From Candidatus Wolframiiraptor sinensis (GTDB lineage: Archaea; Thermoproteota; Nitrososphaeria_A; Caldarchaeales; Wolframiiraptoraceae), in the NCBI GenBank assembly GCA_023268255.1, contig JALNJX010000003.1:124001-188000 (forward strand): 64,000 nt of DNA, written 5' to 3'. The translations under genes were made by a program, and so were the position numbers. The notes beneath the pieces were generated by a model. It saw only the letters and a program-made list of their open reading frames with translations, did not search any database and was not told the DNA's origin. Positions 1 to 64,000 of the stretch are shown here, one piece after another (the stretch's first letter is position 1; each line of letters begins with the position of its first letter).

Positions 1-648
1 ATTATTGCCGGAGAATATCCGGTCGATATCATCCGCGAACTCGCCTTCATAAAAACGGCATACGCCCTCCCTGATCATGCTCAAGGTCTCAATAAGCCTC
101 GCGAAGGACACCTCAGCCCCCTCGGGATAAACCTCGCCATCTCTGAGGAATGTCGCGTAGCTCTCAGGACAAATTGCGAGCTTGCGTAACGCCCCATCGA
201 GGTTGGCGCGCATGCACGTGCTCCACAGCCGAGATGCGCGGCAGCGCTTTGAATATTCCATGACGAAATCGAGGATCCTGCTCCAGCTCATCTCGCCGAG
301 CTCTTGATGCAGTGCCCAGAGACCCCTCAGCGTTCCAGGCGTTGCTACAGCCTTATATCCTACTGATAGATCCTCCTCGCACCTATACTCATCGGGTTTC
401 ACGTTGAGCGGCGCCGTCTCCCGATAATCTAGGGCCTTGAACCCGAGCTCCTCCGAGTATACTAATGCGAATCCGCCGCCACCCAGGCCGCTCCAGCCCG
501 GCTCGAGAGCATTTAATAGAAGCGAGGCGGCTACGGCCGCATCCACGGCGTTGCCGCTCTTTTCGATTATCTTCAGCGCTATGGCCGATGCCAGAGGCGA
601 GTGCGATGCTACAGCGACCCTGCCGAGCGCATGCAAGCCGCCTGACAT
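1..648 (-). CDS. ggt: Gamma-glutamyltransferase, N-terminal part (cut by window edge)
   Basis: I translated this frame by hand from an ATG at 648 to the left edge; it stays open throughout. The N-terminal half of the gamma-glutamyltransferase family is recognisable: a GNAVDAAVAA stretch near residue 33, then EPGWSGLGGGGF and LDYRETAP. In this family the precursor self-cleaves before a catalytic Thr that would lie beyond the window, so activity cannot be judged. Family members transfer or hydrolyse gamma-glutamyl groups from peptides and amides. No clear secretion signal is visible before the conserved core, which begins almost at the start codon. The gene begins 4 bp after the phosphoesterase stop and is probably cotranscribed with it. 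A glutamine-synthetase-like ligase lies 3 kb away, so a role in gamma-glutamyl amide turnover is possible but inferred. Confidence 0.85.
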   Translation of the reverse strand, partial: MSGGLHALGRVAVASHSPLASAIALKIIEKSGNAVDAAVAASLLLNALEPGWSGLGGGGFALVYSEELGFKALDYRETAPLNVKPDEYRCEEDLSVGYKAVATPGTLRGLWALHQELGEMSWSRILDFVMEYSKRCRASRLWSTCMRANLDGALRKLAICPESYATFLRDGEVYPEGAEVSFARLIETLSMIREGVCRFYEGEFADDIDRIFSGNN

Positions 649-652
649 CCCA

Positions 653-1606
653 TTATCCTATCCTATGCCAGCTTTTCAGCCCATCGCGATCCAGCTCGAG
701 AATCAATCCCCTCAGGATTCCGGAGGAGTACTCTGACCCCGGATTGAACACCATAGTTCTTCCAATTCTATCATATCCGGGCGACTCGTGTATGTGGCCG
801 TGCATCCCCATCAGCGGCTTATACTTCTCAAGGAATTTTCTCACGGACTTACTTCCAACATTCTCCTTCTCTATCTCCCCCAGGCTGTACACTGGTCTGA
901 GGTTCTTGTCCAGCTTGGGGGCCACATCTATCATCGTGTTATATGGTGGCGCGTGGAAGCAGCATATCATCCTGCTCCAATCTCTATCGACGAGGTTTGC
1001 CACCTTCTCCAGCATCTTCCATAGATCCTTCTCATCAGCCTCCCTCGGGGTATTCCACGGTGTCGGATTCACGTATTCGAGCGATATCATCGCGTAGCCT
1101 AGGGGCAGCTCCACCAACCTGCCCAGGGGGTAGATGTCCCTGCCGCTTTTCTTCAGCACCGGATCTATCTCGAATATATCATCATTTCCAGGCATGACTA
1201 TGACCTGCTTATCCGCAGGGATGTGCTCCTCGATCATGGAGATCCACCTCTCCATGTTCTCGATTATCAGCCTAGAGAATAGCCTATTGACCTTCTCGGG
1301 ATCACTTTTCAGCTCTTCCACCTCGCTCATCGTGCAGACGTATGGATATATCCCGGAGTTCATCAGCTCGCTCTTCGCCCTTTCAAGCTCCTCGGGGCCG
1401 CTGACGACCATGGTCTTACCCCTGAACGTGTACTGGTAGCGGTTTCCGCCAAGATCTATTATCGGGATTATCGCCTTCCCCGTTAAGTCGCCTGAAAGAA
1501 TCAGGATATCCACGTCATAATGCTTTGGTATTGATAGGAATTTCCTGAATACGAGCTCACTGTTATGTATATCGGCCATGAAGAAGATCTTGAGGGGGGC
1601 CATCAT
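653..1606 (-). CDS. Calcineurin-like metallophosphoesterase
   Basis: A 317-aa protein with the metallophosphoesterase signature in order: DIH near residue 11, GDLTGK near 40, GNDD in the middle, CCFHAPP, and GMHGHIHESPG near the C-terminus. The usual GNHD/E is replaced by GNDD, as in a subset of predicted Icc-related phosphoesterases. These residues normally hold two metal ions and cleave phosphomono- or diesters; the substrate cannot be told from sequence. There is no signal peptide, so it is probably cytosolic. An ATTTTATAATG box at about 1623-1633 (minus strand) is about 25 bp before the start, which fits a short or absent leader. The start could be either of the two consecutive ATGs. It is the first gene of a two-gene unit with gamma-glutamyltransferase. 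Confidence 0.85.
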   Translation of the reverse strand: MMAPLKIFFMADIHNSELVFRKFLSIPKHYDVDILILSGDLTGKAIIPIIDLGGNRYQYTFRGKTMVVSGPEELERAKSELMNSGIYPYVCTMSEVEELKSDPEKVNRLFSRLIIENMERWISMIEEHIPADKQVIVMPGNDDIFEIDPVLKKSGRDIYPLGRLVELPLGYAMISLEYVNPTPWNTPREADEKDLWKMLEKVANLVDRDWSRMICCFHAPPYNTMIDVAPKLDKNLRPVYSLGEIEKENVGSKSVRKFLEKYKPLMGMHGHIHESPGYDRIGRTMVFNPGSEYSSGILRGLILELDRDGLKSWHRIG

Positions 1607-1665
1607 TTCCCAACCCGTGGCATTATAAAATTGGGGGAGGGTGGAAGGCTGGGGCTCATCGCGGA

Positions 1666-3324
1666 TTAGGCTGGTGGTATCGTGCCGAATATCTTCCTCA
1701 CGTCTATGCCCTTCTTCCTATTAGCCCAGCTGTAGTAGGCATAAAGCGCCACCGCTAGCAGGGTCCAGCCTATCATCCACAACGGCGACACGAGCGTCAC
1801 GTCCGCGGCCACTTGCTGTAAGCCAAGTATCAGGAGAGCGAGTGTCGCTATTACCGCTGCGCCGCCGACTATCGACATCACCGGAACCCCTCCAATCGTC
1901 TTGGTATAGCCTTCCTTATAGATCTCCGGCCTCCTGTATGGCAGGATTGTCGTGGCCACGGCTGAGAGGAACCACCTGACCGCCACAGCCGTGACTGCTG
2001 TGATCGCGTAGAAGAGTGGCCCGTATTCCGGCGATGCCAAGACGAATATCATTACTATGGCGCCGGCCATTACCAGAGCTATGGACCAGTGCGGCGTTCT
2101 AAACCTTTCATTAACCTCCGCGAGCTTCTCTGGGAAGAATCTATCGAATGCTAGGGCGAATGCTATTCTCGAGGGGACCATCATGTATACGGGGATCCCG
2201 TTCATCACCCATAGGGGGACCGCGAGTGTAATGATCACGGCGAGTATCGGGGCCCAGCCTCCGAAAAGTGAAGCTATGAAGACGGCCCAAGTCGGCGTCT
2301 GAACGGGGTTGATCGTGAGCTGGCTGTAAGCCGACTCCGTGTACATCACGTATTCATAGGCCGAGAAGAACTCCCTGAAGCCCATGAGAGTTAGGGATGA
2401 TATCGAGAGGTAGTATGCGAAGACGAGCACGATTGCGCCGACGACTCCCAAGAGGAAGTTTCTCTTCGGCCTATCTATCTCTCCGGCCATGTAGTTTGCG
2501 TACTCGAGCCCCCAGAAAGCATATGCCGAGATCACCAGGCTGAGCGAGAGCGTTACGCCGAGCGACCATGGGCCCGGCCAGCCCCAGGTAAGCGGATCGC
2601 CCGAAACCGACGCAACGTACTCCCTCCACCCCGATGCCTCCGCAACCCTCATTATCTCATCATATGCTCCGGCGCCATAAGTCATATCCCACAAATGCTT
2701 TATCTGGCCCGGAGATAATGTCGCGGCATAGGCTGCTCCGGCTATCGTGGCCACTCCAGCCGCCAGCGCCACTAGGAATAGCGCATTAACGACGTACTTG
2801 TAGACCCTTATCCCGAGCAAGCTGATGACGCCGAATACCAGCACGAATATTATCCCGAGGGCCACGGATGCCGTTAGATCGGTGGAGAGCCATTCTCCCA
2901 GAGCTACTAGGCCACTATCGTGTATCGCTAATCCTATCTGGATTATCGCACTGCCCCAGAACCAGGCCATGAAGAAGGATAATGCGCCGACGATCCAGAT
3001 GTGCACGCCGAAGACTAGCAGGGCCTCCACGTATCCAAGTAGCGGATGAAGAGTCCTAGAGATGCCCACATAGTCGGAGGCCGTCCTAGGCATGGCCATG
3101 GTCAGCAGGACGACGGCGAACGCGGCCAGGGCCATTATTATCCCGCCGATGAGCAGCGCAAGGGGTATATTCGCTCCGGGAGCATAGTATCCCTGACCGG
3201 CCGCGAAGAGGTAGAATCCATCAGCTATAACGTAGTTAGCGGCCATGGCCATCACGGAGAACGCGCCGATCTCCTTAACAAGCCCCGAGGTTCTTCTAAC
3301 GAAAACTATCTCGTCAGAACTCAC
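1666..3324 (-). CDS. APC-superfamily amino acid/amine permease
   Basis: A 552-aa integral membrane protein with about 12 hydrophobic segments and the amino acid-polyamine-organocation organisation. The first segment follows a short cytosolic N-terminus and leads into the glycine/alanine-rich second helix, then a charged loop (MPRTASDY), which corresponds to the conserved APC loop after helix 2. The GTG start at 3324 is 28 bp after a TTTTTATATAT box, suggesting a leaderless message. It diverges from a glutamine-synthetase-like ligase and lies near a class III aminotransferase. This resembles the PuuP-PuuA-PuuE arrangement for putrescine use, so the substrate may be an amine or amino acid that is then gamma-glutamylated. 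The substrate is inference; the permease fold is firm. Confidence 0.88.
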   Translation of the reverse strand: MSSDEIVFVRRTSGLVKEIGAFSVMAMAANYVIADGFYLFAAGQGYYAPGANIPLALLIGGIIMALAAFAVVLLTMAMPRTASDYVGISRTLHPLLGYVEALLVFGVHIWIVGALSFFMAWFWGSAIIQIGLAIHDSGLVALGEWLSTDLTASVALGIIFVLVFGVISLLGIRVYKYVVNALFLVALAAGVATIAGAAYAATLSPGQIKHLWDMTYGAGAYDEIMRVAEASGWREYVASVSGDPLTWGWPGPWSLGVTLSLSLVISAYAFWGLEYANYMAGEIDRPKRNFLLGVVGAIVLVFAYYLSISSLTLMGFREFFSAYEYVMYTESAYSQLTINPVQTPTWAVFIASLFGGWAPILAVIITLAVPLWVMNGIPVYMMVPSRIAFALAFDRFFPEKLAEVNERFRTPHWSIALVMAGAIVMIFVLASPEYGPLFYAITAVTAVAVRWFLSAVATTILPYRRPEIYKEGYTKTIGGVPVMSIVGGAAVIATLALLILGLQQVAADVTLVSPLWMIGWTLLAVALYAYYSWANRKKGIDVRKIFGTIPPA

Positions 3325-3346
3325 GGGTTAGAGGCGGCCTACAGCC

Positions 3347-3357
3347 ATATATAAAAA
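3347..3357 (-). promoter_or_regulatory. TATA box of the permease gene
   Basis: On the minus strand this reads TTTTTATATAT. Its centre is 28 bp before the GTG start of the APC permease, the spacing expected for an archaeal TATA box feeding a leaderless transcript. Inferred from spacing and composition only. Confidence 0.6.
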
Positions 3358-3361
3358 TTTT

Positions 3362-3394
3362 GACGAAAGCTGCATTTGCCGAACATTTTTCGTC
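3362..3394. promoter_or_regulatory. Inverted repeat between divergent promoters (candidate operator)
   Basis: GACGAAA at 3362-3368 is matched by TTTCGTC at 3388-3394, with 19 bases between. The pair lies between the TATA boxes of the divergent permease and glutamine-synthetase-like genes. It could bind a regulator of both; no regulator gene is adjacent. Function is inferred. Confidence 0.35.
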
Positions 3395-3408
3395 GAAAAG
3401 CCGTTTTT

Positions 3409-3416
3409 CTTAAAAG
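3409..3416 (+). promoter_or_regulatory. TATA box of the glutamine-synthetase-like gene
   Basis: CTTAAAAG, centred about 27 bp before the GTG at 3439. This supports that GTG (or the ATG nine bases later) as the start of a leaderless message. Confidence 0.5.
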
Positions 3417-3438
3417 TTAATTAGCTTGCTCGAGAAGC

Positions 3439-4815
3439 GTGGACTATATGAGCAAGCTGGAAGAGGTTATTGAGGCCGCTAGGAGAAATGGCATCCAGCT
3501 CGTAAGATTCATCTACGTTGGATTGGATGGAGTCTTGAGGGCGAAGGCCTCGTATCTCGACGAGCTCGCGGATCATCTGATGCACGGCATAGGATTAACA
3601 ATGGCGATGCAGTCCTTCACGGCTCTCGACACGATCTTGGCCGAGCCGAGATTCGGCCCGGAGTCGGAAGATATCTTCCTAGTCCCGGATCTGGAGACCT
3701 TTTCCCCGGTAACCTACTCACATGGTCAGGGTAGGGTGATTTGCGACATGAGGCTGAGGGATGGGGGAGAGTGGGATTTCTGCACTCGCAGCCTTCTCAG
3801 GAGGCTCTTGAGAAAGTATCAGGAGGAGATCGGCGTGTCCTTCCAAAGCGCTGCCGAGATCGAGTTCTACGTATTGAGGCAGGTGGCTCCGGATAAGATT
3901 GAACCAGTGGATTGGGCCAGATGCTTCTCGACCGTCGGCTACGATACTCTTGGAGACATAACCTTGGAGATCATCAACGCTCTCAAGGCATCCGGCATAT
4001 CCGTCGTGAGGTTCATCAAGGAGTATGGGCCGGGACAGCTGGAGATAGTTATGAGGCATCGGGATGCGCTAAGAGCGGCTGATGATGTGGTGGTCTTGAG
4101 GGATGCCGCGAAAGGTGTGGCGGCTAAACACGGGCTAGTGGCAACGTTCATCGCGAAGCCATTCGACTGGCACGCGGGAAGCGGCATGCACCTCCACATA
4201 AGCGCCCTAAACTCAAAAACGGGCAGAAACGCCTTCTACGACAAGAATGATAAGCGGGGGCTAAACCTCTCCAAGATGGCATACCATTTCATAGGAGGAA
4301 TACTGCATCACATGAAGGCCCTATCGGCTATCGTCGCCCCGACAGTGAACTCGTATAAGAGGCTTATACCCGGCTCATGGGCGCCGTCGAACATATGTTA
4401 CGGCTACAATAACAGGTCCGCGGCGATAAGAATACCTACGGCTAGGGTTGGCAAAGAGGAGAGCAACATGAGAATAGAGTTCAGGACTCCGGATCCCGCG
4501 GCGAATCCATATCTAGCTCTGGCGGCGACCCTGGCGGCTGGAGTGCACGGCATCAGGGAGGAGATGGAACCTGGGGAGCCGGTTAATGTCGACGCATACA
4601 AGCTTTCGGAGGAGGAGCGGGCTAGAAGGAATATCGAGCTGCTTCCAGGGAGCTTAAGAGAGGCTTTGAGCTTCCTCGGACGAGACAGCTATCTCAAAGC
4701 TGAGCTGGGCCCCGACCTCATTGAAGAATACATCAAGATTAAGAAGTTTGAATGCGACATGTATGACCGATACGTGAGCCCGTGGGAGATTAAGAACTAT
4801 GTCCCGGCATTTTAA
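3439..4815 (+). CDS. Glutamine-synthetase-like gamma-glutamyl ligase (PuuA-like)
   Basis: A 458-aa protein of the glutamine synthetase fold. Visible motifs, in order: AAEIEFYVL near residue 140 (metal-binding Glu), GPGQLEI, HAGSGMHLHIS near 245, NSYKRLIPGSWAP, and EFRTPDPAANPYLALAA. The N-terminal latch strongly resembles proteins annotated as gamma-glutamylpolyamine or gamma-glutamyl-amine synthetases, and the chromosome has a separate bona fide GlnA at 55.3 kb. It would therefore condense glutamate with an amine using ATP, rather than assimilate ammonia; the acceptor is unknown. The start is GTG 3439, about 27 bp after a TATA-like box; ATG 3448 is the alternative. The 3' end overlaps the next gene by 17 bp, indicating an operon. 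Neighbours (APC permease, class III aminotransferase) support amine catabolism. Confidence 0.85.
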   Translation: MDYMSKLEEVIEAARRNGIQLVRFIYVGLDGVLRAKASYLDELADHLMHGIGLTMAMQSFTALDTILAEPRFGPESEDIFLVPDLETFSPVTYSHGQGRVICDMRLRDGGEWDFCTRSLLRRLLRKYQEEIGVSFQSAAEIEFYVLRQVAPDKIEPVDWARCFSTVGYDTLGDITLEIINALKASGISVVRFIKEYGPGQLEIVMRHRDALRAADDVVVLRDAAKGVAAKHGLVATFIAKPFDWHAGSGMHLHISALNSKTGRNAFYDKNDKRGLNLSKMAYHFIGGILHHMKALSAIVAPTVNSYKRLIPGSWAPSNICYGYNNRSAAIRIPTARVGKEESNMRIEFRTPDPAANPYLALAATLAAGVHGIREEMEPGEPVNVDAYKLSEEERARRNIELLPGSLREALSFLGRDSYLKAELGPDLIEEYIKIKKFECDMYDRYVSPWEIKNYVPAF

Positions 4816-5776
4816 GCTCGAGGATATCCTGGGCACGCTGAAGGACGTTGATGTGGAGAGGGTGCTACGAGCACTCGGTGGTAGAATAAGGGCGTACCCG
4901 ACGCCGCACTACCTCGAGATTCACAGGGAATACGTCAGTGAGCTTGATCAGAAGGAGAATTTCTGTGGAGCGTTCGCCGCCGCCTACATCTTGAGAGGGC
5001 TGGGCTACAGGCTTCATAAAAGCGAGATCGTGGATCAAGATTACGTTGCATACCTCGCTAGGGTAAATGTTGATCCGCGAGATCTAGAGAGGTTGAGAGC
5101 GCTGAAGCGCGAGATAGCATGCTTATCGAAGGAGGAGGCTGAAGAAGTCATTAGGGAGAACAGGAGCATATGGTATAGATTCGATGATCTTCCAACAACT
5201 CTAAAGCCTCAGGAGCTTGGAGCCAGCCCCGAAGGGGTTATTTACGCAATCCAGGAGATAAGCATGTCCAAGTTCAAGGCGATCCCGGTGAAGACATTCA
5301 GCAAAATCGAGGGCGACCTCTTAACGAGGGAAAAGATGAACTCATTCTTGGACCTACTAAGGAGAGCGGAGGAATATGATGCTCAATTCATACTGAATCT
5401 AAACACGAAGCACCTGCTGGACTCGGAGAGAATCCCGAGGCTCTCTGAGAAGCTATTGCTGGGAGAGGAATTCCAAGAAATCTTTAGAGAGGGGGTTGGG
5501 CATTATGTTGGGTGCGGAGGTTTGATAGAGGTTGATGATAGGCAGCTGATAATCGTGAGGGAAACTTATGGGAAGTATGGTGTGCATCTTCAGCCCGCAG
5601 AGCTCGTTAGACGAGCTCTCCTCAGGCGGGATGGCAGGGAGGGCGGGATAATAGTAATAACTCCTGCGGACTTCGAGGAAGAGGTTAAGCGATTTTTATC
5701 GGAGAGGGGGCTGAGAATCGAGATATGGGATAATGGTAGCCCGTATATACCGTTTACCAGCCGGCAAACCTCCTAA
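4799..5776 (+). CDS. Uncharacterised Cys/His protein, possible cysteine hydrolase (DUF6885-like)
   Basis: A 325-aa soluble protein that I do not recognise functionally. Near the N-terminus it has QKENFCGAFAAAY, a Gln-Cys-Gly context reminiscent of papain-like or C39-like nucleophiles, followed by DQDYVAYLA. Later come NLNTKHL, then GHYVGCGGLIEV and ETYGKYGVHLQP, which could supply a catalytic His. From memory this Cys...DQD...GH...GVHLQP pattern resembles an uncharacterised mainly actinobacterial family (I believe DUF6885); that match is unverified. It overlaps the upstream glutamine-synthetase-like gene by 17 bp and must be cotranslated with it. A hydrolase of gamma-glutamyl amides, standing in for PuuD, would fit the context but is inference. 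The 3' end overlaps the convergent aminotransferase by 23 bp. Confidence 0.75.
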   Translation: MSRHFKLEDILGTLKDVDVERVLRALGGRIRAYPTPHYLEIHREYVSELDQKENFCGAFAAAYILRGLGYRLHKSEIVDQDYVAYLARVNVDPRDLERLRALKREIACLSKEEAEEVIRENRSIWYRFDDLPTTLKPQELGASPEGVIYAIQEISMSKFKAIPVKTFSKIEGDLLTREKMNSFLDLLRRAEEYDAQFILNLNTKHLLDSERIPRLSEKLLLGEEFQEIFREGVGHYVGCGGLIEVDDRQLIIVRETYGKYGVHLQPAELVRRALLRRDGREGGIIVITPADFEEEVKRFLSERGLRIEIWDNGSPYIPFTSRQTS

Positions 5777-7088
5777 CCTTCATCTTATCAACTCTATCCT
5801 TCTCGACATCGTCCAGCGCCTTCTCAAATATCTCCAGCCCCTTCTCCGCGTCCTCGATGCTCATGGTCAGCGGCGGGGTGATCTCGACAACGTTTGAATA
5901 TGCTCCAACATAGGTGACCAATAATCCGAGCTCAAATGCCCTGTAAACGAGGCAAGCAGTTTCAAATGTCGCGGGGATGCGGGTCCTTCTATCCTTAACG
6001 AGCTCGATTCCCAGGATCATCCCACTGCCCCTGACATCGCCTATCAATTCATGGGCTTCACTCATTTCCTTGAACCGTTTCATCAGGAATGACCCCATTC
6101 TGCTAGCCTTCTCGAGGATTCCATCCTTCATTATCGTGTTTATGGTGGCAAGAGAGGCAGCGCAGCTGATGGGATGCGCGCTGCTCGTGAATAGGTGTGC
6201 CGCCGCAGCGGCGTCCAAGATCTCAGCCCTGCCGACGACGGCGCTAAGAGGGAATCCGGAGGCCATGGGCTTCGCCATCGAGATCGCGTCAGGCGCCACG
6301 TCGTAGTGCTCTATGGCGAAGAATCTACCCGTCCTACCGAAGCCAACCTTGACCTCATCCACGATGAAGCTTACCCCTTTATCCTTACAAATTCTGTAGA
6401 ATTTTGGAATAAACTCTGGTGGTGGGACGATTACGCCGCCATCACTCTGCACGGGCTCGATGATTGCTGCGGACAAATCGTCGGCGGGCGCGTTTTCCAT
6501 GACATTGCCTTCTATGAAGTCTAGGCACAGCAATCCGCATTCAGGATAATGCTGCTTAAATGGGCACCTGTAGCAATATGGATAGGGGGCTTTCACGACA
6601 TTTGGGAACCCGATGAACCTCGCTAGCGATTTATGCCCCGATAAGCTTAGCGCCCCCATTGTTTGGCCATGATAGGATCCTTGGAACCCCAGTATCCTCC
6701 TCCTACCGTTGTAGATCGGCATAATCTTGTAGATGAACTCGTTGGCATCTGAGCCCGTTAAGCCGAACCAAACCTTTTTCTTGAAATCGCCGGGAGCAAG
6801 CTCTACGAGTTTCTCGGCCAATTGGATCGCCGCGGTGTTCGGGAAAGTGGTGTGGGAAGAGAATATCAGCTTCTCCATCTGATCTTTTACGGCCTTGATC
6901 ACATCCGGGTGATTATGCCCGAGATTCATTACAGCCCATTGGGACGAGAAATCAACATATTCCCGTCCATCTACGTCCCAAACCCTCGAGCCCGAAGCTC
7001 TCTCAACAACTATGGGGTAAAATCTTATGCCAATAACCTTCCCAATGACGCGCTCCTCCCTCTCCAAATACTCGGAAACCCTTGACAT
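5754..7088 (-). CDS. Class III PLP aminotransferase (GABA/ornithine type or amino acid racemase)
   Basis: A 444-aa fold-type I PLP enzyme. Family features seen: DVDGREYVDFSSQW at the N-terminus, the SYHGQTMGAL cofactor loop, IIEPVQSDGG, FIVDEVKVGFGRTG, and the Schiff-base lysine in MAKPMASGFP at about residue 270. The aldehyde-exposing EVKVGFG differs slightly from the common EVQTGFG. A Cys-rich insert (CYRCPFKQHYPECG) is typical of archaeal members, some of which are broad amino acid racemases rather than transaminases. Next to a GS-like ligase and an APC permease, a PuuE-like GABA aminotransferase role is plausible. The ATG start at 7088 lies about 30 bp after a TATA-like CTTATAAG within a 16-bp palindrome. 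Product class firm, substrate inferred. Confidence 0.9.
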   Translation of the reverse strand: MSRVSEYLEREERVIGKVIGIRFYPIVVERASGSRVWDVDGREYVDFSSQWAVMNLGHNHPDVIKAVKDQMEKLIFSSHTTFPNTAAIQLAEKLVELAPGDFKKKVWFGLTGSDANEFIYKIMPIYNGRRRILGFQGSYHGQTMGALSLSGHKSLARFIGFPNVVKAPYPYCYRCPFKQHYPECGLLCLDFIEGNVMENAPADDLSAAIIEPVQSDGGVIVPPPEFIPKFYRICKDKGVSFIVDEVKVGFGRTGRFFAIEHYDVAPDAISMAKPMASGFPLSAVVGRAEILDAAAAAHLFTSSAHPISCAASLATINTIMKDGILEKASRMGSFLMKRFKEMSEAHELIGDVRGSGMILGIELVKDRRTRIPATFETACLVYRAFELGLLVTYVGAYSNVVEITPPLTMSIEDAEKGLEIFEKALDDVEKDRVDKMKVRRFAGW

Positions 7089-7117
7089 TAATCGATCAAT
7101 CTTTCATCAATCAGATA

Positions 7118-7133
7118 TAAGCTTATAAGCTTA
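7118..7133. promoter_or_regulatory. 16-bp perfect palindrome over the aminotransferase TATA box
   Basis: TAAGCTTATAAGCTTA is its own reverse complement. It spans the likely TATA element of the aminotransferase gene (start at 7088), so a dimeric regulator bound here could block TBP. Part of the symmetry may simply come from the TATA core. Confidence 0.4.
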
Positions 7134-7424
7134 CATTTCTCAACAAACTATCTTCAGCCATAATGCATACCGGGATGAAAAGGCGTCGACAAAATCGAGG
7201 CGGCCCCATCTCGAGGAAAGAGTGGTGTATGGGTAAATTGGAGGAAAAATTGAGATAGTGCTGCTTGGTGGTGGGGTTTAAGCCGGAGCTGTGAGATGGC
7301 GGCGCCCACCCCCTCCCGCCACTGGTAAAGAATATTTCGTGAAAGGCCTATTTTTCCTAAGATTCTTCGGGGAAGCGCAGATAAGCTTATAAAAATCCCG
7401 CATACCGGTGCTATAGGCCTGGCG
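7134..7424. other. Intergenic stretch without a recognised gene
   Basis: About 290 bp with no convincing open frame on either strand. A G-rich run near 7268-7280 and a C-rich run near 7302-7318 could pair partly through G-U pairs. A TATA-like AGCTTATAAAAAT at about 7383-7395 probably serves the nucleotidyltransferase gene that follows. I see no clear C/D or H/ACA RNA boxes. Confidence 0.4.
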
Positions 7425-8234
7425 TTGCTGGACGAGTTCTCCTCAAAAATCTTAAGGACGGCGCTTGAGGTGGTTGAGGCGGCTCAGGATCGGGGAATAA
7501 TACTCAGAATCCTTGGAGCAGTGGCAACATATCTCCACTGTCGTGAAAACGAGCAGGTGATCCTCTTCATCAGGAGTGCCGGAAGGGTTGATGGAGGGTC
7601 AATGTTCACGGACGTGGACTTCATCTCCTACAGCAAGCAGCGGAAACAGATAGTGGATCTCATGAGGGAGTTGAGCTTCGATGAGGATAGGATGATAAAC
7701 ACGCTTTTCGGCCACAAGAGGATGATATTCTTCAGGGATGGCGTGAAGGTCGACATATTCTTCGATAAGCTCGAGTTCAGCCATGATGTGTTCTTTGGTA
7801 GCGAGCCCGGGAAAGGGAGGCTCGAGCTCGACTACCCGACCATAAGCCTGACGGACCTACTTCTCGAGAAGCTACAGATTCATCACATAAACAGGAAGGA
7901 TATAATCGACGTGATAGCAATCCTGATGACGCATGAGGTTGACGATTCCGCCGGGAAAGAGGTGATAGATGCGGGATACATAGGTCGCGTGTTGTCAGAT
8001 GACTGGGGCTTCTGGTATGATGCTCTAGAGAACCTGAGGAAGGTGGAGTGCTTTGTGAGCAAATTCGTGGATGAGGGATTGATTGGCCGCGATCAGTCCG
8101 AGAAGGTTCTCCAGAATATTGGGAGGCTCAGGATGGCGATCGAGGGCTCTGAGAAGACGAAAAACTGGGTTAAGCGCGCCAAGATAGGAGTATCCAAGCC
8201 TTGGTATAGGAACGTGGAGGATCTGAGCACTTAG
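7425..8234 (+). CDS. Predicted nucleotidyltransferase-like protein
   Basis: A 269-aa soluble protein. The centre holds FTDVDFISYS followed about 50 residues later by VKVDIFFDK, which looks like the two-part Asp signature of a Pol-beta-type nucleotidyltransferase fold (DxD, then a third Asp). The usual GS motif before the first Asp pair is represented only by GGSMFTDVD. The next segment (LTDLLLEKLQIHHINRKDIIDV) resembles the helical region of archaeal nucleotidyltransferase-like proteins. No tRNA-nucleotidyltransferase or toxin-antitoxin partner is adjacent. The start is TTG at 7425, about 36 bp after a TATA-like box. It converges with the PmbA/TldE-like gene, with only 11 bp between. The substrate is unknown. 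Confidence 0.7.
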   Translation: MLDEFSSKILRTALEVVEAAQDRGIILRILGAVATYLHCRENEQVILFIRSAGRVDGGSMFTDVDFISYSKQRKQIVDLMRELSFDEDRMINTLFGHKRMIFFRDGVKVDIFFDKLEFSHDVFFGSEPGKGRLELDYPTISLTDLLLEKLQIHHINRKDIIDVIAILMTHEVDDSAGKEVIDAGYIGRVLSDDWGFWYDALENLRKVECFVSKFVDEGLIGRDQSEKVLQNIGRLRMAIEGSEKTKNWVKRAKIGVSKPWYRNVEDLST

Positions 8235-8245
8235 CGGATCCTCTT

Positions 8246-9577
8246 TCACGATGTGGGCCGCGTGAAGTTCAGCTTATCTATCACGGCGTAGGGCGCGTAG
8301 ATTGGCGTATCAACCTCCCACCATAATATCCAGTAGCGCTCCTGGCTCAGCTCCCGTATATTCCTGAAGACTCTTATGATGTTGTCGCTTATCCTCAGCC
8401 CCTTGATCGCGCCCTCTATGCTCCCCCTCCGTATTCTAAGTAGCGCGTCCCTTGGGATCGTTGAGAAGTCGCCGGTCCGATAATTCTGGTATCGGAGATA
8501 CCAGTCATTCGTGACGAATACTCCGTCGTCTATGCTAGAGATGAGCTTTTCGAGACTTCCATCTCCACCCTCCACGATGAGGTTGAATGGGTGCGGGACT
8601 ATTAGCCCTGCATTCGCCGTCGTCTCCGCATTAAATTTCCTCGCGGTCATGGAGTTATGGAGGTAAGTTCTGAGGACTCCCTTATCGATTATCACGTTTC
8701 TCCTCGTCGGCAGCCCCTCATCATCGAACGGTCTCGCCCCCGGCGTCCCCTGGATCGTCGGATCATCAATTAACGTGAACTTCTTTGATGCAACGCTTTC
8801 ACCAATCTTATCAGCTAGGAATGATAGCCCTGAGTCGATGTGAAATGCGGAGTCATGTTCGCCGACTTCCTCGACGAGATTCGCGAATGTCATTGGCCCC
8901 AAGAGGGCCTCGTAGACGCCTGGCTCGGCATCCACAGGGTTCACAGCCATCGCCGCGAACTCGCCCGCCCTTCTCCCAGCTTCCTCGGGCTTAAAGTCCT
9001 CCTGCTTAGATGCTATCGAGACGAAGTGGCCGGTGGCATTATCGGCTGCGAGCGCCCGGATCGAGAGCTCGATCATGGAGCCTTCATAGCTTCCGCCGGC
9101 CTCGCCGCTCGTCAGAAGCCAGGTTTTCCCCCGCGTGTAGATGAGGCTTCCTGCAGCCATCTTGGCCCCCGCGGATAGAGCCGCGTTTATCGCGGCATTA
9201 ACATGATCTATTAGCGCATCGGGGTCTCCTGGGATCCTAGAACCCCTCAGCAGCTTATCATCGTATTTGAAGGGGCCTTTTGGGAGCGGTGCGTAGACAT
9301 CCGTCGGGGGCGTGAGCCTCGCCAGCTGGATCGCCTTCTCCACGGCTTCCTTCGCTCGTTGCGGGCTGAGCCCTTCGATCGAAGTTGCCGCTCTCCTTCC
9401 CTCTATCGCGATGAATATGTTAATATTGCTTATGTCTCGATTCTCGGCGGCCACCACAGCGTTGTTGGCGAACTTTATCATGCACTCTTGGCCGACATAA
9501 ACCTCCGCGACGGCATCCGTTGCGCCGCGTCTAAGAGCCTCCGATATCACGAGCTTGCAAATCTTCTCCGGCTTCAA
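8246..9577 (-). CDS. PmbA/TldE-like protein (TldD/TldE family)
   Basis: A 443-aa protein of the TldD/PmbA family, seen from the N-terminal alpha/beta domain (ISNINIFIAIEGRRAATS), the middle GVYEALLGPMTFANL, and the C-terminal LPTRRNVIIDKGVLRTYLHNS region. TldD subunits carry an HExxxH zinc protease motif; I find none here, so it corresponds to the non-catalytic TldE/PmbA subunit or a solo variant. In bacteria TldD-TldE degrades unfolded peptides and processes microcin B17. A TldD partner would be expected next to it but is not in this window. The start is TTG at 9577, about 30 bp after a CTTTATTTT box. Confidence 0.8.
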   Translation of the reverse strand: MKPEKICKLVISEALRRGATDAVAEVYVGQECMIKFANNAVVAAENRDISNINIFIAIEGRRAATSIEGLSPQRAKEAVEKAIQLARLTPPTDVYAPLPKGPFKYDDKLLRGSRIPGDPDALIDHVNAAINAALSAGAKMAAGSLIYTRGKTWLLTSGEAGGSYEGSMIELSIRALAADNATGHFVSIASKQEDFKPEEAGRRAGEFAAMAVNPVDAEPGVYEALLGPMTFANLVEEVGEHDSAFHIDSGLSFLADKIGESVASKKFTLIDDPTIQGTPGARPFDDEGLPTRRNVIIDKGVLRTYLHNSMTARKFNAETTANAGLIVPHPFNLIVEGGDGSLEKLISSIDDGVFVTNDWYLRYQNYRTGDFSTIPRDALLRIRRGSIEGAIKGLRISDNIIRVFRNIRELSQERYWILWWEVDTPIYAPYAVIDKLNFTRPTS

Positions 9578-9661
9578 GCCGACCGATGATTTAGAAGGCT
9601 GAGAAAATAAAGATTGCGCGAAGAGGATTAATGAGGACGCTGGATAATCTCATTCTGAGAA

Positions 9662-11269
9662 TTGCCGGAAGAATTGTTGAATGAGGTTGCTGAGCGAGTG
9701 ATGAGCTGCCTGAAAATGAGAGAGAATAGCGTGAGATCTCTGAGTGTGCATGGGGCAATAGCTCTCGGCCACGAGAATGAGCCATATCAAGTGCTGGTCG
9801 TCCTGAGGGGAGAAGCTCCTCCGAGATTTCAGAGGCTTAGGGAATTCAGACAGGCGGATCTGGTGATTACCGTTGGTGAGGGGAATTTTGAGGCGGATTG
9901 CAGGGAAGAGCGATTCGGCGGGGCGATAGCATCGCTACTACTCTTTCCATATAGGCTGGTGTCGGGAGATCTGGCTCTGGATGCGGCTGAGGTGGAGTAC
10001 AAGAGGCACGTGATCATGGAGTCGCTTCAGAACTTGATTCTCGATTATCGGCTCGCCTCAAGCCGCCTCCTGATAAGAGCTGAGTATTTTCTCTTCGATA
10101 AGCTTAGGAAGCTTTCAGCTATAAATCTCCCCGCTAGAAGGCTCGTTAAATCCTGCTTTCAGGCTCATCTCGCCGATTCGCTTAAATTGGTTCTCCAGGG
10201 CTATGAGCGAGCTTTGGGCGAGCTGGTCTCTCAGGGCATCCTCATCAGGAGGAATGGGCGCTATACACCCAGCGAGAAATACGTGCTCTCGACGCTATCC
10301 AGGTCCTCGGCATTCATGAAGCTCTCAAGTGAGCTCGAGCACTCCTTCAAGCTGTATCTCAGCGCCAGCCTATCATCGCCGATAGAGCATCTTAGGGAGC
10401 TCGCCCTCGACCCCATGATACTAAAGCCCGTGAAGCTCCCGGAGCCGTCGAGATATGTGGAGAGGGAGACCGCCCTGGGGCCTCAGCCCCTCAACGTGGA
10501 GCTCGGGCTCAAGGATTTCGTCGAGGCCTTCTACGGCGCTGAGCCGGATAAGATTAGGATCAGGAGGGCTGCGAGCGTCCTGAATTCCGCCTACATCATC
10601 GAGTTCACCTTGAATGGCGCGCGGACTAAAATCTTCGCGAAGAAGTATCTCAACTGGACTGATTTCAAGTGGGTTGCGGCCTGGCTGTGGGCCATAGGCG
10701 TCAAGAACTTCTCGCTCCTCGCCTCGATCAGGATGGGCAACGAGATATACTTCGTGAACAAGCTCATGGATCTCGGCTTCAACACGGCCGAGATACTTCA
10801 CGTGAACTGGTCCGAGAAAATACTGTTCCAGAAGTTCGTCGAGGCTTCCGATCTCATGAGCCTCCTGAGAAGCTCCTCGGGTGCCACCCTCGCGGAGCTA
10901 GCTCGTGAAATCGGCGAGCTCCTCGCCAGGCTTCACGAAAACGGCATCTGCATCGGAGACTGCAATCCGTCAAACTTCCTACTCTCATCCGATGGCAGGA
11001 TCTACGTCGTCGATCTCGAGCAGTGCTCCTATGACGACTCGTATGCCTGGGATTTGGCCGAGCTCTTATACTACTCGGCGAGATTCCTAAAGCCGGAGAG
11101 TGAGGATGAATTCATTTCTGGGATTATCAAGGGATACACGATGGTCGGGGATGTGAGCGTCGTCGAGGAGGCGGCGGATGCGAAGTATGCCAGGGTCTTA
11201 GCCCCGCTCATACTGCCGAGAAGCCCGCTCGAGTTCAGGGAGAAGATTATGCGGCTGGCGAGGAGATGA
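9662..11269 (+). CDS. Bud32/RIO-like protein kinase with a long N-terminal extension
   Basis: A 535-aa protein. Residues from about 290 onward form an atypical kinase domain: TKIFAKKY (ATP-binding Lys), FVEASDLMSLL (hinge), ELLARLHENGICIGDCNPSNFLL (catalytic loop, GDCNPSN in place of HRD...N), and YVVDLEQ (DLE in place of DFG), as in Bud32 and RIO kinases. The first 250 residues hold a small alpha/beta region (AIALGHENEPYQVLVVL) that might be a degenerate nucleotidyltransferase fold, then a helical region with a possible winged helix (GILIRRNGRYTPSEK). It overlaps a methyltransferase gene by 4 bp. The KEOPS component Cgi121 is elsewhere in this window, but this protein is much longer than the usual Bud32. 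The substrate is unknown. Confidence 0.75.
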   Translation: MPEELLNEVAERVMSCLKMRENSVRSLSVHGAIALGHENEPYQVLVVLRGEAPPRFQRLREFRQADLVITVGEGNFEADCREERFGGAIASLLLFPYRLVSGDLALDAAEVEYKRHVIMESLQNLILDYRLASSRLLIRAEYFLFDKLRKLSAINLPARRLVKSCFQAHLADSLKLVLQGYERALGELVSQGILIRRNGRYTPSEKYVLSTLSRSSAFMKLSSELEHSFKLYLSASLSSPIEHLRELALDPMILKPVKLPEPSRYVERETALGPQPLNVELGLKDFVEAFYGAEPDKIRIRRAASVLNSAYIIEFTLNGARTKIFAKKYLNWTDFKWVAAWLWAIGVKNFSLLASIRMGNEIYFVNKLMDLGFNTAEILHVNWSEKILFQKFVEASDLMSLLRSSSGATLAELAREIGELLARLHENGICIGDCNPSNFLLSSDGRIYVVDLEQCSYDDSYAWDLAELLYYSARFLKPESEDEFISGIIKGYTMVGDVSVVEEAADAKYARVLAPLILPRSPLEFREKIMRLARR

Positions 11270-11952
11270 GCGGCCGGATAATCGAGTATAGAATCGGCTC
11301 CGCGCGTATTAGGATCATGGCTGATCGGAAGGTGTATATGCCTTCAGCCGCCACGCTCTGCCTCGCGAGGAACATGAGGATCGAGAGCGGGTCTAGGGTT
11401 ATGGATCTCGGAACGGGCTCGGGCTTCCTGGCGATTCTAGCCTCTAAGCTGGGCGCGGGAGAGGTCGTGGCCACGGATATCTCCGCCAGGGCCATTCGAG
11501 CGGCCAAGAGTAACGCGATGTTAAACTCCGCAGATAACATAGACTTCAGGCTCGGCTCGCTTTACGAGCCCGTAATAGGGGAGAAGTTCGATCTAATAGT
11601 GTCCAATCCGCCGATGACGCCCTCTAAGAGCCCTCTCCCACGCTATACATGGGGAGGCGCCGATGGCCGGGAGGTTCTTGACGAGGTCATCCGCGGGGCG
11701 GTGGATCACTTGAGAAGCGGCGGCCGACTCCTGATACCAGTCATCTCGCTCGTTGGGATCGGGAGGACCTATAGGCTGATGGCTGATGCCGGCTTCAACG
11801 TTAAAGTGCTCGACTACCTGACCCACCCATTTGGAAAAAGGCTCATGAGGATGCTCGATTACCTGCGAAGCCTCCCTTATGCCGATTACGTGTATGATTC
11901 TTATGGGAGGCTCTGTTGGAGGCTTCTTGTGCTCGAGGGCGTCAGGAGCTGA
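11266..11952 (+). CDS. Class I SAM-dependent methyltransferase (HemK/small-domain type)
   Basis: A 228-aa Rossmann methyltransferase. Motif I is VMDLGTGSGFLAILAS near residue 45, the acidic end of strand 2 is VVATDIS, and motif IV is LIVSNPPMTP. The NPP motif is typical of enzymes that methylate amides or exocyclic amines (PrmC/HemK, RsmC and others), although the usual aromatic residue after NPP is Met here. A substrate-binding TWGGADGREVLDEVI follows. Its ATG overlaps the stop of the kinase-like gene by 4 bp, so the two are cotranslated. A protein, rRNA or tRNA target is equally possible. Confidence 0.8.
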   Translation: MSGRIIEYRIGSARIRIMADRKVYMPSAATLCLARNMRIESGSRVMDLGTGSGFLAILASKLGAGEVVATDISARAIRAAKSNAMLNSADNIDFRLGSLYEPVIGEKFDLIVSNPPMTPSKSPLPRYTWGGADGREVLDEVIRGAVDHLRSGGRLLIPVISLVGIGRTYRLMADAGFNVKVLDYLTHPFGKRLMRMLDYLRSLPYADYVYDSYGRLCWRLLVLEGVRS

Positions 11953-13171
11953 GTATATCGCTGGCCGCCTGCTTAAGTTTCTTGAGCCCATCAGTTATGT
12001 GATCTTCCGAGGCCGAGAAGCTCATCCTGATGTATCCCTCGCCATAAGATCCCAGGGCGGTTCCATGCAGGAAGGCGACGCCATACTTCTCTATCAGCAT
12101 CATGACGAACTCCTCTGCGCTCATTCTCAGCTTGCTGATGAGCTTGCTGACATCTATCATCATGTAGAATGCTCCCTTCGCCTTGACGAACCTTATGCCC
12201 TCTACCTCTGACAGCATCTCGGCGGCGAGGTTCCTCCTCTGCTCATAGCCCTTCCTCATCTCATGCACCGGATTCTGAGGCCCGGTTAGGGCCGCGAGGG
12301 CCGCCCACTGGGATATCGAGCTCGGGCAAGAGGTCATCACGTTCAGGAGCTTGAATACAGTCGTCGTAAGCTCCTCGGGGATGAGGGCATATCCTATTCT
12401 CCACCCCGTCATCGCATATCTCTTCGAGAAGCCGTCAGCTATTATGAGCCTGTCAAGCGATCTCTTCACCGAGAGCGGCGAATAATGCTCCTCGCCATCG
12501 TAGAGGAATGGCCTATAAATTTCGTCGGAGAGTATGTAGAATCCATGATCATCCGAAAGATCGGCTAGGGCCTTAACATCCTCCTCCCGCATTATGGAGC
12601 CGCAGGGATTATGCGGAGTATTGATCACGACGAGCTTCGTTCTGGGAGTTATGAGCTCCGCGATCCTATCGGCATCGATCCTAAACTCATCCTCTATTGT
12701 GAGCTTATATGGTATGGGCTTTGCTCCGGCGAGCCTGGCCGCGGCCTCATACTCCGGGTAGCCGGGATTCGGATATAGAACCTCATCCTCCTCCTCCAGG
12801 ATCGAGAGCATAGATGCTAGAATGGCCTGCTTGCACCCATTCGCTACAACCACGTTTTTCTCCCAATCCACCTCAACCCCATAATCTCTTTTCACGCTCT
12901 CAGCTATCGCCTGCCTCAGCTCGGGAATTCCGACCGTCGGGGTATAATGCGTCTTCCCCTCCTTCAGGGCCCTTATAGCCGCCTCTTTAATATGCTCCGG
13001 CGTATCATAGCTCGCATCACCTATCTCTAGGTGGGCGACTCTCCTGCCAGTTGCCTCGACCTTCTTGGCCGCGCTCAGGACGACGAAGGCCGCCTCAGCC
13101 TCAACTCCATGAAGCCTTCTGGGAACAGTATACCCCACCATTTTTGAGAGTTTCTCGGAATTTAATCGCAT
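11942..13171 (-). CDS. Class I/II PLP aminotransferase (AspC/AlaT type)
   Basis: A 409-aa fold-type I aminotransferase. Seen: HLEIGDASYDTPEHIKEAA at the N-terminus, YTPTVGIPELRQAI, the cofactor-binding ANGCKQAI, NTPHNPCGSI, SDEIYRPFLY, and the Schiff-base lysine in DGFSKRYAMTGWRIGY. The C-terminal Arg for substrate carboxylate is in YIRMSFSA. Aspartate, alanine or aromatic substrates are all possible in this subfamily. The enzyme probably acts in cytosolic amino acid metabolism. The 3' end overlaps the convergent methyltransferase by 11 bp. It diverges from GatD, with the promoter region between. Confidence 0.9.
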   Translation of the reverse strand: MRLNSEKLSKMVGYTVPRRLHGVEAEAAFVVLSAAKKVEATGRRVAHLEIGDASYDTPEHIKEAAIRALKEGKTHYTPTVGIPELRQAIAESVKRDYGVEVDWEKNVVVANGCKQAILASMLSILEEEDEVLYPNPGYPEYEAAARLAGAKPIPYKLTIEDEFRIDADRIAELITPRTKLVVINTPHNPCGSIMREEDVKALADLSDDHGFYILSDEIYRPFLYDGEEHYSPLSVKRSLDRLIIADGFSKRYAMTGWRIGYALIPEELTTTVFKLLNVMTSCPSSISQWAALAALTGPQNPVHEMRKGYEQRRNLAAEMLSEVEGIRFVKAKGAFYMMIDVSKLISKLRMSAEEFVMMLIEKYGVAFLHGTALGSYGEGYIRMSFSASEDHITDGLKKLKQAASDILSS

Positions 13172-13254
13172 AAAAAGTTTAACCGCGAGAAGCCCGGAAA
13201 AAGCGCCGGAGAGACAGCCTAAGCTTATTACCTCGGCTCTGCCGTGAGTAGCTC

Positions 13255-14598
13255 GTGAGTGGTCAAGATGCTTTACAAGGATACTCGGGCGATCTTCGAG
13301 CTCTCCTAGAAAAAGCCAGAGTTGAGGTCGGTGATGAAGTGGAGATTCAAGCTGAGGGAGAGATCTATCGCGGGATATTGATGGCCAGATACGAGCTCGC
13401 GGACCCCGGATACGTGGTCATAAAGCTCCCAAACGGGTATAATGTCGGGATAAATGCTTTCAAGATCGCATCCATCAGGAAAGTGGCCTCCGCGGCTAAG
13501 CCGAGGTTCATTCCACCTCCTAGGCCGCCGCAGAAGCCGGGGCTGCCGAGGGTCGTCATAGTGAGCACGGGGGGCACGATAGCCAGCAGAATAGACTATA
13601 GGACCGGGGGGGTTAGGGCCGCGCTAACAGCCGAGGATCTCCTCTCGATAGTCCCCGAGCTCGCGGACATCGCCGAACTCGATGCTAAGATCCTCTTCTC
13701 GATATACAGCGAGGACATGACTCCGGAGCACTGGAATGCCATGGCAATCGAGGCGGATAAGCTGATCAGGAAGGGGCTCGACGGCATCGTGATAGCTCAT
13801 GGGACAGATACGATGGGCTACTCGGCCGCCGCCCTCAGCTTCGCCCTCCAGAAGCCCCCAATCCCGATAGTGTTTGTCGGCGCTCAGAGATCCTCGGATA
13901 GACCGTCGAGCGATGCCGCCACGAATTTGATAGCGGCTGTCAGGGTCGCGGGCCACGCCCCGCTCGCGGAGGTCTGCGTCTCGATGCATGCCTGGCACTC
14001 GGACACGGTTATAGCGATCCATAGAGGGACGCGCGTGAGAAAGCTTCATACGAGCAGCAGGGATGCATTCAAATCAATAAACTCCAAGCCGATCGCATAC
14101 GTTATCGGAGATGAGATAAGGATTAACGCGGGGAACCTCAATCCGCGTGGATCCGGCGGCTACAGGTTCGAGCCCGGCTTCTCTAAAGACGCCGCCCTCA
14201 TCAAGTTTTATCCCGGGATGCCGCCCGAGATCTTGGAGGCCGTCTATGAGCTCGGATGCAGGGGGATCATACTCGAGGGAACAGGTCTCGGTCACGTCGC
14301 CAACAAGATCATTCCAACAATAAGGGAGCTCGTGGAGAAGGGTGTATTCATCGGAATGACCTCGCAATGCATCTTCGGCAGGATCAACATGAGGGTCTAT
14401 GACACGGGCAGGTATCTCCTCAAGGCGGGAGTCGTTCCGCTCGGCGACATGCTTCCGGAGACCGCTTACGTGAAGCTCTCATGGTGCCTGGCTAGAGCCC
14501 GCGACATAGAGGAGGTGAAGAGCCTCATGCTGACGCCGATCGCGGGAGAGCTGGGCGGGAGGAGCATGCCATCGATGCGGGAGGCGGATGCCCCGTGA
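13255..14598 (+). CDS. gatD: Glutamyl-tRNA(Gln) amidotransferase subunit D
   Basis: A 447-aa protein with a GatD N-terminal domain of about 90 residues, then an L-asparaginase-type domain. The asparaginase catalytic motifs are present: STGGTIASRIDYRTGG (first Thr) and AHGTDTMGYSA (second Thr and Asp). GatD releases ammonia from glutamine and passes it to GatE, which amidates Glu-tRNA(Gln). This archaeal route replaces a glutaminyl-tRNA synthetase. The GTG start at 13255 is about 30 bp after an AAGCTTATTA TATA-like box. Its stop overlaps the GatE start by 4 bp (GTGA), a tight translational coupling that matches one-to-one assembly. A tRNA-Gln gene with an A1-U72 pair, the reported GatDE determinant, is at 52.5 kb. 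Confidence 0.96.
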   Translation: MSGQDALQGYSGDLRALLEKARVEVGDEVEIQAEGEIYRGILMARYELADPGYVVIKLPNGYNVGINAFKIASIRKVASAAKPRFIPPPRPPQKPGLPRVVIVSTGGTIASRIDYRTGGVRAALTAEDLLSIVPELADIAELDAKILFSIYSEDMTPEHWNAMAIEADKLIRKGLDGIVIAHGTDTMGYSAAALSFALQKPPIPIVFVGAQRSSDRPSSDAATNLIAAVRVAGHAPLAEVCVSMHAWHSDTVIAIHRGTRVRKLHTSSRDAFKSINSKPIAYVIGDEIRINAGNLNPRGSGGYRFEPGFSKDAALIKFYPGMPPEILEAVYELGCRGIILEGTGLGHVANKIIPTIRELVEKGVFIGMTSQCIFGRINMRVYDTGRYLLKAGVVPLGDMLPETAYVKLSWCLARARDIEEVKSLMLTPIAGELGGRSMPSMREADAP

Positions 14599-16499
14599 AG
14601 CTCGATTACGAGAAGCTCGGATTAAAGGTCGGCCTCGAGATCCATAGGCAGCTCGACACGCGGCATAAATTGTTCTGCGAGTGCCCAACGGCGCCGAGGG
14701 AGGGAGGCAGGGAGATAACGTTCATCAGGTGGCTGAGGGAGGCTCAGAGCGAGCTCGGCGAGGTCGATCCCGCCGCCCTCTTCGAGTCCTGGAAGCGGAG
14801 GATGATCGTCTACCACGCGAATACGGAGAGCACGTGCCTTGTAGAGCTCGATGAGGAGCCTCCACACGACTTAAACAGGGAGGCTGTGGAGGTGGCGCTC
14901 ACGGCAGCGCTCCTGATGAACGCCAAGCCGGTCGATGAGATCCACGTGATGAGGAAGATCGTCATAGATGGGTCGAATACAACCGGGTTCCAGAGAACCT
15001 GCGTGATAGCGCTCGGGGGCGAGATACAGGTTGATGGGAAGAAGATACCAATCCAGACGATAACGCTCGAGGAGGATGCTGCTAGGATAATCGAGCAGAA
15101 GCCGCATGAGGTGCACTACGACCTCTCGAGGCTCGGGATACCTTTGATCGAGGTCTCGACCGCTCCCGTGATAAGCTCCCCGGAGGAGGCGTATAAGGTC
15201 GCCCACGCGATAGGGAGAATTCTCAGAGCAACTAGGAAGGTGAAGAGAGGGATAGGGACAGTCAGGCAGGATCTCAACATCTCGATAGCGGGTGGAGCGC
15301 TCGTGGAGATCAAGGGAGTCCAGGAGCTTGATCTCCTGCCAAAGGTCGTCGAGCTCGAGGTGATCAGGCAGCTCCACCTACTCAAGATAAGGGATGAGCT
15401 CGAGAGGAGGGGCGCATCAGAAGAAGAGCTTAGAAAGGAGCCAATAAGGGATGTCACGCGTATTTTCGCGAAGACTTCGTCCAAGATTATCCGGAGGAAG
15501 ATGGAGGCTGGCGGGGTCGTCTTGGCGTTGAGGCTCAAGGGCTTCGGCGGGCTCCTAGGCTTAGAGGCTGCTCCGGGAATAAGGCTCGGAGCGGAGCTCG
15601 CGGGAAGAGCTAGAGCATGGTCGGAGGTTGAGGGAATCTTCCACACGGATGAGCTGCCGGGCTATGGCATCTCCGAGGATGAGGTTGCGAGGTTGAAGGA
15701 GGAGGTTGGCGCGGGCGAGCTGGACGCAGTAGTGCTAGTTGCGGCGGAGCGCGAGAGGGCTGAGGACGCGCTGGAAAGGATTAGGGAGAGGGCTATCGAG
15801 GCACTTCATGGAGTGCCCTCCGAGACCCGCGGAGCCAAGCCTGATGGAACGACGATATACTTGAGGCCGAGGCCTGGAGCCGCCAGAATGTATCCCGAGA
15901 CAGATATTCCACCCCTTCCGCTGCCGAGGGAATACGTGGAGGAGATTAGGCGCCGCCTCCCGCCCACGCTCGACGAGGTCGCCGAGGAGCTCTCGAAGAA
16001 GCACGGCCTGAGCAGGCAGATCATTGACGAGCTGATAGACTCCGAGAAGATTGAACTCTTCGAGAGGATAGTCGGTGAGACGGGTGTTCAGCCGAGCGTG
16101 GTCGCCTCAGTACTCACGGAACACATGAAGAGCTTAAAGCGGGAGGGCTGCGAGGTCGAGAGAATCCGAGAAGATGATCTGCTTGAGTTCTTCAGGCGCG
16201 TAGCAAGGGGGGAGGTGGCAAAGGAGGCGGCTCTAGACGTCATGAGATGGCTCGCCAGGAATCCTGGTAAAAGCTTGGAGGATGCGGTAAATGCTCTAGG
16301 TCTGAGGGCCGTCAGCCTTGAAGAGGTTAAAGCCCGCATCGCGGAGCTCGTGGAGGCGAATCGCGAGCTGGCGAGATCCAATCCGGGGAAAGCAATCTCG
16401 ATCATAATGGGCGAGCTCATGAAGACTTATCGCGGGAGATTCGATGGCGGAAAATTATACCAGCTCGTTTCCCAAGCAGTCCATGGCCAAGGCGGCTGA
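14595..16499 (+). CDS. gatE: Glutamyl-tRNA(Gln) amidotransferase subunit E
   Basis: A 634-aa GatB/GatE-family protein. The N-terminal cradle domain begins with LKVGLEIHRQLDT and continues with HEVHYDLSRLGIPLIEVSTAP and RKVKRGIGTVRQDLNISI. A middle insertion (about residues 275-410) with FHTDELPGYGISEDEV corresponds to the AspRS-like GAD domain that distinguishes GatE from bacterial GatB. The C-terminal helical and YqeY-type tail ends with NPGKAISIIMGELMK. The protein phosphorylates the glutamyl group on Glu-tRNA(Gln) and transfers ammonia from GatD. It starts with GTG inside the GatD stop. Length fits the family. Confidence 0.96.
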   Translation: MKLDYEKLGLKVGLEIHRQLDTRHKLFCECPTAPREGGREITFIRWLREAQSELGEVDPAALFESWKRRMIVYHANTESTCLVELDEEPPHDLNREAVEVALTAALLMNAKPVDEIHVMRKIVIDGSNTTGFQRTCVIALGGEIQVDGKKIPIQTITLEEDAARIIEQKPHEVHYDLSRLGIPLIEVSTAPVISSPEEAYKVAHAIGRILRATRKVKRGIGTVRQDLNISIAGGALVEIKGVQELDLLPKVVELEVIRQLHLLKIRDELERRGASEEELRKEPIRDVTRIFAKTSSKIIRRKMEAGGVVLALRLKGFGGLLGLEAAPGIRLGAELAGRARAWSEVEGIFHTDELPGYGISEDEVARLKEEVGAGELDAVVLVAAERERAEDALERIRERAIEALHGVPSETRGAKPDGTTIYLRPRPGAARMYPETDIPPLPLPREYVEEIRRRLPPTLDEVAEELSKKHGLSRQIIDELIDSEKIELFERIVGETGVQPSVVASVLTEHMKSLKREGCEVERIREDDLLEFFRRVARGEVAKEAALDVMRWLARNPGKSLEDAVNALGLRAVSLEEVKARIAELVEANRELARSNPGKAISIIMGELMKTYRGRFDGGKLYQLVSQAVHGQGG

Positions 16500-16592
16500 C
16501 CAGATCCCCTAGAGGCAGCCGCGAGCTGGTGCTCTATCCGTGCTCAAGTCTTATGCAAAAAGCCCATTTTCGCCCGGGTCTATAAGCCTTAA

Positions 16593-16603
16593 TAGTCTTT
16601 AAA
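16593..16603 (+). promoter_or_regulatory. TATA box of the winged-helix paralogue operon
   Basis: AGTCTTTAAAG centred about 30 bp before the ATG at 16628, consistent with a leaderless transcript of the three-gene paralogue operon. Confidence 0.5.
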
Positions 16604-16627
16604 GAAGCAGTCTCAATTAGAGCACGG

Positions 16628-17113
16628 ATGACATACAGGCTGAGAATAAAGCTTGGTGGGCTTGAGCTCGAGCTCGAGGGAGATCGAGAGTTCCTCGAAG
16701 CCAGGTTCGCCGATCTGAGCTGGATCGACGCACTTCTTGAGAGGCTCGGAAATCTTGAGCAGCAGAGGGCCGTCAAGCCGCCCCAGCAGCAGGCCGTGGT
16801 CGGCAGCTTCTCCTCCTTCGTCGAGTTCGCGGGCCGTGTGAACCCGGAGAAGAATTGGGAGAAGTTCCTGACGATAGCATATTACCTATACAGTCAGGAG
16901 GGCAGGGATCTAACCTACGATGATGTTGAGAAGTATTATGCTCAGGCCAGATGGCCCATGCCGAAGAACGTCTGGGACGTGATGTCCCACCTAATCCGGG
17001 AGGGTTACATGGAAGATGCTGGGAAGCAGAATGACCGCAAGATCTTCCGGATACTAAGGAAGGGGATAGAGCACGTTGAAAGGCTCATGGGCGGCGGAGG
17101 TGGCGGCAAGTGA
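16628..17113 (+). CDS. Small beta-domain plus winged-helix protein, paralogue 1
   Basis: A 161-aa protein I cannot name. The first 40 residues (LRIKLGGLELELEGDREFLE) form a short beta hairpin-like unit shared with the next two genes and with the divergent gene at 18.1 kb. The middle is Gln-rich (about residues 38-55). The C-terminal 90 residues (LTIAYYLYSQEG..LTYDDVEKYYAQ...VMSHLIREGYMED) look like a winged helix-turn-helix. It ends in a Gly-rich tail. It is the first of three genes overlapping by 4 bp each, just upstream of NurA-HerA. A DNA-binding role is inferred from the fold pattern; no target is known. Confidence 0.75.
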   Translation: MTYRLRIKLGGLELELEGDREFLEARFADLSWIDALLERLGNLEQQRAVKPPQQQAVVGSFSSFVEFAGRVNPEKNWEKFLTIAYYLYSQEGRDLTYDDVEKYYAQARWPMPKNVWDVMSHLIREGYMEDAGKQNDRKIFRILRKGIEHVERLMGGGGGGK

Positions 17114-17577
17114 GCGAGAGGATCAGGGCGGTAATTAGGTGCGGCGAGACGGAGATTGAGTTCGAGGGAGGCTATGAAGAGGTCTGGAGAAGCATCAACA
17201 AGTTCTTCTCCGAAACGTATCCAGCCCTGGAGATCGCCAGAAAGCTAGCCGGCGCGGTCGATGTCATCGAGCTGGCGAGGAAGCTCGAGGGATTCGTGGA
17301 GTTCAGGGATGGCAGAATCGTGATCATGAAGGAGATGGATGCTAAGCGGAGGATTCTCCTCTGCCTAGCAGCAGCTTATGTCGGTAGGAGGCTGGGGCTC
17401 TTCGACAAGGAGTATCTAGCGCCGAGGGAGATCGCGGCATATGCTGGGCTCGATGAGCGCGTCGCCCGAGCCAGGCTGAGCGAGCTGAGAAAAGCCGGGC
17501 TAGTCGTCAAGGCCGATGAAGGATTATATTCGTTCACATCGAGCTCTATTGGCGAGCTTTTCGGTGGTGAGCCATGA
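17110..17577 (+). CDS. Small beta-domain plus winged-helix protein, paralogue 2
   Basis: A 155-aa paralogue of the preceding protein. The N-terminal unit RAVIRCGETEIEFEGGYEEV aligns with VTIRCGDIEMSFSGPPEAV of the next protein. Both continue with a helix of the pattern PALEIARKLAG / PAYSLARKIAF. The C-terminal part (LAPREIAAYAGLDERVARARLSELRKAGLVVK...GLYSF) is a clear winged helix with a recognition helix and wing. It overlaps both neighbours by 4 bp. Function unknown; a DNA-binding subunit is a reasonable guess. Confidence 0.78.
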   Translation: MSERIRAVIRCGETEIEFEGGYEEVWRSINKFFSETYPALEIARKLAGAVDVIELARKLEGFVEFRDGRIVIMKEMDAKRRILLCLAAAYVGRRLGLFDKEYLAPREIAAYAGLDERVARARLSELRKAGLVVKADEGLYSFTSSSIGELFGGEP

Positions 17578-18083
17578 GCTCGGAGGAGCTTAAGGTAACT
17601 ATAAGGTGTGGCGACATCGAGATGAGCTTCTCAGGACCTCCAGAAGCAGTTTACCACCAAATCATATCATTCATGGAGAAGGTTCTTCCAGCATACTCGC
17701 TCGCCAGAAAGATCGCGTTTAACATGGACTTGAAGGATCTCCTCGAAGCCTTCAGCAGCGTGTTCGCATACGATGCCCAGGAGGGCCTATTCTTCAAGAT
17801 AAGTTTAAGCCAGCTGAAATCCGTCTCGGACGCGATTCTCCTCCTCGCGTTGAGAAAGCACTTGGAGCATAAGCTCGGCAGGATCGAGGCGCCGAACATA
17901 AGCCCCGGAGAGCTCGAGGCGGCGCTAACAGCGAAGAAGAAGACGATAATGAATAATCTCACGAAGCTAGTTCAGATGGAGCTTCTCAGGAGGCTTGATC
18001 GCGGAGACTACGCTATAACTCCGCTCGGGATAAAATATCTGGCCGACAAGCTCTCGAAGGAGCTGATGAGCGGCCCCGAGTAG
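17574..18083 (+). CDS. Small beta-domain plus winged-helix protein, paralogue 3
   Basis: A 169-aa member of the same family. It keeps the N-terminal IRCGDIEMSFSGPPEAV unit, the ARKIA helix, and a C-terminal winged helix (ISPGELEAALTAKKKTIMNNLTKLVQMELLRRLDRGDYAITPLG). The last gene of the overlapping trio, it faces the convergent fourth paralogue 10 bp away. The three proteins could form hetero-oligomers, since they are cotranslated in equal dose; this is inference. Confidence 0.78.
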   Translation: MSSEELKVTIRCGDIEMSFSGPPEAVYHQIISFMEKVLPAYSLARKIAFNMDLKDLLEAFSSVFAYDAQEGLFFKISLSQLKSVSDAILLLALRKHLEHKLGRIEAPNISPGELEAALTAKKKTIMNNLTKLVQMELLRRLDRGDYAITPLGIKYLADKLSKELMSGPE

Positions 18084-18093
18084 CCTAATAAGA

Positions 18094-18525
18094 CTATCGT
18101 TGCTCCTGGATTGCCGGCGAAGGCTTCCGGTAAGCATAGCGCCTTGGAATGCCCTCCCTCACGAGCGCTTTCTCCCTCACTAAGTCGAGAAGGCTGTGCG
18201 CTATCGCCGTCGAATCATAATGATAGCCCTTCTTAGCCAGCTCCTGAACGACCTCCGAGAGGGTCCTGGGCTGATCGAACCAGCCCTCGCTGATAAGCCC
18301 CCTTATAAGCTCGGAGCACGTGGGCGCGGGCCTCCGCCGGGCCTTCTCGGGCTTGGCCATACTGGATCCCGCCAGCGCCTCATTAGCCCCGAGCTCGGGT
18401 AGAGCCGATCTTAGAGCCGCGACGGCGTTTCTCACAGCCTCCTCTATCTGGTCTGGAGGAGCCTCAACCCTAACCGTGGCGGGGCCTATCACGATCTCCA
18501 CCCTGATTTTGTTCTTCTCGCTCAT
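18094..18525 (-). CDS. Small beta-domain plus winged-helix protein, paralogue 4 (divergent from NurA)
   Basis: A 143-aa protein on the minus strand with the same layout: N-terminal beta unit (IRVEIVIGPATVRVEAPPDQIEEAV), a linker with basic residues, then a winged-helix-like C-terminal half (CSELIRGLISEGWFDQPRTLSEVVQELAKKGYHYDSTAIAHSLLDLVREKALVREG). Its ATG is 30 bp after a TTATAA box that it shares with NurA. A perfect 17-bp palindrome lies between that box and its start codon, where a repressor would act. Autoregulation by this protein is an attractive but unproven idea. Confidence 0.72.
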   Translation of the reverse strand: MSEKNKIRVEIVIGPATVRVEAPPDQIEEAVRNAVAALRSALPELGANEALAGSSMAKPEKARRRPAPTCSELIRGLISEGWFDQPRTLSEVVQELAKKGYHYDSTAIAHSLLDLVREKALVREGIPRRYAYRKPSPAIQEQR

Positions 18526-18533
18526 TTCCCATC

Positions 18534-18550
18534 TTGCTCAAGTTGAGCAA
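18534..18550. promoter_or_regulatory. Perfect 17-bp palindrome in divergent promoter (candidate operator)
   Basis: TTGCTCAA-G-TTGAGCAA: two perfect 8-bp arms around one central base. It lies 9-25 bp upstream of the ATG of winged-helix paralogue 4 and overlaps its expected transcription start. On the other side it is just upstream of the TATA box used by NurA. This placement suits a dimeric winged-helix regulator that represses one gene and may activate the other. Binding is inferred. Confidence 0.6.
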
Positions 18551-18558
18551 CATTTATA
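18549..18558. promoter_or_regulatory. Shared symmetrical TATA element
   Basis: AACATTTATAAG contains the self-complementary core TTATAA. It is 30 bp from the minus-strand paralogue 4 start and about 45 bp from the NurA ATG at 18597, so one element may serve both directions. Confidence 0.4.
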
Positions 18559-18596
18559 AGCACAGGATGAGGAGTAAAATCGGGGAAACCGGGGGC

Positions 18597-19631
18597 ATGA
18601 GCCAACTCGTTCAACCCACACTCAATGACCTCGAGACCATCTTTAAGTCTTTCCTGGAGATGGGGCGGAGAAGCCTGGGCCTTGTTAATGGAGCATACTC
18701 GACCGCGTTTGATGAGGAGGATCTTGCTCAAAATGAATGGGATTTGGGGCTTATTGAGCAGGCTGAGCAGATGGAGGTCTCGGCGATCAGCATACCCCTG
18801 GAAGGAGCCTTGAAGAGGCAGGTAGTGGCCATAGACACCTCATCGGTTGTTGTCGCGGTCGGGAGGGGTGGCATCATCCTGGGGGTGAGGGGGAGCATAG
18901 CCATCAGGAGCGCGCTCGGCCTGGAGATCCAGTGCATCGGCCCCTTCATCACATATCTAACCCCAGAGAATATCTCCAGTATCTTAGGCTCTATCCTCGG
19001 AGACCCGCCGCCGCTGGATCTCTCGAACTACCAGCTGGATGGTCACATTCAGAAGATTCTGGCCAGCCTACTAGAGAAAAGGCTCCAAGAGCACGTCGTC
19101 AAGCGATTCAGAGATAGCATAATACTCTTGGATGGATCGCTCTCAGCGGGCCCGCAGGACAATCCATTATGGCTCGTCTCCAGGATTCTGGAGGAGGCTG
19201 GGCCCAGGGGCAACGACATCCTAGCTTTCTCGAAGACCAGCATCCTCCAGTTTTGGGGCTCGATATTCACAGAGGATAGGCTTGACGTTAAGCCGCCCTA
19301 CATCATCGACATGACCTGGTTCATCAAGAAGCTTGAGCTGAGCGTCCGAGTCCTTGGAAGAACATTCCTCGCGAGGCTCAGCTCTGGGCTCAACGTCTAC
19401 AGGGTTGATGCGGCGACGTGTAGGAGGGTCGAGGAGGTTTTCGGAAGCCTCCTGAAAAGCGACCCGCTGATCTACGGGTATCCGGAGCTCCTGATATTAG
19501 CCCACGACTACTGCACCTTCACGAAGAGCGACGTGATAGCTATGCAGGCGATGCTAAGAAGGCTTGGAGCCGAGCTCTTCAGAGAAGGCTCGATACGGGA
19601 TATGCTCTTCAATCCGATCGACAGGAGGTGA
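18597..19631 (+). CDS. nurA: NurA 5'-3' nuclease
   Basis: A NurA-domain protein, 344 aa from ATG 18597 (an upstream in-frame ATG at 18567 lies too close to the TATA box). Motifs: VVAIDTSSVVVA near residue 80 (first catalytic Asp), SIILLDGSLSAGP (second Asp), and IIDMTWFIKKLE (third acidic site). NurA is the toroidal nuclease that pairs with HerA, and with Mre11-Rad50, to resect DNA ends. HerA begins 8 bp downstream, preceded by a strong ribosome-binding site, so the pair is a normal operon. The divergent winged-helix gene shares the promoter region. Confidence 0.9.
   Translation: MSQLVQPTLNDLETIFKSFLEMGRRSLGLVNGAYSTAFDEEDLAQNEWDLGLIEQAEQMEVSAISIPLEGALKRQVVAIDTSSVVVAVGRGGIILGVRGSIAIRSALGLEIQCIGPFITYLTPENISSILGSILGDPPPLDLSNYQLDGHIQKILASLLEKRLQEHVVKRFRDSIILLDGSLSAGPQDNPLWLVSRILEEAGPRGNDILAFSKTSILQFWGSIFTEDRLDVKPPYIIDMTWFIKKLELSVRVLGRTFLARLSSGLNVYRVDAATCRRVEEVFGSLLKSDPLIYGYPELLILAHDYCTFTKSDVIAMQAMLRRLGAELFREGSIRDMLFNPIDRR
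19624..19631 (+). promoter_or_regulatory. Strong ribosome-binding site for HerA
   Basis: GGAGGTGA overlaps the NurA stop codon and sits about 7 bases before GTG 19639. It decides the HerA start in favour of GTG 19639 over the longer open frame that reaches back into NurA. Confidence 0.65.
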
Positions 19632-19638
19632 TGAATGG

Positions 19639-21081
19639 GTGAAGATTCTCTCGAAGAGCGGAGACACGATCGAGCTCCTAGCCTCGCCTGATGAGGAGCC
19701 GCTTATCCGCGGAGACTATATACTAATAACTGATGGCGGTAAATCCCTCTTGGCCCAAGTGATAGATGCGGAGTACGCAGACGTCCCGGGCATTTTGGAG
19801 GACGTATTGAGGGAGCTCGCATCCGAGCAGCTCTCGATGAGGAACTTCGACCCATACGGCGTCGGCTCGATACTCCTCGATGTGAAGGACTCTCGGAGGA
19901 TAATAGCGAAGCTCCGCGGGGTGATTGTTGATGGGGTGCTGAGGAATGATGTGATCTGGCTTCCATCGAGGTTCAGCTCGAGGATAGAGAGGGCGTCCCC
20001 GGAGCTCATCTTCAAGCTCATGCGAACATGCGGCCGAAGGCGGATAATCATCGGGGAGTGCATGAGCGGCGTGGTCTCCGTGAGCGCGGAAGATCTGGAT
20101 GGCCGGCTGACGATAATCACGGGCAAGAAGGAGACGGGCAAATCCTATTTGACGAAGATCCTGATAACATCGCTGGCGGAGTACGGCGCCACTGTGGTGG
20201 TCTTCGACATAAACGGTGAATACCTCGGCCTATCAGAGACCATTAACGGCACTGCTAGCAGGATAGCCGACAAGCACATCATACTCTCCCCGGGAGAAAA
20301 CTTCAGGGTCTCGGTCAAGGATGCGGGCCTCAAGACCATGACTGACATCCTCCAGCACATCTTCGCGACGCCTGCAACCACGATAAGGGAGTTCATCAGG
20401 ATCTGGAGCCTCGTCGAGAAGAATGAAGGCGAGATCACGCTGAGGGGGCTTATAAGCGCCGTAGGGAGAATGCCGATGCACGAGTCCGTGAGGGAGGCCC
20501 TGATGAGCAGGCTTCTAAGCCTCAGCGAGACAGGCTTCTTCGACGACGATAACCCGACGGAAATCAAGGAGATATTGAACTCCGGGAGGGGCGGGGTAAT
20601 CGTGATAGACCTTTCGAGAAGCATACATCAGACGAAGAAGATTATCGTGGAGTACATGTTGAGCAAGCTTTCAAGCCTTCTGCGCGAGGGCGCGATAGAG
20701 CCCCTCTTCCTGGTGGCTGAGGAAGCCCACTTATACCTCAGAGAGACGTATTGGGATGATCTGGTCACGCGGATGAGGCATATAGGGATATTCCCGATAT
20801 TCGTCACGAATCAGCCGGACAGCATCCCCGAAACTGTGTACAGGCAGGCCGACAACATCTTCCTCTTTAACTTCACGAATGAGTCGGACTTGAACTACAT
20901 CTCGAAGGCCTCGAGAATAGATTCGGAAACCGTCAGGAGGATAGCTAGGATGCTTCCTCCGAGGCACTGCCTGATAATAGGCAGGATCGTTAACGATCTC
21001 CCGGTAGTTGTGAGGGTAAAGGAGGTCGAGCTGAAGACTATGGGGGAGACTAGGCTCCTATTCGGAAGCAGGCGCGCGTGA
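19639..21081 (+). CDS. herA: HerA bipolar DNA helicase/translocase
   Basis: A 480-aa HerA/FtsK-type ATPase. An N-terminal HAS-barrel-like region (VKILSKSGDTIELL..) is followed by Walker A ITGKKETGKSYLTK (GxxxxGKS), Walker B LFLVAEEAHLYL with the expected Glu pair, and FVTNQPDSIPETVYRQADNIFLF, the sensor region of HerA proteins. HerA forms a hexamer that drives NurA in end resection for recombination. The start is GTG 19639 after GGAGGTGA. The 3' end is followed within about 120 bp by CdvB, which has its own TATA-like box. Confidence 0.93.
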   Translation: MKILSKSGDTIELLASPDEEPLIRGDYILITDGGKSLLAQVIDAEYADVPGILEDVLRELASEQLSMRNFDPYGVGSILLDVKDSRRIIAKLRGVIVDGVLRNDVIWLPSRFSSRIERASPELIFKLMRTCGRRRIIIGECMSGVVSVSAEDLDGRLTIITGKKETGKSYLTKILITSLAEYGATVVVFDINGEYLGLSETINGTASRIADKHIILSPGENFRVSVKDAGLKTMTDILQHIFATPATTIREFIRIWSLVEKNEGEITLRGLISAVGRMPMHESVREALMSRLLSLSETGFFDDDNPTEIKEILNSGRGGVIVIDLSRSIHQTKKIIVEYMLSKLSSLLREGAIEPLFLVAEEAHLYLRETYWDDLVTRMRHIGIFPIFVTNQPDSIPETVYRQADNIFLFNFTNESDLNYISKASRIDSETVRRIARMLPPRHCLIIGRIVNDLPVVVRVKEVELKTMGETRLLFGSRRA

Positions 21082-21166
21082 TCCTCTCGTGGCCAAATCC
21101 AGAGCATGTGGACAGTATTTCTCCAAGAATCCCACGAGCATCACGTTGCGCCCCATTTTTCCAAAA

Positions 21167-21175
21167 TACTTTAAG
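21167..21175 (+). promoter_or_regulatory. TATA box of CdvB
   Basis: TACTTTAAG centred about 33 bp before ATG 21204. It supports that ATG as the true CdvB start and a separate transcript from HerA. Confidence 0.5.
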
Positions 21176-21203
21176 AGGCCGGAAGCCCGAGAGCAGCTTG
21201 CTC

Positions 21204-21944
21204 ATGCAAATGCTTGGCGGAAGCGGTTCCGGAGAAGATCCATTCATTAATGAGGAAGCTAGAGAGGAGATTAGGCGCAATCTCGAGCAATCTCTCAATA
21301 AGCTCAATGCGCAGATTCTCAGGCTGGAGTCCAAGTATCGGGAGCTATTGTCGAGGAGCAAGGAGTACTTCGAGCAGGTCGTGGACGCCATGGAGTCCGG
21401 GGACGAGGAAAGAGCATCAATATACGCTGAGGAAATAGCGGAACTGAGGAGGCTCGCCAAGATGGTTAGGAGATCGCAGCTGATGCTGGAGCAGGTGAAG
21501 CTCAGGCTTGAGACGGTAGTCGAGGTAAGCGACCTCATAGGATTGGTCGTTCCACTGCTCTCGCTCATCGCGGAGGTGGAGGACGAGATCGTGGGAGTAG
21601 CCCCGGAGGCTGCCAAGAACCTCCATGAGCTCGCCTGCTATATCGAGGATTTCACGAGCTCGAATATAGCCAGCCCGGTGGAATTGGGCTCCCATGAGGT
21701 GAGCGAGGACGCGGAGAAGATTCTCGAGGAGGCTAGAAAGATCGCGGCGGAGCGCGTCGAGAAAGCCTTCCCGGATGCTCCGCAGCTCTCCGAGGTGGAA
21801 CAGCTGGTCTACTCCTATCTCTCGAAGGCGGGCTCCGAGATAAACCTGAGGAAGTGCGCGGAGGATCTCGGGATAGACGTTAAGCAGGTTAAGGAGATCT
21901 TGATGAAGCTGGAGGAGAAGGGGCTGATAGAGCTCGTGGACTAG
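21204..21944 (+). CDS. cdvB: CdvB, ESCRT-III-like division protein
   Basis: A 246-aa Snf7/ESCRT-III-like protein from ATG 21204. It is a charged coiled-coil protein for about 170 residues (REEIRRNLEQSLNKLNAQILRLE onward), with a short hydrophobic LIGLVVPLLSLI segment. A Pro-containing FPDAPQLSEV near residue 190 resembles the MIM2 motif that binds the MIT domain of CdvC. The last 50 residues (LVYSYLSKAGSEINLRKCAEDLGI...LMKLEEKGLIELVD) form the winged helix that in Sulfolobus CdvB contacts CdvA. CdvB polymers constrict the membrane in cell division. The gene converges on CdvC with a 4-bp overlap. Confidence 0.88.
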   Translation: MQMLGGSGSGEDPFINEEAREEIRRNLEQSLNKLNAQILRLESKYRELLSRSKEYFEQVVDAMESGDEERASIYAEEIAELRRLAKMVRRSQLMLEQVKLRLETVVEVSDLIGLVVPLLSLIAEVEDEIVGVAPEAAKNLHELACYIEDFTSSNIASPVELGSHEVSEDAEKILEEARKIAAERVEKAFPDAPQLSEVEQLVYSYLSKAGSEINLRKCAEDLGIDVKQVKEILMKLEEKGLIELVD

Positions 21945-23068
21945 ACTGCTCCAAATTTCTCGTACCACTCGAGCATCCTCTCTATGCTCTTCGGGTCGAC
22001 GCTCGGCTTCCTGCTTCTAATGACCTCCAAGAAGTCCTCCATCGTTATCTTTCTCAGCTCATCTCCTCCCTGCTCGAAGAACTCGCTGACGATTCTCGTC
22101 TGAACCTCCACGCATATTGAGTATATGTCGGCGGCAGAGTATCCCTCGGTTATCCTGGCGAGCTCCGCGAAGTCCACGTTATCGAGATTGAGCTTCCCCG
22201 CATAGTACTGGAATAGCTTGAGCCTCGCCTCGTAGTTCGGCAGCCCTATGTAGATCCTTTTCTGGAACCTCCTTATGAAGGGCTCATCGAGGAGCCAGGG
22301 CTTATTTGTCGCGGCCAAGATGTAGATCAGGCTCTTCCTCCCCTTATCCAGCAAGCCATCCATCTCTTTTATCAGCTGATTTCTCGCCCTCGCTTCTCCG
22401 CCGACCTCATTCAGCCTCATGGCTGCCAGAGAATCAACCTCGTCTATGAAGATTATAACGGGCTTCCCCGAGGACTCGTACTTCCTCGCGGCATTAAAGA
22501 TCTTCGCGATGTTTCTTTCGGATTCGCCGAGCCACTTAGACATTATCAGCGATGCATCCACGTGCATGAATACGGCGTCTATCTCGTTCGCGACCGCGGC
22601 GGCGATCATGGTCTTACCGCAGCCCGGCGGGCCGAATAACAGGATTCCCCGGGGCCACCCGAGCGGGAAGAGGTCAGGCCTCTTCATCGGGTAGATTATG
22701 CTCTCGAGAATCGCCTTCTTCGCCTGCTCCAAGCCTATCACGTCATCCCACTTTATGGGCGGCGGATTCTGGATTACGAAGCTATCATCGGCCTCGACCT
22801 GCTCATCGATCCTGCCGCCAACCGAGATCTTCTCGCTCAGCGCCTCCACCCTGCGCCTGTACTGTGCCTGCTTCTCCTCGTATATCCTCCTCATGACGGG
22901 ATCTTCTGTGAGCTCTATGAGCTTCTCTAGGAGGGCTATCACCTCACGATACCGCTTCGCGGCCTCCTCCCTCATCCCGATCTTATCGTATTTGACGGCA
23001 GCTCGAGCCTTCTCAGCCGCAAGCCTCTCAAGCTCCTTCATATCCTCGAGCCTCTTCCCGGGAAACAA
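21941..23068 (-). CDS. cdvC: CdvC, Vps4-like AAA ATPase with MIT domain
   Basis: A 375-aa protein. Residues 10-85 form a three-helix MIT domain (LERLAAEKARAAVKYDKIGM...). The AAA domain has Walker A GPPGCGKT near 147, Walker B IIFIDEVDSLA, and ATNKPWLLDEPFIRRF (sensor 1 and Arg finger region). It matches Vps4/CdvC, which disassembles ESCRT-III polymers during archaeal division. It converges on CdvB. The open frame begins at TTG 23068; ATG 23041, about 36 bp after a TTTTAT box, is an equally good start that loses nine residues. Confidence 0.93.
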   Translation of the reverse strand: MFPGKRLEDMKELERLAAEKARAAVKYDKIGMREEAAKRYREVIALLEKLIELTEDPVMRRIYEEKQAQYRRRVEALSEKISVGGRIDEQVEADDSFVIQNPPPIKWDDVIGLEQAKKAILESIIYPMKRPDLFPLGWPRGILLFGPPGCGKTMIAAAVANEIDAVFMHVDASLIMSKWLGESERNIAKIFNAARKYESSGKPVIIFIDEVDSLAAMRLNEVGGEARARNQLIKEMDGLLDKGRKSLIYILAATNKPWLLDEPFIRRFQKRIYIGLPNYEARLKLFQYYAGKLNLDNVDFAELARITEGYSAADIYSICVEVQTRIVSEFFEQGGDELRKITMEDFLEVIRSRKPSVDPKSIERMLEWYEKFGAV

Positions 23069-23152
23069 TAGGCATAAAATCTATGCTTGGAAATGCGGAT
23101 CGCGGAATACGCACTCATAGCTTATAGGAATACGCCGATAACGTGCAGGGGC

Positions 23153-23623
23153 TCATGGGTCTTCTTTAACGCTGTGGACGGCGACGCACGTGAGGGTTCT
23201 CGCCACCCCGTGCATCCCCCTAATCTTATCTATGACGAGATCTCCTATCTCCTTGATCGAGGAGCCTCTCACCTTAAGCAGTATATCCCATTCCCCGGTT
23301 ATCAGATGCACCTCCTCGACATTATCAAGCATCGCGATCTCCTGGGCTAGGGCTTTCTGGGAGATCTCGGAGCCAGGCATGAATGAGACGAGGACGAATG
23401 CGAGGGTGCCTTTGCCGAGCTTAGCTTTATCAAGCTTCACCGTGAAACCCTTTATCACGCCCATCTTCCTAAGCCTGTTAATCCTATCCTGGACGGTTGT
23501 CCTCGGCATGCCGAGGGACTCGGCGAGCTCTCTCAAGCTCCTAGAGGAATCAAGTTCGAGCTCCCTCAGAATGAGTAGATCCCTTTCATCGAGCTTCTCC
23601 ATGATCTTGCCGGCCTTCCTCAT
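23153..23623 (-). CDS. Lrp/AsnC-family transcription regulator
   Basis: A 156-aa Lrp-type regulator from ATG 23623, with a TATA-like GTCTTAAAC 32 bp upstream; a longer reading frame exists but exceeds the family length. The N-terminal helix-turn-helix is LDERDLLILRELELDSSRSLRELAESLGM plus recognition helix RTTVQDRINRLRKMGVIKGF. The C-terminal RAM domain (TLAFVLVSFMPGSEI...VEEVHLITGEWDILLKV) would bind an effector, often an amino acid. Targets unknown. It diverges from the mevalonate-entry operon and could sense acetyl-CoA supply or amino acids. Confidence 0.9.
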   Translation of the reverse strand: MRKAGKIMEKLDERDLLILRELELDSSRSLRELAESLGMPRTTVQDRINRLRKMGVIKGFTVKLDKAKLGKGTLAFVLVSFMPGSEISQKALAQEIAMLDNVEEVHLITGEWDILLKVRGSSIKEIGDLVIDKIRGMHGVARTLTCVAVHSVKEDP

Positions 23624-23693
23624 CCAATCCCAGGCTAGGAGGACTTGATGTTTAAGACTTCTTCTTACGTTAATCGACGAACCACTCCTCGAC

Positions 23694-23705
23694 AATATTT
23701 AAAAG
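23694..23705 (+). promoter_or_regulatory. TATA box of the HMG-CoA synthase operon
   Basis: AATATTTAAAAG, centred about 35 bp before ATG 23734. A purine-rich CAGAGGAAT precedes the start codon. Confidence 0.55.
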
Positions 23706-23733
23706 GGAGAAGCCGGAAAAGGCTCAGAGGAAT

Positions 23734-24783
23734 ATGGTCAAGCTGGGCGATGTAGCAATACATGGTTATGGAGGCTATATCCCGAGATACAGGATAAAGG
23801 CGGAGGAGATAGGCAGGATCTGGGGGCAGGATAAGTCCGGGTTTCCAGTCACGGAGAAGACCGTGGCAGGAATCGATGAAGACGCCGCGACCATGGCCGT
23901 CGAAGCAGCTAGAACTGCCCTCAGGAGAGCCGGGATAGACCCGAGGAAAATAGGCGCGATCTATGTTGGAAGCGAGTCGAAGCCCTACGCGGTCAAGCCC
24001 ACCGGAACTATCGTAGCTGAGGCCATCGGCGCCACACCCACGAAGCTCGCCGCAGACCTCGAATTTGCCTGCAAAGCCGGTAGCGAGGCGATAGCGATAA
24101 TAGCGGGCCTAGTGCGCTCGGGCCAGATAGAATACGGCTTAGCGATCGGAGCTGATGCTGCCCAGGGGCGGCCTGGCGATGCGCTGGAATATACTGCGGC
24201 AAGCGGGGCCGCGGCATTCATCATCGGAAAGCCGGATCACGGGGCTGTTGCGGAGATTGAGGCTTGGAGCGGCTACGCGACTGATACCCCGGATTTCTGG
24301 AGAAGGCCCTCCGACAAGTATCCGATGCATACGGCGAGGTTCACCGGCGAGCCGGCATACTTCAAGCACATAATCGGCGCTGTGAAATCGCTCCTTGAGA
24401 ATGATGGCTACTCCCTCAGCGAGATCGACTACTTTGTTTTTCATCAGCCTAACGTGAAGTTCCCGCTTGCTGTCGCGAAGTATCTTAAGGTTGGCCAGGA
24501 AAAGGTTTCCCCAGGGCTCATAGCGAACCTCGTTGGGAACACTTACAGCGCCTGCTCGCTGCTGGGCCTGGTAAATGTCCTAGATCAGGCTCAGCCCGGC
24601 CAAAGAATACTTCTAGCATCATATGGCTCGGGAGCCGGCAGCGATGCTTTCGTGATCAGGGTTCTCGACGGCATCTTGGAGAAGAGGGATTTAGCCCCAA
24701 GACTCGCCGAGCTCATCGAGGACAAGATCTACGTGGATTACTCGACATACTTGAAGCTGAGGGATGAGATTCTCATGAGGTGA
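23734..24783 (+). CDS. Hydroxymethylglutaryl-CoA synthase
   Basis: A 349-aa thiolase-fold enzyme. The catalytic triad of archaeal HMG-CoA synthase is visible: Glu81 in GSESKPYAVKP, Cys113 in LEFACKAG, and a His near residue 237 in VFHQPN. It condenses acetyl-CoA with acetoacetyl-CoA to HMG-CoA, the entry to the mevalonate route to isoprenoid lipids. In methanogens this enzyme forms a complex with an acetoacetyl-CoA thiolase and a DUF35 scaffold that channels the intermediate; the next two genes are exactly those partners. The length matches archaeal members, which are shorter than eukaryotic ones. Confidence 0.95.
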   Translation: MVKLGDVAIHGYGGYIPRYRIKAEEIGRIWGQDKSGFPVTEKTVAGIDEDAATMAVEAARTALRRAGIDPRKIGAIYVGSESKPYAVKPTGTIVAEAIGATPTKLAADLEFACKAGSEAIAIIAGLVRSGQIEYGLAIGADAAQGRPGDALEYTAASGAAAFIIGKPDHGAVAEIEAWSGYATDTPDFWRRPSDKYPMHTARFTGEPAYFKHIIGAVKSLLENDGYSLSEIDYFVFHQPNVKFPLAVAKYLKVGQEKVSPGLIANLVGNTYSACSLLGLVNVLDQAQPGQRILLASYGSGAGSDAFVIRVLDGILEKRDLAPRLAELIEDKIYVDYSTYLKLRDEILMR

Positions 24784-24790
24784 GCTGGCG

Positions 24791-25939
24791 ATGGCCGGAG
24801 TATACGTCGCGGGAGTGGGCTTCACGAAGATCGCGGAGCACTGGGATAGGGATCTTGAGCACCTCATGGTCGAGGCAGCCAATAAGGCCATGGAGGACGC
24901 GGGCGTCTCCAGCGTAAACGCGATCTACGTTGGATGCGCCTTAAGTGAACCTCTACAAGACCAGATGAATCTGGGCGCATTAATGGCTGAGTGCGCTGGG
25001 CTCGTCGGCGCGCCGGCGCTCAGGATGGAGGCGGCTGAAGCCTCCGGGGCCGCGGCGCTCTATGCTGGGTTCTGTGATGTCGCCTCGGGCAGATCCGAGG
25101 CCGTTTTAGTGGTCGGGGGAGAGAAGCTCTCCGACGGCCTCTCGGATGAGGTTTCCTCGGGGATGATGATGATGAGCGGGAGAAGCTGGTATGAGGGCTT
25201 CATGGGGGCGGACTTCTACGCGCTGAACGCCCTGCTCTACAGGCTCTACTCGAAGAGATATGGCGAGGAGGGCATACCATTCTTCCCAGTGATAAGCCAC
25301 GAGCACGCCGAGGGGGTCCCCCACGCCCAATACCCATTCAAGATAAGCCTAGATCGGGTCTTGGAATCGCCCTTCATCGCTGATCCGCTTAGAATGCTCG
25401 AGGTGAGCGGCATAGGGGATGGCGCCGCCGCGGTGATTCTCGTGAACGAGGATCTAGCGCGCAGGCTAAGCTCCCCCAAAGCCAGAATCTACATCTCCTC
25501 CGCGACGGACTACGTGAACCCATTCGATAGAGAGGATCCGCTCAGGCTACAATCGGTTTTACTGGCGGTGAACAAGGTCCTAGAGCAAGCTGGGGTCAGC
25601 AGAAGCGAGATAAACATGATCGAGCTCCATGATGCCACATCCATATTGGCCGCGCTCTGCCTGGAGTCCGGTGGATTCTCGCCGCCCGGCGAGGCCGGCA
25701 AGCTGGCCATGAAGGGCGAGTTCGGCCTCAACGGGCGCCTTCCATGTAACACCTTTGGGGGCCTTAAGGCGCGCGGGCACCCATTCGGCGCGACGGCATT
25801 ATACCAGGTAGCGGAGATCTATCTCCAGCTGGCCGAGCGCGCTGGAAAGAATCAGCTCGATAATCCGAGGGTAGGGCTGACATTGTCCTTGAGCGGCGTT
25901 GGCGCGGCGGCATTTGCAAGTCTGCTCAAGAAAGAGTAA
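24791..25939 (+). CDS. Acetoacetyl-CoA thiolase (SCP2-type, archaeal HMGS partner)
   Basis: A 382-aa thiolase. The N-terminal VAGVGFTKIAEHWDRDLEHLM and the C-terminal NTFGGLKARGHPFGATALYQVAE match thiolases of the SCP2-like archaeal group; the GHPFGATA His and a GVGAAAF motif are present. It condenses two acetyl-CoA molecules; the product is handed to HMG-CoA synthase through the shared DUF35 platform. It starts 7 bp after the synthase gene. The canonical active-site Cys context is less obvious than in FadA-type thiolases, as is common in this group. Confidence 0.92.
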   Translation: MAGVYVAGVGFTKIAEHWDRDLEHLMVEAANKAMEDAGVSSVNAIYVGCALSEPLQDQMNLGALMAECAGLVGAPALRMEAAEASGAAALYAGFCDVASGRSEAVLVVGGEKLSDGLSDEVSSGMMMMSGRSWYEGFMGADFYALNALLYRLYSKRYGEEGIPFFPVISHEHAEGVPHAQYPFKISLDRVLESPFIADPLRMLEVSGIGDGAAAVILVNEDLARRLSSPKARIYISSATDYVNPFDREDPLRLQSVLLAVNKVLEQAGVSRSEINMIELHDATSILAALCLESGGFSPPGEAGKLAMKGEFGLNGRLPCNTFGGLKARGHPFGATALYQVAEIYLQLAERAGKNQLDNPRVGLTLSLSGVGAAAFASLLKKE

Positions 25940-25953
25940 GGGGTGATGAGAAG

Positions 25954-26355
25954 ATGAGGGTTCCGGGATATTGGAGAAACATGCCATTCCTCTATAGGCT
26001 CGCGGGTTGGAAATGTGTCCACTGCGGAGCCTTCCACAATTATAAGCCGGTGGTCTGTAAGAGGTGCAGGTCCAGGGAGTTCGCCCAGATTGAGCTACCC
26101 GCCTCGGGCAGGCTGATAGCATACACGACCGTCAGGTCTCCTCCGAAGGAGTTTGCGCAGGTCGCGCCCTACGCTATAGGCCTCATAGAGCTCGATGATG
26201 GGACGAGAATAATCTCCCAGCTCACCGACTTCAGGGAGGATGAGCTGAGAGATGGAGCTAGAGTTGAAGCGGTCTTCCGGAGAATTAGAGTTAACGGAGA
26301 TCAGGGTATAATCGAGTACGGCTATAAGTTTAGGCCCGCGCTTAGGCGGTCTTGA
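25954..26355 (+). CDS. DUF35 OB-fold/rubredoxin-like scaffold protein
   Basis: A 133-aa protein with an N-terminal zinc ribbon (KCVHCGAFHNYKPVVCKRC: two CxxC pairs) and an OB-fold (LPASGRLIAYTTVRSPPKEF...YAIGLIELDDGTRII). This is the DUF35 family that bridges thiolase and HMG-CoA synthase and supplies a shared CoA-binding site. Third gene of the operon, 14 bp after the thiolase, with a GGGGTGATGAG ribosome-binding region. The 3' end overlaps a convergent coiled-coil gene by 14 bp. Confidence 0.93.
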   Translation: MRVPGYWRNMPFLYRLAGWKCVHCGAFHNYKPVVCKRCRSREFAQIELPASGRLIAYTTVRSPPKEFAQVAPYAIGLIELDDGTRIISQLTDFREDELRDGARVEAVFRRIRVNGDQGIIEYGYKFRPALRRS

Positions 26356-27151
26356 GCTGGCCCTTCAACCTCTTCCAGAGGTATAGAGTCGCGTACTCCC
26401 TCGGGATCCCCTCGCGCTGGGCTATGACCTCGATCTGGGATCTGATCTTTACCGCCGCCTCATCGGGGTTCTCATACCTCGTCTGGAGGCTATTAATGAG
26501 CTGCGTAAAGATGGATTCCACGAGCCCCTTATACGATGTTGCTTCATAGACGTTCTCACGCATTCTCCTAAGCTCCTCGATCCTGCTATTAACCTCTTTA
26601 ATCATCTTATCGATCTGGGCGAGCTCCTCTCTCAGCTTTGGGATCATGCTCTCCAACTCCTCCCTCTTCGAGACCGAGATCGGCTTTCCCTGAGACTCGA
26701 GCTGCATTAGCGTATCAAGCTCAACCTGATTGAAGTAGACCTCCTCCTCGATGCTCGAGAACTTCTCCTCCAGCAACCCAGCCAGCTTGCGATACCTCTC
26801 GGCGGCGTCGTCGATATAGCGCACCAGGTCCTCTCTCATGGAGTCCCAGCGCTGGATGAGCTTCTTGAGTATCGTGAGGCTCATCCCGGGATCCTCCAGA
26901 AACTTTTTCTGAGTGACCTCCTCCCTAACCCTTATCTCCTCGATCTTTCCGATGACGAGCTCATAGGCGGCCTCAGCGTCCGCGAGGGCCTTCTCGAGCA
27001 TTACATCCTCTCTCCTCTCGGCGGCACCGGCCTCCTCGACCTCCACCTCTCCGATTGTTGCCTCCACCGGCTTCTCAGCCTCTTCAACAGGCTCTATAAC
27101 GGGCTCAGCCTCCTCCAAATCCGAGTCCTTAATTATGATGCGCTTGGGCAT
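26342..27151 (-). CDS. Coiled-coil protein of unknown function
   Basis: A 269-aa acidic protein from ATG 27151 (a GTG six bases upstream is the alternative; a TATA-like ACTTAAAAGC is 30 bp before the ATG). The first 50 residues are Glu/Val-rich and probably disordered. Most of the rest is predicted long helix with heptad patterns (MIPKLREELAQIDKMIKEVNSRIEELRRM). The last 50 residues (IEVIAQREGIPREYATLYLWKRLKGQLKTA) look like a compact helical end. There is no PRC barrel, so it is not a standard CdvA, but a helical partner of the division or ubiquitin machinery cannot be excluded. I do not recognise the family. Confidence 0.75.
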   Translation of the reverse strand: MPKRIIIKDSDLEEAEPVIEPVEEAEKPVEATIGEVEVEEAGAAERREDVMLEKALADAEAAYELVIGKIEEIRVREEVTQKKFLEDPGMSLTILKKLIQRWDSMREDLVRYIDDAAERYRKLAGLLEEKFSSIEEEVYFNQVELDTLMQLESQGKPISVSKREELESMIPKLREELAQIDKMIKEVNSRIEELRRMRENVYEATSYKGLVESIFTQLINSLQTRYENPDEAAVKIRSQIEVIAQREGIPREYATLYLWKRLKGQLKTA

Positions 27152-27200
27152 CTCCACAAATCCTATAATCGATTGCTTTTAAGTTTATTCGCCGCGATCA

Positions 27201-27210
27201 ACTTTTAAAT
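27201..27210 (+). promoter_or_regulatory. TATA-like box of the G1P dehydrogenase gene
   Basis: ACTTTTAAAT about 38 bp before TTG 27244, in the short gap between this gene and the divergent coiled-coil gene. Confidence 0.45.
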
Positions 27211-27243
27211 GCGCTCTGTTAGTCTTCAAAAAGCCGAGATGGC

Positions 27244-28347
27244 TTGAGGAAGCTCGAGCTCGATCACGCTTTAAAGTCCGGGGAGGAATGCGGCTGCGGC
27301 TATCCCCATGATAGGACGCTTAAAGCGATTTTCATGGGCTCCATAGATGAAATTGCTCCAAAGATCGGAGACCTAGACCTCGAGCCGCCTTACGCGGTCT
27401 TCTACGATGAGAATACGTATAGAGTGGCCGGAAGGAGGGTCATGGAGCTGCTGGAGGGTGAGGGCTTCCTCGTTGAGACCCCCACATTCTTATTCGCTGA
27501 GGAGATCGCGGCGAAGGTTGAGGGCGCGAGAACGGTTGTGGGCGTCGGAGGAGGGACTGTGATAGATGTGGCCAAATACGCGGCGTATAAGGTGGGCGCG
27601 GGTTTCATCTCCATACCAACATCTCTCTCCCACGATGGAATCGTCTCCCCAATAGTCTCGCTCTTCGAGGGGAGTGGAAGAAAGTCGATCCTCGCTAGGT
27701 CGCCTAGGATAGCGGTCATAGACCTCGAGATAATCAAAACCGCTCCGAGGGATCTGATAATATCGGGCTATGGGGATGTCCTCGCGAAGATAGTTTCGAT
27801 TAAGGATTGGCAGCTCGGTAGAAGGGATGTGGGTGAGCCGTATTGCCCAACCGCTGAAAAGCTCATCCTCGACTCTCTCGAGATGCTAACTTCGTCGATA
27901 ATGGGCTCCGCGGGGGCGAGATCCTCGCTCGAGGTCCTTGCAAAGGCTCTGGTAAATTGCGGCGCGGCCATGATGATCGTCAGCTCCTCGAGACCCGCGT
28001 CAGGAAGCGAGCACCTCATAAGCCATTACCTCGACATGAAGCTGGGGCGTAGATATCCTCACGGGATACAATGCGCCATAGGCACGCTACTCATGGCGGC
28101 ATACCACGAGTTGAGGAACCCGGACTGGTGGGCGGATGAGAGATATCGACTGAAAATGATTCGCGAGTACTTCCTTAGAGTGGGGCTTCCGACGAGCTTG
28201 GAGGAGATCGGGCTTCCACGAGACCTGATAATTCGCACGATACTCGAGGCACGGAACATAAGGCCAGATCGCTACACTATTCTGCACAAGTTCAATCCCC
28301 GGGCCGAGGATGCCGAGCTAATTCTCAAGATATCTGGTCTCGGATAA
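27244..28347 (+). CDS. egsA: sn-Glycerol-1-phosphate dehydrogenase
   Basis: A 367-aa member of the iron/zinc-containing dehydrogenase superfamily. The NAD(P)-binding GVGGGTVIDVAKYAAY near residue 100 and ISIPTSLSHDGIVSPIVSLF are diagnostic of archaeal G1P dehydrogenase. Zinc ligands are expected in SGYGDVLAKI (Asp), SGSEHLISHYLD (His) and YPHGIQCAIG (His). The enzyme reduces dihydroxyacetone phosphate to the sn-1 glycerol phosphate backbone of archaeal lipids, a firm archaeal marker. TTG start. It lies near the mevalonate-entry operon, so both halves of lipid synthesis are close together. Confidence 0.96.
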   Translation: MRKLELDHALKSGEECGCGYPHDRTLKAIFMGSIDEIAPKIGDLDLEPPYAVFYDENTYRVAGRRVMELLEGEGFLVETPTFLFAEEIAAKVEGARTVVGVGGGTVIDVAKYAAYKVGAGFISIPTSLSHDGIVSPIVSLFEGSGRKSILARSPRIAVIDLEIIKTAPRDLIISGYGDVLAKIVSIKDWQLGRRDVGEPYCPTAEKLILDSLEMLTSSIMGSAGARSSLEVLAKALVNCGAAMMIVSSSRPASGSEHLISHYLDMKLGRRYPHGIQCAIGTLLMAAYHELRNPDWWADERYRLKMIREYFLRVGLPTSLEEIGLPRDLIIRTILEARNIRPDRYTILHKFNPRAEDAELILKISGLG

Positions 28348-28384
28348 ACTCTTAATTTAAGCCCCTCCGCCATACTGCGAGAAG

Positions 28385-29188
28385 ATGCTGAGGGTGGGCA
28401 TTATCGGAGCGGGCCAGATAGGATCGGCTATAGCGCGGGCTCTCGCGGAGTCCGGCAAGTATAAGGTGATGGCATCCCGGAGAAGCCTCGAGAAGATCAG
28501 GGATCTCGAGCGGGTAGGAGTAGAGCTCACGACGGATAATGTGCGGGTTGCAAGCGCCTCCGATGCGATCTTCCTAGCGGTTAAGCCGAATAAAGTTTCC
28601 CAGATCCTGAGGGAGGTCTCGAGCCTGCTTGATGGCAAGCTACTGATCTCTGTGGCCGCGGCGATTCCAACCTCGAGGCTCAGCTCCCTAGCACCGAAGG
28701 CGAAGATCATTAGAGCCATGCCCAATGTTGGGCTGATCGTGAAGGCCGGCTTCACCGCCTACTGCAGGGGCCCCAACGTGGCCGAATCAGACATCAAGGT
28801 GGTTCAGGAGCTTCTGGGGGAGCTCGGAGCATACGTCGAGGTTGATGAGGACTTGATGGACGCGATCACGGCGCTGAGCGGGAGCGGGCCAGCCTACGTG
28901 GCCCTCCTCATAGAAGCCATGGCCTACGCGGGGCTGAAGGTCGGCCTTCCAAGAGACCTTGCCTATCGCTCCTCAGCATACACCGTCTACGGCACGGCGA
29001 AACTAATGCTCGAGACGGGGATGCATCCATCGACGATAAAGGAGATGGTTTTAACGCCGGGCGGAACGACGATTGAGGGGATATTCTACTTGGAGGAAGG
29101 TGGTGTGAGGACAGCGGTCATGAAGGCGGTTGAGGCAGCTACTAGGAGGGCGAGGGAGATAGCTGAGAAGCTCAACAGCTCGGCATAA
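28385..29188 (+). CDS. proC: Pyrroline-5-carboxylate reductase
   Basis: A 267-aa ProC enzyme. The N-terminal Rossmann motif is VGIIGAGQIGSAIARAL. It continues with AVKPNKV, IRAMPNVGLIVKAGFTAYC and the C-terminal ALSGSGPAYVALLIEAM and TPGGTTIEGI, all conserved in the family. It reduces pyrroline-5-carboxylate to proline with NAD(P)H. A short gap separates it from the preceding G1P dehydrogenase gene. Full length. Confidence 0.95.
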   Translation: MLRVGIIGAGQIGSAIARALAESGKYKVMASRRSLEKIRDLERVGVELTTDNVRVASASDAIFLAVKPNKVSQILREVSSLLDGKLLISVAAAIPTSRLSSLAPKAKIIRAMPNVGLIVKAGFTAYCRGPNVAESDIKVVQELLGELGAYVEVDEDLMDAITALSGSGPAYVALLIEAMAYAGLKVGLPRDLAYRSSAYTVYGTAKLMLETGMHPSTIKEMVLTPGGTTIEGIFYLEEGGVRTAVMKAVEAATRRAREIAEKLNSSA

Positions 29189-29195
29189 AAGGGGC

Positions 29196-29756
29196 CTAAG
29201 CCCTCCACCACTCGAAGAGAATATAGGTCGGCTTCCCACCCGAGCGATCGGGAACAGCGATCGTGAAATACTTCCTAACAGTCGTCGCAAGCCTCCCGGA
29301 TCTAACTATCTCAAAGGCTGAGATGCTTTCCCCGAGAAGCTTGACTTGGACTATGAAGGGAGCGTGCTCGAGGCCCGGCCCCACCCTGTAAACCGCGAAA
29401 TCGCTTCCAAACTTTATCCCAGGCGTCACGATGAACCCCCTCTTCCTGAGATCCCTATACACCTGATACTTCTCCCCGAAGTTCTCGTAGGATTTCTCAG
29501 CGTATTCTATCAGCTCCTCCAAGCTCATTTTTCTTCCATCCTCGTATACCTCCAGCAAATTCTCCTCGACAAGGTATACCGCCTCGATTATATCTAGGAT
29601 GAGGGGCGCATCGAACTCGGCGGACTTCGGCTTCGAGATTCCGAGAGGCTTACCATAGAATCCCATCCTATACAGCTTTCTCCCGCTCTCCGCATCCCAC
29701 ACTATTATGTTTCCTTGAACGAGCTCGGCCCTGATGGCTTCCCCGACCATGGCCAA
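29196..29756 (-). CDS. endA: tRNA-splicing endonuclease
   Basis: A 186-aa EndA. The catalytic Tyr lies in SDFAVYRVGPG, the His in EHAPFIVQV, and the Lys in TVRKYFTIAVP: the complete triad that cuts bulge-helix-bulge introns. The size fits a single catalytic subunit of either a homotetramer or an alpha2-beta2 enzyme; a second subunit is not in this window. Enzymes with a broad range are needed to remove introns at non-canonical sites, which is relevant because the tRNA-Gln at 52.5 kb appears to carry an extra D-loop intron. It sits 5 bp downstream of the PhoU-like gene. Confidence 0.93.
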   Translation of the reverse strand: MAMVGEAIRAELVQGNIIVWDAESGRKLYRMGFYGKPLGISKPKSAEFDAPLILDIIEAVYLVEENLLEVYEDGRKMSLEELIEYAEKSYENFGEKYQVYRDLRKRGFIVTPGIKFGSDFAVYRVGPGLEHAPFIVQVKLLGESISAFEIVRSGRLATTVRKYFTIAVPDRSGGKPTYILFEWWRA

Positions 29757-29761
29757 GCCCT

Positions 29762-30427
29762 CTAAACGGGCACAATAGTCAATGTCCGTAGAATATCTGT
29801 GACTCTCTCGGCGTGATCGGAGACGTCCTCGATCATCTCAGCCACCTCCCTGCATAGGAGCAGCTGAGCTATCTGAAGATTGCTCTTGAGAATCTCCAGG
29901 TCGAGCTGCCTATAAATCTCGTCCGCCCTCTTCTCATTAGCCTCAGTCTCCACGATCTTCTCGACCAGGCTCGACGAGTTCAGGGTGGTCGCGAGCAGAG
30001 CTTGCCGCATGGAGTTCAGGGTCGTCAGGACAGCCTCCCCAAGAGATAGGAAGAGCTTGCAGGTTTCCTTCCCGAGCCTTGTCTTCATCCTGCTCAGGTT
30101 CAGGATCCTGAATGCGGCCCCCTCGGTGATGTCCGCTATCCTATCAACCTCCAGCGTCAGCCTCACGAAGTTCTCCCTGGATGTTAGGATCGCACCGATC
30201 CTCGAGATCTCCCTCTCGACGAGGCGATTCGCCTCCTTCGCCTTCTCATCGTTCTTCAATATCTTCTGATAAATTTCCTCGATTATGCTCGTCTGCTCGC
30301 CCTTCAGGAATTGCTCCAGCATGTCTAGGAGGAGGCGGTACCCATCCAGAACAACTCTAACCTGATCCTGTATGAGATTAAGAATTGTTATCCGGAAATC
30401 TTCCTCTCTATCGCGCGGAAGGCTCAT
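29762..30427 (-). CDS. PhoU-like DUF47 protein
   Basis: A 221-aa all-helical protein from ATG 30427, chosen because a TTTATATA box lies 32 bp upstream; an in-frame ATG at 30451 would be too close to it. It belongs to the DUF47/PhoU-like family by VLDGYRLLLDMLEQFL, ILTSRENFVRLTLEVDRIADITEGAAFRIL and the C-terminal REVAEMIEDVSDHAERVTDIL, where E and D residues usually hold metal clusters. Related proteins sit beside Pit-type phosphate transporters and modulate them, but no transporter is adjacent here. Confidence 0.85.
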   Translation of the reverse strand: MSLPRDREEDFRITILNLIQDQVRVVLDGYRLLLDMLEQFLKGEQTSIIEEIYQKILKNDEKAKEANRLVEREISRIGAILTSRENFVRLTLEVDRIADITEGAAFRILNLSRMKTRLGKETCKLFLSLGEAVLTTLNSMRQALLATTLNSSSLVEKIVETEANEKRADEIYRQLDLEILKSNLQIAQLLLCREVAEMIEDVSDHAERVTDILRTLTIVPV

Positions 30428-30479
30428 TTCTTCTATTCGATTTCTGGGCATTGCCTATATAAAGCCTTTCGCGATTTCT

Positions 30480-31967
30480 CTAGGGATATGCCAGCCACTC
30501 TCTTAAGAGGTGGGGTAAGTCGCTTGCATCCACTCTGATCTGATGCGCTGAGTCCCTGAACCTTACCGTGACGCTTCCATCCTCGATAGTCTGATGATCG
30601 ATGGTTATGCATATTGGGACGCCTATCTCATCGTATCTCATGTACCTTCTTCCGATGCTCCCCGAGTCATCGTATTCCACGTCGAAATCTCTTTTCAGCT
30701 CATCGTATATTTCCAGGGCCCTGCTGGTTAGTGGCTCCTTGGATACGAGCGGCAGGATGGCGGCGTCTATCGGCGCGAGGTAAGGCGGCAGCCTGAGCAC
30801 CGTTTTCCCGTCCTCGAGACTGAGGAAGTTCTCGAGGATGCAGTATAGGCTCCTATCAACGCCCATCGAGAGCTCGAATACATGAGGCAGAACCTTCTGG
30901 CCGTCATCGAGCACCTCCATCTCGTGGCCGCTCATCCTCTGATGGCCCCCGAGATCGTGGTCTCCCCTATTATTGCATGCGACGAGCTCTATCCACCCGA
31001 GGCTTGTCTCAACCTCCAGATCCCAGGCCTCGACGGCGTAGAACGCCTTTTCATCCTCGCCGAGTTGCCTCAGCCTAATCCTCTCCCTCGGGATCCCCGC
31101 CTTCTCGTAGAACTGCTGGATCAGGGCGAGGTAGTAGGCGACGAGCTTGCTTGAGACTAGCCCCCGGCCTAGGGCCTCTCTGCACGTGATCTCGGTCGGC
31201 TCGCTTTCACCGACCTGCTGAAGCCTCAGCTCATAATCCATCACAGCGTCAGCCTTCGGCAAATCATTGGCCCTATTCGGGTTGAAGAAAACCTCTATCT
31301 CGGCCTGATAGAACTCCCTCATCCTGAGAAGACCCTGCCTCGGCGAGATCTCGTTCCTGAAACTCTTCCCATACTGCGCTATCGCGAATGGAAGCTTCCT
31401 CCTCATCGTCTTGTATATCCTGAGAAAGTCCACAAAGATGTTCTGGCAAGTCTCCGGCCTAAGGTACGCGTCCGCTTCCGCGACGCCGACGCCAACCCTG
31501 AACATCATGTTGAAGTGGGAGTAGCTCGTCAGCTCACCTCCGCATCGCGTGCACCTCACCCCGTTCTCCTCAACCATTCTCCTCATCTCATCTAAGTTCA
31601 ATCTCTCTGGGACGTGCAGCCCGGTCCTCTCCTCTATCAGCTTATCAACGCGATATATTGCCCCGCATCTGCCACATCGCGCTATGGGGTCGACGAAGCT
31701 GTCTAGGTGCCCGGAGGCCTTGAAGACGCTCTTGGACAGGATTTGCGCTCCATCGATCTCGAGCATTCCATCTCTTCTCACCAGCTCCCTCCTCCACAGC
31801 TCTATGAACTTTCTCTTCATCGCGGCGCCGAGAGGCCCATAATCCCAGAAGCCTGCGGGAGCATCACCATAGATCTCCGATGATGATGAGAAGAATCCCC
31901 TCTCGAGGGCCAGCTTAATCAATTCCTCGAATTTCCTGCTCACACCTTTGTCCTGCTTCAGCTGCAT
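30480..31967 (-). CDS. glyS: Glycyl-tRNA synthetase (alpha2 type)
   Basis: A 495-aa class II synthetase of the dimeric archaeal/eukaryotic kind. N-terminal SSEIYGDAPAGFWDYGPLGAAMKRKF is the class II motif 1 region of GlyRS. A zinc-binding insertion with CGRCGAIY and CTRCGGEL follows. Motif 2 is FRNEISPRQGLLRMREFYQAEIEVF; motif 3 is FELSMGVDRSLYCILE with the ATP-binding Arg. The anticodon-binding domain is at the C-terminus. It charges tRNA-Gly. It has its own promoter region and precedes the PhoU-like gene on the same strand. Confidence 0.96.
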   Translation of the reverse strand: MQLKQDKGVSRKFEELIKLALERGFFSSSSEIYGDAPAGFWDYGPLGAAMKRKFIELWRRELVRRDGMLEIDGAQILSKSVFKASGHLDSFVDPIARCGRCGAIYRVDKLIEERTGLHVPERLNLDEMRRMVEENGVRCTRCGGELTSYSHFNMMFRVGVGVAEADAYLRPETCQNIFVDFLRIYKTMRRKLPFAIAQYGKSFRNEISPRQGLLRMREFYQAEIEVFFNPNRANDLPKADAVMDYELRLQQVGESEPTEITCREALGRGLVSSKLVAYYLALIQQFYEKAGIPRERIRLRQLGEDEKAFYAVEAWDLEVETSLGWIELVACNNRGDHDLGGHQRMSGHEMEVLDDGQKVLPHVFELSMGVDRSLYCILENFLSLEDGKTVLRLPPYLAPIDAAILPLVSKEPLTSRALEIYDELKRDFDVEYDDSGSIGRRYMRYDEIGVPICITIDHQTIEDGSVTVRFRDSAHQIRVDASDLPHLLREWLAYP

Positions 31968-32022
31968 AGCGAGACCTCGTTTTCGATCAGTCCGCCGTTA
32001 TATTAGTCTTTTAGCCCGGCTT

Positions 32023-32715
32023 CTAGCTCTCCATGACGATGGCCTTACAGCTGGGGCATATCCCGTTAACGCTCACCCAAGATTCTATGCATCCCCTGTG
32101 AAATAACGCGTCACAGTTGCTGCATCTCACGGCTTCGCCCTCCGATATGAAGTCGAAGCATATGCTACATATTGCTTCCTCGACGTCAGATGCTGGGACG
32201 AGTTTTGTAGTCGCTGGCCTAGGTGGGCTCGGAGCGGCCATGCCGGCTTCAAGGAACTCCGGCGCGGCTGGCGGCACAGCGGTGAATGCCGTTGAAATGA
32301 CCTCCTCCCTTATTGGCGTGAGTATTGCGAGAGCTCCTATGGCCAGCAAGATCACACCCGTGAAGACGGCCGCGAAGAACCCTAGGTCGAACCTCGAGTA
32401 GCTCGAGAGCTCGAGAAGCCAGAACCAATATGAGTATATTGGCGATATCGTCGCGAGGATGCCGCCTAAGATTATCGAGACCCCCAGGACGTTCTTCATG
32501 CTCCTGAGCCCCTTAATGAAGTGGATGAGGATCACGCCCACGCCCGCCAGTGCTCCGCCGATGAGAGACATCATCGTCCCGTATGGGCTCACGAGACCCT
32601 GAACATATTTCTCGGTGCCATCAATCACCTGAACATACCAGCTCAGTAGAAGTGTAAGAACATGAATCGCCCCCATAGCAGCTGCACCCGACCCGATCTT
32701 ATACAGCCTAGACAT
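32023..32715 (-). CDS. Membrane protein with C-terminal C4HC3 RING-like domain (candidate E3)
   Basis: A 230-aa protein. The start is ATG 32715, which follows a strong GGGAGGAGGT; a longer in-frame ATG 36 codons upstream overlaps the TATA-like box and is unlikely. Four hydrophobic segments span about residues 8-30, 45-70, 76-104 and 112-132. After a Pro/Ala-rich linker, the last 48 residues hold eight zinc ligands: CSIC, 11 residues, CSNC, 4, H, 2, C, 10, CPSC. This C4HC3 order and spacing is almost identical to the small RING protein of the ubiquitin-like operon, which lies about 1.4 kb away, including the conserved Trp three residues after the sixth ligand. A membrane-bound ubiquitin ligase is a good hypothesis, not shown. 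Confidence 0.8.
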   Translation of the reverse strand: MSRLYKIGSGAAAMGAIHVLTLLLSWYVQVIDGTEKYVQGLVSPYGTMMSLIGGALAGVGVILIHFIKGLRSMKNVLGVSIILGGILATISPIYSYWFWLLELSSYSRFDLGFFAAVFTGVILLAIGALAILTPIREEVISTAFTAVPPAAPEFLEAGMAAPSPPRPATTKLVPASDVEEAICSICFDFISEGEAVRCSNCDALFHRGCIESWVSVNGICPSCKAIVMES

Positions 32716-32725
32716 TACCTCCTCC
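32716..32725 (-). promoter_or_regulatory. Strong ribosome-binding site of the membrane RING-like gene
   Basis: On the minus strand GGGAGGAGGT lies a few bases before ATG 32715. It decides the start of this gene. A TTTATAAAG box near 32770-32780 is the probable TATA element. Confidence 0.55.
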
Positions 32726-32870
32726 CTAGTTGTGAGCAAGTTCGCACAGCGCCCCCCAGAAGTTCGGTTCTCCCACTTTATAAACGACTCGTAACATGGC
32801 ATGCAACCGGAAGCTATGGCCAAGCGCGGATCAACTTTTTATAACGCTTTGAGGGAATCCTGCCTAGAAA

Positions 32871-33710
32871 ATGGCACCATTTGGCGGAAAGAAGGTCGAG
32901 GAGCTGGAGGATAAAATAGAGGAGAGGCTGAGCCGACTTGAGCGAGAGTTCTCCGCGAGGATAACGCCCCTCAGTGATGCGTTGAAAAAAATAGAGTCTA
33001 GTCTCGCTGAGATCCGGGCGCTTTTAGGGGCGATATCATCACAGCCAGAGAGCATAAGGTCTAGGCTCGCGGTGTTCCTCGAGAGGGCGGAAAAGGTCTC
33101 CGAGGAGCTCGCCCAAGTCAGGCTTTACGAGAGCACGCTTCTCTCGATTCAGGAGGGCTTGAAGGATATCATTGATGCTTTGAGCAAGGAGCGCGAGGCA
33201 ATAAAGAGGGAGGTTGAGGCGTTGTTGAAAGAGAAGAGCGATCTCGCCACTATAAGGCAGGAGCTGAGGAAGTGGGGAAATGAGCTCGACGCTAAGGAGA
33301 AGGAGCTCGCGCTCAGGGAGGCTGAGCTGAGGCAATTCGAGGAGAAGAAGCTCGAGCTTGAGCGCAGGATTTCGGAGCTGGAAAATAACTACCTGAAGAG
33401 TCTAGAGGAGGCAAGAGATAGGCTCGAGAACATGTTCAAGGGCCTTCTCAGGGACTTCAAGATAAGGGAGATACGGATGGAGAGGCTCATAAGAAAAGAG
33501 GCTGAGCTGAGGCAGGAGTTATCCAAGCTCAAGGAGAAGGAGGAGTCGGCAGAGGAGCTCGAGAGGCGAGTTCTCCAGCTGAGAAGCGAGCTTAACATGC
33601 TTGAGGAGCGGAAGAAGAGGCTCGAAGCAGAGATAAAGGAGCTCGAGAATAAGCGGATAAGCCTCGAGAGGCTGATCGCCGAAATGAGGCGCGCGGTCGT
33701 CAGCCCCTAA
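32871..33710 (+). CDS. Long coiled-coil protein
   Basis: A 279-aa highly charged protein almost entirely of Glu/Lys/Arg/Leu heptads (VEELEDKIEERLSRLE..., ELRKWGNELDAKEKELALRE, LRSELNMLEERKKRLEAEI). It looks like an SMC- or myosin-rod-like coiled coil without ATPase domains. It diverges from the membrane RING-like gene (TATA-like region between) and converges with an 11-bp overlap on a second coiled-coil gene. No family is recognisable because low complexity hides homology. A structural or scaffold role near the ubiquitin-like module is only a guess. Confidence 0.75.
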   Translation: MAPFGGKKVEELEDKIEERLSRLEREFSARITPLSDALKKIESSLAEIRALLGAISSQPESIRSRLAVFLERAEKVSEELAQVRLYESTLLSIQEGLKDIIDALSKEREAIKREVEALLKEKSDLATIRQELRKWGNELDAKEKELALREAELRQFEEKKLELERRISELENNYLKSLEEARDRLENMFKGLLRDFKIREIRMERLIRKEAELRQELSKLKEKEESAEELERRVLQLRSELNMLEERKKRLEAEIKELENKRISLERLIAEMRRAVVSP

Positions 33711-34050
33711 TACTCTCCTCGAGCCTCTGAACCCTCTCCGCCAGATCATTAACCACGTCGGTCAGCGTCGTCAGCTTGTCGTTCAGATCCTCCAGCTCCA
33801 ACTCCAGCCTTTTTTCCAAGCTTCTTAAGCCCTCCTCGACGCCCTCCAACCTGGCCTTTAGGTCGTTTAGCTCTGACACGTTAGCCGGCGCCAAGTTTCT
33901 TATCTTCTCCTCAAGCTCCGCAACGGCCTCATCTAGGACCTCGAGGGCTTTCGCCAACCCCTTGACGAAATCATATGTGGGGATCTTGCCCTTGGGGGTC
34001 TCCAAATACTTCGGCTCCAAGACTATGCCGCCCTTTTCAGCCCTACTCAA
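33700..34050 (-). CDS. Small coiled-coil protein downstream of the ubiquitin-like operon
   Basis: A 116-aa protein. An N-terminal segment with a YDFVKGLAKALEVLDEAV helix precedes a heptad-rich C-terminal coiled coil (LKARLEGVEEGLRSLEKRLELELEDLNDKLTTL). It lies 21 bp after the stop of the RING gene on the same strand and so may be the last gene of the ubiquitin-like operon. The Tyr/Phe-rich N-terminal part (EPKYLETPKGKIPTYDF) is less repetitive and could bind a partner. Function unknown. Confidence 0.7.
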   Translation of the reverse strand: MSRAEKGGIVLEPKYLETPKGKIPTYDFVKGLAKALEVLDEAVAELEEKIRNLAPANVSELNDLKARLEGVEEGLRSLEKRLELELEDLNDKLTTLTDVVNDLAERVQRLEESIRG

Positions 34051-34071
34051 GCTCGAGCCCCTCTAATTTTC

Positions 34072-34305
34072 TCAGGCCTTCTGTAATAAAGGTCTTTTGC
34101 ATATCGGACATGTTCCCCGCTCATCTATCCAGGGCTGAACGCATCTAGCATGCATCTTATTTCCGCAGAAGGGGCACTCAAAGACGAGAACCCCTTCATA
34201 TATCTCCGCGGAGCAGACCGGGCATATATCCGGTTTCTTCTCCTCCTCGAACTCTAGATCCCATTCACCCGCCTTCTTCTCCTCTGCTAATATTATCCTC
34301 TTCAA
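34072..34305 (-). CDS. Small RING-like zinc protein, E3 of the ubiquitin-like operon
   Basis: A 77-aa protein. The N-terminal 28 residues are charged. The rest is a zinc module: CPVC, 12 residues, CPFC, 4, H, 2, C, 10, CPIC, i.e. eight ligands in C4HC3 order. Its start overlaps the E1 stop by 4 bp, so it is cotranslated with E1. In Caldiarchaeum subterraneum the equivalent small RING protein stimulates ubiquitin-like conjugation in vitro, which is the precedent for calling it an E3. The ligand order is closer to RING-CH/PHD-type than to classical RING-H2, which is worth noting. Confidence 0.9.
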   Translation of the reverse strand: MKRIILAEEKKAGEWDLEFEEEKKPDICPVCSAEIYEGVLVFECPFCGNKMHARCVQPWIDERGTCPICKRPLLQKA

Positions 34306-35489
34306 GGCCCATCACCTTCGGAGATCCGAACCCTTAACTGTAGTGGCATGAACCTTCTGCTGGTGGTGATATATAATGTATCGCCCTCACCGATTCCCAG
34401 CTCTGAGATCCTCTTATCATCTGAGAGCCTCCACTCCCGGTATAGTACTTCGGGATCTGGAATGCTGAACATCTCGGCTATCTTCTTCTTAAGCTCTAGA
34501 ATTGTCTCGCTGGGCTTGACGGTGATCGTCAGCCCTTCCTCGACGATGTCCCCGCAGACGAAGCAGTCCGGGCTTCTCTCCAGCTCGGCGATCGTGAACT
34601 GCCCCGAAAGCCCGTCATACACTAGGAGCCCCTTTATGGGCTCTCCGAGCTTATCTCCATGGAGTATCTTGGCTATCTCCGTCGATGCCAATCCGGAGAT
34701 CATGGCGGCGACGCTTTGAAGCGCTGGGAGCTTCGGCCTTAGCTTCTCCCTAATCTCCCTAACAATCTTCAAGGTCTTATCATCGAGTCTCATCAGCACG
34801 CTTTCCTGAGCATACTTCAGATCGTATACTGTCTTGATATCGTGCTCGAAGAGCTTCTCGGCGACCTTCAAGCTTATCTCTATTCCAGCCTGCTTCAGGT
34901 CTTGAACTAGGTCTTCGGGCTTTCTCCTTCTCAGCGTGCACTCGGCGAGCTGCATCTCCTTAGGCATGAGCTCCTCTCCATGGCACTCCAGGCAAGCGGT
35001 CTTCTTCGGAATAACGATCTGGAGGTTGGCGTAAAACCCCTCCATCGCGACGTCCACGAGCGGTTTATTCAACGCGACCGCCAGCGAGTTGAGCCACCTC
35101 CTGACAGGCCAATTATCGAGGCAGGATACCAGGACGTCTGCCTCCTCGAAGATCGACTCATCAAGGTTTCTAACATCATCGAAGATCGGCTCAACTTTCA
35201 CGAGGGGATTCATTTTCCTCAACCTATCGGCGGCAACTATGGCTTTAGGCTCGCCTAAGTTATCATCCAAGAAGAGCATTTGCCTGCTCAAATTCGATAG
35301 CTCGACCACATCATTATCGACTAGAACTAGCTTGCCGATGCCCATTAATGCAAGGTTTTTTGCTACCTCGCATCCGGTTGCTCCAACGCCAACGACCACG
35401 ATCTTAGCCCTAGTAAGATTCTCCTGATCCCAGCCCTCAATCCTGACCTGGCGATCATATCGCTCGAGATCTCTCCGTTCCTCGGTCAT
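34302..35489 (-). CDS. E1-like ubiquitin-activating enzyme
   Basis: A 395-aa single-chain E1-like enzyme. The adenylation domain starts with YDRQVRIEGWDQENL; the ATP loop is GVGATG (34-39); LVDNDVVELSNLSRQ (57-70) carries the Asp and Arg of the family. CxxC at 166-169 and at 309-312 make a zinc site. The likely catalytic Cys is Cys184 (LAECTL), followed by a helical insertion to about 250. Residues about 315-380 (LTITVKPSETILELKKKI...) form a ubiquitin-fold domain like the E2-recruiting UFD of eukaryotic E1. MoeB/ThiF lack that domain, so this is a eukaryote-type E1. A CTCATATAAG box 32 bp upstream suggests its own promoter. It overlaps the RING gene. Confidence 0.94.
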   Translation of the reverse strand: MTEERRDLERYDRQVRIEGWDQENLTRAKIVVVGVGATGCEVAKNLALMGIGKLVLVDNDVVELSNLSRQMLFLDDNLGEPKAIVAADRLRKMNPLVKVEPIFDDVRNLDESIFEEADVLVSCLDNWPVRRWLNSLAVALNKPLVDVAMEGFYANLQIVIPKKTACLECHGEELMPKEMQLAECTLRRRKPEDLVQDLKQAGIEISLKVAEKLFEHDIKTVYDLKYAQESVLMRLDDKTLKIVREIREKLRPKLPALQSVAAMISGLASTEIAKILHGDKLGEPIKGLLVYDGLSGQFTIAELERSPDCFVCGDIVEEGLTITVKPSETILELKKKIAEMFSIPDPEVLYREWRLSDDKRISELGIGEGDTLYITTSRRFMPLQLRVRISEGDGP

Positions 35490-35515
35490 TCTACCATGGA
35501 GAAGCGGCTCACGTG

Positions 35516-35526
35516 GCTTATATGAG
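35516..35526 (-). promoter_or_regulatory. TATA box of the E1 gene
   Basis: On the minus strand this reads CTCATATAAGC, centred 32 bp before the E1 ATG at 35489. It implies that E1-RING can be transcribed separately from Ubl and E2. Confidence 0.5.
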
Positions 35527-35558
35527 TATTATTTCTCGCCCATTTCAGGGCTCCCCGG

Positions 35559-36038
35559 CTAATCCTGAAAGGCGTACTCCGGCCTAGCATACAGCTCGAT
35601 GTATCTTCTGACTCTCGCCTCGAAAATATCCGGCCTATACTTCATCTCAGCGGCGGCGAACGTGTTTAAAGGATCATCGGGATTCGGGTTATTGAGTAGG
35701 TTCCTTAAAGCCTCTATGACGGAGAAGAGGTGGAGCGAGGGACTCCAGTCATTCTTGAAGATCGACTCGCAGATTCTCGCGGGAACCTCATCCGTGAAGT
35801 TCGGATGCCAAATCCTCGTCCACCAGATGACGTCGGGAGGCGTGTAGGGGAATGCTCGGGGAACGAGCACCTCGACCTTGAAGAATCCGCCCTCATAGAG
35901 ACCCTCGCCAATGATCACTCCTCGGTAGTGCGTCAGCTGATTATCCACTATGTCGAAGGTAGGCTCATTCTCTCGCATCAACTTGTATTCTAGCGCAAGC
36001 CTCCTACTCCACAGAGCCTCGGGAAGCTGCGTTTTCAA
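35559..36038 (-). CDS. E2-like ubiquitin-conjugating enzyme
   Basis: A 159-aa UBC-fold protein. The core matches eukaryotic E2s: an N-terminal helix (RRLALEYKLM), GVIIGEGLYEGGFFKVEVLVPRAFPYTPPDV (beta sheet and the PxxPP turn), HPN at 78-80, the catalytic Cys90 in ARICESI, and WSPSLHLFSVIEALRNLLNNPNPDDPLN. The HPN Asn and the WSP motif that support catalysis are intact. It would take activated Ubl from E1 and pass it to substrates with a RING partner. It starts with TTG 36038, about 36 bp after a CGTTAAAACT box. It lies between Ubl and E1 on the same strand. Confidence 0.94.
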   Translation of the reverse strand: MKTQLPEALWSRRLALEYKLMRENEPTFDIVDNQLTHYRGVIIGEGLYEGGFFKVEVLVPRAFPYTPPDVIWWTRIWHPNFTDEVPARICESIFKNDWSPSLHLFSVIEALRNLLNNPNPDDPLNTFAAAEMKYRPDIFEARVRRYIELYARPEYAFQD

Positions 36039-36108
36039 GCTATTACTCCTATATCCGAGAGGGAAGTAATTAGTTTTAACGCCGAAAATCGGGGATTATC
36101 CGCGAGAA

Positions 36109-36345
36109 TTATCCTCCGACAGTTCTAGTTATCAGTATGAGCTTATCTCCATCCTGCGCTCCTATTGACTCGAGCGTCTCCGTGTCCTTAAGCGCCCTAC
36201 CCCTGTAGGTGAGCCTTGTTGTATCTGGTGGAAGCTTCTTCATGGCGCAAACCTTAGCCCTGATAGCTCCGATTGTCGTGGAGGGTGAGACATCAAGCTC
36301 GATGGGATTACCCCCTCCCACGGCGGGAATAATCCTAATCTTCAT
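36109..36345 (-). CDS. Ubiquitin-like modifier ending exactly in Gly-Gly
   Basis: A 78-aa beta-grasp protein from ATG 36345, which follows a GGAG ribosome-binding site; the longer frame to 36384 runs into the TATA box. It aligns with ubiquitin over its length: TIGAIRAKV for TIENVKAKI, LPPDTTRLTYRGRAL for IPPDQQRLIFAGKQL, and a C-terminal TRTVGG. The last codons before TAA are Gly-Gly, so no tail has to be removed. Relative to ubiquitin, K48 is Arg50, K63 is Asp65, K27 is Arg29, and K29 is kept as Lys31; Arg72 is kept as Arg74. It is the first gene of the Ubl-E2-E1-RING series and diverges from the JAMM protease. Confidence 0.95.
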   Translation of the reverse strand: MKIRIIPAVGGGNPIELDVSPSTTIGAIRAKVCAMKKLPPDTTRLTYRGRALKDTETLESIGAQDGDKLILITRTVGG

Positions 36346-36387
36346 ATCTCCTTCAAACCTCCTGCCTGAGAATAGGGCGACCACACG

Positions 36388-36396
36388 ATATATAAA
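36388..36396 (-). promoter_or_regulatory. TATA box of the ubiquitin-like operon
   Basis: On the minus strand this reads TTTATATAT, about 45 bp before the Ubl ATG. This leaves a short leader containing AGGAGG and GGAG, unlike the leaderless layout of most genes here. Confidence 0.55.
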
Positions 36397-36457
36397 TATG
36401 TTGTGCAGGAATCCTCTAAGAAAGTATTTCTCGAGAGTTTTTCAGTAAGATTTGGGT

Positions 36458-36474
36458 GAGGGGCGCCACCCCTC
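36458..36474. promoter_or_regulatory. GAGGGG/CCCCTC inverted repeat between Ubl and JAMM genes
   Basis: Six-base arms GAGGGG (36458-36463) and CCCCTC (36469-36474) flank CGCCA, midway between the two divergent TATA boxes. It could be an operator or a hairpin; no evidence distinguishes them. Confidence 0.35.
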
Positions 36475-36495
36475 CCCGAGCTAATAGCATAAGAA

Positions 36496-36505
36496 TGTTT
36501 AAGAT
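36496..36505 (+). promoter_or_regulatory. TATA box of the JAMM protease gene
   Basis: TGTTTAAGAT centred 31 bp before ATG 36531. It supports that ATG rather than the upstream GTG 36456 as the start. Confidence 0.5.
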
Positions 36506-36530
36506 TTTCTTGAACGGTGTTTTCTCCTGC

Positions 36531-37181
36531 ATGAGGGTTAGGATATATCCGCTGGCGCTGGGAAAGATGCTGAAGCACGCCTTAGACGACTTGAATAGGG
36601 AGGTCGCGGGCCTTCTCGTTGGAAAGTACCTGAAGAAGGGAGATGTGCTCGAGATATGGGATGCCATTACGGGCGAGCAGAAATCGACGCCGGGCTTCGT
36701 CTATCTGGAGGAGGAGACTATAGGCGCGGCGGCGGAGTGGGTTCTCAGGAATAGGCCCGGCTTATACATCGTCGGGTGGTATCACTCGCATCCGGGCTTC
36801 GACGTATTCCTCTCAGCGATAGACATTGAGACCCAGAAGCTGTATCAGAGGCTCTTCCCGAAGGCGGTGGCGCTGGTGCTGGATCCGGTCAAGTACGCGA
36901 AGACGAGGAGGCTTCAGGATCTCAATTTCAAGGTCTTCAGGATAAGCCAGAAGAACGAGGTAATCATGGTCCCCGTCTCGATAGGAATTCAGAGGCAGAA
37001 GCTTCTAGAGAGCACTCTAAGGGGAATCGAGACCATGGAGCTGAAGTATATCGGCGGAGGGACGAGCAGGGAGCCGCCGGAGTATGTTGAGGCAGATCTA
37101 GATATCCCAGCAGATAAGCTTACAGGCCCATTAAGTAATCTTCTCAAGAAGATCAGGGATAAGGTTGGCTCCCGCACTTAG
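36531..37181 (+). CDS. Rpn11-like JAMM deubiquitinase
   Basis: A 216-aa MPN+/JAMM metalloprotease from ATG 36531 (upstream in-frame starts at 36456 and 36495 precede or overlap the TATA box). Glu24 in NREVAGLLVG is the general base; the zinc site is H85-S-H87-P-G with Ser95 and Asp98 (YHSHPGFDVFLSAID). It resembles Rpn11, the proteasome-lid deubiquitinase. In C. subterraneum the homologue removes the C-terminal tail of the Ubl precursor and cleaves conjugates. Here the Ubl has no tail, so deconjugation would be its main job. It is transcribed away from the Ubl operon. The C-terminal 80 residues are helical and charged. Confidence 0.93.
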   Translation: MRVRIYPLALGKMLKHALDDLNREVAGLLVGKYLKKGDVLEIWDAITGEQKSTPGFVYLEEETIGAAAEWVLRNRPGLYIVGWYHSHPGFDVFLSAIDIETQKLYQRLFPKAVALVLDPVKYAKTRRLQDLNFKVFRISQKNEVIMVPVSIGIQRQKLLESTLRGIETMELKYIGGGTSREPPEYVEADLDIPADKLTGPLSNLLKKIRDKVGSRT

Positions 37182-37305
37182 CTCTGATAAAGGTTTTAAG
37201 GAGGAAAAAGAGGGTGAGGCGGGAGGGGCATCTAGACAACCCTTCACCTGCGTCAAGCTGGGGATTACTCCTTCGTGGAGCATCAAAAGCTTTAACTACA
37301 GGCCT

Positions 37306-37345
37306 CATCAGGGCTTTTATTCCTGCCCCTCCACCCGCGATAGCC
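37306..37345 (+). repeat. Dispersed repeat, copy A
   Basis: Begins CATCAGGGCTTTTATT and continues with a CCCTCCACCCG block and CATTGA. The first 16 bases are identical to those at 60194, and the CCCTCCACCCG block also matches with a small shift. The two copies are about 23 kb apart. It might be a remnant of a small mobile or regulatory element. Confidence 0.5.
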
Positions 37346-37424
37346 TCATTGAGGCTCCTCAAAATATTCAGCAGCTTCCATGGACAAGGAGAAGATCCGG
37401 AAAATAGCGTCTTGAGAAGAGTTT

Positions 37425-37462
37425 TAGAAACAGGGGATAGGGGTAGAAACAGGGGATAGGGG
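37425..37462 (+). repeat. Tandem duplication of a 19-bp unit
   Basis: Two perfect adjacent copies of TAGAAACAGGGGATAGGGG, at 37425-37443 and 37444-37462, just upstream of the L21e promoter. Confidence 0.75.
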
Positions 37463-37514
37463 TCTAAAATTAGCAAAAAATATAAGCTGGGAGATCCGAG
37501 CTAAAAGTCGGAAA

Positions 37515-37808
37515 ATGCCGAAGTCTAAGGGGCTCCGTTATAAGTCCAGGGATCTGCTCACGAGGCCCGTGGGGAGTAGGCAGGGGCCTAACCCCGAGAT
37601 CTATTTACAGGATTTTCAGCCCGGCGAGAAGGTCGTTATCAAGTTGAACCCATCGGTGCATAAGGGCGCGCCGCATAGGCGATATCACGGTAAGATAGGC
37701 GAGATTTTGGGCAAGCGGGGGAGAGCATACATAGTTAGGGTCGGGCTTGGCGAGAGCTCTAGGACTTTGATGATTCTCCCGGATCACCTGATTAGGTGGA
37801 GCACGTGA
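37515..37808 (+). CDS. rpl21e: Ribosomal protein L21e
   Basis: A 97-aa basic protein. PKSKGLRYKSRDLLTRP at the N-terminus, GEKVVIKLNPSVHKGAPHRRYHGKIGEILGKRG in the middle (SH3-like fold) and the C-terminal LMILPDHLI are typical of archaeal and eukaryotic L21e. Part of the large subunit. It opens an operon with Rpo4, DUF655 and KsgA, the standard archaeal order, and overlaps or abuts the Rpo4 start. Confidence 0.96.
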   Translation: MPKSKGLRYKSRDLLTRPVGSRQGPNPEIYLQDFQPGEKVVIKLNPSVHKGAPHRRYHGKIGEILGKRGRAYIVRVGLGESSRTLMILPDHLIRWST

Positions 37809-37813
37809 TCGCC

Positions 37814-38176
37814 ATGGCGAGGAAGATAATCTCCCGAACCCCACTATCACTTCCAGAGGTCGAGAGAATACTTAGTAACAGCGAGGTCGAGCTGACAACC
37901 CTCCAGCAAAGAGTCTTGAACTATGTTATAAGATACTCGAAGCTTCCAGCCGATAAGGCCGAGAAGCTGATAAAAGAGCTAATGGAAAGGTTTGAGCTCA
38001 CGAGAGAAGAGGCCGTCCAGATAGTCGATATCTGCCCAACTCACGTCGAGGAGCTCAGGGCAATCCTGAGCGGCTATAAGAGGCTTGTTCCATCCCTTCT
38101 CTTCTCCGAGGAAAAGCTCCAGGCGATAGTTGAGCTCATTAAAGCCTATCTGCAGGAAACAAAAGAGAGAGAATAG
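37814..38176 (+). CDS. rpoF: RNA polymerase subunit Rpo4 (RpoF)
   Basis: A 120-aa helical HRDC-like protein, MARKIISRTPLSLPEVERIL... with FELTREEAVQIVDICPTHVEELRAIL, diagnostic of archaeal Rpo4/Rpb4. It forms the stalk with Rpo7 on RNA polymerase, helping open-complex formation and termination. The start may be ATG 37814 or GTG 37805, which overlaps the L21e stop. Position between L21e and DUF655 is the conserved archaeal order. Confidence 0.93.
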   Translation: MARKIISRTPLSLPEVERILSNSEVELTTLQQRVLNYVIRYSKLPADKAEKLIKELMERFELTREEAVQIVDICPTHVEELRAILSGYKRLVPSLLFSEEKLQAIVELIKAYLQETKERE

Positions 38177-38216
38177 TGGTAGAGCATAAATTGCTTGTAG
38201 CAGGATGTGAGGCGTA

Positions 38217-38813
38217 TTGGTGAGACAGAAAAAATACGAGGACTTCGCGTATGTGCTGGACGTCTTTCCCGCCTCAGAGATCAAGGCTCAAGCCTCGAAC
38301 ATAATCGTTCATAGGGATGAGAACGTGATCCAGCTTCTCGGCGAGGAGTTCTTCACGCTCCTCGAGGCGGCCACACCGAAGGGGAATAAGCCGGCGGTGG
38401 GAAGCAGGTTATACATCGGGAAGGATGTGCCCAGAAGCGTCTTGAGAATTCTCAGGAGGATAAATTATGACGACTTGACGGTTAACGCTAAGATGAATCT
38501 CGAGAGCGTGATCCTCAAGATATTGGAGGAGAATGAGAAGCGCTTCGTCGATTTCTTCAACACGGCTCGGCCCCTGACGCCGAGGATGCACGCGCTTGAG
38601 CTCATGCCGGGAATTGGGAAAAAGATCGCGATGAAGATAATAGAGGAGCGGGAGATTAAGCCATTCGAGAGCTACGAGGACCTCAGGAAGCGCGGTGGGG
38701 TGCTCGACCCTGTGAAGGCGCTCCAGCAGAGAATACTCGAGGAGCTCAGGAGCCCGGAGGAAAAATACAGGCTATTCGTTAGGTCGCCGATATCCCGGGA
38801 AACCGCGGCATGA
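38217..38813 (+). CDS. DUF655 HhH-containing protein
   Basis: A 198-aa protein: KYEDFAYVLDVFP at the N-terminus, an OB-like section, and the C-terminal helix-hairpin-helix segment MHALELMPGIGKKIAMKIIEEREIKPFESYEDL. This matches the archaeal DUF655 family, always found between Rpo4 and KsgA. It probably binds nucleic acid, perhaps in rRNA maturation, but the function is unknown. Start TTG 38217 or GTG 38220. Its stop overlaps the KsgA ATG by 4 bp. Confidence 0.92.
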   Translation: MVRQKKYEDFAYVLDVFPASEIKAQASNIIVHRDENVIQLLGEEFFTLLEAATPKGNKPAVGSRLYIGKDVPRSVLRILRRINYDDLTVNAKMNLESVILKILEENEKRFVDFFNTARPLTPRMHALELMPGIGKKIAMKIIEEREIKPFESYEDLRKRGGVLDPVKALQQRILEELRSPEEKYRLFVRSPISRETAA

Positions 38814-39586
38814 GAGGGAGCAGGAGAAGGGCTCTCGGCCAGCACTTCCTCACAGACCCAGAGATCCTCGATAGGATGGTGGAGTATGCGGAGCTATCTC
38901 GATCAGACGTCGTATTGGAGGTTGGGGCCGGAGGCGGCGAGCTCACTAAGAGGCTGGCCGAAAAAGCTGGAAGAGTGATAGCGGTCGAGGTTGATGAGAG
39001 ATTCGCGGAGAACCTTAGATCAATCTCAGAAGTGTATCCAAATGTGGAGGTGCTGCTCGGCGACATCTTGCGCCTGAAGCCGGGCGGCATCAATAAAGTC
39101 GTCTCAAATCCGCCTTACAGAATCTCCTCAAAGCTCATCGAGTGGCTGGTGGAGCAGTTGCCGGAGCTCATGGTATTAACCCTCCAGAAGGAGTTCGCGT
39201 CCAAGCTGACCGCCCCTCCCGGCTCGCCGAAATACGTGTACATCTCGGCGATCTCAAGCCTATTCTACGAGATCAGGAGGATGGAGATCGTTCCGAGAAC
39301 GTTATTCAAGCCTCCTCCGAAGGTCGACTCGACGATAGTCGTGATGAGGCGGAGGAGCGGGGTTCCGGCGCTGGGAAGCTCCTGCAAGCTTCTCTGGAAG
39401 AGGCTCTTCACGAGAAGGAGGCAGGTGCTAAGGCGTGTTCTAATGGACTTATCGAAGGATGGCGCGCTGCCCACCAGCCTCGTGAGAGAGCTCCCGGAGC
39501 AGCTAGCCTCCAAGAGAATCTTCCAGCTATCTCCCGATGAGCTTCTCCGCATCTGCGAGCTCCTCGGATTTCAGGAGGAAGCCTAA
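38810..39586 (+). CDS. ksgA: 16S rRNA dimethyladenosine transferase
   Basis: A 258-aa KsgA/Dim1 enzyme. RALGQHFLTDPEILDRMV, the SAM motif VLEVGAGGGELTKRLAE, VEVDERFAENL, the VVSNPPYRISSKLI catalytic NPPY, and PPPKVDSTIVVM are all conserved. It dimethylates two adjacent adenines near the 3' end of 16S rRNA in late small-subunit assembly. Starts at ATGA overlapping DUF655. Confidence 0.96.
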   Translation: MRGSRRRALGQHFLTDPEILDRMVEYAELSRSDVVLEVGAGGGELTKRLAEKAGRVIAVEVDERFAENLRSISEVYPNVEVLLGDILRLKPGGINKVVSNPPYRISSKLIEWLVEQLPELMVLTLQKEFASKLTAPPGSPKYVYISAISSLFYEIRRMEIVPRTLFKPPPKVDSTIVVMRRRSGVPALGSSCKLLWKRLFTRRRQVLRRVLMDLSKDGALPTSLVRELPEQLASKRIFQLSPDELLRICELLGFQEEA

Positions 39587-39615
39587 TTAAGCGGCTTTAA
39601 CGCCTAGCCCGGGAG

Positions 39616-40125
39616 ATGAAGGCAAAGAACTGGAGATCTCTTGAGAGGCCGTATACGAGGGTTGACTATATCGCCGGCGCCCCCCAGCCCAGAATAGCGA
39701 AATACACCGCCGGAACATATTCTGATGACTACGAGTATGAGCTCTCCCTGGTCGCCAAGGAGGATGTGCAGATCAGGGATGTCTCGCTGGAATCCGCGAG
39801 AGTTGCCTTAACGAAGTATCTGAGCTCGAAGCTTGGCGAAGCGAACTACTTCGCGGAGCTCAAGGCGCACCCGCACCACGTCTTGAGGGAGAATAAGCTG
39901 ATCTTCGGCGCTCACGCTGATAGGCTCCAGGAGGGGATGAGGCGCGCCTTCGGGAAGCCCGTCGGGAGGGCTGCAAGAGTTCTCCGCGGCTCCACGGTAT
40001 TCAAGGTCCTCGTGAGAGAGAATGGCCTCGAGGCGGCGAAGGAGGCCCTCGACCTAGCCTCAAAGAAGCTGCCCAAGAGCTATCAGATCGTGATTAGAAA
40101 GATCGAGAAGAAGGCCGCGGCTTGA
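39616..40125 (+). CDS. rpl10e: Ribosomal protein L10e (uL16)
   Basis: A 169-aa protein with the archaeal L10e features: YTRVDYIAGAPQPRIAKYTAG, the LRENKLIFGAHADRLQEGMRRAFGKPVGRAARV loop that reaches toward the peptidyl-transferase centre, and a basic C-terminus. Its stop overlaps the RNase H TTG start by 4 bp. Confidence 0.95.
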   Translation: MKAKNWRSLERPYTRVDYIAGAPQPRIAKYTAGTYSDDYEYELSLVAKEDVQIRDVSLESARVALTKYLSSKLGEANYFAELKAHPHHVLRENKLIFGAHADRLQEGMRRAFGKPVGRAARVLRGSTVFKVLVRENGLEAAKEALDLASKKLPKSYQIVIRKIEKKAAA

Positions 40126-40556
40126 GAAGGCTGAGGATATTCTCGGATGGCTGCTCTAAGGGTAACCCTGGACCGGCCGGCATAGGCTACCTGATATTCG
40201 ACGAAAGCGGTACGCTGATCTCCAGTAGGGGGAGATATGTCGGGATCAGGACTAATAATGAAGCGGAGTATCTGGCGGCGATAGAGGCCTTGAGAGAGGC
40301 GCTGACCCTAGGCGCATCCGAGGTCGAGCTCTTCTCCGATAGTGAGATCCTCGTTAAGCAGATTAAAGGGGAGTACTCTGTTAAAAGTAGCAGACTATCG
40401 CCGCTATACGCGGAGCTCATGAGCCTAGCCAGGAACCTCGAGAAATTCGTTGTAACGCATGTTGAGAGAGGTGAGAATTATGAGGCTGATAAGATCGCGA
40501 GGCTCGCCGCCCGCTCATCTTCTGAGGTCCAAGGTAGCGATCCTCTCCAATATTAG
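40122..40556 (+). CDS. rnhA: Ribonuclease HI
   Basis: A 144-aa RNase H fold. The catalytic acids are seen in IFSDGCSKGNPGPAG (Asp8), NNEAEYLAAIEAL (Glu) and LFSDSEILVKQ (Asp); a final acidic/basic contact lies in GENYEADKIARLA. It cuts the RNA strand of RNA-DNA hybrids. It has no hybrid-binding extension, as in other archaeal RNase HI proteins. TTG start, coupled to L10e. The last 42 bp overlap the convergent Cgi121 gene. Confidence 0.93.
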   Translation: MRRLRIFSDGCSKGNPGPAGIGYLIFDESGTLISSRGRYVGIRTNNEAEYLAAIEALREALTLGASEVELFSDSEILVKQIKGEYSVKSSRLSPLYAELMSLARNLEKFVVTHVERGENYEADKIARLAARSSSEVQGSDPLQY

Positions 40557-41081
40557 GATGAATATCGCCTCAGCTCTACTGCTCGCTTGAACGGACTCGA
40601 TCTCCGCCTCCTCTATGCTGTAGAATTCGGCGGCCTTAGCAAGCCTCTCGCTTCTCATGAGATAATCATCATCAACCTCCACGCCGCCCACCGCTCTAGC
40701 AAGTTCCTCCGCAATTCTCGCGGCCGAGGCTCTATCATCGGCGAGGACGCAGAGGCCAACCTCCTCTGTGTCCGCCCTCACGCCGAGCCTATCGAGAGCT
40801 CTCCATATCTGGGTATCCGCGGCGAGCCTGAGCAGAAGCTCCATCTCCATCTTCTTCGAGATATTTGTTCCGGCCTTGAAGGCCAGGTGGGCGGCGACGG
40901 CCGCCGCGTGAATCTGCCTAACGGATGCGACGCATTTGGCATCAAATGCCTGTATAACCGCGCCCCTATTCGCGGCTCTAAGAGCATCTAGGATCTTAAC
41001 GGGATCGGCTAGAAAGCTTCTCCTAGGATTTTTCAGAACGGATGCGGCGGCCCACTTGTCCCCGAAATTCATGAGCCTCAA
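40515..41081 (-). CDS. cgi121: Cgi121, KEOPS complex subunit
   Basis: A 188-aa protein matching Cgi121: AFDAKCVASVRQIHAAAVAAHLAFKAGTNISKKMEMELLLRLAADTQIWRALDRLGV is the typical core (recognition of the tRNA 3' end and Bud32 activation). KEOPS makes the t6A37 modification of ANN-decoding tRNAs. The start may be TTG 41081 or the ATG three codons later. It lies 8 bp after a MoaD/SAMP-like gene, on the same strand, and overlaps RNase H at the 3' ends. Confidence 0.88.
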   Translation of the reverse strand: MRLMNFGDKWAAASVLKNPRRSFLADPVKILDALRAANRGAVIQAFDAKCVASVRQIHAAAVAAHLAFKAGTNISKKMEMELLLRLAADTQIWRALDRLGVRADTEEVGLCVLADDRASAARIAEELARAVGGVEVDDDYLMRSERLAKAAEFYSIEEAEIESVQASSRAEAIFILILERIATLDLRR

Positions 41082-41089
41082 ATTGTATC

Positions 41090-41404
41090 TCAGCCTCCAT
41101 GAATCACGGGCACCATGTGTATCTCCCTAACATCCTTAAGAGATATCTCATCCGGCTTGCCGAGGCAGGAGATCTCGACGCCATCGATCAGAACGAGGAG
41201 CTCGGGGGAAATCTCCCCATTCTCTAAGATCCTTTCCCGGAGGGGCTCTGGAAGCCTTCTCAAGACGTCTATGAGACTCTCATTCTCGCCGGCATCAACC
41301 TCGAAAAAATCCTCTCTCGAGACCTCCCTAAGCGGCCCGAAGATCCTGATCCTCACCTTAAAGCGGCCTCCAGAAGCCCCCTCAGAGAGGCGCATGCTCC
41401 TCAT
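41090..41404 (-). CDS. MoaD/SAMP-like beta-grasp protein ending in Gly-Gly
   Basis: A 104-aa protein of the MoaD/ThiS fold: FKVRIRIFGPLREVS, then LIDVLRRLPEPLRERIL, ELLVLIDGVEI, and a C-terminal VREIHMVPVIHGG. The terminal Gly-Gly is what E1-like enzymes adenylate. In archaea such proteins act as sulfur carriers (molybdopterin, tRNA thiolation) or as SAMP protein modifiers. It is about 4.7 kb from the ubiquitin-like operon, which has a different Ubl. No MoaE or ThiF-type E1 is adjacent. The first 14 residues extend beyond the usual start. Confidence 0.88.
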   Translation of the reverse strand: MRSMRLSEGASGGRFKVRIRIFGPLREVSREDFFEVDAGENESLIDVLRRLPEPLRERILENGEISPELLVLIDGVEISCLGKPDEISLKDVREIHMVPVIHGG

Positions 41405-41557
41405 CTAGCATCCGTGCAGGTCATTCTCATCATCGGGATTTAGCTTTACCCTTCCGGGAACCTCAGGAGAATAAAAGTGCCAGGGTGCTTAAAAATCTAG
41501 CGATAAGGCGCTCGCGAGGGAATGGTTTTTAGTATTGCTTAGGGATCTTCTGCTTGG

Positions 41558-44500
41558 ATGGAGATTAGGAGCATATACAATTTCGCGTGCAGCAATTGCG
41601 GCGGGGAGATAGCTGATGCTAGGCTGATCGAGGTCGGGGTATGCGAGAAGTGCCTGCCCGGGAAGGCCGCGGGCCTCATCGAGGCGGCAGAGGTGCTGAA
41701 AAAAGCCGGAAGGCTCCAGAAGCTCAAGGAGTACCTGAGAATCCAGCTGGAGTATGAGGAGTTTAGGAGGTTTTTCAGGAGGGCTCTGGGCTTCGAGCCC
41801 TGGGCGCTTCAGGAGGTCTGGGCAAAGAGGATAATCTCGGGCGACAACTTCGCCATAGTGGCTCCCACGGGCGTCGGCAAGACCGTCCTAGGCCTGATAA
41901 TGGCGCTATACCTCTACACGGCGAGGCGTAGGCGATGCTACGTGATAGTCCCGAGCAGCATCCTCGTCCAGCAGCTCTATGAGAAGGCCATCTCCTTCGC
42001 GGAGAGGCTTGGGCTGAGGATCAGCGATGGACTCCTGCTCTATCATGCCGGCCTTAGCAGGGCGGAGAGGGAGAACGTTCTCAATTCTCTGAAAAAGAAC
42101 GATGGCCCGATAATCCTGATAACAACCGACAGGTTCCTAATCGATCACGGAGACCTCCTCATGGGCATAAAGCCATTCGACTTCGTCTTCGTCGATGACG
42201 TGGACTCGTTTCTCAAGTCCCCGAAGAACATTGACAAGGCTATTGGCCTTCTCGGGCTTAGGCCCGAGGCGGTGGATCTCGCGCTCAAGCTCATAGACGT
42301 CAGGATCAAGCTGGCGAGGTCGCCGTCGAAGGGTCTCTCCGATGAGTATGAGCGGCTTTCGAGGGCGGTTGAGGAGGAGAGGAAGAGGAGGAGAGGGATA
42401 CTCGTGGTCGCGGGGGCGACGCTCAGGGGAAGGAGGACGAGGCGGATGATGATATTCGAGCAGCTCCTAGACTTCGAGGTCGGGAGATTCCAGGAGCTCG
42501 TGAGAAACGTCGAGGACCTCTATGTCGAGCCCGCGGGAAGCCCGATCGAGGAAACCGTGAAGCTCGTGAAAAGGCATGGTGGAGGATGCCTAGTGTTCAT
42601 CCCGCATGCCCTTGGAAGATCATATGCCGAGAATGTGGCGGAGGCCTTGGAAAAAGCTGGGATAAAAGTCCACCTATACAGGAAGATGAGCCAGGATATT
42701 CTCCAGAAGTTCGCGAGCGGCGAGATAGACGTGATGGTCGGGATAGCGTCTTCGAGAAGCCCCTTCACGCGCGGAATAGATCTCCCATCGAGAATAAGAT
42801 ATGCGGTCTTCGCCGGAGTCCCGAGAAGGGAGATAAGGATCGAGAAGGCCGAGTATAATCCCGCGAAGCTCCTGATACTCATCCTGAACCTAATGCCGAT
42901 ACTGGATGAGCGCTCGAGGAGGGAGTCCGAGCCGATTATAGCGAAGCTGAGGAAGATAACGCCGCTGACTAAGGATGTGATGGAGAAGATAAGGAGGGCG
43001 GATGAAGAGGGCATGAAGCTCGACGGATTTGAGGGCTACGCGCAGGAGGTGATAGCATCCGCGAGAGAATTCGTTGGAAAGATCCTCAGCCCGCAGCTTC
43101 TGGAGAGGATCGAGAGGGATCTTGACATAACATTGAAGCAGGCCGGGGATGGCTTCACGCTGATAATACCGGATACGACCGGCTACATACAGGCATCGGG
43201 CAGGACTTCGAGGCTATATCCTTACGGGATCATGAAGGGCGCGAGCATCGTGGTCGTCGACGACGCCAGGGCCTTCAGGGGGCTCATATCCAGGCTCAAG
43301 GCCCAGATAGAGGAGCTGGACTTTGAGCCCTACGACGAGAAGAAGGCCGAGCTCATATTCGAGCAAATCGATAGGGAGCGGAAACTCCTCGGCGAGATCC
43401 AGCGAGGAGAGGTCGAGATCCGGGTGAAGGATCTCGTTAGGGCAGCTCTCATGCTCGTCGAGTCCCCGACGAAGGCCAGGACAATCGCCTATCTCTTCGG
43501 AAGGCCCTTCAGGAGGAGAATCGGCCCTCTAACGATCTATGAGGCGGCGATAGGCGGGATGATCGTGGGCGTGGCCGCGACACAGGGCCACATAACAGAC
43601 CTGATCACCGGCTCCGAGAGAGGGCTCCACGGCGTCGAGAATATGAATGGCAGATTCATCCCGGTTTATGGAGTCATAAAGAGGTGCTATAACTGCGGGG
43701 AGCAGTGGGCTGATGGAAGGCCGTGCCCCTCATGCGGATCGGACGACATATTCGATAAGATCGAGATAATCGAGGCCATTAGGAGGCTCGCCCAGCAGTA
43801 TAATGAGGTCTACTTGGCGACGGACCCGGATGCCGAGGGCGAGAAGATAGCATACGACCTCATGTGCCTGATCAAGCCATTCAACCCCAACATCCATAGG
43901 CTGGAGTTCCACGAGGTTACGAGAAGAGCTCTCCTCTCGGCTCTCCAGAATAAGAGAAGCGTGAGCATAAGCCTCGTCGAGGCGCAGCTCCTCCGGCGGA
44001 TCGAGGACAGGTGGATAGGATTCGAGCTTAGCAGAAAGCTCTGGGAGCGCTTCGGAAGCAGGTGGCTCTCGGCTGGAAGAGTCCAGACACCGGTGCTCGG
44101 ATGGATAGCCGAGAGAACGATCGATTATAGGAAGAAGAGAATGATGATCAGAGTCAGGCTCGGCGAGAACCTCTACATCGACCTACTCGAGCCGGAAAAC
44201 GTTGAAGAGGTTTTAAGGGAGTGGGAGGCCGGAAGGCTGAAGGCAACAGTCAGGATACTCGGCGAGGAGGAGGTTACGATCAACCCGCCCCCGCCATATA
44301 CGACCGACTCACTTCTAAGGGATGCATCATCATATCTAAAGCTCTCGGCGGCGAATGCGATGAGAGTGGCGCAAGAGCTCTTCGAGGCCGGCCTCATAAC
44401 GTATCACAGAACGGATGCGACTACGGTCTCCCAGGTTGGAATGAGTATAGCAAGGGAGTACCTGAGCAGGATAGATCCAAGCCTGTTCGCGCCTAGGGCT

Positions 44501-45187
44501 TACAGGATGGAGGGCGCCCATGAGTGCATTAGGCCTGTCAAGCCTCTCGATGCGGAGAAGCTCCGATACTACGTCAGGATAGGGCTAATCACGATACCGG
44601 CTGCTAGGCTGACCGAGACCCATTACAGGATGTATGACTTGATCTTCAGGAGGTTTATCGCGAGCCAGTGCAGGCCAGCCAAGGTAATCACCCAAAGGAT
44701 CTCGGTGGATGTTCTGGACAACAGCGTCGAGTTATCCAGGGATGTGAAGCTCCTGGATAAGGGCTTTCTCGAGTTCTACCCGGTAATCAGGATCGCTGAT
44801 AGGGTCGAGGCGGGCGAGTATCCGGTGAGCGGGCTGGAGATGAGAAAGGTTCCATCGGCCTGGCTCCTGACCGAGGGAGATGTCGTCGCGCTGATGAAGG
44901 AGAGGGGAATCGGTAGGCCAAGCACCTACAGCAAGATAATCGAGACGCTTCTCGAGCGCGGCTACGCGATAGAGAGAAATGGAAGGCTCATAGCGACCAA
45001 GAAGGGCATAGCGGTATACCGATACCTCATAGAGAGGTTTGGGGACTACGTCTCGGAGGAGCTCACTAGGAGGCTTGAGGCAGACATGGATCGCGTCGAA
45101 AGCGGCAAAGCGGACTACCAGAAGATACTTGAGGAGCTCTACCAGGAAGTTATGGCGATCAGAGCCGCCCCGGCGGTCAGCAGATAG
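41558..45187 (+). CDS. rgy: Reverse gyrase
   Basis: A 1209-aa reverse gyrase in one chain. An N-terminal zinc finger (CSNCGGEI...CEKC), an SF2 helicase module with Walker A APTGVGKT near residue 105 and DDVDSFL in place of DEAD, and a topoisomerase IA module starting near 640 (LMLVESPTKARTIAYLFG). A second zinc finger is CYNCGEQW...CPSCG. The catalytic Tyr949 is in GLITYHRTDATT. The enzyme puts positive supercoils in DNA and is found in essentially all hyperthermophiles. The length is typical and no frame break is seen. The HAD gene follows 11 bp later. Confidence 0.97.
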   Translation: MEIRSIYNFACSNCGGEIADARLIEVGVCEKCLPGKAAGLIEAAEVLKKAGRLQKLKEYLRIQLEYEEFRRFFRRALGFEPWALQEVWAKRIISGDNFAIVAPTGVGKTVLGLIMALYLYTARRRRCYVIVPSSILVQQLYEKAISFAERLGLRISDGLLLYHAGLSRAERENVLNSLKKNDGPIILITTDRFLIDHGDLLMGIKPFDFVFVDDVDSFLKSPKNIDKAIGLLGLRPEAVDLALKLIDVRIKLARSPSKGLSDEYERLSRAVEEERKRRRGILVVAGATLRGRRTRRMMIFEQLLDFEVGRFQELVRNVEDLYVEPAGSPIEETVKLVKRHGGGCLVFIPHALGRSYAENVAEALEKAGIKVHLYRKMSQDILQKFASGEIDVMVGIASSRSPFTRGIDLPSRIRYAVFAGVPRREIRIEKAEYNPAKLLILILNLMPILDERSRRESEPIIAKLRKITPLTKDVMEKIRRADEEGMKLDGFEGYAQEVIASAREFVGKILSPQLLERIERDLDITLKQAGDGFTLIIPDTTGYIQASGRTSRLYPYGIMKGASIVVVDDARAFRGLISRLKAQIEELDFEPYDEKKAELIFEQIDRERKLLGEIQRGEVEIRVKDLVRAALMLVESPTKARTIAYLFGRPFRRRIGPLTIYEAAIGGMIVGVAATQGHITDLITGSERGLHGVENMNGRFIPVYGVIKRCYNCGEQWADGRPCPSCGSDDIFDKIEIIEAIRRLAQQYNEVYLATDPDAEGEKIAYDLMCLIKPFNPNIHRLEFHEVTRRALLSALQNKRSVSISLVEAQLLRRIEDRWIGFELSRKLWERFGSRWLSAGRVQTPVLGWIAERTIDYRKKRMMIRVRLGENLYIDLLEPENVEEVLREWEAGRLKATVRILGEEEVTINPPPPYTTDSLLRDASSYLKLSAANAMRVAQELFEAGLITYHRTDATTVSQVGMSIAREYLSRIDPSLFAPRAYRMEGAHECIRPVKPLDAEKLRYYVRIGLITIPAARLTETHYRMYDLIFRRFIASQCRPAKVITQRISVDVLDNSVELSRDVKLLDKGFLEFYPVIRIADRVEAGEYPVSGLEMRKVPSAWLLTEGDVVALMKERGIGRPSTYSKIIETLLERGYAIERNGRLIATKKGIAVYRYLIERFGDYVSEELTRRLEADMDRVESGKADYQKILEELYQEVMAIRAAPAVSR

Positions 45188-45198
45188 GAGGATCAAGC

Positions 45199-46308
45199 AT
45201 GGATTACAAGCTTCTCGGAGATGGCGTAATGATTCATCTGAAGAGCTATGAAAAGATGCGCGAGGTCGAGGCGATAATCTTCGACTGCGATGGAACGCTC
45301 GTGGACTCTACGGGATCATATTACCTGGCCGATCGTATGGTGGCCTGCATAATCCTCGATAAACTCTATGGGCTTGAATGCCGCCTGGGGGAGGACGTGA
45401 ACGACGTTCTAGCGAGGATCGAGATGCTCGGAGGATTCAACAATGATTGGAATAAGACGAACCTCCTAATCCAGGCGATAATCCTGAGCGCGGATAAGCC
45501 CCCCCAGAGGATCTCCAATGACATCGGCGAGATAAGGAATGTCGAGAGCTATTTTGAGGGATGCCTGGTTGAGAAGAGCTCGCCGGAATGCGCTAGAAGC
45601 GGCTTAAAATATCTCCTGGAGAAGGCATCACAATTCTATGGAAAATTCATGTCATTACGTGATTTCGAGGAGATAATTGATGCCGAGGCCAAGAAGATGG
45701 GGAGGCTGAAGCAGATCCAGGAGCTGAGGAGCATTCTAGGCCCCCTCACCGGCTACGGCTCAGGCCTCCTCGCGACTCTCTACGATGAGGTTTACTTGGG
45801 TGAGGATGGTGTTAAGGAGAGATATGGAGCAAGGCCGCGTTTCGTCTCATGGAGGGGGCTGATCGACCGGGAGAAACCGCTGATCGAGAGGAATACGCTG
45901 GAGGAGCTCGTTGAGAGCGTTCCGAAGGGTCTCGCGATGGCCACGGGTAGGGGGAGATGGGAGACGGAGAAAGCGCTCAACGGCTTCCTCGAATACTTCG
46001 ACTTGAAGGCTAGCGTTTTCGCGGCTGAGCCCCCCAGCAGGTACGAGAAGCCGGATCCGAGAATTCTGATCGAGTGCTCCAGAAAGCTCGGCGCGGAGCG
46101 AATCATGTATGTGGGAAACTCCATGGAGGATCTGCTCCTAGTCGAGAATGCCAGGGAGGGCGGGTTGGACGCGGTCTTCACTGGAGTTCTCACAAACCCT
46201 TACGCGCTGGAGATATTCATCCGGAGAGGCGCCGACGCGATAATAGATGAGGTCAACCTGCTTCCACGGCTTCTCAAGCAGGAGAAGGCCTTTTGGAAGC
46301 CCTTATAG
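45199..46308 (+). CDS. HAD-superfamily phosphatase with large cap
   Basis: A 369-aa HAD hydrolase. Motif I is AIIFDCDGTLVDSTGSYYLAD, motif II GLAMATGRGRW (Thr), motif III KPDPRILIECSRKLG (Lys), motif IV MYVGNSMEDLLLVENA (acidic pair). A cap insertion of roughly 190 residues between motifs I and II is larger than in phosphoglycolate phosphatases. The substrate is a phosphorylated metabolite, unknown. It starts 11 bp after reverse gyrase and is probably cotranscribed with it. Confidence 0.85.
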   Translation: MDYKLLGDGVMIHLKSYEKMREVEAIIFDCDGTLVDSTGSYYLADRMVACIILDKLYGLECRLGEDVNDVLARIEMLGGFNNDWNKTNLLIQAIILSADKPPQRISNDIGEIRNVESYFEGCLVEKSSPECARSGLKYLLEKASQFYGKFMSLRDFEEIIDAEAKKMGRLKQIQELRSILGPLTGYGSGLLATLYDEVYLGEDGVKERYGARPRFVSWRGLIDREKPLIERNTLEELVESVPKGLAMATGRGRWETEKALNGFLEYFDLKASVFAAEPPSRYEKPDPRILIECSRKLGAERIMYVGNSMEDLLLVENAREGGLDAVFTGVLTNPYALEIFIRRGADAIIDEVNLLPRLLKQEKAFWKPL

Positions 46309-46364
46309 AATCCCCGGAACATAGTTAAGCCCGCGCAGCACCATATAGGAGGTAGGGGCAGCCG

Positions 46365-47228
46365 ATGAGGATAATCGACAGCATGAGAGATTTCATAATC
46401 TACTGGAAGGATTACTCGGGAAAGAATCCGGAGGAGGTGTTTCATGGATGGATCAACAACTATGCCTCGAGATACCCCGAGCTACTAATCTTCGAGGCAG
46501 CTTACTGGCGCGATCTCGATCGCCTTCAAGCCGAGATCATGCGCGTTCTCGGGCGAATTGATGCGGTGATCCATGATCTGATCGAGGCCTGGATGACCAC
46601 GCTCCAGAGCTTGGAGGATGTATACTCCGCGGCGTCTAGGAGGCTCGGATTCCCCCGCGAGCCGATCTTCGCGATATACGTCGGATCGGGGTGGAAGTCT
46701 AGATGGATCGCCTCGATCCTCGATGAGGCGGCACTATTCATCGATCTCGGAGCCCTAGCGACGCTGAAGTGGATCGATCAACGGGATGTTCGCGGGGTTC
46801 TGGCATTCGGCTTAGGGCAGCTTCGCCAAGCCATGGAAAGAGGCGGAGCAGAGAGATACGCCGAGCTTGAGGAAAACCCGTATTTCCGGCTTTACAGCCA
46901 GGGATTAGCCCAGTTCCTGGAGAAGCTGATACTCGCCGAGGACTCGTGGCACGGCATTGCGGAGGAGGATTGGGCCGAGGAATGCAGGAGGCGGATGGGC
47001 GAACTGGCCGCCAGCTACCTGGATGGCGCCCGGAAAGGGCTCGTAGATCAATTCTACTCGCCATATCAATCCGTGAAGGGCTTAAGCTTCGCCGGCAGAT
47101 ATCTCGGATATGAGCTCATCAGAAAATTGAGCGAGAGCAGAATGGGGTTAAATCAGCTTCTAGGTATATCTGAGAGCGAGGTGGTCAAGATATCAAAGGA
47201 ATTTTTGGAGAGATTAAGCGGGCGGTGA
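46365..47228 (+). CDS. Uncharacterised helical protein
   Basis: A 287-aa soluble protein with many Trp, Tyr and Leu residues (FIIYWKDYSGKNPEEVFHGW, IFAIYVGSGWKSRW). The run VRGVLAFGLGQLRQAM is placed where DUF2268-type peptidases have HExxH, but the His residues are missing, so any link is weak. It lies about 55 bp after the HAD gene on the same strand. I do not recognise the family. Confidence 0.65.
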   Translation: MRIIDSMRDFIIYWKDYSGKNPEEVFHGWINNYASRYPELLIFEAAYWRDLDRLQAEIMRVLGRIDAVIHDLIEAWMTTLQSLEDVYSAASRRLGFPREPIFAIYVGSGWKSRWIASILDEAALFIDLGALATLKWIDQRDVRGVLAFGLGQLRQAMERGGAERYAELEENPYFRLYSQGLAQFLEKLILAEDSWHGIAEEDWAEECRRRMGELAASYLDGARKGLVDQFYSPYQSVKGLSFAGRYLGYELIRKLSESRMGLNQLLGISESEVVKISKEFLERLSGR

Positions 47229-47279
47229 ACATTTTTTCAGAATTCTGGGTTATAACGCCGGAATTATTCTTCTGAAATG

Positions 47280-47288
47280 CTTATATCG
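47280..47288 (+). promoter_or_regulatory. TATA box of the PqqD-like gene
   Basis: GCTTATATC centred 28 bp before ATG 47312, consistent with a leaderless message for a single small gene. Confidence 0.5.
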
Positions 47289-47311
47289 GACCCGCTTGGA
47301 TAAATTTCGTC

Positions 47312-47566
47312 ATGGAGGAGGTTAAGCTTAAGCGTAAGGGCGAGCTGTTCAAAGACGAGGAAGGAAACCTCATACTGGTTAATGAGGCGAATGAAGCTTA
47401 CAGGGTTGATGAGATCGTCGCATACGTCTGGAGCATTTGCGACGGCAGGACTGTTGAAGAGGTCGTAACCGAGTTCTCAAACCTGAGCGAGACGAGCGCC
47501 GATGAGGTCAGGGAACCATTACTAGACCTCATAAACAGGCTTAAGGCCGCATCACTAGTAGAGTAA
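47312..47566 (+). CDS. PqqD-like (RRE-fold) small protein
   Basis: An 84-aa protein with the PqqD/RRE pattern: a beta region with FKDEEGNLILVNEANEAYRVDEIVAYVWSICDGRTVEEVV and a helical C-terminus. In RiPP pathways such domains bind a leader peptide and present it to a radical SAM or cyclase enzyme. No radical SAM enzyme or precursor gene is adjacent, so it is a stand-alone protein. Archaea carry many solo PqqD-like proteins of unknown role, so a RiPP function is only a possibility. It has its own promoter. Confidence 0.7.
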   Translation: MEEVKLKRKGELFKDEEGNLILVNEANEAYRVDEIVAYVWSICDGRTVEEVVTEFSNLSETSADEVREPLLDLINRLKAASLVE

Positions 47567-47611
47567 GCACTGGACAATAGGGAGGGTGGCCGGCTGAATC
47601 CACGCCTATAA

Positions 47612-48238
47612 ATGGGTTTCATAAGAGCTTTCTTTATGATTGAAATAATTATGATGGATCTTCTGAAGTCCCTCATCTCTCTCTTGATAGTGATGGATCC
47701 CCTGGGAAATATACCGCTATTCATCGGATTGACCAGTGGGCTAGATAAGGCCGCGAGGATGAGGATCTTCAACACGGCAGTTCTCACGGGCTTCAGCCTA
47801 CTCATAGTATTCGCGACGCTCGGCGAGTGGGTTCTAAGAATATTCGACATAGAGCTTTACAGTATCAGGATCGCCGGAGGAGCACTCCTACTCTTCCTAG
47901 CGTTCGAGCTCCTACTCAAGACTGAGACCCAGCTCAAGGCCTATAAGCCGGAGCAGGCTGGCGCGGTTCCACTGGGCGTCCCGCTCCTCGTGGGGCCCGG
48001 CGCCATAACCACGACGATAATCATACTGAAGACCTCCGGAATAATCGTCGCGATCTCGGCGGTTACACTCGCCGCCCTCATAACCTGGATTATACTCAGG
48101 TTCGCCGCTCCAATCCACGAAATGCTGGGAGAGGTTGGGGCGAGCGTGATCTCGAAGATCATGGCCATGCTACTAGCGGCGATAGCAATTCAATTCATCC
48201 TTGAGGGCGTGAGGGAATACTTGGAGAAGATTCATTAA
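47612..48238 (+). CDS. MarC-family integral membrane protein
   Basis: A 208-aa protein with six hydrophobic segments. The MarC signature is clear: LISLLIVMDPLGNIPLFIGLT near the N-terminus and GVPLLVGPGAITTTII in the middle, which are the two conserved half-repeats. The function of MarC proteins is unsettled; a transporter of small molecules is possible. Several Met codons lie in the first 14 residues; the one encoding MIEII may be the true start. Confidence 0.88.
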   Translation: MGFIRAFFMIEIIMMDLLKSLISLLIVMDPLGNIPLFIGLTSGLDKAARMRIFNTAVLTGFSLLIVFATLGEWVLRIFDIELYSIRIAGGALLLFLAFELLLKTETQLKAYKPEQAGAVPLGVPLLVGPGAITTTIIILKTSGIIVAISAVTLAALITWIILRFAAPIHEMLGEVGASVISKIMAMLLAAIAIQFILEGVREYLEKIH

Positions 48239-48283
48239 AGGTAGCCGGCTTCCATCTCGAAAAATAGGCCGCGCATCCCAGTC

Positions 48284-48937
48284 CTAAATATCCATTCCTC
48301 TCAGGATCTCAGCGGCGATCCTCTTCGCCTCAATCTCTTCAACAGCTATTCTTTCCTCGACCATGTAATCGTATTTCCTGATCAGGGATCTGAGCCTATA
48401 ATCGATGCTCCTCATCTTCTCGAGCTGTATTCTAAGGACTTCTGATGCGATTTCGCCGCCCATCCTCCTCAGGAGAGCGGTTAGATGGGGGAGGCAGAGC
48501 ATGGGCCTCTCTCCCCGAAATAGGTTAAGGATCTCCGGTTCCCCAATCCATTCGGCGAGAGAGCTTATGTAGATCTCCTCACCCTCTTCCAAGATCTCAC
48601 ATATCACGCATTCATGAGGATGTTTCGGTATCTCGCCCCTTTCGAGCTGCTCGATCTTAGAAGATAATAGGTCTTGCAGAATTATTGAGGTGGTCAGCCC
48701 ATCAATCCCCGGATTAGCTTCCACATACCTGATGATGTCCCAGAGGTGGTGGGCGCAAAACCCCTTCTCCCTAATCCTCCTCCTCACATGGGCATCGCTG
48801 GCGAGCTCGTGGAATAAGCTCCCAATCCACTCTTCTTTCCTCCTGGAGAGTAGCTTGCAAATGGGGCAGCCGAAGTCGGTTAAGGAATTCTTCAAGAGGG
48901 CGTAGAGGATGTGCTTTTCATGTGCTCTTTCTTTCAT
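48284..48937 (-). CDS. DUF6062-like Cys/His protein
   Basis: A 217-aa protein with two repeated units. Each has a CPxC or CxxC near its start (CPICKLL, CVICEIL) and a second site with Cys-x-x-His (GFCAHHLW, MLCLPHL). This duplicated CxxC/CxxH pattern matches my memory of the DUF6062 family, and suggests two metal sites. Its 5' end overlaps the upstream toroid-like gene by 4 bp, so the two are coupled. Function unknown; no transmembrane segment. Confidence 0.7.
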   Translation of the reverse strand: MKERAHEKHILYALLKNSLTDFGCPICKLLSRRKEEWIGSLFHELASDAHVRRRIREKGFCAHHLWDIIRYVEANPGIDGLTTSIILQDLLSSKIEQLERGEIPKHPHECVICEILEEGEEIYISSLAEWIGEPEILNLFRGERPMLCLPHLTALLRRMGGEIASEVLRIQLEKMRSIDYRLRSLIRKYDYMVEERIAVEEIEAKRIAAEILRGMDI

Positions 48938-49575
48938 GATCCTTCCCCCGTGAGCATCGTGAGGGACGATAGTGCGTAAAATGTCGCCTCCAAGCTCGAC
49001 AGCCCGATGTGCACGGAGTTTCTAAACCCGCCATCATAATTAGCGCACTTCATGGTGAACTCGAGGTGCTGCTGGACATATTTCGGCTTAAGCCTCAGAA
49101 TTCTCATGGACATTAGACCATAATATAGGTGCGAGAGCAAATATGCTCTCTTGACGGAGGGCATCACCCTAAACCCGCCGAGTGGGTCCTCGCATTCCTT
49201 CACCCATGCCGCGGTATCTCCGAGCTTTTCGACGTCGCATCCGAGCTTCTCGAACACCACTAGCGCGTAGAAGGTCTCATCGATGGAGGAGTAGTTTAAG
49301 CCAAACCCGCCATCCTGCATCCTGTAAAGAAGAACAACACTCTTTACTTTTTCTTCATGATCAATTTTGCGACCGAGGATTTCCAAGGCCTCAGCTACCA
49401 TATGCAGGTCGGAGAGCCTTGAGGAGATCTCAATGTTATAGAGCTTCTCAGTCAGATCCCAGGATTTAAGGACGCCCCCCTCAATTTTTGGATGGAGCTC
49501 CTCAACAGCTCTCGCGATCTTACTCATGCCGCGCTTTTTCTCCTTTCTCCTTAGAGCATTTCTGAGCTTTAGCAT
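48934..49575 (-). CDS. Prenyltransferase/terpene-cyclase-like alpha/alpha-toroid protein, C-terminal part
   Basis: A 213-aa protein with repeats of the squalene cyclase/prenyltransferase beta-subunit type: LYRMQDGGFGLNYSSIDETFYALVVF, PLGGFRVMPSVKRAYL, and ANYDGGFRNSVHIGLSSLEATFYAL (the GGF...E/D-T-F/Y-YAL pattern). The preceding short gene (49575-49862) carries one and a half more repeats of the same type, and this frame stays open upstream of its ATG. The two may be one 310-aa gene broken by a single-base loss. It overlaps the DUF6062-like gene by 4 bp. Confidence 0.7.
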   Translation of the reverse strand: MLKLRNALRRKEKKRGMSKIARAVEELHPKIEGGVLKSWDLTEKLYNIEISSRLSDLHMVAEALEILGRKIDHEEKVKSVVLLYRMQDGGFGLNYSSIDETFYALVVFEKLGCDVEKLGDTAAWVKECEDPLGGFRVMPSVKRAYLLSHLYYGLMSMRILRLKPKYVQQHLEFTMKCANYDGGFRNSVHIGLSSLEATFYALSSLTMLTGEGS

Positions 49576-49862
49576 CAGATAGTCGGATGCGCCGCGGGGG
49601 TCTTCTGGGCGATCGCCGAGCTCGGATAACCACCATCATCCCTCTGAATGCTCCTAAGGAAGGAGATCGTCTTCTCGGGCTCAGGAGGATCCAAGCCTAA
49701 AAGTTTAAGCGATTTGATGGCGTAGTAAGTGTCATCCACGCTCGAGTCGAATATTCCGCGATATTGATAAGTGAGGTATCCACCATCTCTCCCTTTCTTG
49801 CTGATTATGTAGTTGGCGGCTCGCCGCGCGTTAATCGATGAAAGCTCCAGTCTTGATGGCAT
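49575..49862 (-). CDS. Prenyltransferase/terpene-cyclase-like protein, N-terminal part (possible frameshift)
   Basis: A 95-aa protein with one complete repeat (KGRDGGYLTYQY...DDTYYAIKSLKLLG) and the start of another (QRDDGGYPSS). It then ends in an unrelated tail. Adding one C to the CCCCC run near 49600 would join it to the next frame as ...KTPRGASDYLMLKL. The stop overlaps the next ATG. This may be a real split gene, a decayed gene, or a sequencing error. Confidence 0.6.
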   Translation of the reverse strand: MPSRLELSSINARRAANYIISKKGRDGGYLTYQYRGIFDSSVDDTYYAIKSLKLLGLDPPEPEKTISFLRSIQRDDGGYPSSAIAQKTPAAHPTI

Positions 49863-49992
49863 GAATCTCCGCCGCGCATCGTGTGCCTCATAATATAGGC
49901 TTTGCGAAGTATGAGGTGGAATCGGACCAGCCGAGAAAAGTCTTGAAAATTCATTAAAACGGGCAATGAGCTTGCTTTGAGGTAATTGTGCC

Positions 49993-50847
49993 TTGGAGTA
50001 TAGGAGGCTTGGTAAAACGGGCGAGAAAATAGCCGCGATAGGCTTGGGAACGTGGGGAATTGGGGGAGGAATGTCCCCGGATTACTCGGCTGATAAGCAG
50101 GCCATCGAGGCCATCCAATACGCGATAGAGCTCGGCATGAACCACATAGATACCGCCGAGATCTATGGAGGCGGCCACTCGGAGGAGCTCGTTGGAGAAG
50201 CTATCAAGAAATTTAGAAGGGATGAGGTCTTCATAGCGAGCAAGGTCTGGCACACGAATCTGAAATACGATGACGTGCTGAGGGCCTGCGAGAGGAGCCT
50301 GAAAAGGCTTCAGACAAGCCACATAGACCTATACTACATACACTGGCCGAACCCCCTGATACCGCTGAGCGAGACCATGAGAGCGCTGGAGAGGCTTCAT
50401 GATGAGGGGAGGATAAGATACATCGGCGTGAGCAACTTCTCGGCGAGCCTCATCGAGGAGGCGCGATCATACTTGTCCCACGCAGACATAGTTGCGAATC
50501 AGGTCGAGTACAGCCTTTATGAGAGGAGCATCGAAAGGGATCTGATACCATATTGCTATGAGAAGGGAATAACCGTGGTTGCATACAGCCCGCTCGGTCA
50601 GGGAAAGCTATATAGAGAGCTGTCGTCATCGAGGCCGAGCAAGAGGGTGAGAGTGCTCCGCGAGGTCGCCGAAAGATACTCGAAAACACCCATTCAAGTC
50701 GCGTTAAACTGGGTGATCTGGCGCGAGCACGTCATCACGATACCGAAGTCGATTAGAAAGGAGCATTTAGAGGAGAATGCGGGAGCTGCTGGATGGAGGC
50801 TCGATGAAATGGATTATAAGTTCTTGGCCGAGGCCTGGGAGGGCTGA
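49993..50847 (+). CDS. Aldo/keto reductase
   Basis: A 284-aa (beta/alpha)8 oxidoreductase. EYRRLGKTGEKIAAIGLGTWGIGG begins the protein; the catalytic set is HIDTAEIYGGGHSEE (Asp and Tyr), FIASKVWHTN (Lys) and DLYYIHWPNP (His). NADPH binding is suggested by NWVIWREHVITIPKSIRKEHLEEN. The substrate is unknown; such enzymes reduce sugars and aldehydes. TTG start at 49993. It ends 4 bp before the QueT-like gene. Confidence 0.9.
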   Translation: MEYRRLGKTGEKIAAIGLGTWGIGGGMSPDYSADKQAIEAIQYAIELGMNHIDTAEIYGGGHSEELVGEAIKKFRRDEVFIASKVWHTNLKYDDVLRACERSLKRLQTSHIDLYYIHWPNPLIPLSETMRALERLHDEGRIRYIGVSNFSASLIEEARSYLSHADIVANQVEYSLYERSIERDLIPYCYEKGITVVAYSPLGQGKLYRELSSSRPSKRVRVLREVAERYSKTPIQVALNWVIWREHVITIPKSIRKEHLEENAGAAGWRLDEMDYKFLAEAWEG

Positions 50848-50851
50848 TCTG

Positions 50852-51373
50852 ATGTCGTATATGAAAATGACCCAGCAGATTGCTGAGATGAGCGTGATCG
50901 CCGCCATATACTTCGTCATGACATTCGCGCTGGCGCCGATAAGCTTCCTCCCATTTCAGGTGAGGTTGTCGGATGCGCTGATAATGCTCTCGGCGATCCT
51001 CGGGCTTCCAGCGGTCTACGGCGTCTTCCTAGGATGCCTTTTCGCGAACCTCTTTCCCCTCGGATACCCGCCGAACCCGATTGACGTAGTGCTCGGCAGC
51101 CTAGCGAACCTAATGGCCTCATACGCGGTTTACAGGATCTGCTATGGCAAGCTAAACAAGCTTAGGGTAATCCTCTCGAGCCTGGCTTCCTCGCTAATCA
51201 TAACCCTAATCGTTGGATCCTATCTCCCAGCGCTGATTCTTCCAAGCTTCTCTTGGTGGGACGTGGTGTGGATCGGATATCTCGGAGTTCTGCCGGGAGA
51301 GCTGATAGCGCAATCCATCGCCGGCTCAACCATCGTGCTGGCATTAGCTAGGATGCTGAAGCTCAGAAAATAG
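50852..51373 (+). CDS. QueT-like ECF transporter substrate-binding subunit
   Basis: A 173-aa membrane protein with about five to six hydrophobic segments, from ATG 50852. FALAPISFLPFQVRLSDALIMLSAILGLPAVYGVFLGCLFANLFP is characteristic of the QueT family, the S-component of ECF transporters linked to queuosine precursors. Archaea use the related preQ0 for archaeosine in tRNA, so uptake of a 7-deazaguanine precursor is plausible. The ECF energising module is not in this window. It lies 4 bp after the aldo/keto reductase gene. Confidence 0.82.
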   Translation: MSYMKMTQQIAEMSVIAAIYFVMTFALAPISFLPFQVRLSDALIMLSAILGLPAVYGVFLGCLFANLFPLGYPPNPIDVVLGSLANLMASYAVYRICYGKLNKLRVILSSLASSLIITLIVGSYLPALILPSFSWWDVVWIGYLGVLPGELIAQSIAGSTIVLALARMLKLRK

Positions 51374-51555
51374 CTGGATCAGGAAAGCTGAAGATGGGGC
51401 TCAGACTTATCGAGCCTCATTGCTCCTCCCTCCTTTTTCATCGGTGTCATGCTAAGCGCCTCATAATCAAATGCCTAGCTGTGAGAGCCGATTTTCAGCC
51501 ACGCACGGGAATAGATTTTAATGATGGCGTGCACCTGAGAAGCCCGTCCTCCGAC

Positions 51556-52209
51556 ATGAGGCTGATCATGAGTGATGAGGTTAGATCCAGGTTCCCCGAC
51601 CTGCATGTTCTCCTCAAGAGAATAGATGATCTAAGGGTTCGGGAGAAATTGGAGAAGCTTGAGCGGTTTAAGTTGGAGGTGTACGAGAGGGTTAGATCGC
51701 GCTTTAGCCTCGACTCGCTCAAGGATGATCCGATAATGAGGGCTTACCGCGACTTCTTCTGGAGAATCGGCATAGATCCGACCAAGATTAGGCCGGCCTC
51801 GGAGGCGCTAATAAGGAGAATTCTCGGCGGAAAAGATCTGCCGACGATAAACACGCTCGTGGACGCCTATAACCTGGCCTCAGTTGAGTCGCGCATCGCC
51901 CTGGCAGCATTCGACGCTGATAAGCTCGAGGGAGAGGAGCTGATTATGAGGTTCGCGAGGAGCGGCGAGGAGTTCCTCGGAATAGGGATGAATAGGCCGA
52001 AGAAGCTCGGAGGAGAGGAGATAGTCGTCGCGGACTCCAAGAGGCTGATAGCGATATATCCATACCGCGACGCGGACTACAGCAAGGTTACCCTCGAGAC
52101 CAGTAGAATATACCTGATGACGTGCGGAGTGCCCGGGATAAGCCTAGAGGATCTCGAGAGAGCGGAGGACCTCGCAACCCAGTACATCATGAGATTCTGC
52201 CGGGAGTGA
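51556..52209 (+). CDS. B3/4 domain protein
   Basis: A 217-aa protein from ATG 51556, which has a TATA-like GATTTTAATG about 40 bp upstream; the longer open frame begins in an unlikely segment. It has the B3/B4 domain of PheRS beta: DFFWRIGIDPTKIRPASEALIRRIL and LPTINTLVDAYNLASVESRIALAAFD are its hallmarks. Stand-alone B3/4 proteins may be editing factors that act on misacylated tRNA, but a proven role is lacking. Confidence 0.85.
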   Translation: MRLIMSDEVRSRFPDLHVLLKRIDDLRVREKLEKLERFKLEVYERVRSRFSLDSLKDDPIMRAYRDFFWRIGIDPTKIRPASEALIRRILGGKDLPTINTLVDAYNLASVESRIALAAFDADKLEGEELIMRFARSGEEFLGIGMNRPKKLGGEEIVVADSKRLIAIYPYRDADYSKVTLETSRIYLMTCGVPGISLEDLERAEDLATQYIMRFCRE

Positions 52210-52210
52210 T

Positions 52211-52438
52211 TTACCGATGAATGAAGTTCTCCTTTAAGCAGCTGCCCATGCCTGAATCTGTTAGCCGCGCACAAGCATATGTGTAATCCTCGAGCTTGCG
52301 ATTCAACACTTCTAAGAATCCGGGAAATATCTCCAAGCGATGCTTGTGAGGAGCGTCGGAACTACTGATGTCCACGCGGATGAGAACTCCTGTAAAGCAT
52401 CTCCTGCACTCAAATCCCCTGCAGCCAAAATATACCAT
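52211..52438 (-). CDS. Small Cys-rich protein (hypothetical)
   Basis: A 75-aa reading frame from ATG 52438 (an in-frame ATG at 52462 is the alternative). It starts MVYFGCRGFECRRC, has CxxC-like Cys clusters near both ends, and in the middle APHKHRLEIFPGFLEVL. The composition looks protein-like and the Cys placement suggests a zinc site, but I know no family. It lies between the B3/4 gene and the tRNA-Gln gene. Confidence 0.4.
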   Translation of the reverse strand: MVYFGCRGFECRRCFTGVLIRVDISSSDAPHKHRLEIFPGFLEVLNRKLEDYTYACARLTDSGMGSCLKENFIHR

Positions 52439-52567
52439 CCTTAGATAGGAGATCCTAAGCATTCTCTGGATGTTTCATAGTGTTTAGAGCGGGCAAGCGA
52501 TAGGAGGAGAGGAGAATGGTAGCCCGGCCCGGATTCGAACCGGGGTCCTCGGGGCTCTCCTCGGAGA

Positions 52568-52590
52568 GCCCGATCCAGAGCCCGAGATCC
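52568..52590 (-). other. Anticodon-loop region with canonical intron boundary of tRNA-Gln
   Basis: This covers the 5' anticodon stem, the CTG anticodon and the first bases of the intron. The intron continues to about 52551 on the minus strand. Exact borders are inferred from stem pairing and could shift by a few bases. Confidence 0.5.
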
Positions 52591-52626
52591 TTAACCCCCA
52601 CAACTATTCTGACCAGCTGTGGGTTT
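52591..52626 (-). other. Probable non-canonical intron in the D loop of tRNA-Gln
   Basis: About 34 of these 36 bases are extra relative to a standard D arm. The ends can pair (AACCCACA with TTGTGGGGGTT) into a helix, and the insertion restores a normal D loop when removed. Exact splice points need RNA evidence. Confidence 0.6.
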
Positions 52627-52676
52627 GGCCGCTAGACGACCGGGCTTCCCCGGGATAATACTATCTCTCAGGCTTC

Positions 52677-52685
52677 TATTAAAAC
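52677..52685 (-). promoter_or_regulatory. TATA box of the tRNA-Gln gene
   Basis: On the minus strand TTTTAATAG lies about 35 bp upstream of the tRNA 5' end, the usual distance for an archaeal tRNA promoter. Confidence 0.45.
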
Positions 52686-52956
52686 ATAAGATCCGGGGGT
52701 GAGGCCTGGGAGGATGCTTTGACCACTTTAAGGCGTGCTAATGCTGAGGATGCTTCGTCGCGGATCATCTTCTCCCCGTTATTCGCGGAGTGTTCTCACG
52801 CGATATACGCGGATCTTATCCGCAGCCGGCGATGTTCTCTCGAGCATATTCTTCGAATCCGAATATCCAGTAGCATACCTAGAGGTTTCTCGCGAATTAT
52901 TTTCTGGCCATTTTGAGATGAATGGATAAAGCCGCTGACTCGAAAGCGCCGCCGCC
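52686..52956. other. Gap before the methylase gene, no gene recognised
   Basis: About 270 bp between the tRNA promoter and the DNA methylase. Short open frames are present, but their composition looks random and none has a supporting TATA box or ribosome-binding site. Confidence 0.4.
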
Positions 52957-54162
52957 TTGCAGGCTACATGCCTTCTGAGCTATGAGCTCACGGATTCGTG
53001 GAAGCGGGCGAGGGATGGATGGGGTATCGCCCTACATAGGATCTGCTCTAGGACTGGAAGCTTCCCCCCGGCTCTAGCCTACTACTTCATCATGAAGTAC
53101 TCGAGGTTCGGGGACGTGGTTCTCGACCCGTTTAGCGGTAAGGGGACTGCGCCGCTCGAGGCTTGCCTAAACGGCAGGGTCGGAATAGGCAATGACCTCT
53201 CTCCGGAGGCCTATGTCTTGACTAAGGCGAAGGTTAGGCCCGTCCCCTACAAGCGCGTTTTAGAATGGATAAGGTGGGCTGAGGCCAGGATGAATCCCTC
53301 GAGCTACAGGTTATCCGAAGTCAGCGATGACGTCAAGGCGTTCTTCAGCAATTACACGCTGAGGCAGATTCTCGCGGTGCGCGACCTGATAGATGAGACT
53401 GGCGACGAGGATCTCGCGAACTTCATCAGAGCTCTCATGCTCGGGATACTCCACGGCCCGACGAGAATGCATCTAAGCGTCAGGTGCTCCCATTCCTTCT
53501 CCATGGCGCCTGGCTACGTGAAGAGGTATGTTAGGGAGAATTGCGTGAGGAAGCCGAGGAGAAACGTGCTGAGGTGCTTGAGGATGAAGGCCGAGAGGGT
53601 TTTCAGGGATGGGATACCGGCGGTTAGGGGCGAGGCGTACATGGAGGATGCTAGAAGACTCCCGATCGAGGATGAGTCCGTGGACTTCGTCATAACCTCG
53701 CCACCATACTTCAATATGCAGACATATGCTTGGGATAACTGGCTCAGGCTCTGGTTCCTGGGATACGATTACGAGGACGTCGCGCGGAGGCTTTTCCACA
53801 CCGAGTCCGTCAAGAAGTTCAAGCAGTTCATCAAGGATGTTTTGGAGGAGATCTTCAGGGTTCTTAAATGGGATAGAGCCGCGGTGATAGTTCTCGGAAG
53901 GGTTAAGCTGAAGGGCATGATAATAGACATGGCCGAGGTAACAGCGCCGATCGCGGAGGAAATGGGATTCAAGGTTGCTGGAATAATCTCCGACTCCATA
54001 CCAAAGTCGAACAAGCATCTCTGGTACCTGAAGGAAGATGACGGGGTCAGTAAGGAGGTGATACTGGAGCTCCATAAGGGGGACTTCGAGCCGAGCCCGA
54101 TCCGCATAGACTGGGAGAATGCGAAGCCGCTGACGATCGCGAGGGAGGAGGTGGTTGGATGA
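52957..54162 (+). CDS. DNA methylase-like SAM-dependent methyltransferase
   Basis: A 401-aa methyltransferase in which the FxGxG-like motif VVLDPFSGKGTAPLEACLNGR comes before a late catalytic TSPPYFNMQTY (PPY). The DPF.G.GT and SPPY motifs are those of N4-cytosine/N6-adenine DNA methylases of the beta class. The N-terminal YFIMKYSRFGD and a central region with Cys and Arg (RMHLSVRCSHSFS) could recognise the target. It overlaps an unknown partner gene by 4 bp. A solitary or restriction-linked DNA methylase is likely, although an RNA target cannot be excluded. TTG start. Confidence 0.8.
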   Translation: MQATCLLSYELTDSWKRARDGWGIALHRICSRTGSFPPALAYYFIMKYSRFGDVVLDPFSGKGTAPLEACLNGRVGIGNDLSPEAYVLTKAKVRPVPYKRVLEWIRWAEARMNPSSYRLSEVSDDVKAFFSNYTLRQILAVRDLIDETGDEDLANFIRALMLGILHGPTRMHLSVRCSHSFSMAPGYVKRYVRENCVRKPRRNVLRCLRMKAERVFRDGIPAVRGEAYMEDARRLPIEDESVDFVITSPPYFNMQTYAWDNWLRLWFLGYDYEDVARRLFHTESVKKFKQFIKDVLEEIFRVLKWDRAAVIVLGRVKLKGMIIDMAEVTAPIAEEMGFKVAGIISDSIPKSNKHLWYLKEDDGVSKEVILELHKGDFEPSPIRIDWENAKPLTIAREEVVG

Positions 54163-55250
54163 TACTGGAGGCTCACGGCGACATCTGCAGGCTCGGCTAC
54201 CTCAGGATAATACCATGCCTGCTGGAGGATGAGGCTCCGAAGACGTTCGATTTCCTCGCATCCGTCCTCCACGAGATCGTCAGGAGCGTTGGCGACAGGG
54301 ATTTCCTGACTGGGCGGCCGATCGGCCTCATAACCAGCCTCGTGAACGCTAGAAACTACGTAACCCTGGCCGCGGAGCTCGACCTGATAGATAGGAAGAG
54401 CCAGAGGCTTGGGGTCTTTGGGAAGCTTTACCTGTGCTCGAGAAGCGCCTCAAGATTTAGGAGGCTCGTAGAGGGAGATAGGTCTATGAGGCTGATAGAC
54501 CTCCTGATGCTGAATGATGCCGAGAAGCTCTTCTTCCTCTGGAACATCTTCACGAGAGACTACCCGTTCATACAAATGATAGTCGGCTGGGCGATAAAGA
54601 AGGGGAAGTTCAGGAGGCAGGAGGCGATGATATACGCGATGGAGGAGGCCTATCCGCAGGCGCTGAAGCGGGTTCTGCCAAAGAGCAGGATGAGGGAGGT
54701 TCAAGAGGCCGAGAAGTTCAGGGAGCGCAGGCTCATGATAAGAGATAAGGTCGAGTGGATAAAGAGCAGCCAGTACGCGAAGTACAGGCACATAGCTCCG
54801 CCGAGATTCGAGTGGCTTGTCGACTGCGGCGTGCTCAAGCGGAGCGGTAGGGGAAAATACGAAGTGAATACTCAGATGATCTATGACCCCGAGAGAATAT
54901 TGAAGCTCGCATCCCTTCCGCCGGAGAGGATCGAGCAATACCTCTTCGGGGAGTTCCTTAAGCCGCTTGAGAAGGTGTATAGGCAGGCCGACAGGTACGA
55001 GGCATCAAGAGCAATCATCGAGACGTATAACATCATGAGCAGGCATTTCGGGGAGAACGTTGACCTGTTAAGGCTCGAGTGCATGGCGATAATATCGCTG
55101 ATAGAATTAGGCTCGATAGCTAATCTAAGCATGATGCACGACGCATTCAATAGCCTCGCGATACAGTTCCCCGACAAAGTCTATGTTACGCCAGGATCCA
55201 GAGGAGGATCACCTTTAGCCTACATCGATGTGAGAAGCCTGGAGCTCTAA
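54159..55250 (+). CDS. Uncharacterised protein coupled to the DNA methylase
   Basis: A 363-aa protein with no recognisable family. It has a winged-helix-like N-terminal third (DFLTGRPIGLITSLVNARNYVTLAAELDLIDR...LGVFGKLYL) and a helical remainder with a Trp/Tyr-rich basic middle (KVEWIKSSQYAKYRHIAPPRFEWLVDCGVLKRSGRGKYEVN). No nuclease motif (PD-ExK, HNH) is visible. Its start overlaps the methylase stop by 4 bp, so they are produced together; it may be a specificity or cofactor subunit, or part of a defence pair. Confidence 0.75.
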   Translation: MILEAHGDICRLGYLRIIPCLLEDEAPKTFDFLASVLHEIVRSVGDRDFLTGRPIGLITSLVNARNYVTLAAELDLIDRKSQRLGVFGKLYLCSRSASRFRRLVEGDRSMRLIDLLMLNDAEKLFFLWNIFTRDYPFIQMIVGWAIKKGKFRRQEAMIYAMEEAYPQALKRVLPKSRMREVQEAEKFRERRLMIRDKVEWIKSSQYAKYRHIAPPRFEWLVDCGVLKRSGRGKYEVNTQMIYDPERILKLASLPPERIEQYLFGEFLKPLEKVYRQADRYEASRAIIETYNIMSRHFGENVDLLRLECMAIISLIELGSIANLSMMHDAFNSLAIQFPDKVYVTPGSRGGSPLAYIDVRSLEL

Positions 55251-55266
55251 AGTCTGCTCGAGCTCG

Positions 55267-56502
55267 CTAAACGTCGAAGTATTTCTCGTATTCCCAGTCC
55301 GTTATCCTCCGGGTGGCGTAATCCTCCCACTCCTGCCTCTTCAGCTTGATGAAGTTCTCGCCGGCCAGCCGTAGAGAGCTCCTGAGCAGCTTATCCTCCT
55401 CCAGAGCATCCAAAGCCTTCTCGAGAGTTTGGGGCAGGGTTGGAAGATCCCTATACAGCCCATACTCGTAGATGTCCTTCTCGATGGGCTCAGGGGGCTC
55501 TAGGTTTCTCTTGACGCCGTCCATTCCGGCCGCCAGCAGGACCGTGAACAGCAGATACGGGTTCGAGGATGGATCAGGAGCTCTATACTCTATCCTCGCC
55601 CCAGCTTTTCCGCGGAATTCCGGCACTCTTATCAGGGCATCCCTATTCTTCATGCCCCAGTAGACGTATTTCGGAGCCTCGAATTCTCCCAGCCTCTTAT
55701 ACGAGTTCACGGTCGGGTTCGCGATGGCGGTAATTCCATCTACGTGCTCAAAGATTCCGGCTATGAAGTTCCTCGCCAGGCTGGAGAGGCCATAGGGATC
55801 ACGCTCATCATAGAAGAGGTTATCCTCGCCGGCCCAGATGCTCATGTGTATGTGGAACCCGTTTCCGGGCTTGCCATGGAATGGCTTGGGCATGAATGAA
55901 GCTTTTAGGTCCATTGACTCGCAGACCAGCTTGATGATGTTCTTCGTTAGGAGGGTCTTATCGGCGATCCTCAGCCCCTGGTCGTGAAGTATGTCGACCT
56001 CATTCTGGCCAGGCCCAACCTCATGATGACTTATGCTCCATTCGATGCCAGCTTCCGAGAGCTTCTCAGCTATCCTTATCTTGATCGCGTTCGCCTTATC
56101 CCTCGGGGAGACGTCGAAGTAGCTTCCACTGTCGATGGGCTCCCCATCCTTGAGCACGTAGAACTCCAGCTCGCCGGCGGCGATGAACGTGAAGCCCTCA
56201 TTTTTCTCGAGCCTCATGAGCATGTCCTTCAAGATGGTTCTAGGGTCTCCGTCGAATGGGGCGCCATTCTTATAGACGTCGCAGAAATAGGTCTTCACGC
56301 CGTTAACCGTGTAGTGCGCGCTTGAGTCCACTACAAGCATCATATCGCTCTCGAATCTCCTAGCGAAGCCCTCTATCGATGAGCCATCGAACCAAATGCC
56401 CCTGGATACGGCCCTCTCAAACTCCCGCTCGGAGATCAGCACCTCCTTGAGCACGCCATTGATATCCGAGAACCTTAAGCTGATTATGGAGCTCAAATCC
56501 AC
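55267..56502 (-). CDS. glnA: Glutamine synthetase (type I)
   Basis: A 411-aa glutamine synthetase. WFDGSSIEGFARRFESDMML is the family latch region, GELEFYVL the metal-binding Glu, HEVGPGQNEVD the substrate loop, GNGFHIHMS the catalytic His region, and NSYKRLG, FRGKAGARIEYRAPDPSSNPYL complete the signature. It makes glutamine from glutamate, ammonia and ATP and is the housekeeping counterpart of the GS-like ligase at 3.4 kb. The adenylylation Tyr loop of enteric GlnA is not evident. GTG start, 25 bp after GCTTTTAAGATC. Confidence 0.94.
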   Translation of the reverse strand: MDLSSIISLRFSDINGVLKEVLISEREFERAVSRGIWFDGSSIEGFARRFESDMMLVVDSSAHYTVNGVKTYFCDVYKNGAPFDGDPRTILKDMLMRLEKNEGFTFIAAGELEFYVLKDGEPIDSGSYFDVSPRDKANAIKIRIAEKLSEAGIEWSISHHEVGPGQNEVDILHDQGLRIADKTLLTKNIIKLVCESMDLKASFMPKPFHGKPGNGFHIHMSIWAGEDNLFYDERDPYGLSSLARNFIAGIFEHVDGITAIANPTVNSYKRLGEFEAPKYVYWGMKNRDALIRVPEFRGKAGARIEYRAPDPSSNPYLLFTVLLAAGMDGVKRNLEPPEPIEKDIYEYGLYRDLPTLPQTLEKALDALEEDKLLRSSLRLAGENFIKLKRQEWEDYATRRITDWEYEKYFDV

Positions 56503-56520
56503 GCCGCGAGTGAAATAACG

Positions 56521-56532
56521 GATCTTAAAAGC
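56521..56532 (-). promoter_or_regulatory. TATA box of glnA
   Basis: On the minus strand GCTTTTAAGATC lies 25 bp before the GTG start at 56502. Confidence 0.5.
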
Positions 56533-56570
56533 TTTGATGTCCCTCGTCGAGCCACACGGCGGAGAACACC

Positions 56571-56580
56571 CTTATATATG
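56571..56580 (+). promoter_or_regulatory. TATA box of the eIF5A gene
   Basis: CTTATATATG centred 30 bp before ATG 56606. It fixes that ATG as the start, since the longer frame begins upstream of it. Confidence 0.55.
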
Positions 56581-56605
56581 CGAATTATCCGGATTTTCGG
56601 AGAAC

Positions 56606-57001
56606 ATGAGCAAGCCCGCCGAGCTCGGCTCGCTTAAGGTCGGCCATAATATTGTGATAGATGGCGAGCCCTGTAGGATTGTGGAGCTGGAGAAGAGCAA
56701 GCCGGGGAAGCATGGCTCGGCTAAGGTCAGGATCGTGGCAATAGGGATTTTCGATAATGTTAAGCGGACGCTCGTGGGGCCGGCGGATAGCAAGGTCGAG
56801 GTGCCGATAATCGAGAAGAAGACGGGCCAAGTGGTCTCCATGGGAGACATGGTCAGCGTTATGGATAATGAGACCTATGAGATAGTCGAGGTCCCGATCC
56901 CGCAGGATGAAAAGCTCCGCGAGAGGCTCGAGCCCGGCGCAACGGTCGAGTACTGGAGGATCATGGGGAGGTACATGATAGTCAACGTGAAGACAGGCTA
57001 A
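56606..57001 (+). CDS. eif5A: Translation factor aIF5A
   Basis: A 131-aa protein from ATG 56606. The hypusine loop [10 protein letters not shown] is intact; Lys35 is the modified residue. The N-terminal SH3-like and C-terminal OB folds ([19 protein letters not shown]) are complete. aIF5A relieves ribosome stalling, especially at proline-rich sequences. The diphthamide enzyme Dph6, another translation-related modification factor, converges on it from downstream. Confidence 0.95.
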
Positions 57002-57021
57002 GCCGTCTCAGCTTGGCCATC

Positions 57022-57711
57022 TTACTTTTTGATGAGCCTCGCATCCTTGACAATTAGGAAGCCGCTATACCCGCTCCAGCTGACCTCGTAATCCAGGATC
57101 TCGAGTTTTTTCCTGAATAGGGGCGAGTCCAGCACGAGCGTCTCGAACTCGCCGCCCTCGCCGAGTAGATCCACGCCATACCTCTCGGAGAGGGAGTGGA
57201 GCAGAATTATCAGCTCCTGGTCGATGATCTTCCCCAGGAGCTCCCTTCCCAGCCCCATGGCCGCGACGCCCACGATCATGGCGGCTATTCCGCTGGAGAT
57301 GATCTCATCGAGAAGCTGGCTTGGATCTCTCATCCAGAGGGGGGCGATGAACTCCAGCCCTAGCTCCTTGCACAATCGCTGGAAGAGCTCGTGCTGGGAC
57401 CCGCTTCTACTGACCCCCGATAGCAGGCCATCAACCTCATCCCCGATGAGCTCGATGGCATCCCTGAGGGCGCGAATCTCATCCTCCCTAGACGCTGACC
57501 TCGCTGCAACCATGATCTGCCTTCTTCCCATGGCTCTCGCTTGGAGCCCGGTAACCCAGATATTGGGATAATGAAAATAGTAGGATTCATCGGAGGCGGG
57601 CTTGATCGTGATCAAGTAGTCAACGTGATAGCCCATGGACTCGGCCAGCTGTATTGCCAGCGTCGAGTCCTTTCCGCCGCTGAAGAGAGCCGCCAGCCTC
57701 TTAGCGCCCAA
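57022..57711 (-). CDS. dph6: Diphthine-ammonia ligase (Dph6-like)
   Basis: A 229-aa adenine nucleotide alpha hydrolase-like enzyme. SGGKDSTLAIQLAE is the PP-loop ATP site near residue 11; HYPNIWVTGLQARAMG and GEGGEFETLVLDSPLF near the C-terminus are diagnostic of the Dph6 family. It amidates diphthine on elongation factor 2 in the last step of diphthamide synthesis. TTG start, with a GATATAAGGC box about 36 bp upstream. Confidence 0.9.
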   Translation of the reverse strand: MGAKRLAALFSGGKDSTLAIQLAESMGYHVDYLITIKPASDESYYFHYPNIWVTGLQARAMGRRQIMVAARSASREDEIRALRDAIELIGDEVDGLLSGVSRSGSQHELFQRLCKELGLEFIAPLWMRDPSQLLDEIISSGIAAMIVGVAAMGLGRELLGKIIDQELIILLHSLSERYGVDLLGEGGEFETLVLDSPLFRKKLEILDYEVSWSGYSGFLIVKDARLIKK

Positions 57712-57890
57712 TACCCACCTTCACCGCCTCCGAATTTGCGTAAAAGCCTTATATCTCATCCTCCGCGCGAATACCTCGGAGAACCCGTGAAAAGATCTTG
57801 GGATGGAGAAGCTCTTGATAAGCGTGAAAGAAGAATAATCATGAGGATGAGCGCTGGAGTGAAGCTGCAAAAAGCCGATCGAACATGGAC
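57712..57890. other. Intergenic gap, no gene recognised
   Basis: About 180 bp between Dph6 and the first PurP-like gene; it holds the Dph6 promoter. No coding frame stands out. Confidence 0.4.
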
Positions 57891-58991
57891 TTAGTATACC
57901 AAATCACTTAGCCTCCCCAGCTTAACGGCATTCTTTATCTCCCTGGCTATTCTCCTGCCGGTGGACATGGGCTCATCATGGTAGTATGGGGAGTATGGGG
58001 AGCCCATGGGATAGAGGTTTGTCCCGGCGACGATTCTAGCCGAGATCTCGAAGACCACGAATCCGCGTCTCGGATGATATATCGTCTCGAGACAGAATGG
58101 GCCTATGAGGCCGGGATCGAAGAGCCTTCGCGCCGCCGATGCTATCTTCGCAGCTGCCTCCAAGAGATCGACGATAAACTTCTCCCTGACAATGACGGGA
58201 GTATTCCCGGCCACAGTATAGTCCAAGTATTCCTCGATCATGTCAGGGAATCCTCGATAAATCTCGTCTATGATCTCGAGCCTCCGATCCATTCCGAGGA
58301 GCTCGAGCCTGCCATGCGCAAGCCCCGGGAGATTCGGCCTCTCTAGGGGTGAGAGGAAGAAGTGGGGATAGAACCTGACGCCGGGGATGAACTCCTCGAT
58401 TATGAAGCCGGTCTCGCCGCTCATAGAACCTCTCATCCTGAGCTCATCGAGCTTCCTCCTGAGCTCGCTCGGGCTCGATGCCCTGAAATACCCTCTTCCG
58501 CCTTTAGCGCCATGAAGCTTCACCATAACCGGGCCATCTATCTCATCCGGCGACGCGTATCGCCTTGGAGCCCTCACCCCGGCCTCCGCAATCCACCTCC
58601 TCTGCTTCTCCCTATCTCCCTCCCAGTAGAGAGTGCGCCTATTCCCGAACATCGGAACCCTGAGTCTCTCGAGGATGTTCTCGGCGCCGACGTATTCGAC
58701 GAAGGAGCCGTGGGGTATGATCAGCGCGCTCTCAGAGATCAGTTTTTCCTGAAACTCCTCCTTCAGGATATCGCTGTAGCTCTCGACCTCCATCATGATC
58801 TCGGGGCTCGCCTTCGGAAAGCTCTCATAATATGGCCTATTCCTCCTCAATGCTATTCCTATAGTGCCGAAGCCCTCCATCCTAGCTCCGTGAAATATTT
58901 GGAGAGCGGAGTGGGAGCAGATCGTGGCGATCCTGATGTCCCCCTCATCATATCTAGAGAGAATCCTCAGCAGCTCCTCCCTAGGTATCAT
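57891..58991 (-). CDS. purP: PurP-like ATP-grasp ligase (paralogue 1)
   Basis: A 366-aa ATP-grasp protein. IATICSHSALQIFHGARMEGFGTIGI is the PurP N-terminus, IIPHGSFVEYVG the central contact, and VMVKLHGAKGGRGYF the ATP-grasp loop. PurP makes FAICAR from AICAR and formate in archaeal purine synthesis. Its 5' end overlaps the second paralogue by 4 bp; together they form a pair. Which of the two is the genuine enzyme cannot be decided here. Confidence 0.88.
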   Translation of the reverse strand: MIPREELLRILSRYDEGDIRIATICSHSALQIFHGARMEGFGTIGIALRRNRPYYESFPKASPEIMMEVESYSDILKEEFQEKLISESALIIPHGSFVEYVGAENILERLRVPMFGNRRTLYWEGDREKQRRWIAEAGVRAPRRYASPDEIDGPVMVKLHGAKGGRGYFRASSPSELRRKLDELRMRGSMSGETGFIIEEFIPGVRFYPHFFLSPLERPNLPGLAHGRLELLGMDRRLEIIDEIYRGFPDMIEEYLDYTVAGNTPVIVREKFIVDLLEAAAKIASAARRLFDPGLIGPFCLETIYHPRRGFVVFEISARIVAGTNLYPMGSPYSPYYHDEPMSTGRRIAREIKNAVKLGRLSDLVY

Positions 58992-60127
58992 GTTAAGAGA
59001 TCGAGGAGCCTATCCTGCTTTAAGGATTCCCTGATCTCGAGCGCTATCCTCCTCCCGACGCTCATGGAAAATCCCCAAAGATTCTCGGAGTATGGAGTGA
59101 ACTTTGTTCCAGGGGACCCGGGAACCCTGACGCTCAGATCATAGACCACTATGTCCTCGTGCGGCGGGCCCGGGATGATCATGCTCTGGAGGGCGAAGGG
59201 GCCTATGATTCCCGGTGGATACTCTTCTCTCGCAGCCTTCACGAGCTTCTCTGCGAGCTCGAAAGCTCTCTCGAGAAGGGACTCCCTGACGGTGCAGGCT
59301 ATGTGCCCGACCTCGATAGTCTTGAGCTCCATGTGCTTAAGGACCTCAACTTGATAGGGCGCGGGCAGCCTCATTATTCCCTCGAGGTTCGTCTGCCTCC
59401 GCGTATCCACGCCGAGGAGCTCGACCTCGCCGGTGAGCGGCGAGTAGAAGAAGTTGAAATTGAATGGCGCGCCGACTATGAACTCCTCGATCACCGCCCT
59501 CTCAAGCCCCTCTCGCGTCAGGGCCCTCTTCCGAATGAGATCCTCGGCCTTCTCCTCGAATTCTCTAGGAGAGGATGCTAGGAAGAATGCCCTCTCAAAT
59601 CCTCTCGCCGCCTCAGGAGCCTTCACGAGCGCGAGCCCATCTATCTCAGATGGATCTCTGAAAATCCTTGGATGGGGGATTCCGGCCTTCTCCATCAGGT
59701 AATACTGATTGCGCTCAACATCCCGCTCCTCCACCTTCAAGAGAAACCTATTCCCGAACATGGGTATCCTGAATTCATCCTCCAGGGCCCGGTAGCCAAC
59801 GTATACGCAGAGGGATCTATGGGGGATGAATATCGTGCTTCTCGACCTTAGCTCTAACTGCACATCGTCGCGCAAGATCTCCCTGAACTTATCTAGAATT
59901 ATTGCGTCATCGACCACGCCGACCTCGCGGCCGAAGATAATCCTCCTCCTATAGTAATTGGCATAAGTCTTCTCCCTCCCCTTCTCGCAAACCACTACCG
60001 TCTTGAACCCCTCATCTTTCGCGCCCCTGCATATTTCTAGGGCCGAGTGGCTTCCGAGAACCCCGATCCTCAAATCATCTCGGGAGTAGCCCTCAATAAT
60101 CGAGGCTATCTCATCCTTGCCTATCAT
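58988..60127 (-). CDS. purP: PurP-like ATP-grasp ligase (paralogue 2)
   Basis: A 379-aa paralogue of the next gene, from ATG 60127 (33 bp after a CTTTAATT box; the upstream GTG 60145 is too close). IGVLGSHSALEICRGAKDEGFKTVVV, IIFGREVGVVDDAIILD, IPHRSLCVYVG, and LVKAPEAARGFERAFF align with PurP. The ATP-grasp glycines (KGGRGYF in the other copy) are replaced by EAARGFE, which could change activity. The pair may form a heteromer or serve different steps. Confidence 0.88.
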   Translation of the reverse strand: MIGKDEIASIIEGYSRDDLRIGVLGSHSALEICRGAKDEGFKTVVVCEKGREKTYANYYRRRIIFGREVGVVDDAIILDKFREILRDDVQLELRSRSTIFIPHRSLCVYVGYRALEDEFRIPMFGNRFLLKVEERDVERNQYYLMEKAGIPHPRIFRDPSEIDGLALVKAPEAARGFERAFFLASSPREFEEKAEDLIRKRALTREGLERAVIEEFIVGAPFNFNFFYSPLTGEVELLGVDTRRQTNLEGIMRLPAPYQVEVLKHMELKTIEVGHIACTVRESLLERAFELAEKLVKAAREEYPPGIIGPFALQSMIIPGPPHEDIVVYDLSVRVPGSPGTKFTPYSENLWGFSMSVGRRIALEIRESLKQDRLLDLLT

Positions 60128-60145
60128 GGCCCGGAATGCTAGCAC

Positions 60146-60416
60146 GCTGGAGGCTTAATTAAAGGTAACCTCGAGAGGAACATAACTTATTTCCATCAGG
60201 GCTTTTATTTTGTCCCTCCACCCGTAGCGCCATTGATGCAAGCCCCCAGGACGCTCAGCACCCTCTTCTGGTTCCTTGCCTTCGTCAAAAAGCATGCCTA
60301 TCTCTTCTCAATATGGTAATTCGCTCGATCCACTAACGACGCGCACCAATAAGCGTTAAGCACGTCTGAGAACATTTATAATCGGCTTCTCACACGAGCT
60401 TACTTTTGAGGGGAAA
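60146..60416. other. Intergenic region with a repeat copy and promoters
   Basis: About 270 bp between PurP paralogue 2 and the surface-protein gene. It holds the second copy of the dispersed repeat (60194-60235) and an ACATTTATAATC box (about 60371-60382) 35-40 bp before the surface-protein ATG. No gene is recognised. Confidence 0.45.
60194..60235 (+). repeat. Dispersed repeat, copy B
   Basis: CATCAGGGCTTTTATT, then a CCCTCCACCCG block and a CATTGA-like end, matching copy A at 37306. Both copies lie in intergenic DNA upstream of genes. Confidence 0.5.
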
Positions 60417-62357
60417 ATGCGGTGGAGGGTTGTCATCGGGTTCGTGGTCTTGGCGATGATGCTGCTCGAGCTGGCGCATGCCGCCGCCCAGTCCGAGGCC
60501 AGGATCATGTTGAAGGACTTTGAGGGTGTTAAACCGCTTGCTGGGGCCAAGGTTGTCGTGATCGATGCGGCCAATCCGGCCGATAGGCGCGAATACCATG
60601 CCAGCGATGACGGGGTAGTCGTGATACCGGGGATCAGGGCAGCCGCGAGATACGTCTTGGAGGTTTACTGGGAGGGGTCGAGGTTCGCTGCCGGGAGCGC
60701 GCTGGTCCTCAGGAGGGAGATGTGGGGAGGCGAGCTGCTGGCCGCTGAGGAGGTCAGGGCCCACGTCTTCAAAGCCTCGATAATGCCCGTGACCGCGAGC
60801 GGCGGAGAGCTGGCGCTCCTCGCGAACCCGGTGAAGGGGAAGGTGTTCGAGAGGTTCGCGGGGATATATCTCGACGGCGTCGAGCTCGTGAGGGGCGAGC
60901 CGCCGCAGTTTACGCCGATGTCCGCCGAGGCGGAGATGGTGCCGCAGGGTGCGCATAGGCTGGAGGTTTGGTGGGCTGGATACAAGGTCTACGACGGGGA
61001 GATATACGTCGGGCTCGACCACCTCCGCGGATACATCCCGGGCATAGATGACCCGGACCACTACAGGGAGGAGCTGAAGAAGCTCAAGATCCGGGTCACG
61101 ACGAACACCACGGAGTTCAGGCTACTGGTAACCTACATGGGCGAGGGCGTCCGCACCGCAGTCCGTATAATGGATGAGGGCGAGAGGTTCATCATTTCGT
61201 ATTTGACGCGCCCCTATCCGGTTTGGATAGCGCCGGTCCCGATAGTCCCGCTGAAGCTGCGCATCGTGTACCACTACACGTGGGAGGAGTTGGCGGAGGG
61301 GTCCTGCATGCCCGACCCGGAGAAGGTCTGCGAGGTGGTGATACCGCCGGAGAAGGGCCCCTTCTACACGATAAGGGTTAGGGTTACGTCGAGGGAGGGC
61401 GCGCCGCTCATGGGGGCGAGGGTGGAGCTGGACGGCTGGGGCGAGCGGACAAACGATGAGGGCGTGGCGACATTCTACCTCGTCAGGCCGGGGAGGCACT
61501 CGCTGAAAGCCTCCTTCGGCGAGGTCGTCGCGGAGAGGGCGATAGAGGTCAGGGGGCCGGAGGAGGTGGCGATCGCGCTGGACCTAAAGCCGGTGAGGGT
61601 CGACATGCAGTTCGTGACATGGGATCATAAGCCCTGCGAGGTCTACTGGGTCCTCGAGGGGAGCGGGGGGCTCAGGTTCGATTCGGGCGGCCGCCCATCG
61701 TCGAGGATGGTCATCGAGAGCCTCCCAGCCGGGAAGTACACCCTCAGGTTAAGGCTTCCGGAGACGGGCTTGGAGTACGTGATGGTGGTGGCGAATTACT
61801 TGGATCTCGCCAAGGACAAGTTCCCGGTTCCGATCGGGGACGTGAGGATGAGGTTCCTGCTGGATGGGGTCGAGCCGATAGCGAACGCGGCGGTTAAGCT
61901 GACCACGGATGGGGTATCCTTCAACTCGACGACGGACGGGCTGGGAGAGGCCCTCTTCGAGCGCCTGCCGCTCTATAGAACGTATGACGTCGAGCTGAGC
62001 TGGGGAGGCGGATACTCCTACGCGGGCAAGCTGAACCTGGGCTTTGATCTGGAGAGGACCGTCAATATCCCGAGCGACGAGGTGAGGAAGCCGGTAGCAG
62101 TCACCGTCACGAAGACGGAGCGCGAAACCGCCTGGACCACGATCGCGCAGGTCGTCGTCGAGTACAGGATTTCGACGGAGACCGTCACCACGACGGAGCG
62201 CTCGGCCATCACGACGACCAAGACCGTCACGACAACCGAAACCGCCGAGGTCGTGGCGAAGAGGGTCACGGTGCCGATTATCCCGATAATGGCCGCGGCC
62301 ATCGCGGCGGCGATAATAGCGTCCGCGGCGATCGCCGCCAGGAGGTGGGCTAGGTGA
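60417..62357 (+). CDS. Secreted, membrane-anchored multi-domain surface protein
   Basis: A 646-aa protein with an N-terminal signal segment (VVIGFVVLAMMLLELAHAAAQS) and a C-terminal membrane helix (IPIMAAAIAAAIIASAAIAARR). Between them are several beta-sandwich-like units with a common pattern of short polar repeats and GLGEALF / DEGVATFYL / DDGVVVIPG, resembling carboxypeptidase-regulatory or Ig-like domains. A stalk of about 80 residues is very rich in Thr, Val and Glu. It is probably exported and anchored, forming part of the cell surface. Coupled by 4 bp to a short protein of the same design. Confidence 0.82.
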   Translation: MRWRVVIGFVVLAMMLLELAHAAAQSEARIMLKDFEGVKPLAGAKVVVIDAANPADRREYHASDDGVVVIPGIRAAARYVLEVYWEGSRFAAGSALVLRREMWGGELLAAEEVRAHVFKASIMPVTASGGELALLANPVKGKVFERFAGIYLDGVELVRGEPPQFTPMSAEAEMVPQGAHRLEVWWAGYKVYDGEIYVGLDHLRGYIPGIDDPDHYREELKKLKIRVTTNTTEFRLLVTYMGEGVRTAVRIMDEGERFIISYLTRPYPVWIAPVPIVPLKLRIVYHYTWEELAEGSCMPDPEKVCEVVIPPEKGPFYTIRVRVTSREGAPLMGARVELDGWGERTNDEGVATFYLVRPGRHSLKASFGEVVAERAIEVRGPEEVAIALDLKPVRVDMQFVTWDHKPCEVYWVLEGSGGLRFDSGGRPSSRMVIESLPAGKYTLRLRLPETGLEYVMVVANYLDLAKDKFPVPIGDVRMRFLLDGVEPIANAAVKLTTDGVSFNSTTDGLGEALFERLPLYRTYDVELSWGGGYSYAGKLNLGFDLERTVNIPSDEVRKPVAVTVTKTERETAWTTIAQVVVEYRISTETVTTTERSAITTTKTVTTTETAEVVAKRVTVPIIPIMAAAIAAAIIASAAIAARRWAR

Positions 62358-62800
62358 GCTGGAGAATCATCTTGACGGCGCTAATCGCGCTGGCCCTGAT
62401 CCTGGGAGTGGGCGCCGAATCCGCGGGAATAGGGCCCGCGCCTACGACCAGGACGGACGAGGAGGCCGCTCACCCCCCCAGCTGGACCACGACCAGGACG
62501 ACCACGGTCTGGGAGGCCGTCACGAGCACCGCGACGGTGACCGTGACTGGTACAATCGAGGCTACGGTTACGGAGACCGTGAAGGTCCCGGAAATCGAGG
62601 CGATTCTGAAGGTCGAGACAGTGACGGTCACGGCCACAAAGATCATCGAGGTTGAGGAAGAGGCTATCCCGAGCATCCCAACGACGGCGGCAATAGCGCT
62701 CGCCGCCACCGCGATAGCCGCTATCATAATAGCGAGGGCGAGGAGGTTAAGGAGTGGCCTAACATCAAGTCCAAGCCGGGCGTCGAGTATAGGTAGATAA
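62354..62800 (+). CDS. Small surface protein with Thr-rich stalk and C-terminal anchor
   Basis: A 148-aa protein built like the end of its neighbour: a signal segment (IILTALIALALILGVGAESAG), a Thr/Val/Glu-rich stretch (TTRTTTVWEAVTSTATVTVT), and a C-terminal helix (AAIALAATAIAAIIIARAR). It starts with GTG inside the stop of the larger gene. It may be an accessory subunit or a duplicated anchor. No domain other than the stalk is seen. Confidence 0.75.
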   Translation: MSWRIILTALIALALILGVGAESAGIGPAPTTRTDEEAAHPPSWTTTRTTTVWEAVTSTATVTVTGTIEATVTETVKVPEIEAILKVETVTVTATKIIEVEEEAIPSIPTTAAIALAATAIAAIIIARARRLRSGLTSSPSRASSIGR

Positions 62801-63086
62801 AGGCTTACAGTGGGAAGGCGATTATCGGTCATCTTGAGGCTTATAAGAATTATCTGTGCGGGAGAAGATTCGCAGAATCGTGTCAGGAGAATGGTCTCCT
62901 TAAAAGGTGTTGGGGGATGAAGCTAGGCGATCTAATATTATTGCTGGTTGAGGCTAATGGGGGCAAAGTGGAGGGCAGAAGCATTCGGAGGAGACGGTCT
63001 ATCTAGCGGCGCGCGTGCCCGGCTCATATTAACTTTTTTAAAATCAAAGATAAAGTTAACCACCGCATCATGGAGATGGAGATTGG
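62801..63086. other. Intergenic region with a possible gene remnant
   Basis: About 285 bp. It holds a TATA-like GGCTTATAAG (near 62827-62836), a 29-codon frame at 62917-63006 and, near 63033-63045, a TTTTTTAAAATC box that probably serves NAD kinase. Confidence 0.4.
62917..63006 (+). pseudogene. Possible truncated winged-helix gene start
   Basis: A 29-codon frame, MKLGDLILLLVEANGGKVEGRS..., ends early with Arg-rich residues. The opening resembles the start of archaeal winged-helix proteins in which VEGRT is followed by a helix. It has a nearby TATA-like CTTAAAAGG. It may be the broken remains of such a gene, or chance. Confidence 0.25.
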
Positions 63087-63896
63087 ATGGACGAGCTCTA
63101 TGCCATAGTCTATACTGAGCGGAATCCGAGAGCGCGCGAGGCGGCGGAGAGGGCTAAAAGAATCCTAGAGGATCGGGGGATAGCCGCCGAGATCTACAGC
63201 GCCTCGATGCTTGTGGACAACTCTCTCCCTGAGAGCACCTCGCTCGCGATCACGCTCGGAGGCGACGGCACAATACTGAAGACCATCGGAGCTCTGAGAA
63301 AACCGGAGGCAAGGGTACTCGGCGTGAATTTCGGGAGGGGCGGCTACCTCACGGAGGTCGAGGCGGAGGAGCTCGGTGAGGCCCTGGAAAAGGTTCTCGC
63401 GGGAGGCTACTCGGTGGAGCACAAAATGCTTCTCTCAATAACCGTTGATGGCGAGATTATCGGAGAAGCGCTCAATGAAGCGTATATCGCGTCTCAGGCA
63501 ATGGGAAAGACCCTAAGCCTCGAGGTGAGGAGAGATGATGAGGTGATCGCCAGAGGCCTCGCGGACGGCTTGATAATAGCATCACCGGTCGGCTCAACGG
63601 CTTACAGCTTCTCGGCCGGAGGCCCCGTAGTTGATGATGATCTGGAGGCTGTTATCCTCACTCCAGTCTGCCCTATCGGCGGCCTAAGGCCCATGGTGCT
63701 CTCCCTCGAGCACAGAGTGGAGGTGGCTGCCGGCGGCGACTACGGCTTCTCGATCCTGATAGACGGCTATCTCCTGAGAAGGATCGACAAGAGATCGGTA
63801 ATTGTTGCTGTGAGCAGGTCGAGCAGGCGGGCCGCCTTCCTAAGGCTGAGGCCGGGTGGAGGCCTTGCTAGGAGGATCAGGAAGAAGCTCGGCTAG
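63087..63896 (+). CDS. nadK: NAD kinase
   Basis: A 269-aa NAD kinase. LAITLGGDGTILKTIGALR carries the GGDG motif near residue 55, NFGRGGYLTEVE follows, then NEAYIAS (substrate Asp/Glu contact) and DGLIIASPVGSTAYSFSAGGPVV (the conserved Gly/Ser-rich loop) and PVCPIGGLRPMVL. It phosphorylates NAD to NADP. ATG start at 63087 after GGAGATGGAG. It overlaps the next gene if that gene starts at TTG 63865. Confidence 0.95.
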   Translation: MDELYAIVYTERNPRAREAAERAKRILEDRGIAAEIYSASMLVDNSLPESTSLAITLGGDGTILKTIGALRKPEARVLGVNFGRGGYLTEVEAEELGEALEKVLAGGYSVEHKMLLSITVDGEIIGEALNEAYIASQAMGKTLSLEVRRDDEVIARGLADGLIIASPVGSTAYSFSAGGPVVDDDLEAVILTPVCPIGGLRPMVLSLEHRVEVAAGGDYGFSILIDGYLLRRIDKRSVIVAVSRSSRRAAFLRLRPGGGLARRIRKKLG

Positions 63897-64000
63897 GCGA
63901 GCCATCGTGCTGGATGCCGCGGCCCTCATCCTCGGATTCACGCATATCGAGGACGCTCTTGCAGTGACCTCGAGCAGGGTGCTGGAGGAGGCCAGGGATC
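63865..64000 (+). CDS. PIN-domain ribonuclease, probably Nob1-like, N-terminal part (cut by window edge)
   Basis: The frame after NAD kinase, translated by hand, reads IVLDAAALILGFTHIE...VTSSRVLEEARD. A conserved hydrophobic-Asp start followed by an Ala-Ala-Leu and the later VLEEARD is the PIN-domain pattern of Nob1, which matures the 3' end of 16S rRNA. The start may be TTG 63865 or GTG 63907. The zinc domain that would confirm Nob1 is beyond the window. Confidence 0.6.
   Translation, partial: MLGGSGRSSARRAIVLDAAALILGFTHIEDALAVTSSRVLEEARD

Follow-up and report, generated by a model that had tools for sequence, protein, structure and literature searches.

The locus described here likely encodes a ubiquitin cascade of the archaeal order Caldarchaeales in which two RING proteins and coiled-coil partners act alongside the modifier (Ubl), E1 and E2, and in which an Rpn11-type protease serves for deconjugation. 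It lies within a stretch of 64,000 nucleotides (the window) on contig 3 of an archaeal genome of 1.23 Mb (92.7% complete). The E2 of the window is 92–96% identical to E2s of Candidatus Wolframiiraptor and of another archaeon, and the organism is, as judged from sequence, a Wolframiiraptor-like Caldarchaeales (Aigarchaeota) archaeon of hot springs. A five-gene cascade of this kind is already known (PMC5654768, PMC6043591, PMC6053391), and the set in the window is a further member of it.

Organisation of the locus

A sequence-only reading of this DNA had placed genes for a Ubl, an E2, an E1, a RING protein and an Rpn11-type JAMM protease within 3.1 kb, and all five are found at the coordinates that it gave (Table 1). 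Its family names are equally correct, since the profile searches that it proposed return matches far above chance for ubiquitin, UQ_con, ThiF together with ubiquitin at the E1 C-terminus, zf-RING_2 and JAB. The extent of 3.1 kb is adequate for these five genes but not for the conserved block, which, as delimited by comparison of related loci, also takes in two coiled-coil genes (cc2 and cc1) and a second RING gene (memRING) and reaches to position 32023.

Table 1. Genes and domains of the locus, in window positions
Feature	Length	Positions	Strand	Profile match or remark
memRING, second RING protein		32023..32739, start uncertain, ORF open to 32823	-	zf-RING_2 8e-9
memRING RING domain		32044..32169	-	model residues 185-226
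memRING four-helix membrane domain, claudin-like topology		32320..32718	-	Foldseek
cc1, coiled-coil protein	279 aa	32871..33710	+	convergent with cc2, 3' ends overlap
cc2, coiled-coil protein	116 aa	33700..34050	-	N-terminal TPxG motif; adjoins srfp
srfp, small RING finger protein	77 aa	34072..34305	-	zf-RING_2 1e-8
E1 activating enzyme	395 aa	34302..35489	-	ThiF 2e-60; ubiquitin 1e-7 on C-terminus
E2 ubiquitin-conjugating enzyme	159 aa	35559..36038	-	UQ_con 7e-29
Ubl modifier	78 aa	36109..36345	-	Pfam ubiquitin 1e-13
Rpn11-type JAMM deubiquitinase		36531..37181, ORF open from 36456	+	JAB 3e-18

The minus-strand genes are tightly spaced, with 70 bp between Ubl and E2, 69 bp between E2 and E1 and a 4-bp overlap of E1 and srfp; cc2 follows srfp on that strand after 21 bp and is probably part of the same operon. 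The JAMM gene diverges from the Ubl-E2-E1-srfp set, and comparison with relatives favours the ATG at 36531, which suggests that this, and not 36456, is its real start.

The locus was gathered from 44 genomes of the order, within a phylum sample of 398 genomes of which 354 lie outside the order, and the residue counts given below for E1, E2 and JAMM refer to full-length homologues. In families f1, f2 and f4 the genes follow the order JAMM, Ubl, E2, E1, srfp, cc2, cc1, memRING. Among fetched loci that hold both members of a pair, srfp has cc2 as its direct neighbour and on its own strand in 37/37, cc2 and cc1 are adjacent in 38/38, and cc1 and memRING in 31/31. Family f3 lacks the RING and coiled-coil genes beside E1, yet an intact four-gene block stands elsewhere in eight genomes (L064-L071); loss of srfp, cc1, cc2 and memRING from this family was considered and ruled out by a RING search and a profile search, which show relocation. 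Loss of E1 in genus g4, where three genomes lack it beside the E2, was likewise discarded, the E1 being on another contig. In genus g11 memRING is separate, with srfp, cc2 and cc1 together in one readable genome (L072, L073). Throughout the order memRING adjoins glyS, such that its linkage is perhaps partly general synteny. Besides this synteny, the opposite strand of cc1, and the lack of the basic linchpin of memRING (see below) in f3 and in some others, are observations that speak against membership of memRING and cc1 in the set.

Two RING proteins and their coiled-coil neighbours

The eight RING ligands of srfp, invariant in 20/20 aligned sequences, stand in the order C4HC3 (C28, C31, C44, C47, H52, C55, C66 and C69). 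This order is common to RING-CH and PHD fingers. Despite it, the E2-contact positions in the alignment are RING-type, the window protein having V and W at these positions and K after its last Cys. In srfp of Caldiarchaeum subterraneum, the mutation I30Q abolishes and W58A impairs ubiquitylation, and R69A has also been reported (PMC5654768).

A zf-RING_2 match is found in 25/25 memRING members with all eight zinc ligands invariant, and the E2-contact residues are conserved as an Ile at C-x-I-C (24/25) and a downstream Trp (23/25), the very positions that were mutated as I30Q and W58A in srfp. After the eighth ligand, memRING of the window and of its family carries a Lys as the basic linchpin, which is absent in f3 and in some members of f2 and f4. 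In Foldseek, the RING matches those of RNF165 and RNF12 solved with UbE2D2. The AlphaFold model of the whole protein (mean pLDDT 88.9) predicts long, hydrophobic helices at residues 2–25, 46–66, 72–102 and 113–134, with a beta hairpin separating the first helix from the second, then a disordered linker and the C-terminal RING. In topology the predicted membrane part would fit the Claudin/PMP22/TARP superfamily, which has four helices and an extracellular sheet between the first two; loop 1 has no Cys pair. Its Foldseek matches are claudins and TARPs, and they are weak (TM 0.4–0.6; claudin-3, 6ake, E 6e-4; claudin-19, 3x29, TM 0.58 by target length); no Pfam match to this part is found among the families listed, and the modelled likeness to claudins may be convergence. 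From these features memRING is probably a second, membrane-anchored ubiquitin ligase (E3).

As for the coiled-coil proteins, T18, P19 and G21 of cc2 are invariant in the alignment, and cc1 occurs in 40/44 genomes of the order and in 0/354 of the other phylum genomes at E 1e-20; both are probably scaffold or substrate adaptors. Full-length memRING is similarly confined (41/44 within the order, 0/354 elsewhere in the sample). Exactly two RING matches occur in 36/44 order genomes, normally one of the srfp type and one of the memRING type, the exceptions being mostly fragmented assemblies, and it is proposed that these two proteins are the whole E3 set of the order.

It could be argued, instead, that the ubiquitin system consists of the five genes only and that memRING, cc1 and cc2 have other functions, being held in place by general synteny. 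The order-wide attachment of memRING to a housekeeping gene, its separation from srfp in genus g11 and the position of both cc1 and memRING outside the Ubl operon transcript would all accord with such a proposal. It is nevertheless unlikely, given the strict same-strand pairing of srfp with cc2, across a 21-bp gap in the window, the conserved E2-contact residues in the RING of memRING, the fact that srfp and memRING are the sole RINGs of most order genomes and the restriction of cc1 and full-length memRING to the order that bears the cascade.

Taking memRING and the coiled-coil proteins as members of the cascade, the two RINGs of family f3 are of some relevance. In its srfp the E2-contact Trp is lost in 5/5 aligned sequences and Ala replaces the Ile in 4/5, the basic residue after the last ligand being retained; its memRING keeps Ile and Trp and has Gly instead of the basic residue. 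Such complementary losses are expected if the RINGs act as a heteromer and, though only a pattern in aligned residues, they would fit heteromeric or specialised RINGs. A tentative and somewhat doubtful elaboration is that cc2 and cc1 join both RINGs into a single membrane-tethered E3 assembly, within which the claudin-like RING protein would mark membrane or membrane-bound proteins and f3 would have split the labour between the partners of a heteromer.

A modifier without a precursor tail

The Ubl of the window, with its beta-grasp-type family match and C-terminal GG, has both marks of the modifier in a Caldiarchaeum-type cascade, and its closest solved archaeal structures are those of C. subterraneum ubiquitin (E 1e-39). 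Its C-terminus is RTVGG, after which the stop codon comes at once, as it also does directly after the GG of seven fetched congeners; there is no precursor tail and thus no precursor in need of cleavage after GG. Across the order, RTVGG is invariant in the 43 Ubl sequences surveyed, and in 20 of them, comprising the window, the seven congeners, genus g2 and most of family f3, nothing follows it. The remainder carry unrelated, hypervariable tails of 1–20 residues (for example NI, VYVE, CGEPIRRAA and GRLWRPTQSYLNLCGIRGWP), and the presence of a tail switches at least three times on the E1 tree. The precursor tail, at 0 to 20 residues, is hence a variable trait in the family and not a defining one.

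This differs from the pro-ubiquitin of C. subterraneum, from which Rpn11 must cut off the nine residues of CGEPIRRAA (PMC5654768), and also from the pro-ubiquitin cleavage that is assumed by Hua 2018 (PMC6053391), since nearly half of the surveyed Ubls offer no tail for such a cut. Because the window Ubl is encoded already mature, Rpn11/JAMM is not needed for its maturation. Moreover, in the alignment, lineages with a tail-less Ubl retain an intact JAMM active site, which favours deconjugation as the selected task of Rpn11; the simplest reading of these sequences is that deconjugation, rather than maturation, keeps the protease under selection. The tail-less lineages would accordingly offer a natural separation of the two roles of Rpn11.

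Activating, conjugating and deconjugating enzymes

The E1 unites its ThiF domain with the catalytic Cys184, two CxxC pairs (166/169 and 309/312) and a C-terminal ubiquitin-fold domain at about residues 318–390; Cys184, both CxxC pairs and the ATP-site residues that were checked are identical in 41/41 order-wide homologues. The AlphaFold model of this E1 (mean pLDDT 86.6) has the NEDD8 E1 subunit UBA3 as its top Foldseek match (E 1.6e-28), aligned over the full length, C-terminal domain included. In the E2, the HPN motif (His78-Pro-Asn, 78–80) and Cys90 are identical in 43/43 homologues, and the PDB matches are UBE2K-type. The divergently transcribed JAMM protein matches CsRpn11 (6fju) with E 1e-65 and has an intact zinc site, Glu49, His110, His112, Ser120 and Asp123 being identical in 40/40 homologues. 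With the catalytic residues invariant and the E1 model aligning with UBA3, neither the missing folds nor the unconserved catalytic cysteines that the sequence-only reading had named as grounds for giving it up were encountered. The likeness to eukaryotic UBA3 (NEDD8/ubiquitin E1), UBE2K-type E2 and Rpn11 extends to fold and active-site chemistry, with the difference from the eukaryotic UBA3-type E1 that the window E1 is a single chain of 395 residues.

The adenylation domain of the E1 also resembles MoeB and UbaA, and in tblastn searches of plasmids the E1 gave only MoeB-like matches, at <60% identity. It is nonetheless highly improbable that the main role of the system is sulphur transfer or SAMP-like modification after the manner of the archaeal UbaA/SAMP pathway: the system has an E2 and RINGs of its own, the E1 combines an active-site cysteine with a UBA3-like C-terminal domain, and a separate MoeB/UbaA-like protein has its gene at another place in this genome (G000:C2:157815).

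Distribution

Canonical E1, E2 and JAMM are present in 43/44 genomes of the order, the exception being a genome that is 57% complete. Outside the order, a UQ_con match of any kind is seen in 9/354 genomes; six of these are strong, and they come from loci of another layout, in which the E1 begins with a Ubl domain. The cascade is therefore nearly absent from the phylum outside Caldarchaeales and essentially universal within it, such that the earlier statement that few genomes carry it stands for the phylum and fails inside the order. This universality, together with single-copy genes in stable housekeeping synteny as opposed to patchy defence islands, makes it barely credible that the locus is an anti-phage system akin to bacterial E1-E2-JAB operons, for which E1 and JAMM give partial PADLOC matches to the E1-E2 and JAB models, neither the Ubl, the E2 nor either RING is matched, and no complete defence model is recovered.

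Proposed mechanism

The genes, their folds, conserved residues and linkage are observed here, and the chemistry of E1, E2, srfp and Rpn11 comes from C. subterraneum only. By analogy, the E1 would adenylate the Ubl, which is mature as encoded, at its free GG end and then load it on Cys184, after which the C-terminal ubiquitin-fold domain would recruit the E2 and the Ubl would be accepted on Cys90. The soluble srfp and the membrane-anchored memRING would then promote transfer onto substrate lysines, with cc1 and cc2 probably acting as scaffold or substrate adaptors, and Rpn11/JAMM would take the tag off again. Tagged proteins would presumably be passed to the proteasome, degradation being possible in that the genome encodes three proteasome subunits.

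Relation to known systems and implications

In C. subterraneum the cascade runs from Csub1473 (rpn11) through Csub1474 (Ub) and Csub1475 (E2) to E1 and srfp (Hennell James 2017, PMC5654768; Fuchs 2018, PMC6043591), and its ubiquitylation reactions have been reconstituted (PMC5654768). The layout in the window is the same as described there, as the sequence-only reading had recognised, and the two share genes, order, divergent Rpn11 gene, catalytic residues and the RTVGG end. The genome taken here to be C. subterraneum (G003/L044), whose Ubl tail is the published one, likewise carries cc2, cc1 and memRING, arranged as in the window, with Tyr in memRING where the window has Trp; a second E3 adjoining the C. 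subterraneum operon is mentioned by Fuchs 2018 (PMC6043591). Hua 2018 (PMC6053391) reports ubiquitin modifier systems with E1, E2, E3, Ub and Dub in all six Aigarchaeota bins studied, and the passages found there describe neither a membrane RING nor coiled coils. In the open-licence main texts searched, no mention was found of the membrane domain of memRING, the coiled-coil genes, the order-wide block or tail-less ubiquitins.

Other Thermoproteota loci (L115-L120) also have Ubl, E2 and E1, with JAMM seen in L115, L116, L119 and L120. They differ in that their E1s bear an N-terminal Ubl domain and, where a JAMM ORF was seen, it is far longer and contains a hydrophobic stretch; full-length memRING was not found in these loci.

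The published experiments consulted on this archaeal ubiquitin system worked with a single soluble RING and took their substrate from a different archaeon. If memRING and the coiled coils do belong to the cascade, its natural targets are likely to be at the membrane, and there would be a division of labour between two E3s in a minimal prokaryotic system. In this regard, an enrichment of W. gerlachensis has been reported (PMC9246946), the Ubl and E2 of which are 96% identical to those of the window, so that the question of substrates is open to testing in that enrichment. The mark to be sought on lysines is the tryptic remnant TVGG (+314.159 Da) and not plain GG.

A second ubiquitin-type system and variation among the loci

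In addition to the ubiquitin locus itself, genus g11 of family f3 has a second ubiquitin-type system, composed of a single protein in which a Ubl is fused via its GG to an E2 (positions 8232-9047 of locus L060, and likewise in L061-L063), together with its neighbour genes. Near the fusion lie a JAMM protein and a zinc protein that is weakly RING-like, and in L061-L063 an E1 is also close by. A comparable Ubl-E2 fusion is found near position 7069 of L120, from a distant Thermoproteota genome.

In this and three further loci of other Thermoproteota (L115, L116 and L119), the JAMM ORF is 527-595 residues long, with the protease domain followed by a hydrophobic stretch, and a Ubl domain stands at the N-terminal end of the E1.

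Within the Caldarchaeales, the block is broken at the E2/E1 junction in three genomes of genus g4 (L026, L027 and L028), in which the E1 is on a separate contig (L077-L079); downstream of the E2 in L026 and L028 there is a hydrogenase/heterodisulphide-reductase-like gene cluster. In genus g5 (L035, L037 and L040) the E2-E1 interval carries insertions of about 0.8-2 kb.

A neighbour of JAMM in most f2, f3, f4 and g5 loci, and other features of the window

In families f2, f3 and f4 and in genus g5, most loci (L033-L058, L092-L095) have on the other side of JAMM a protein that could not be assigned to any family with confidence. This protein still adjoins JAMM even where the latter has relocated; it may be a partner of this deubiquitinase.

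Further features of the window
Feature	Position in window	Length
Counterpart of the JAMM neighbour of those loci	26342-27157	271 residues
Reverse gyrase	41558-45187	
tRNA-Gln (CTG)	52517-52614	98 bases

The reverse gyrase is consistent with a hyperthermophilic life style. The tRNA is the only one detected within the 64 kb, and its length suggests that it either carries an intron or has an unusual variable arm.
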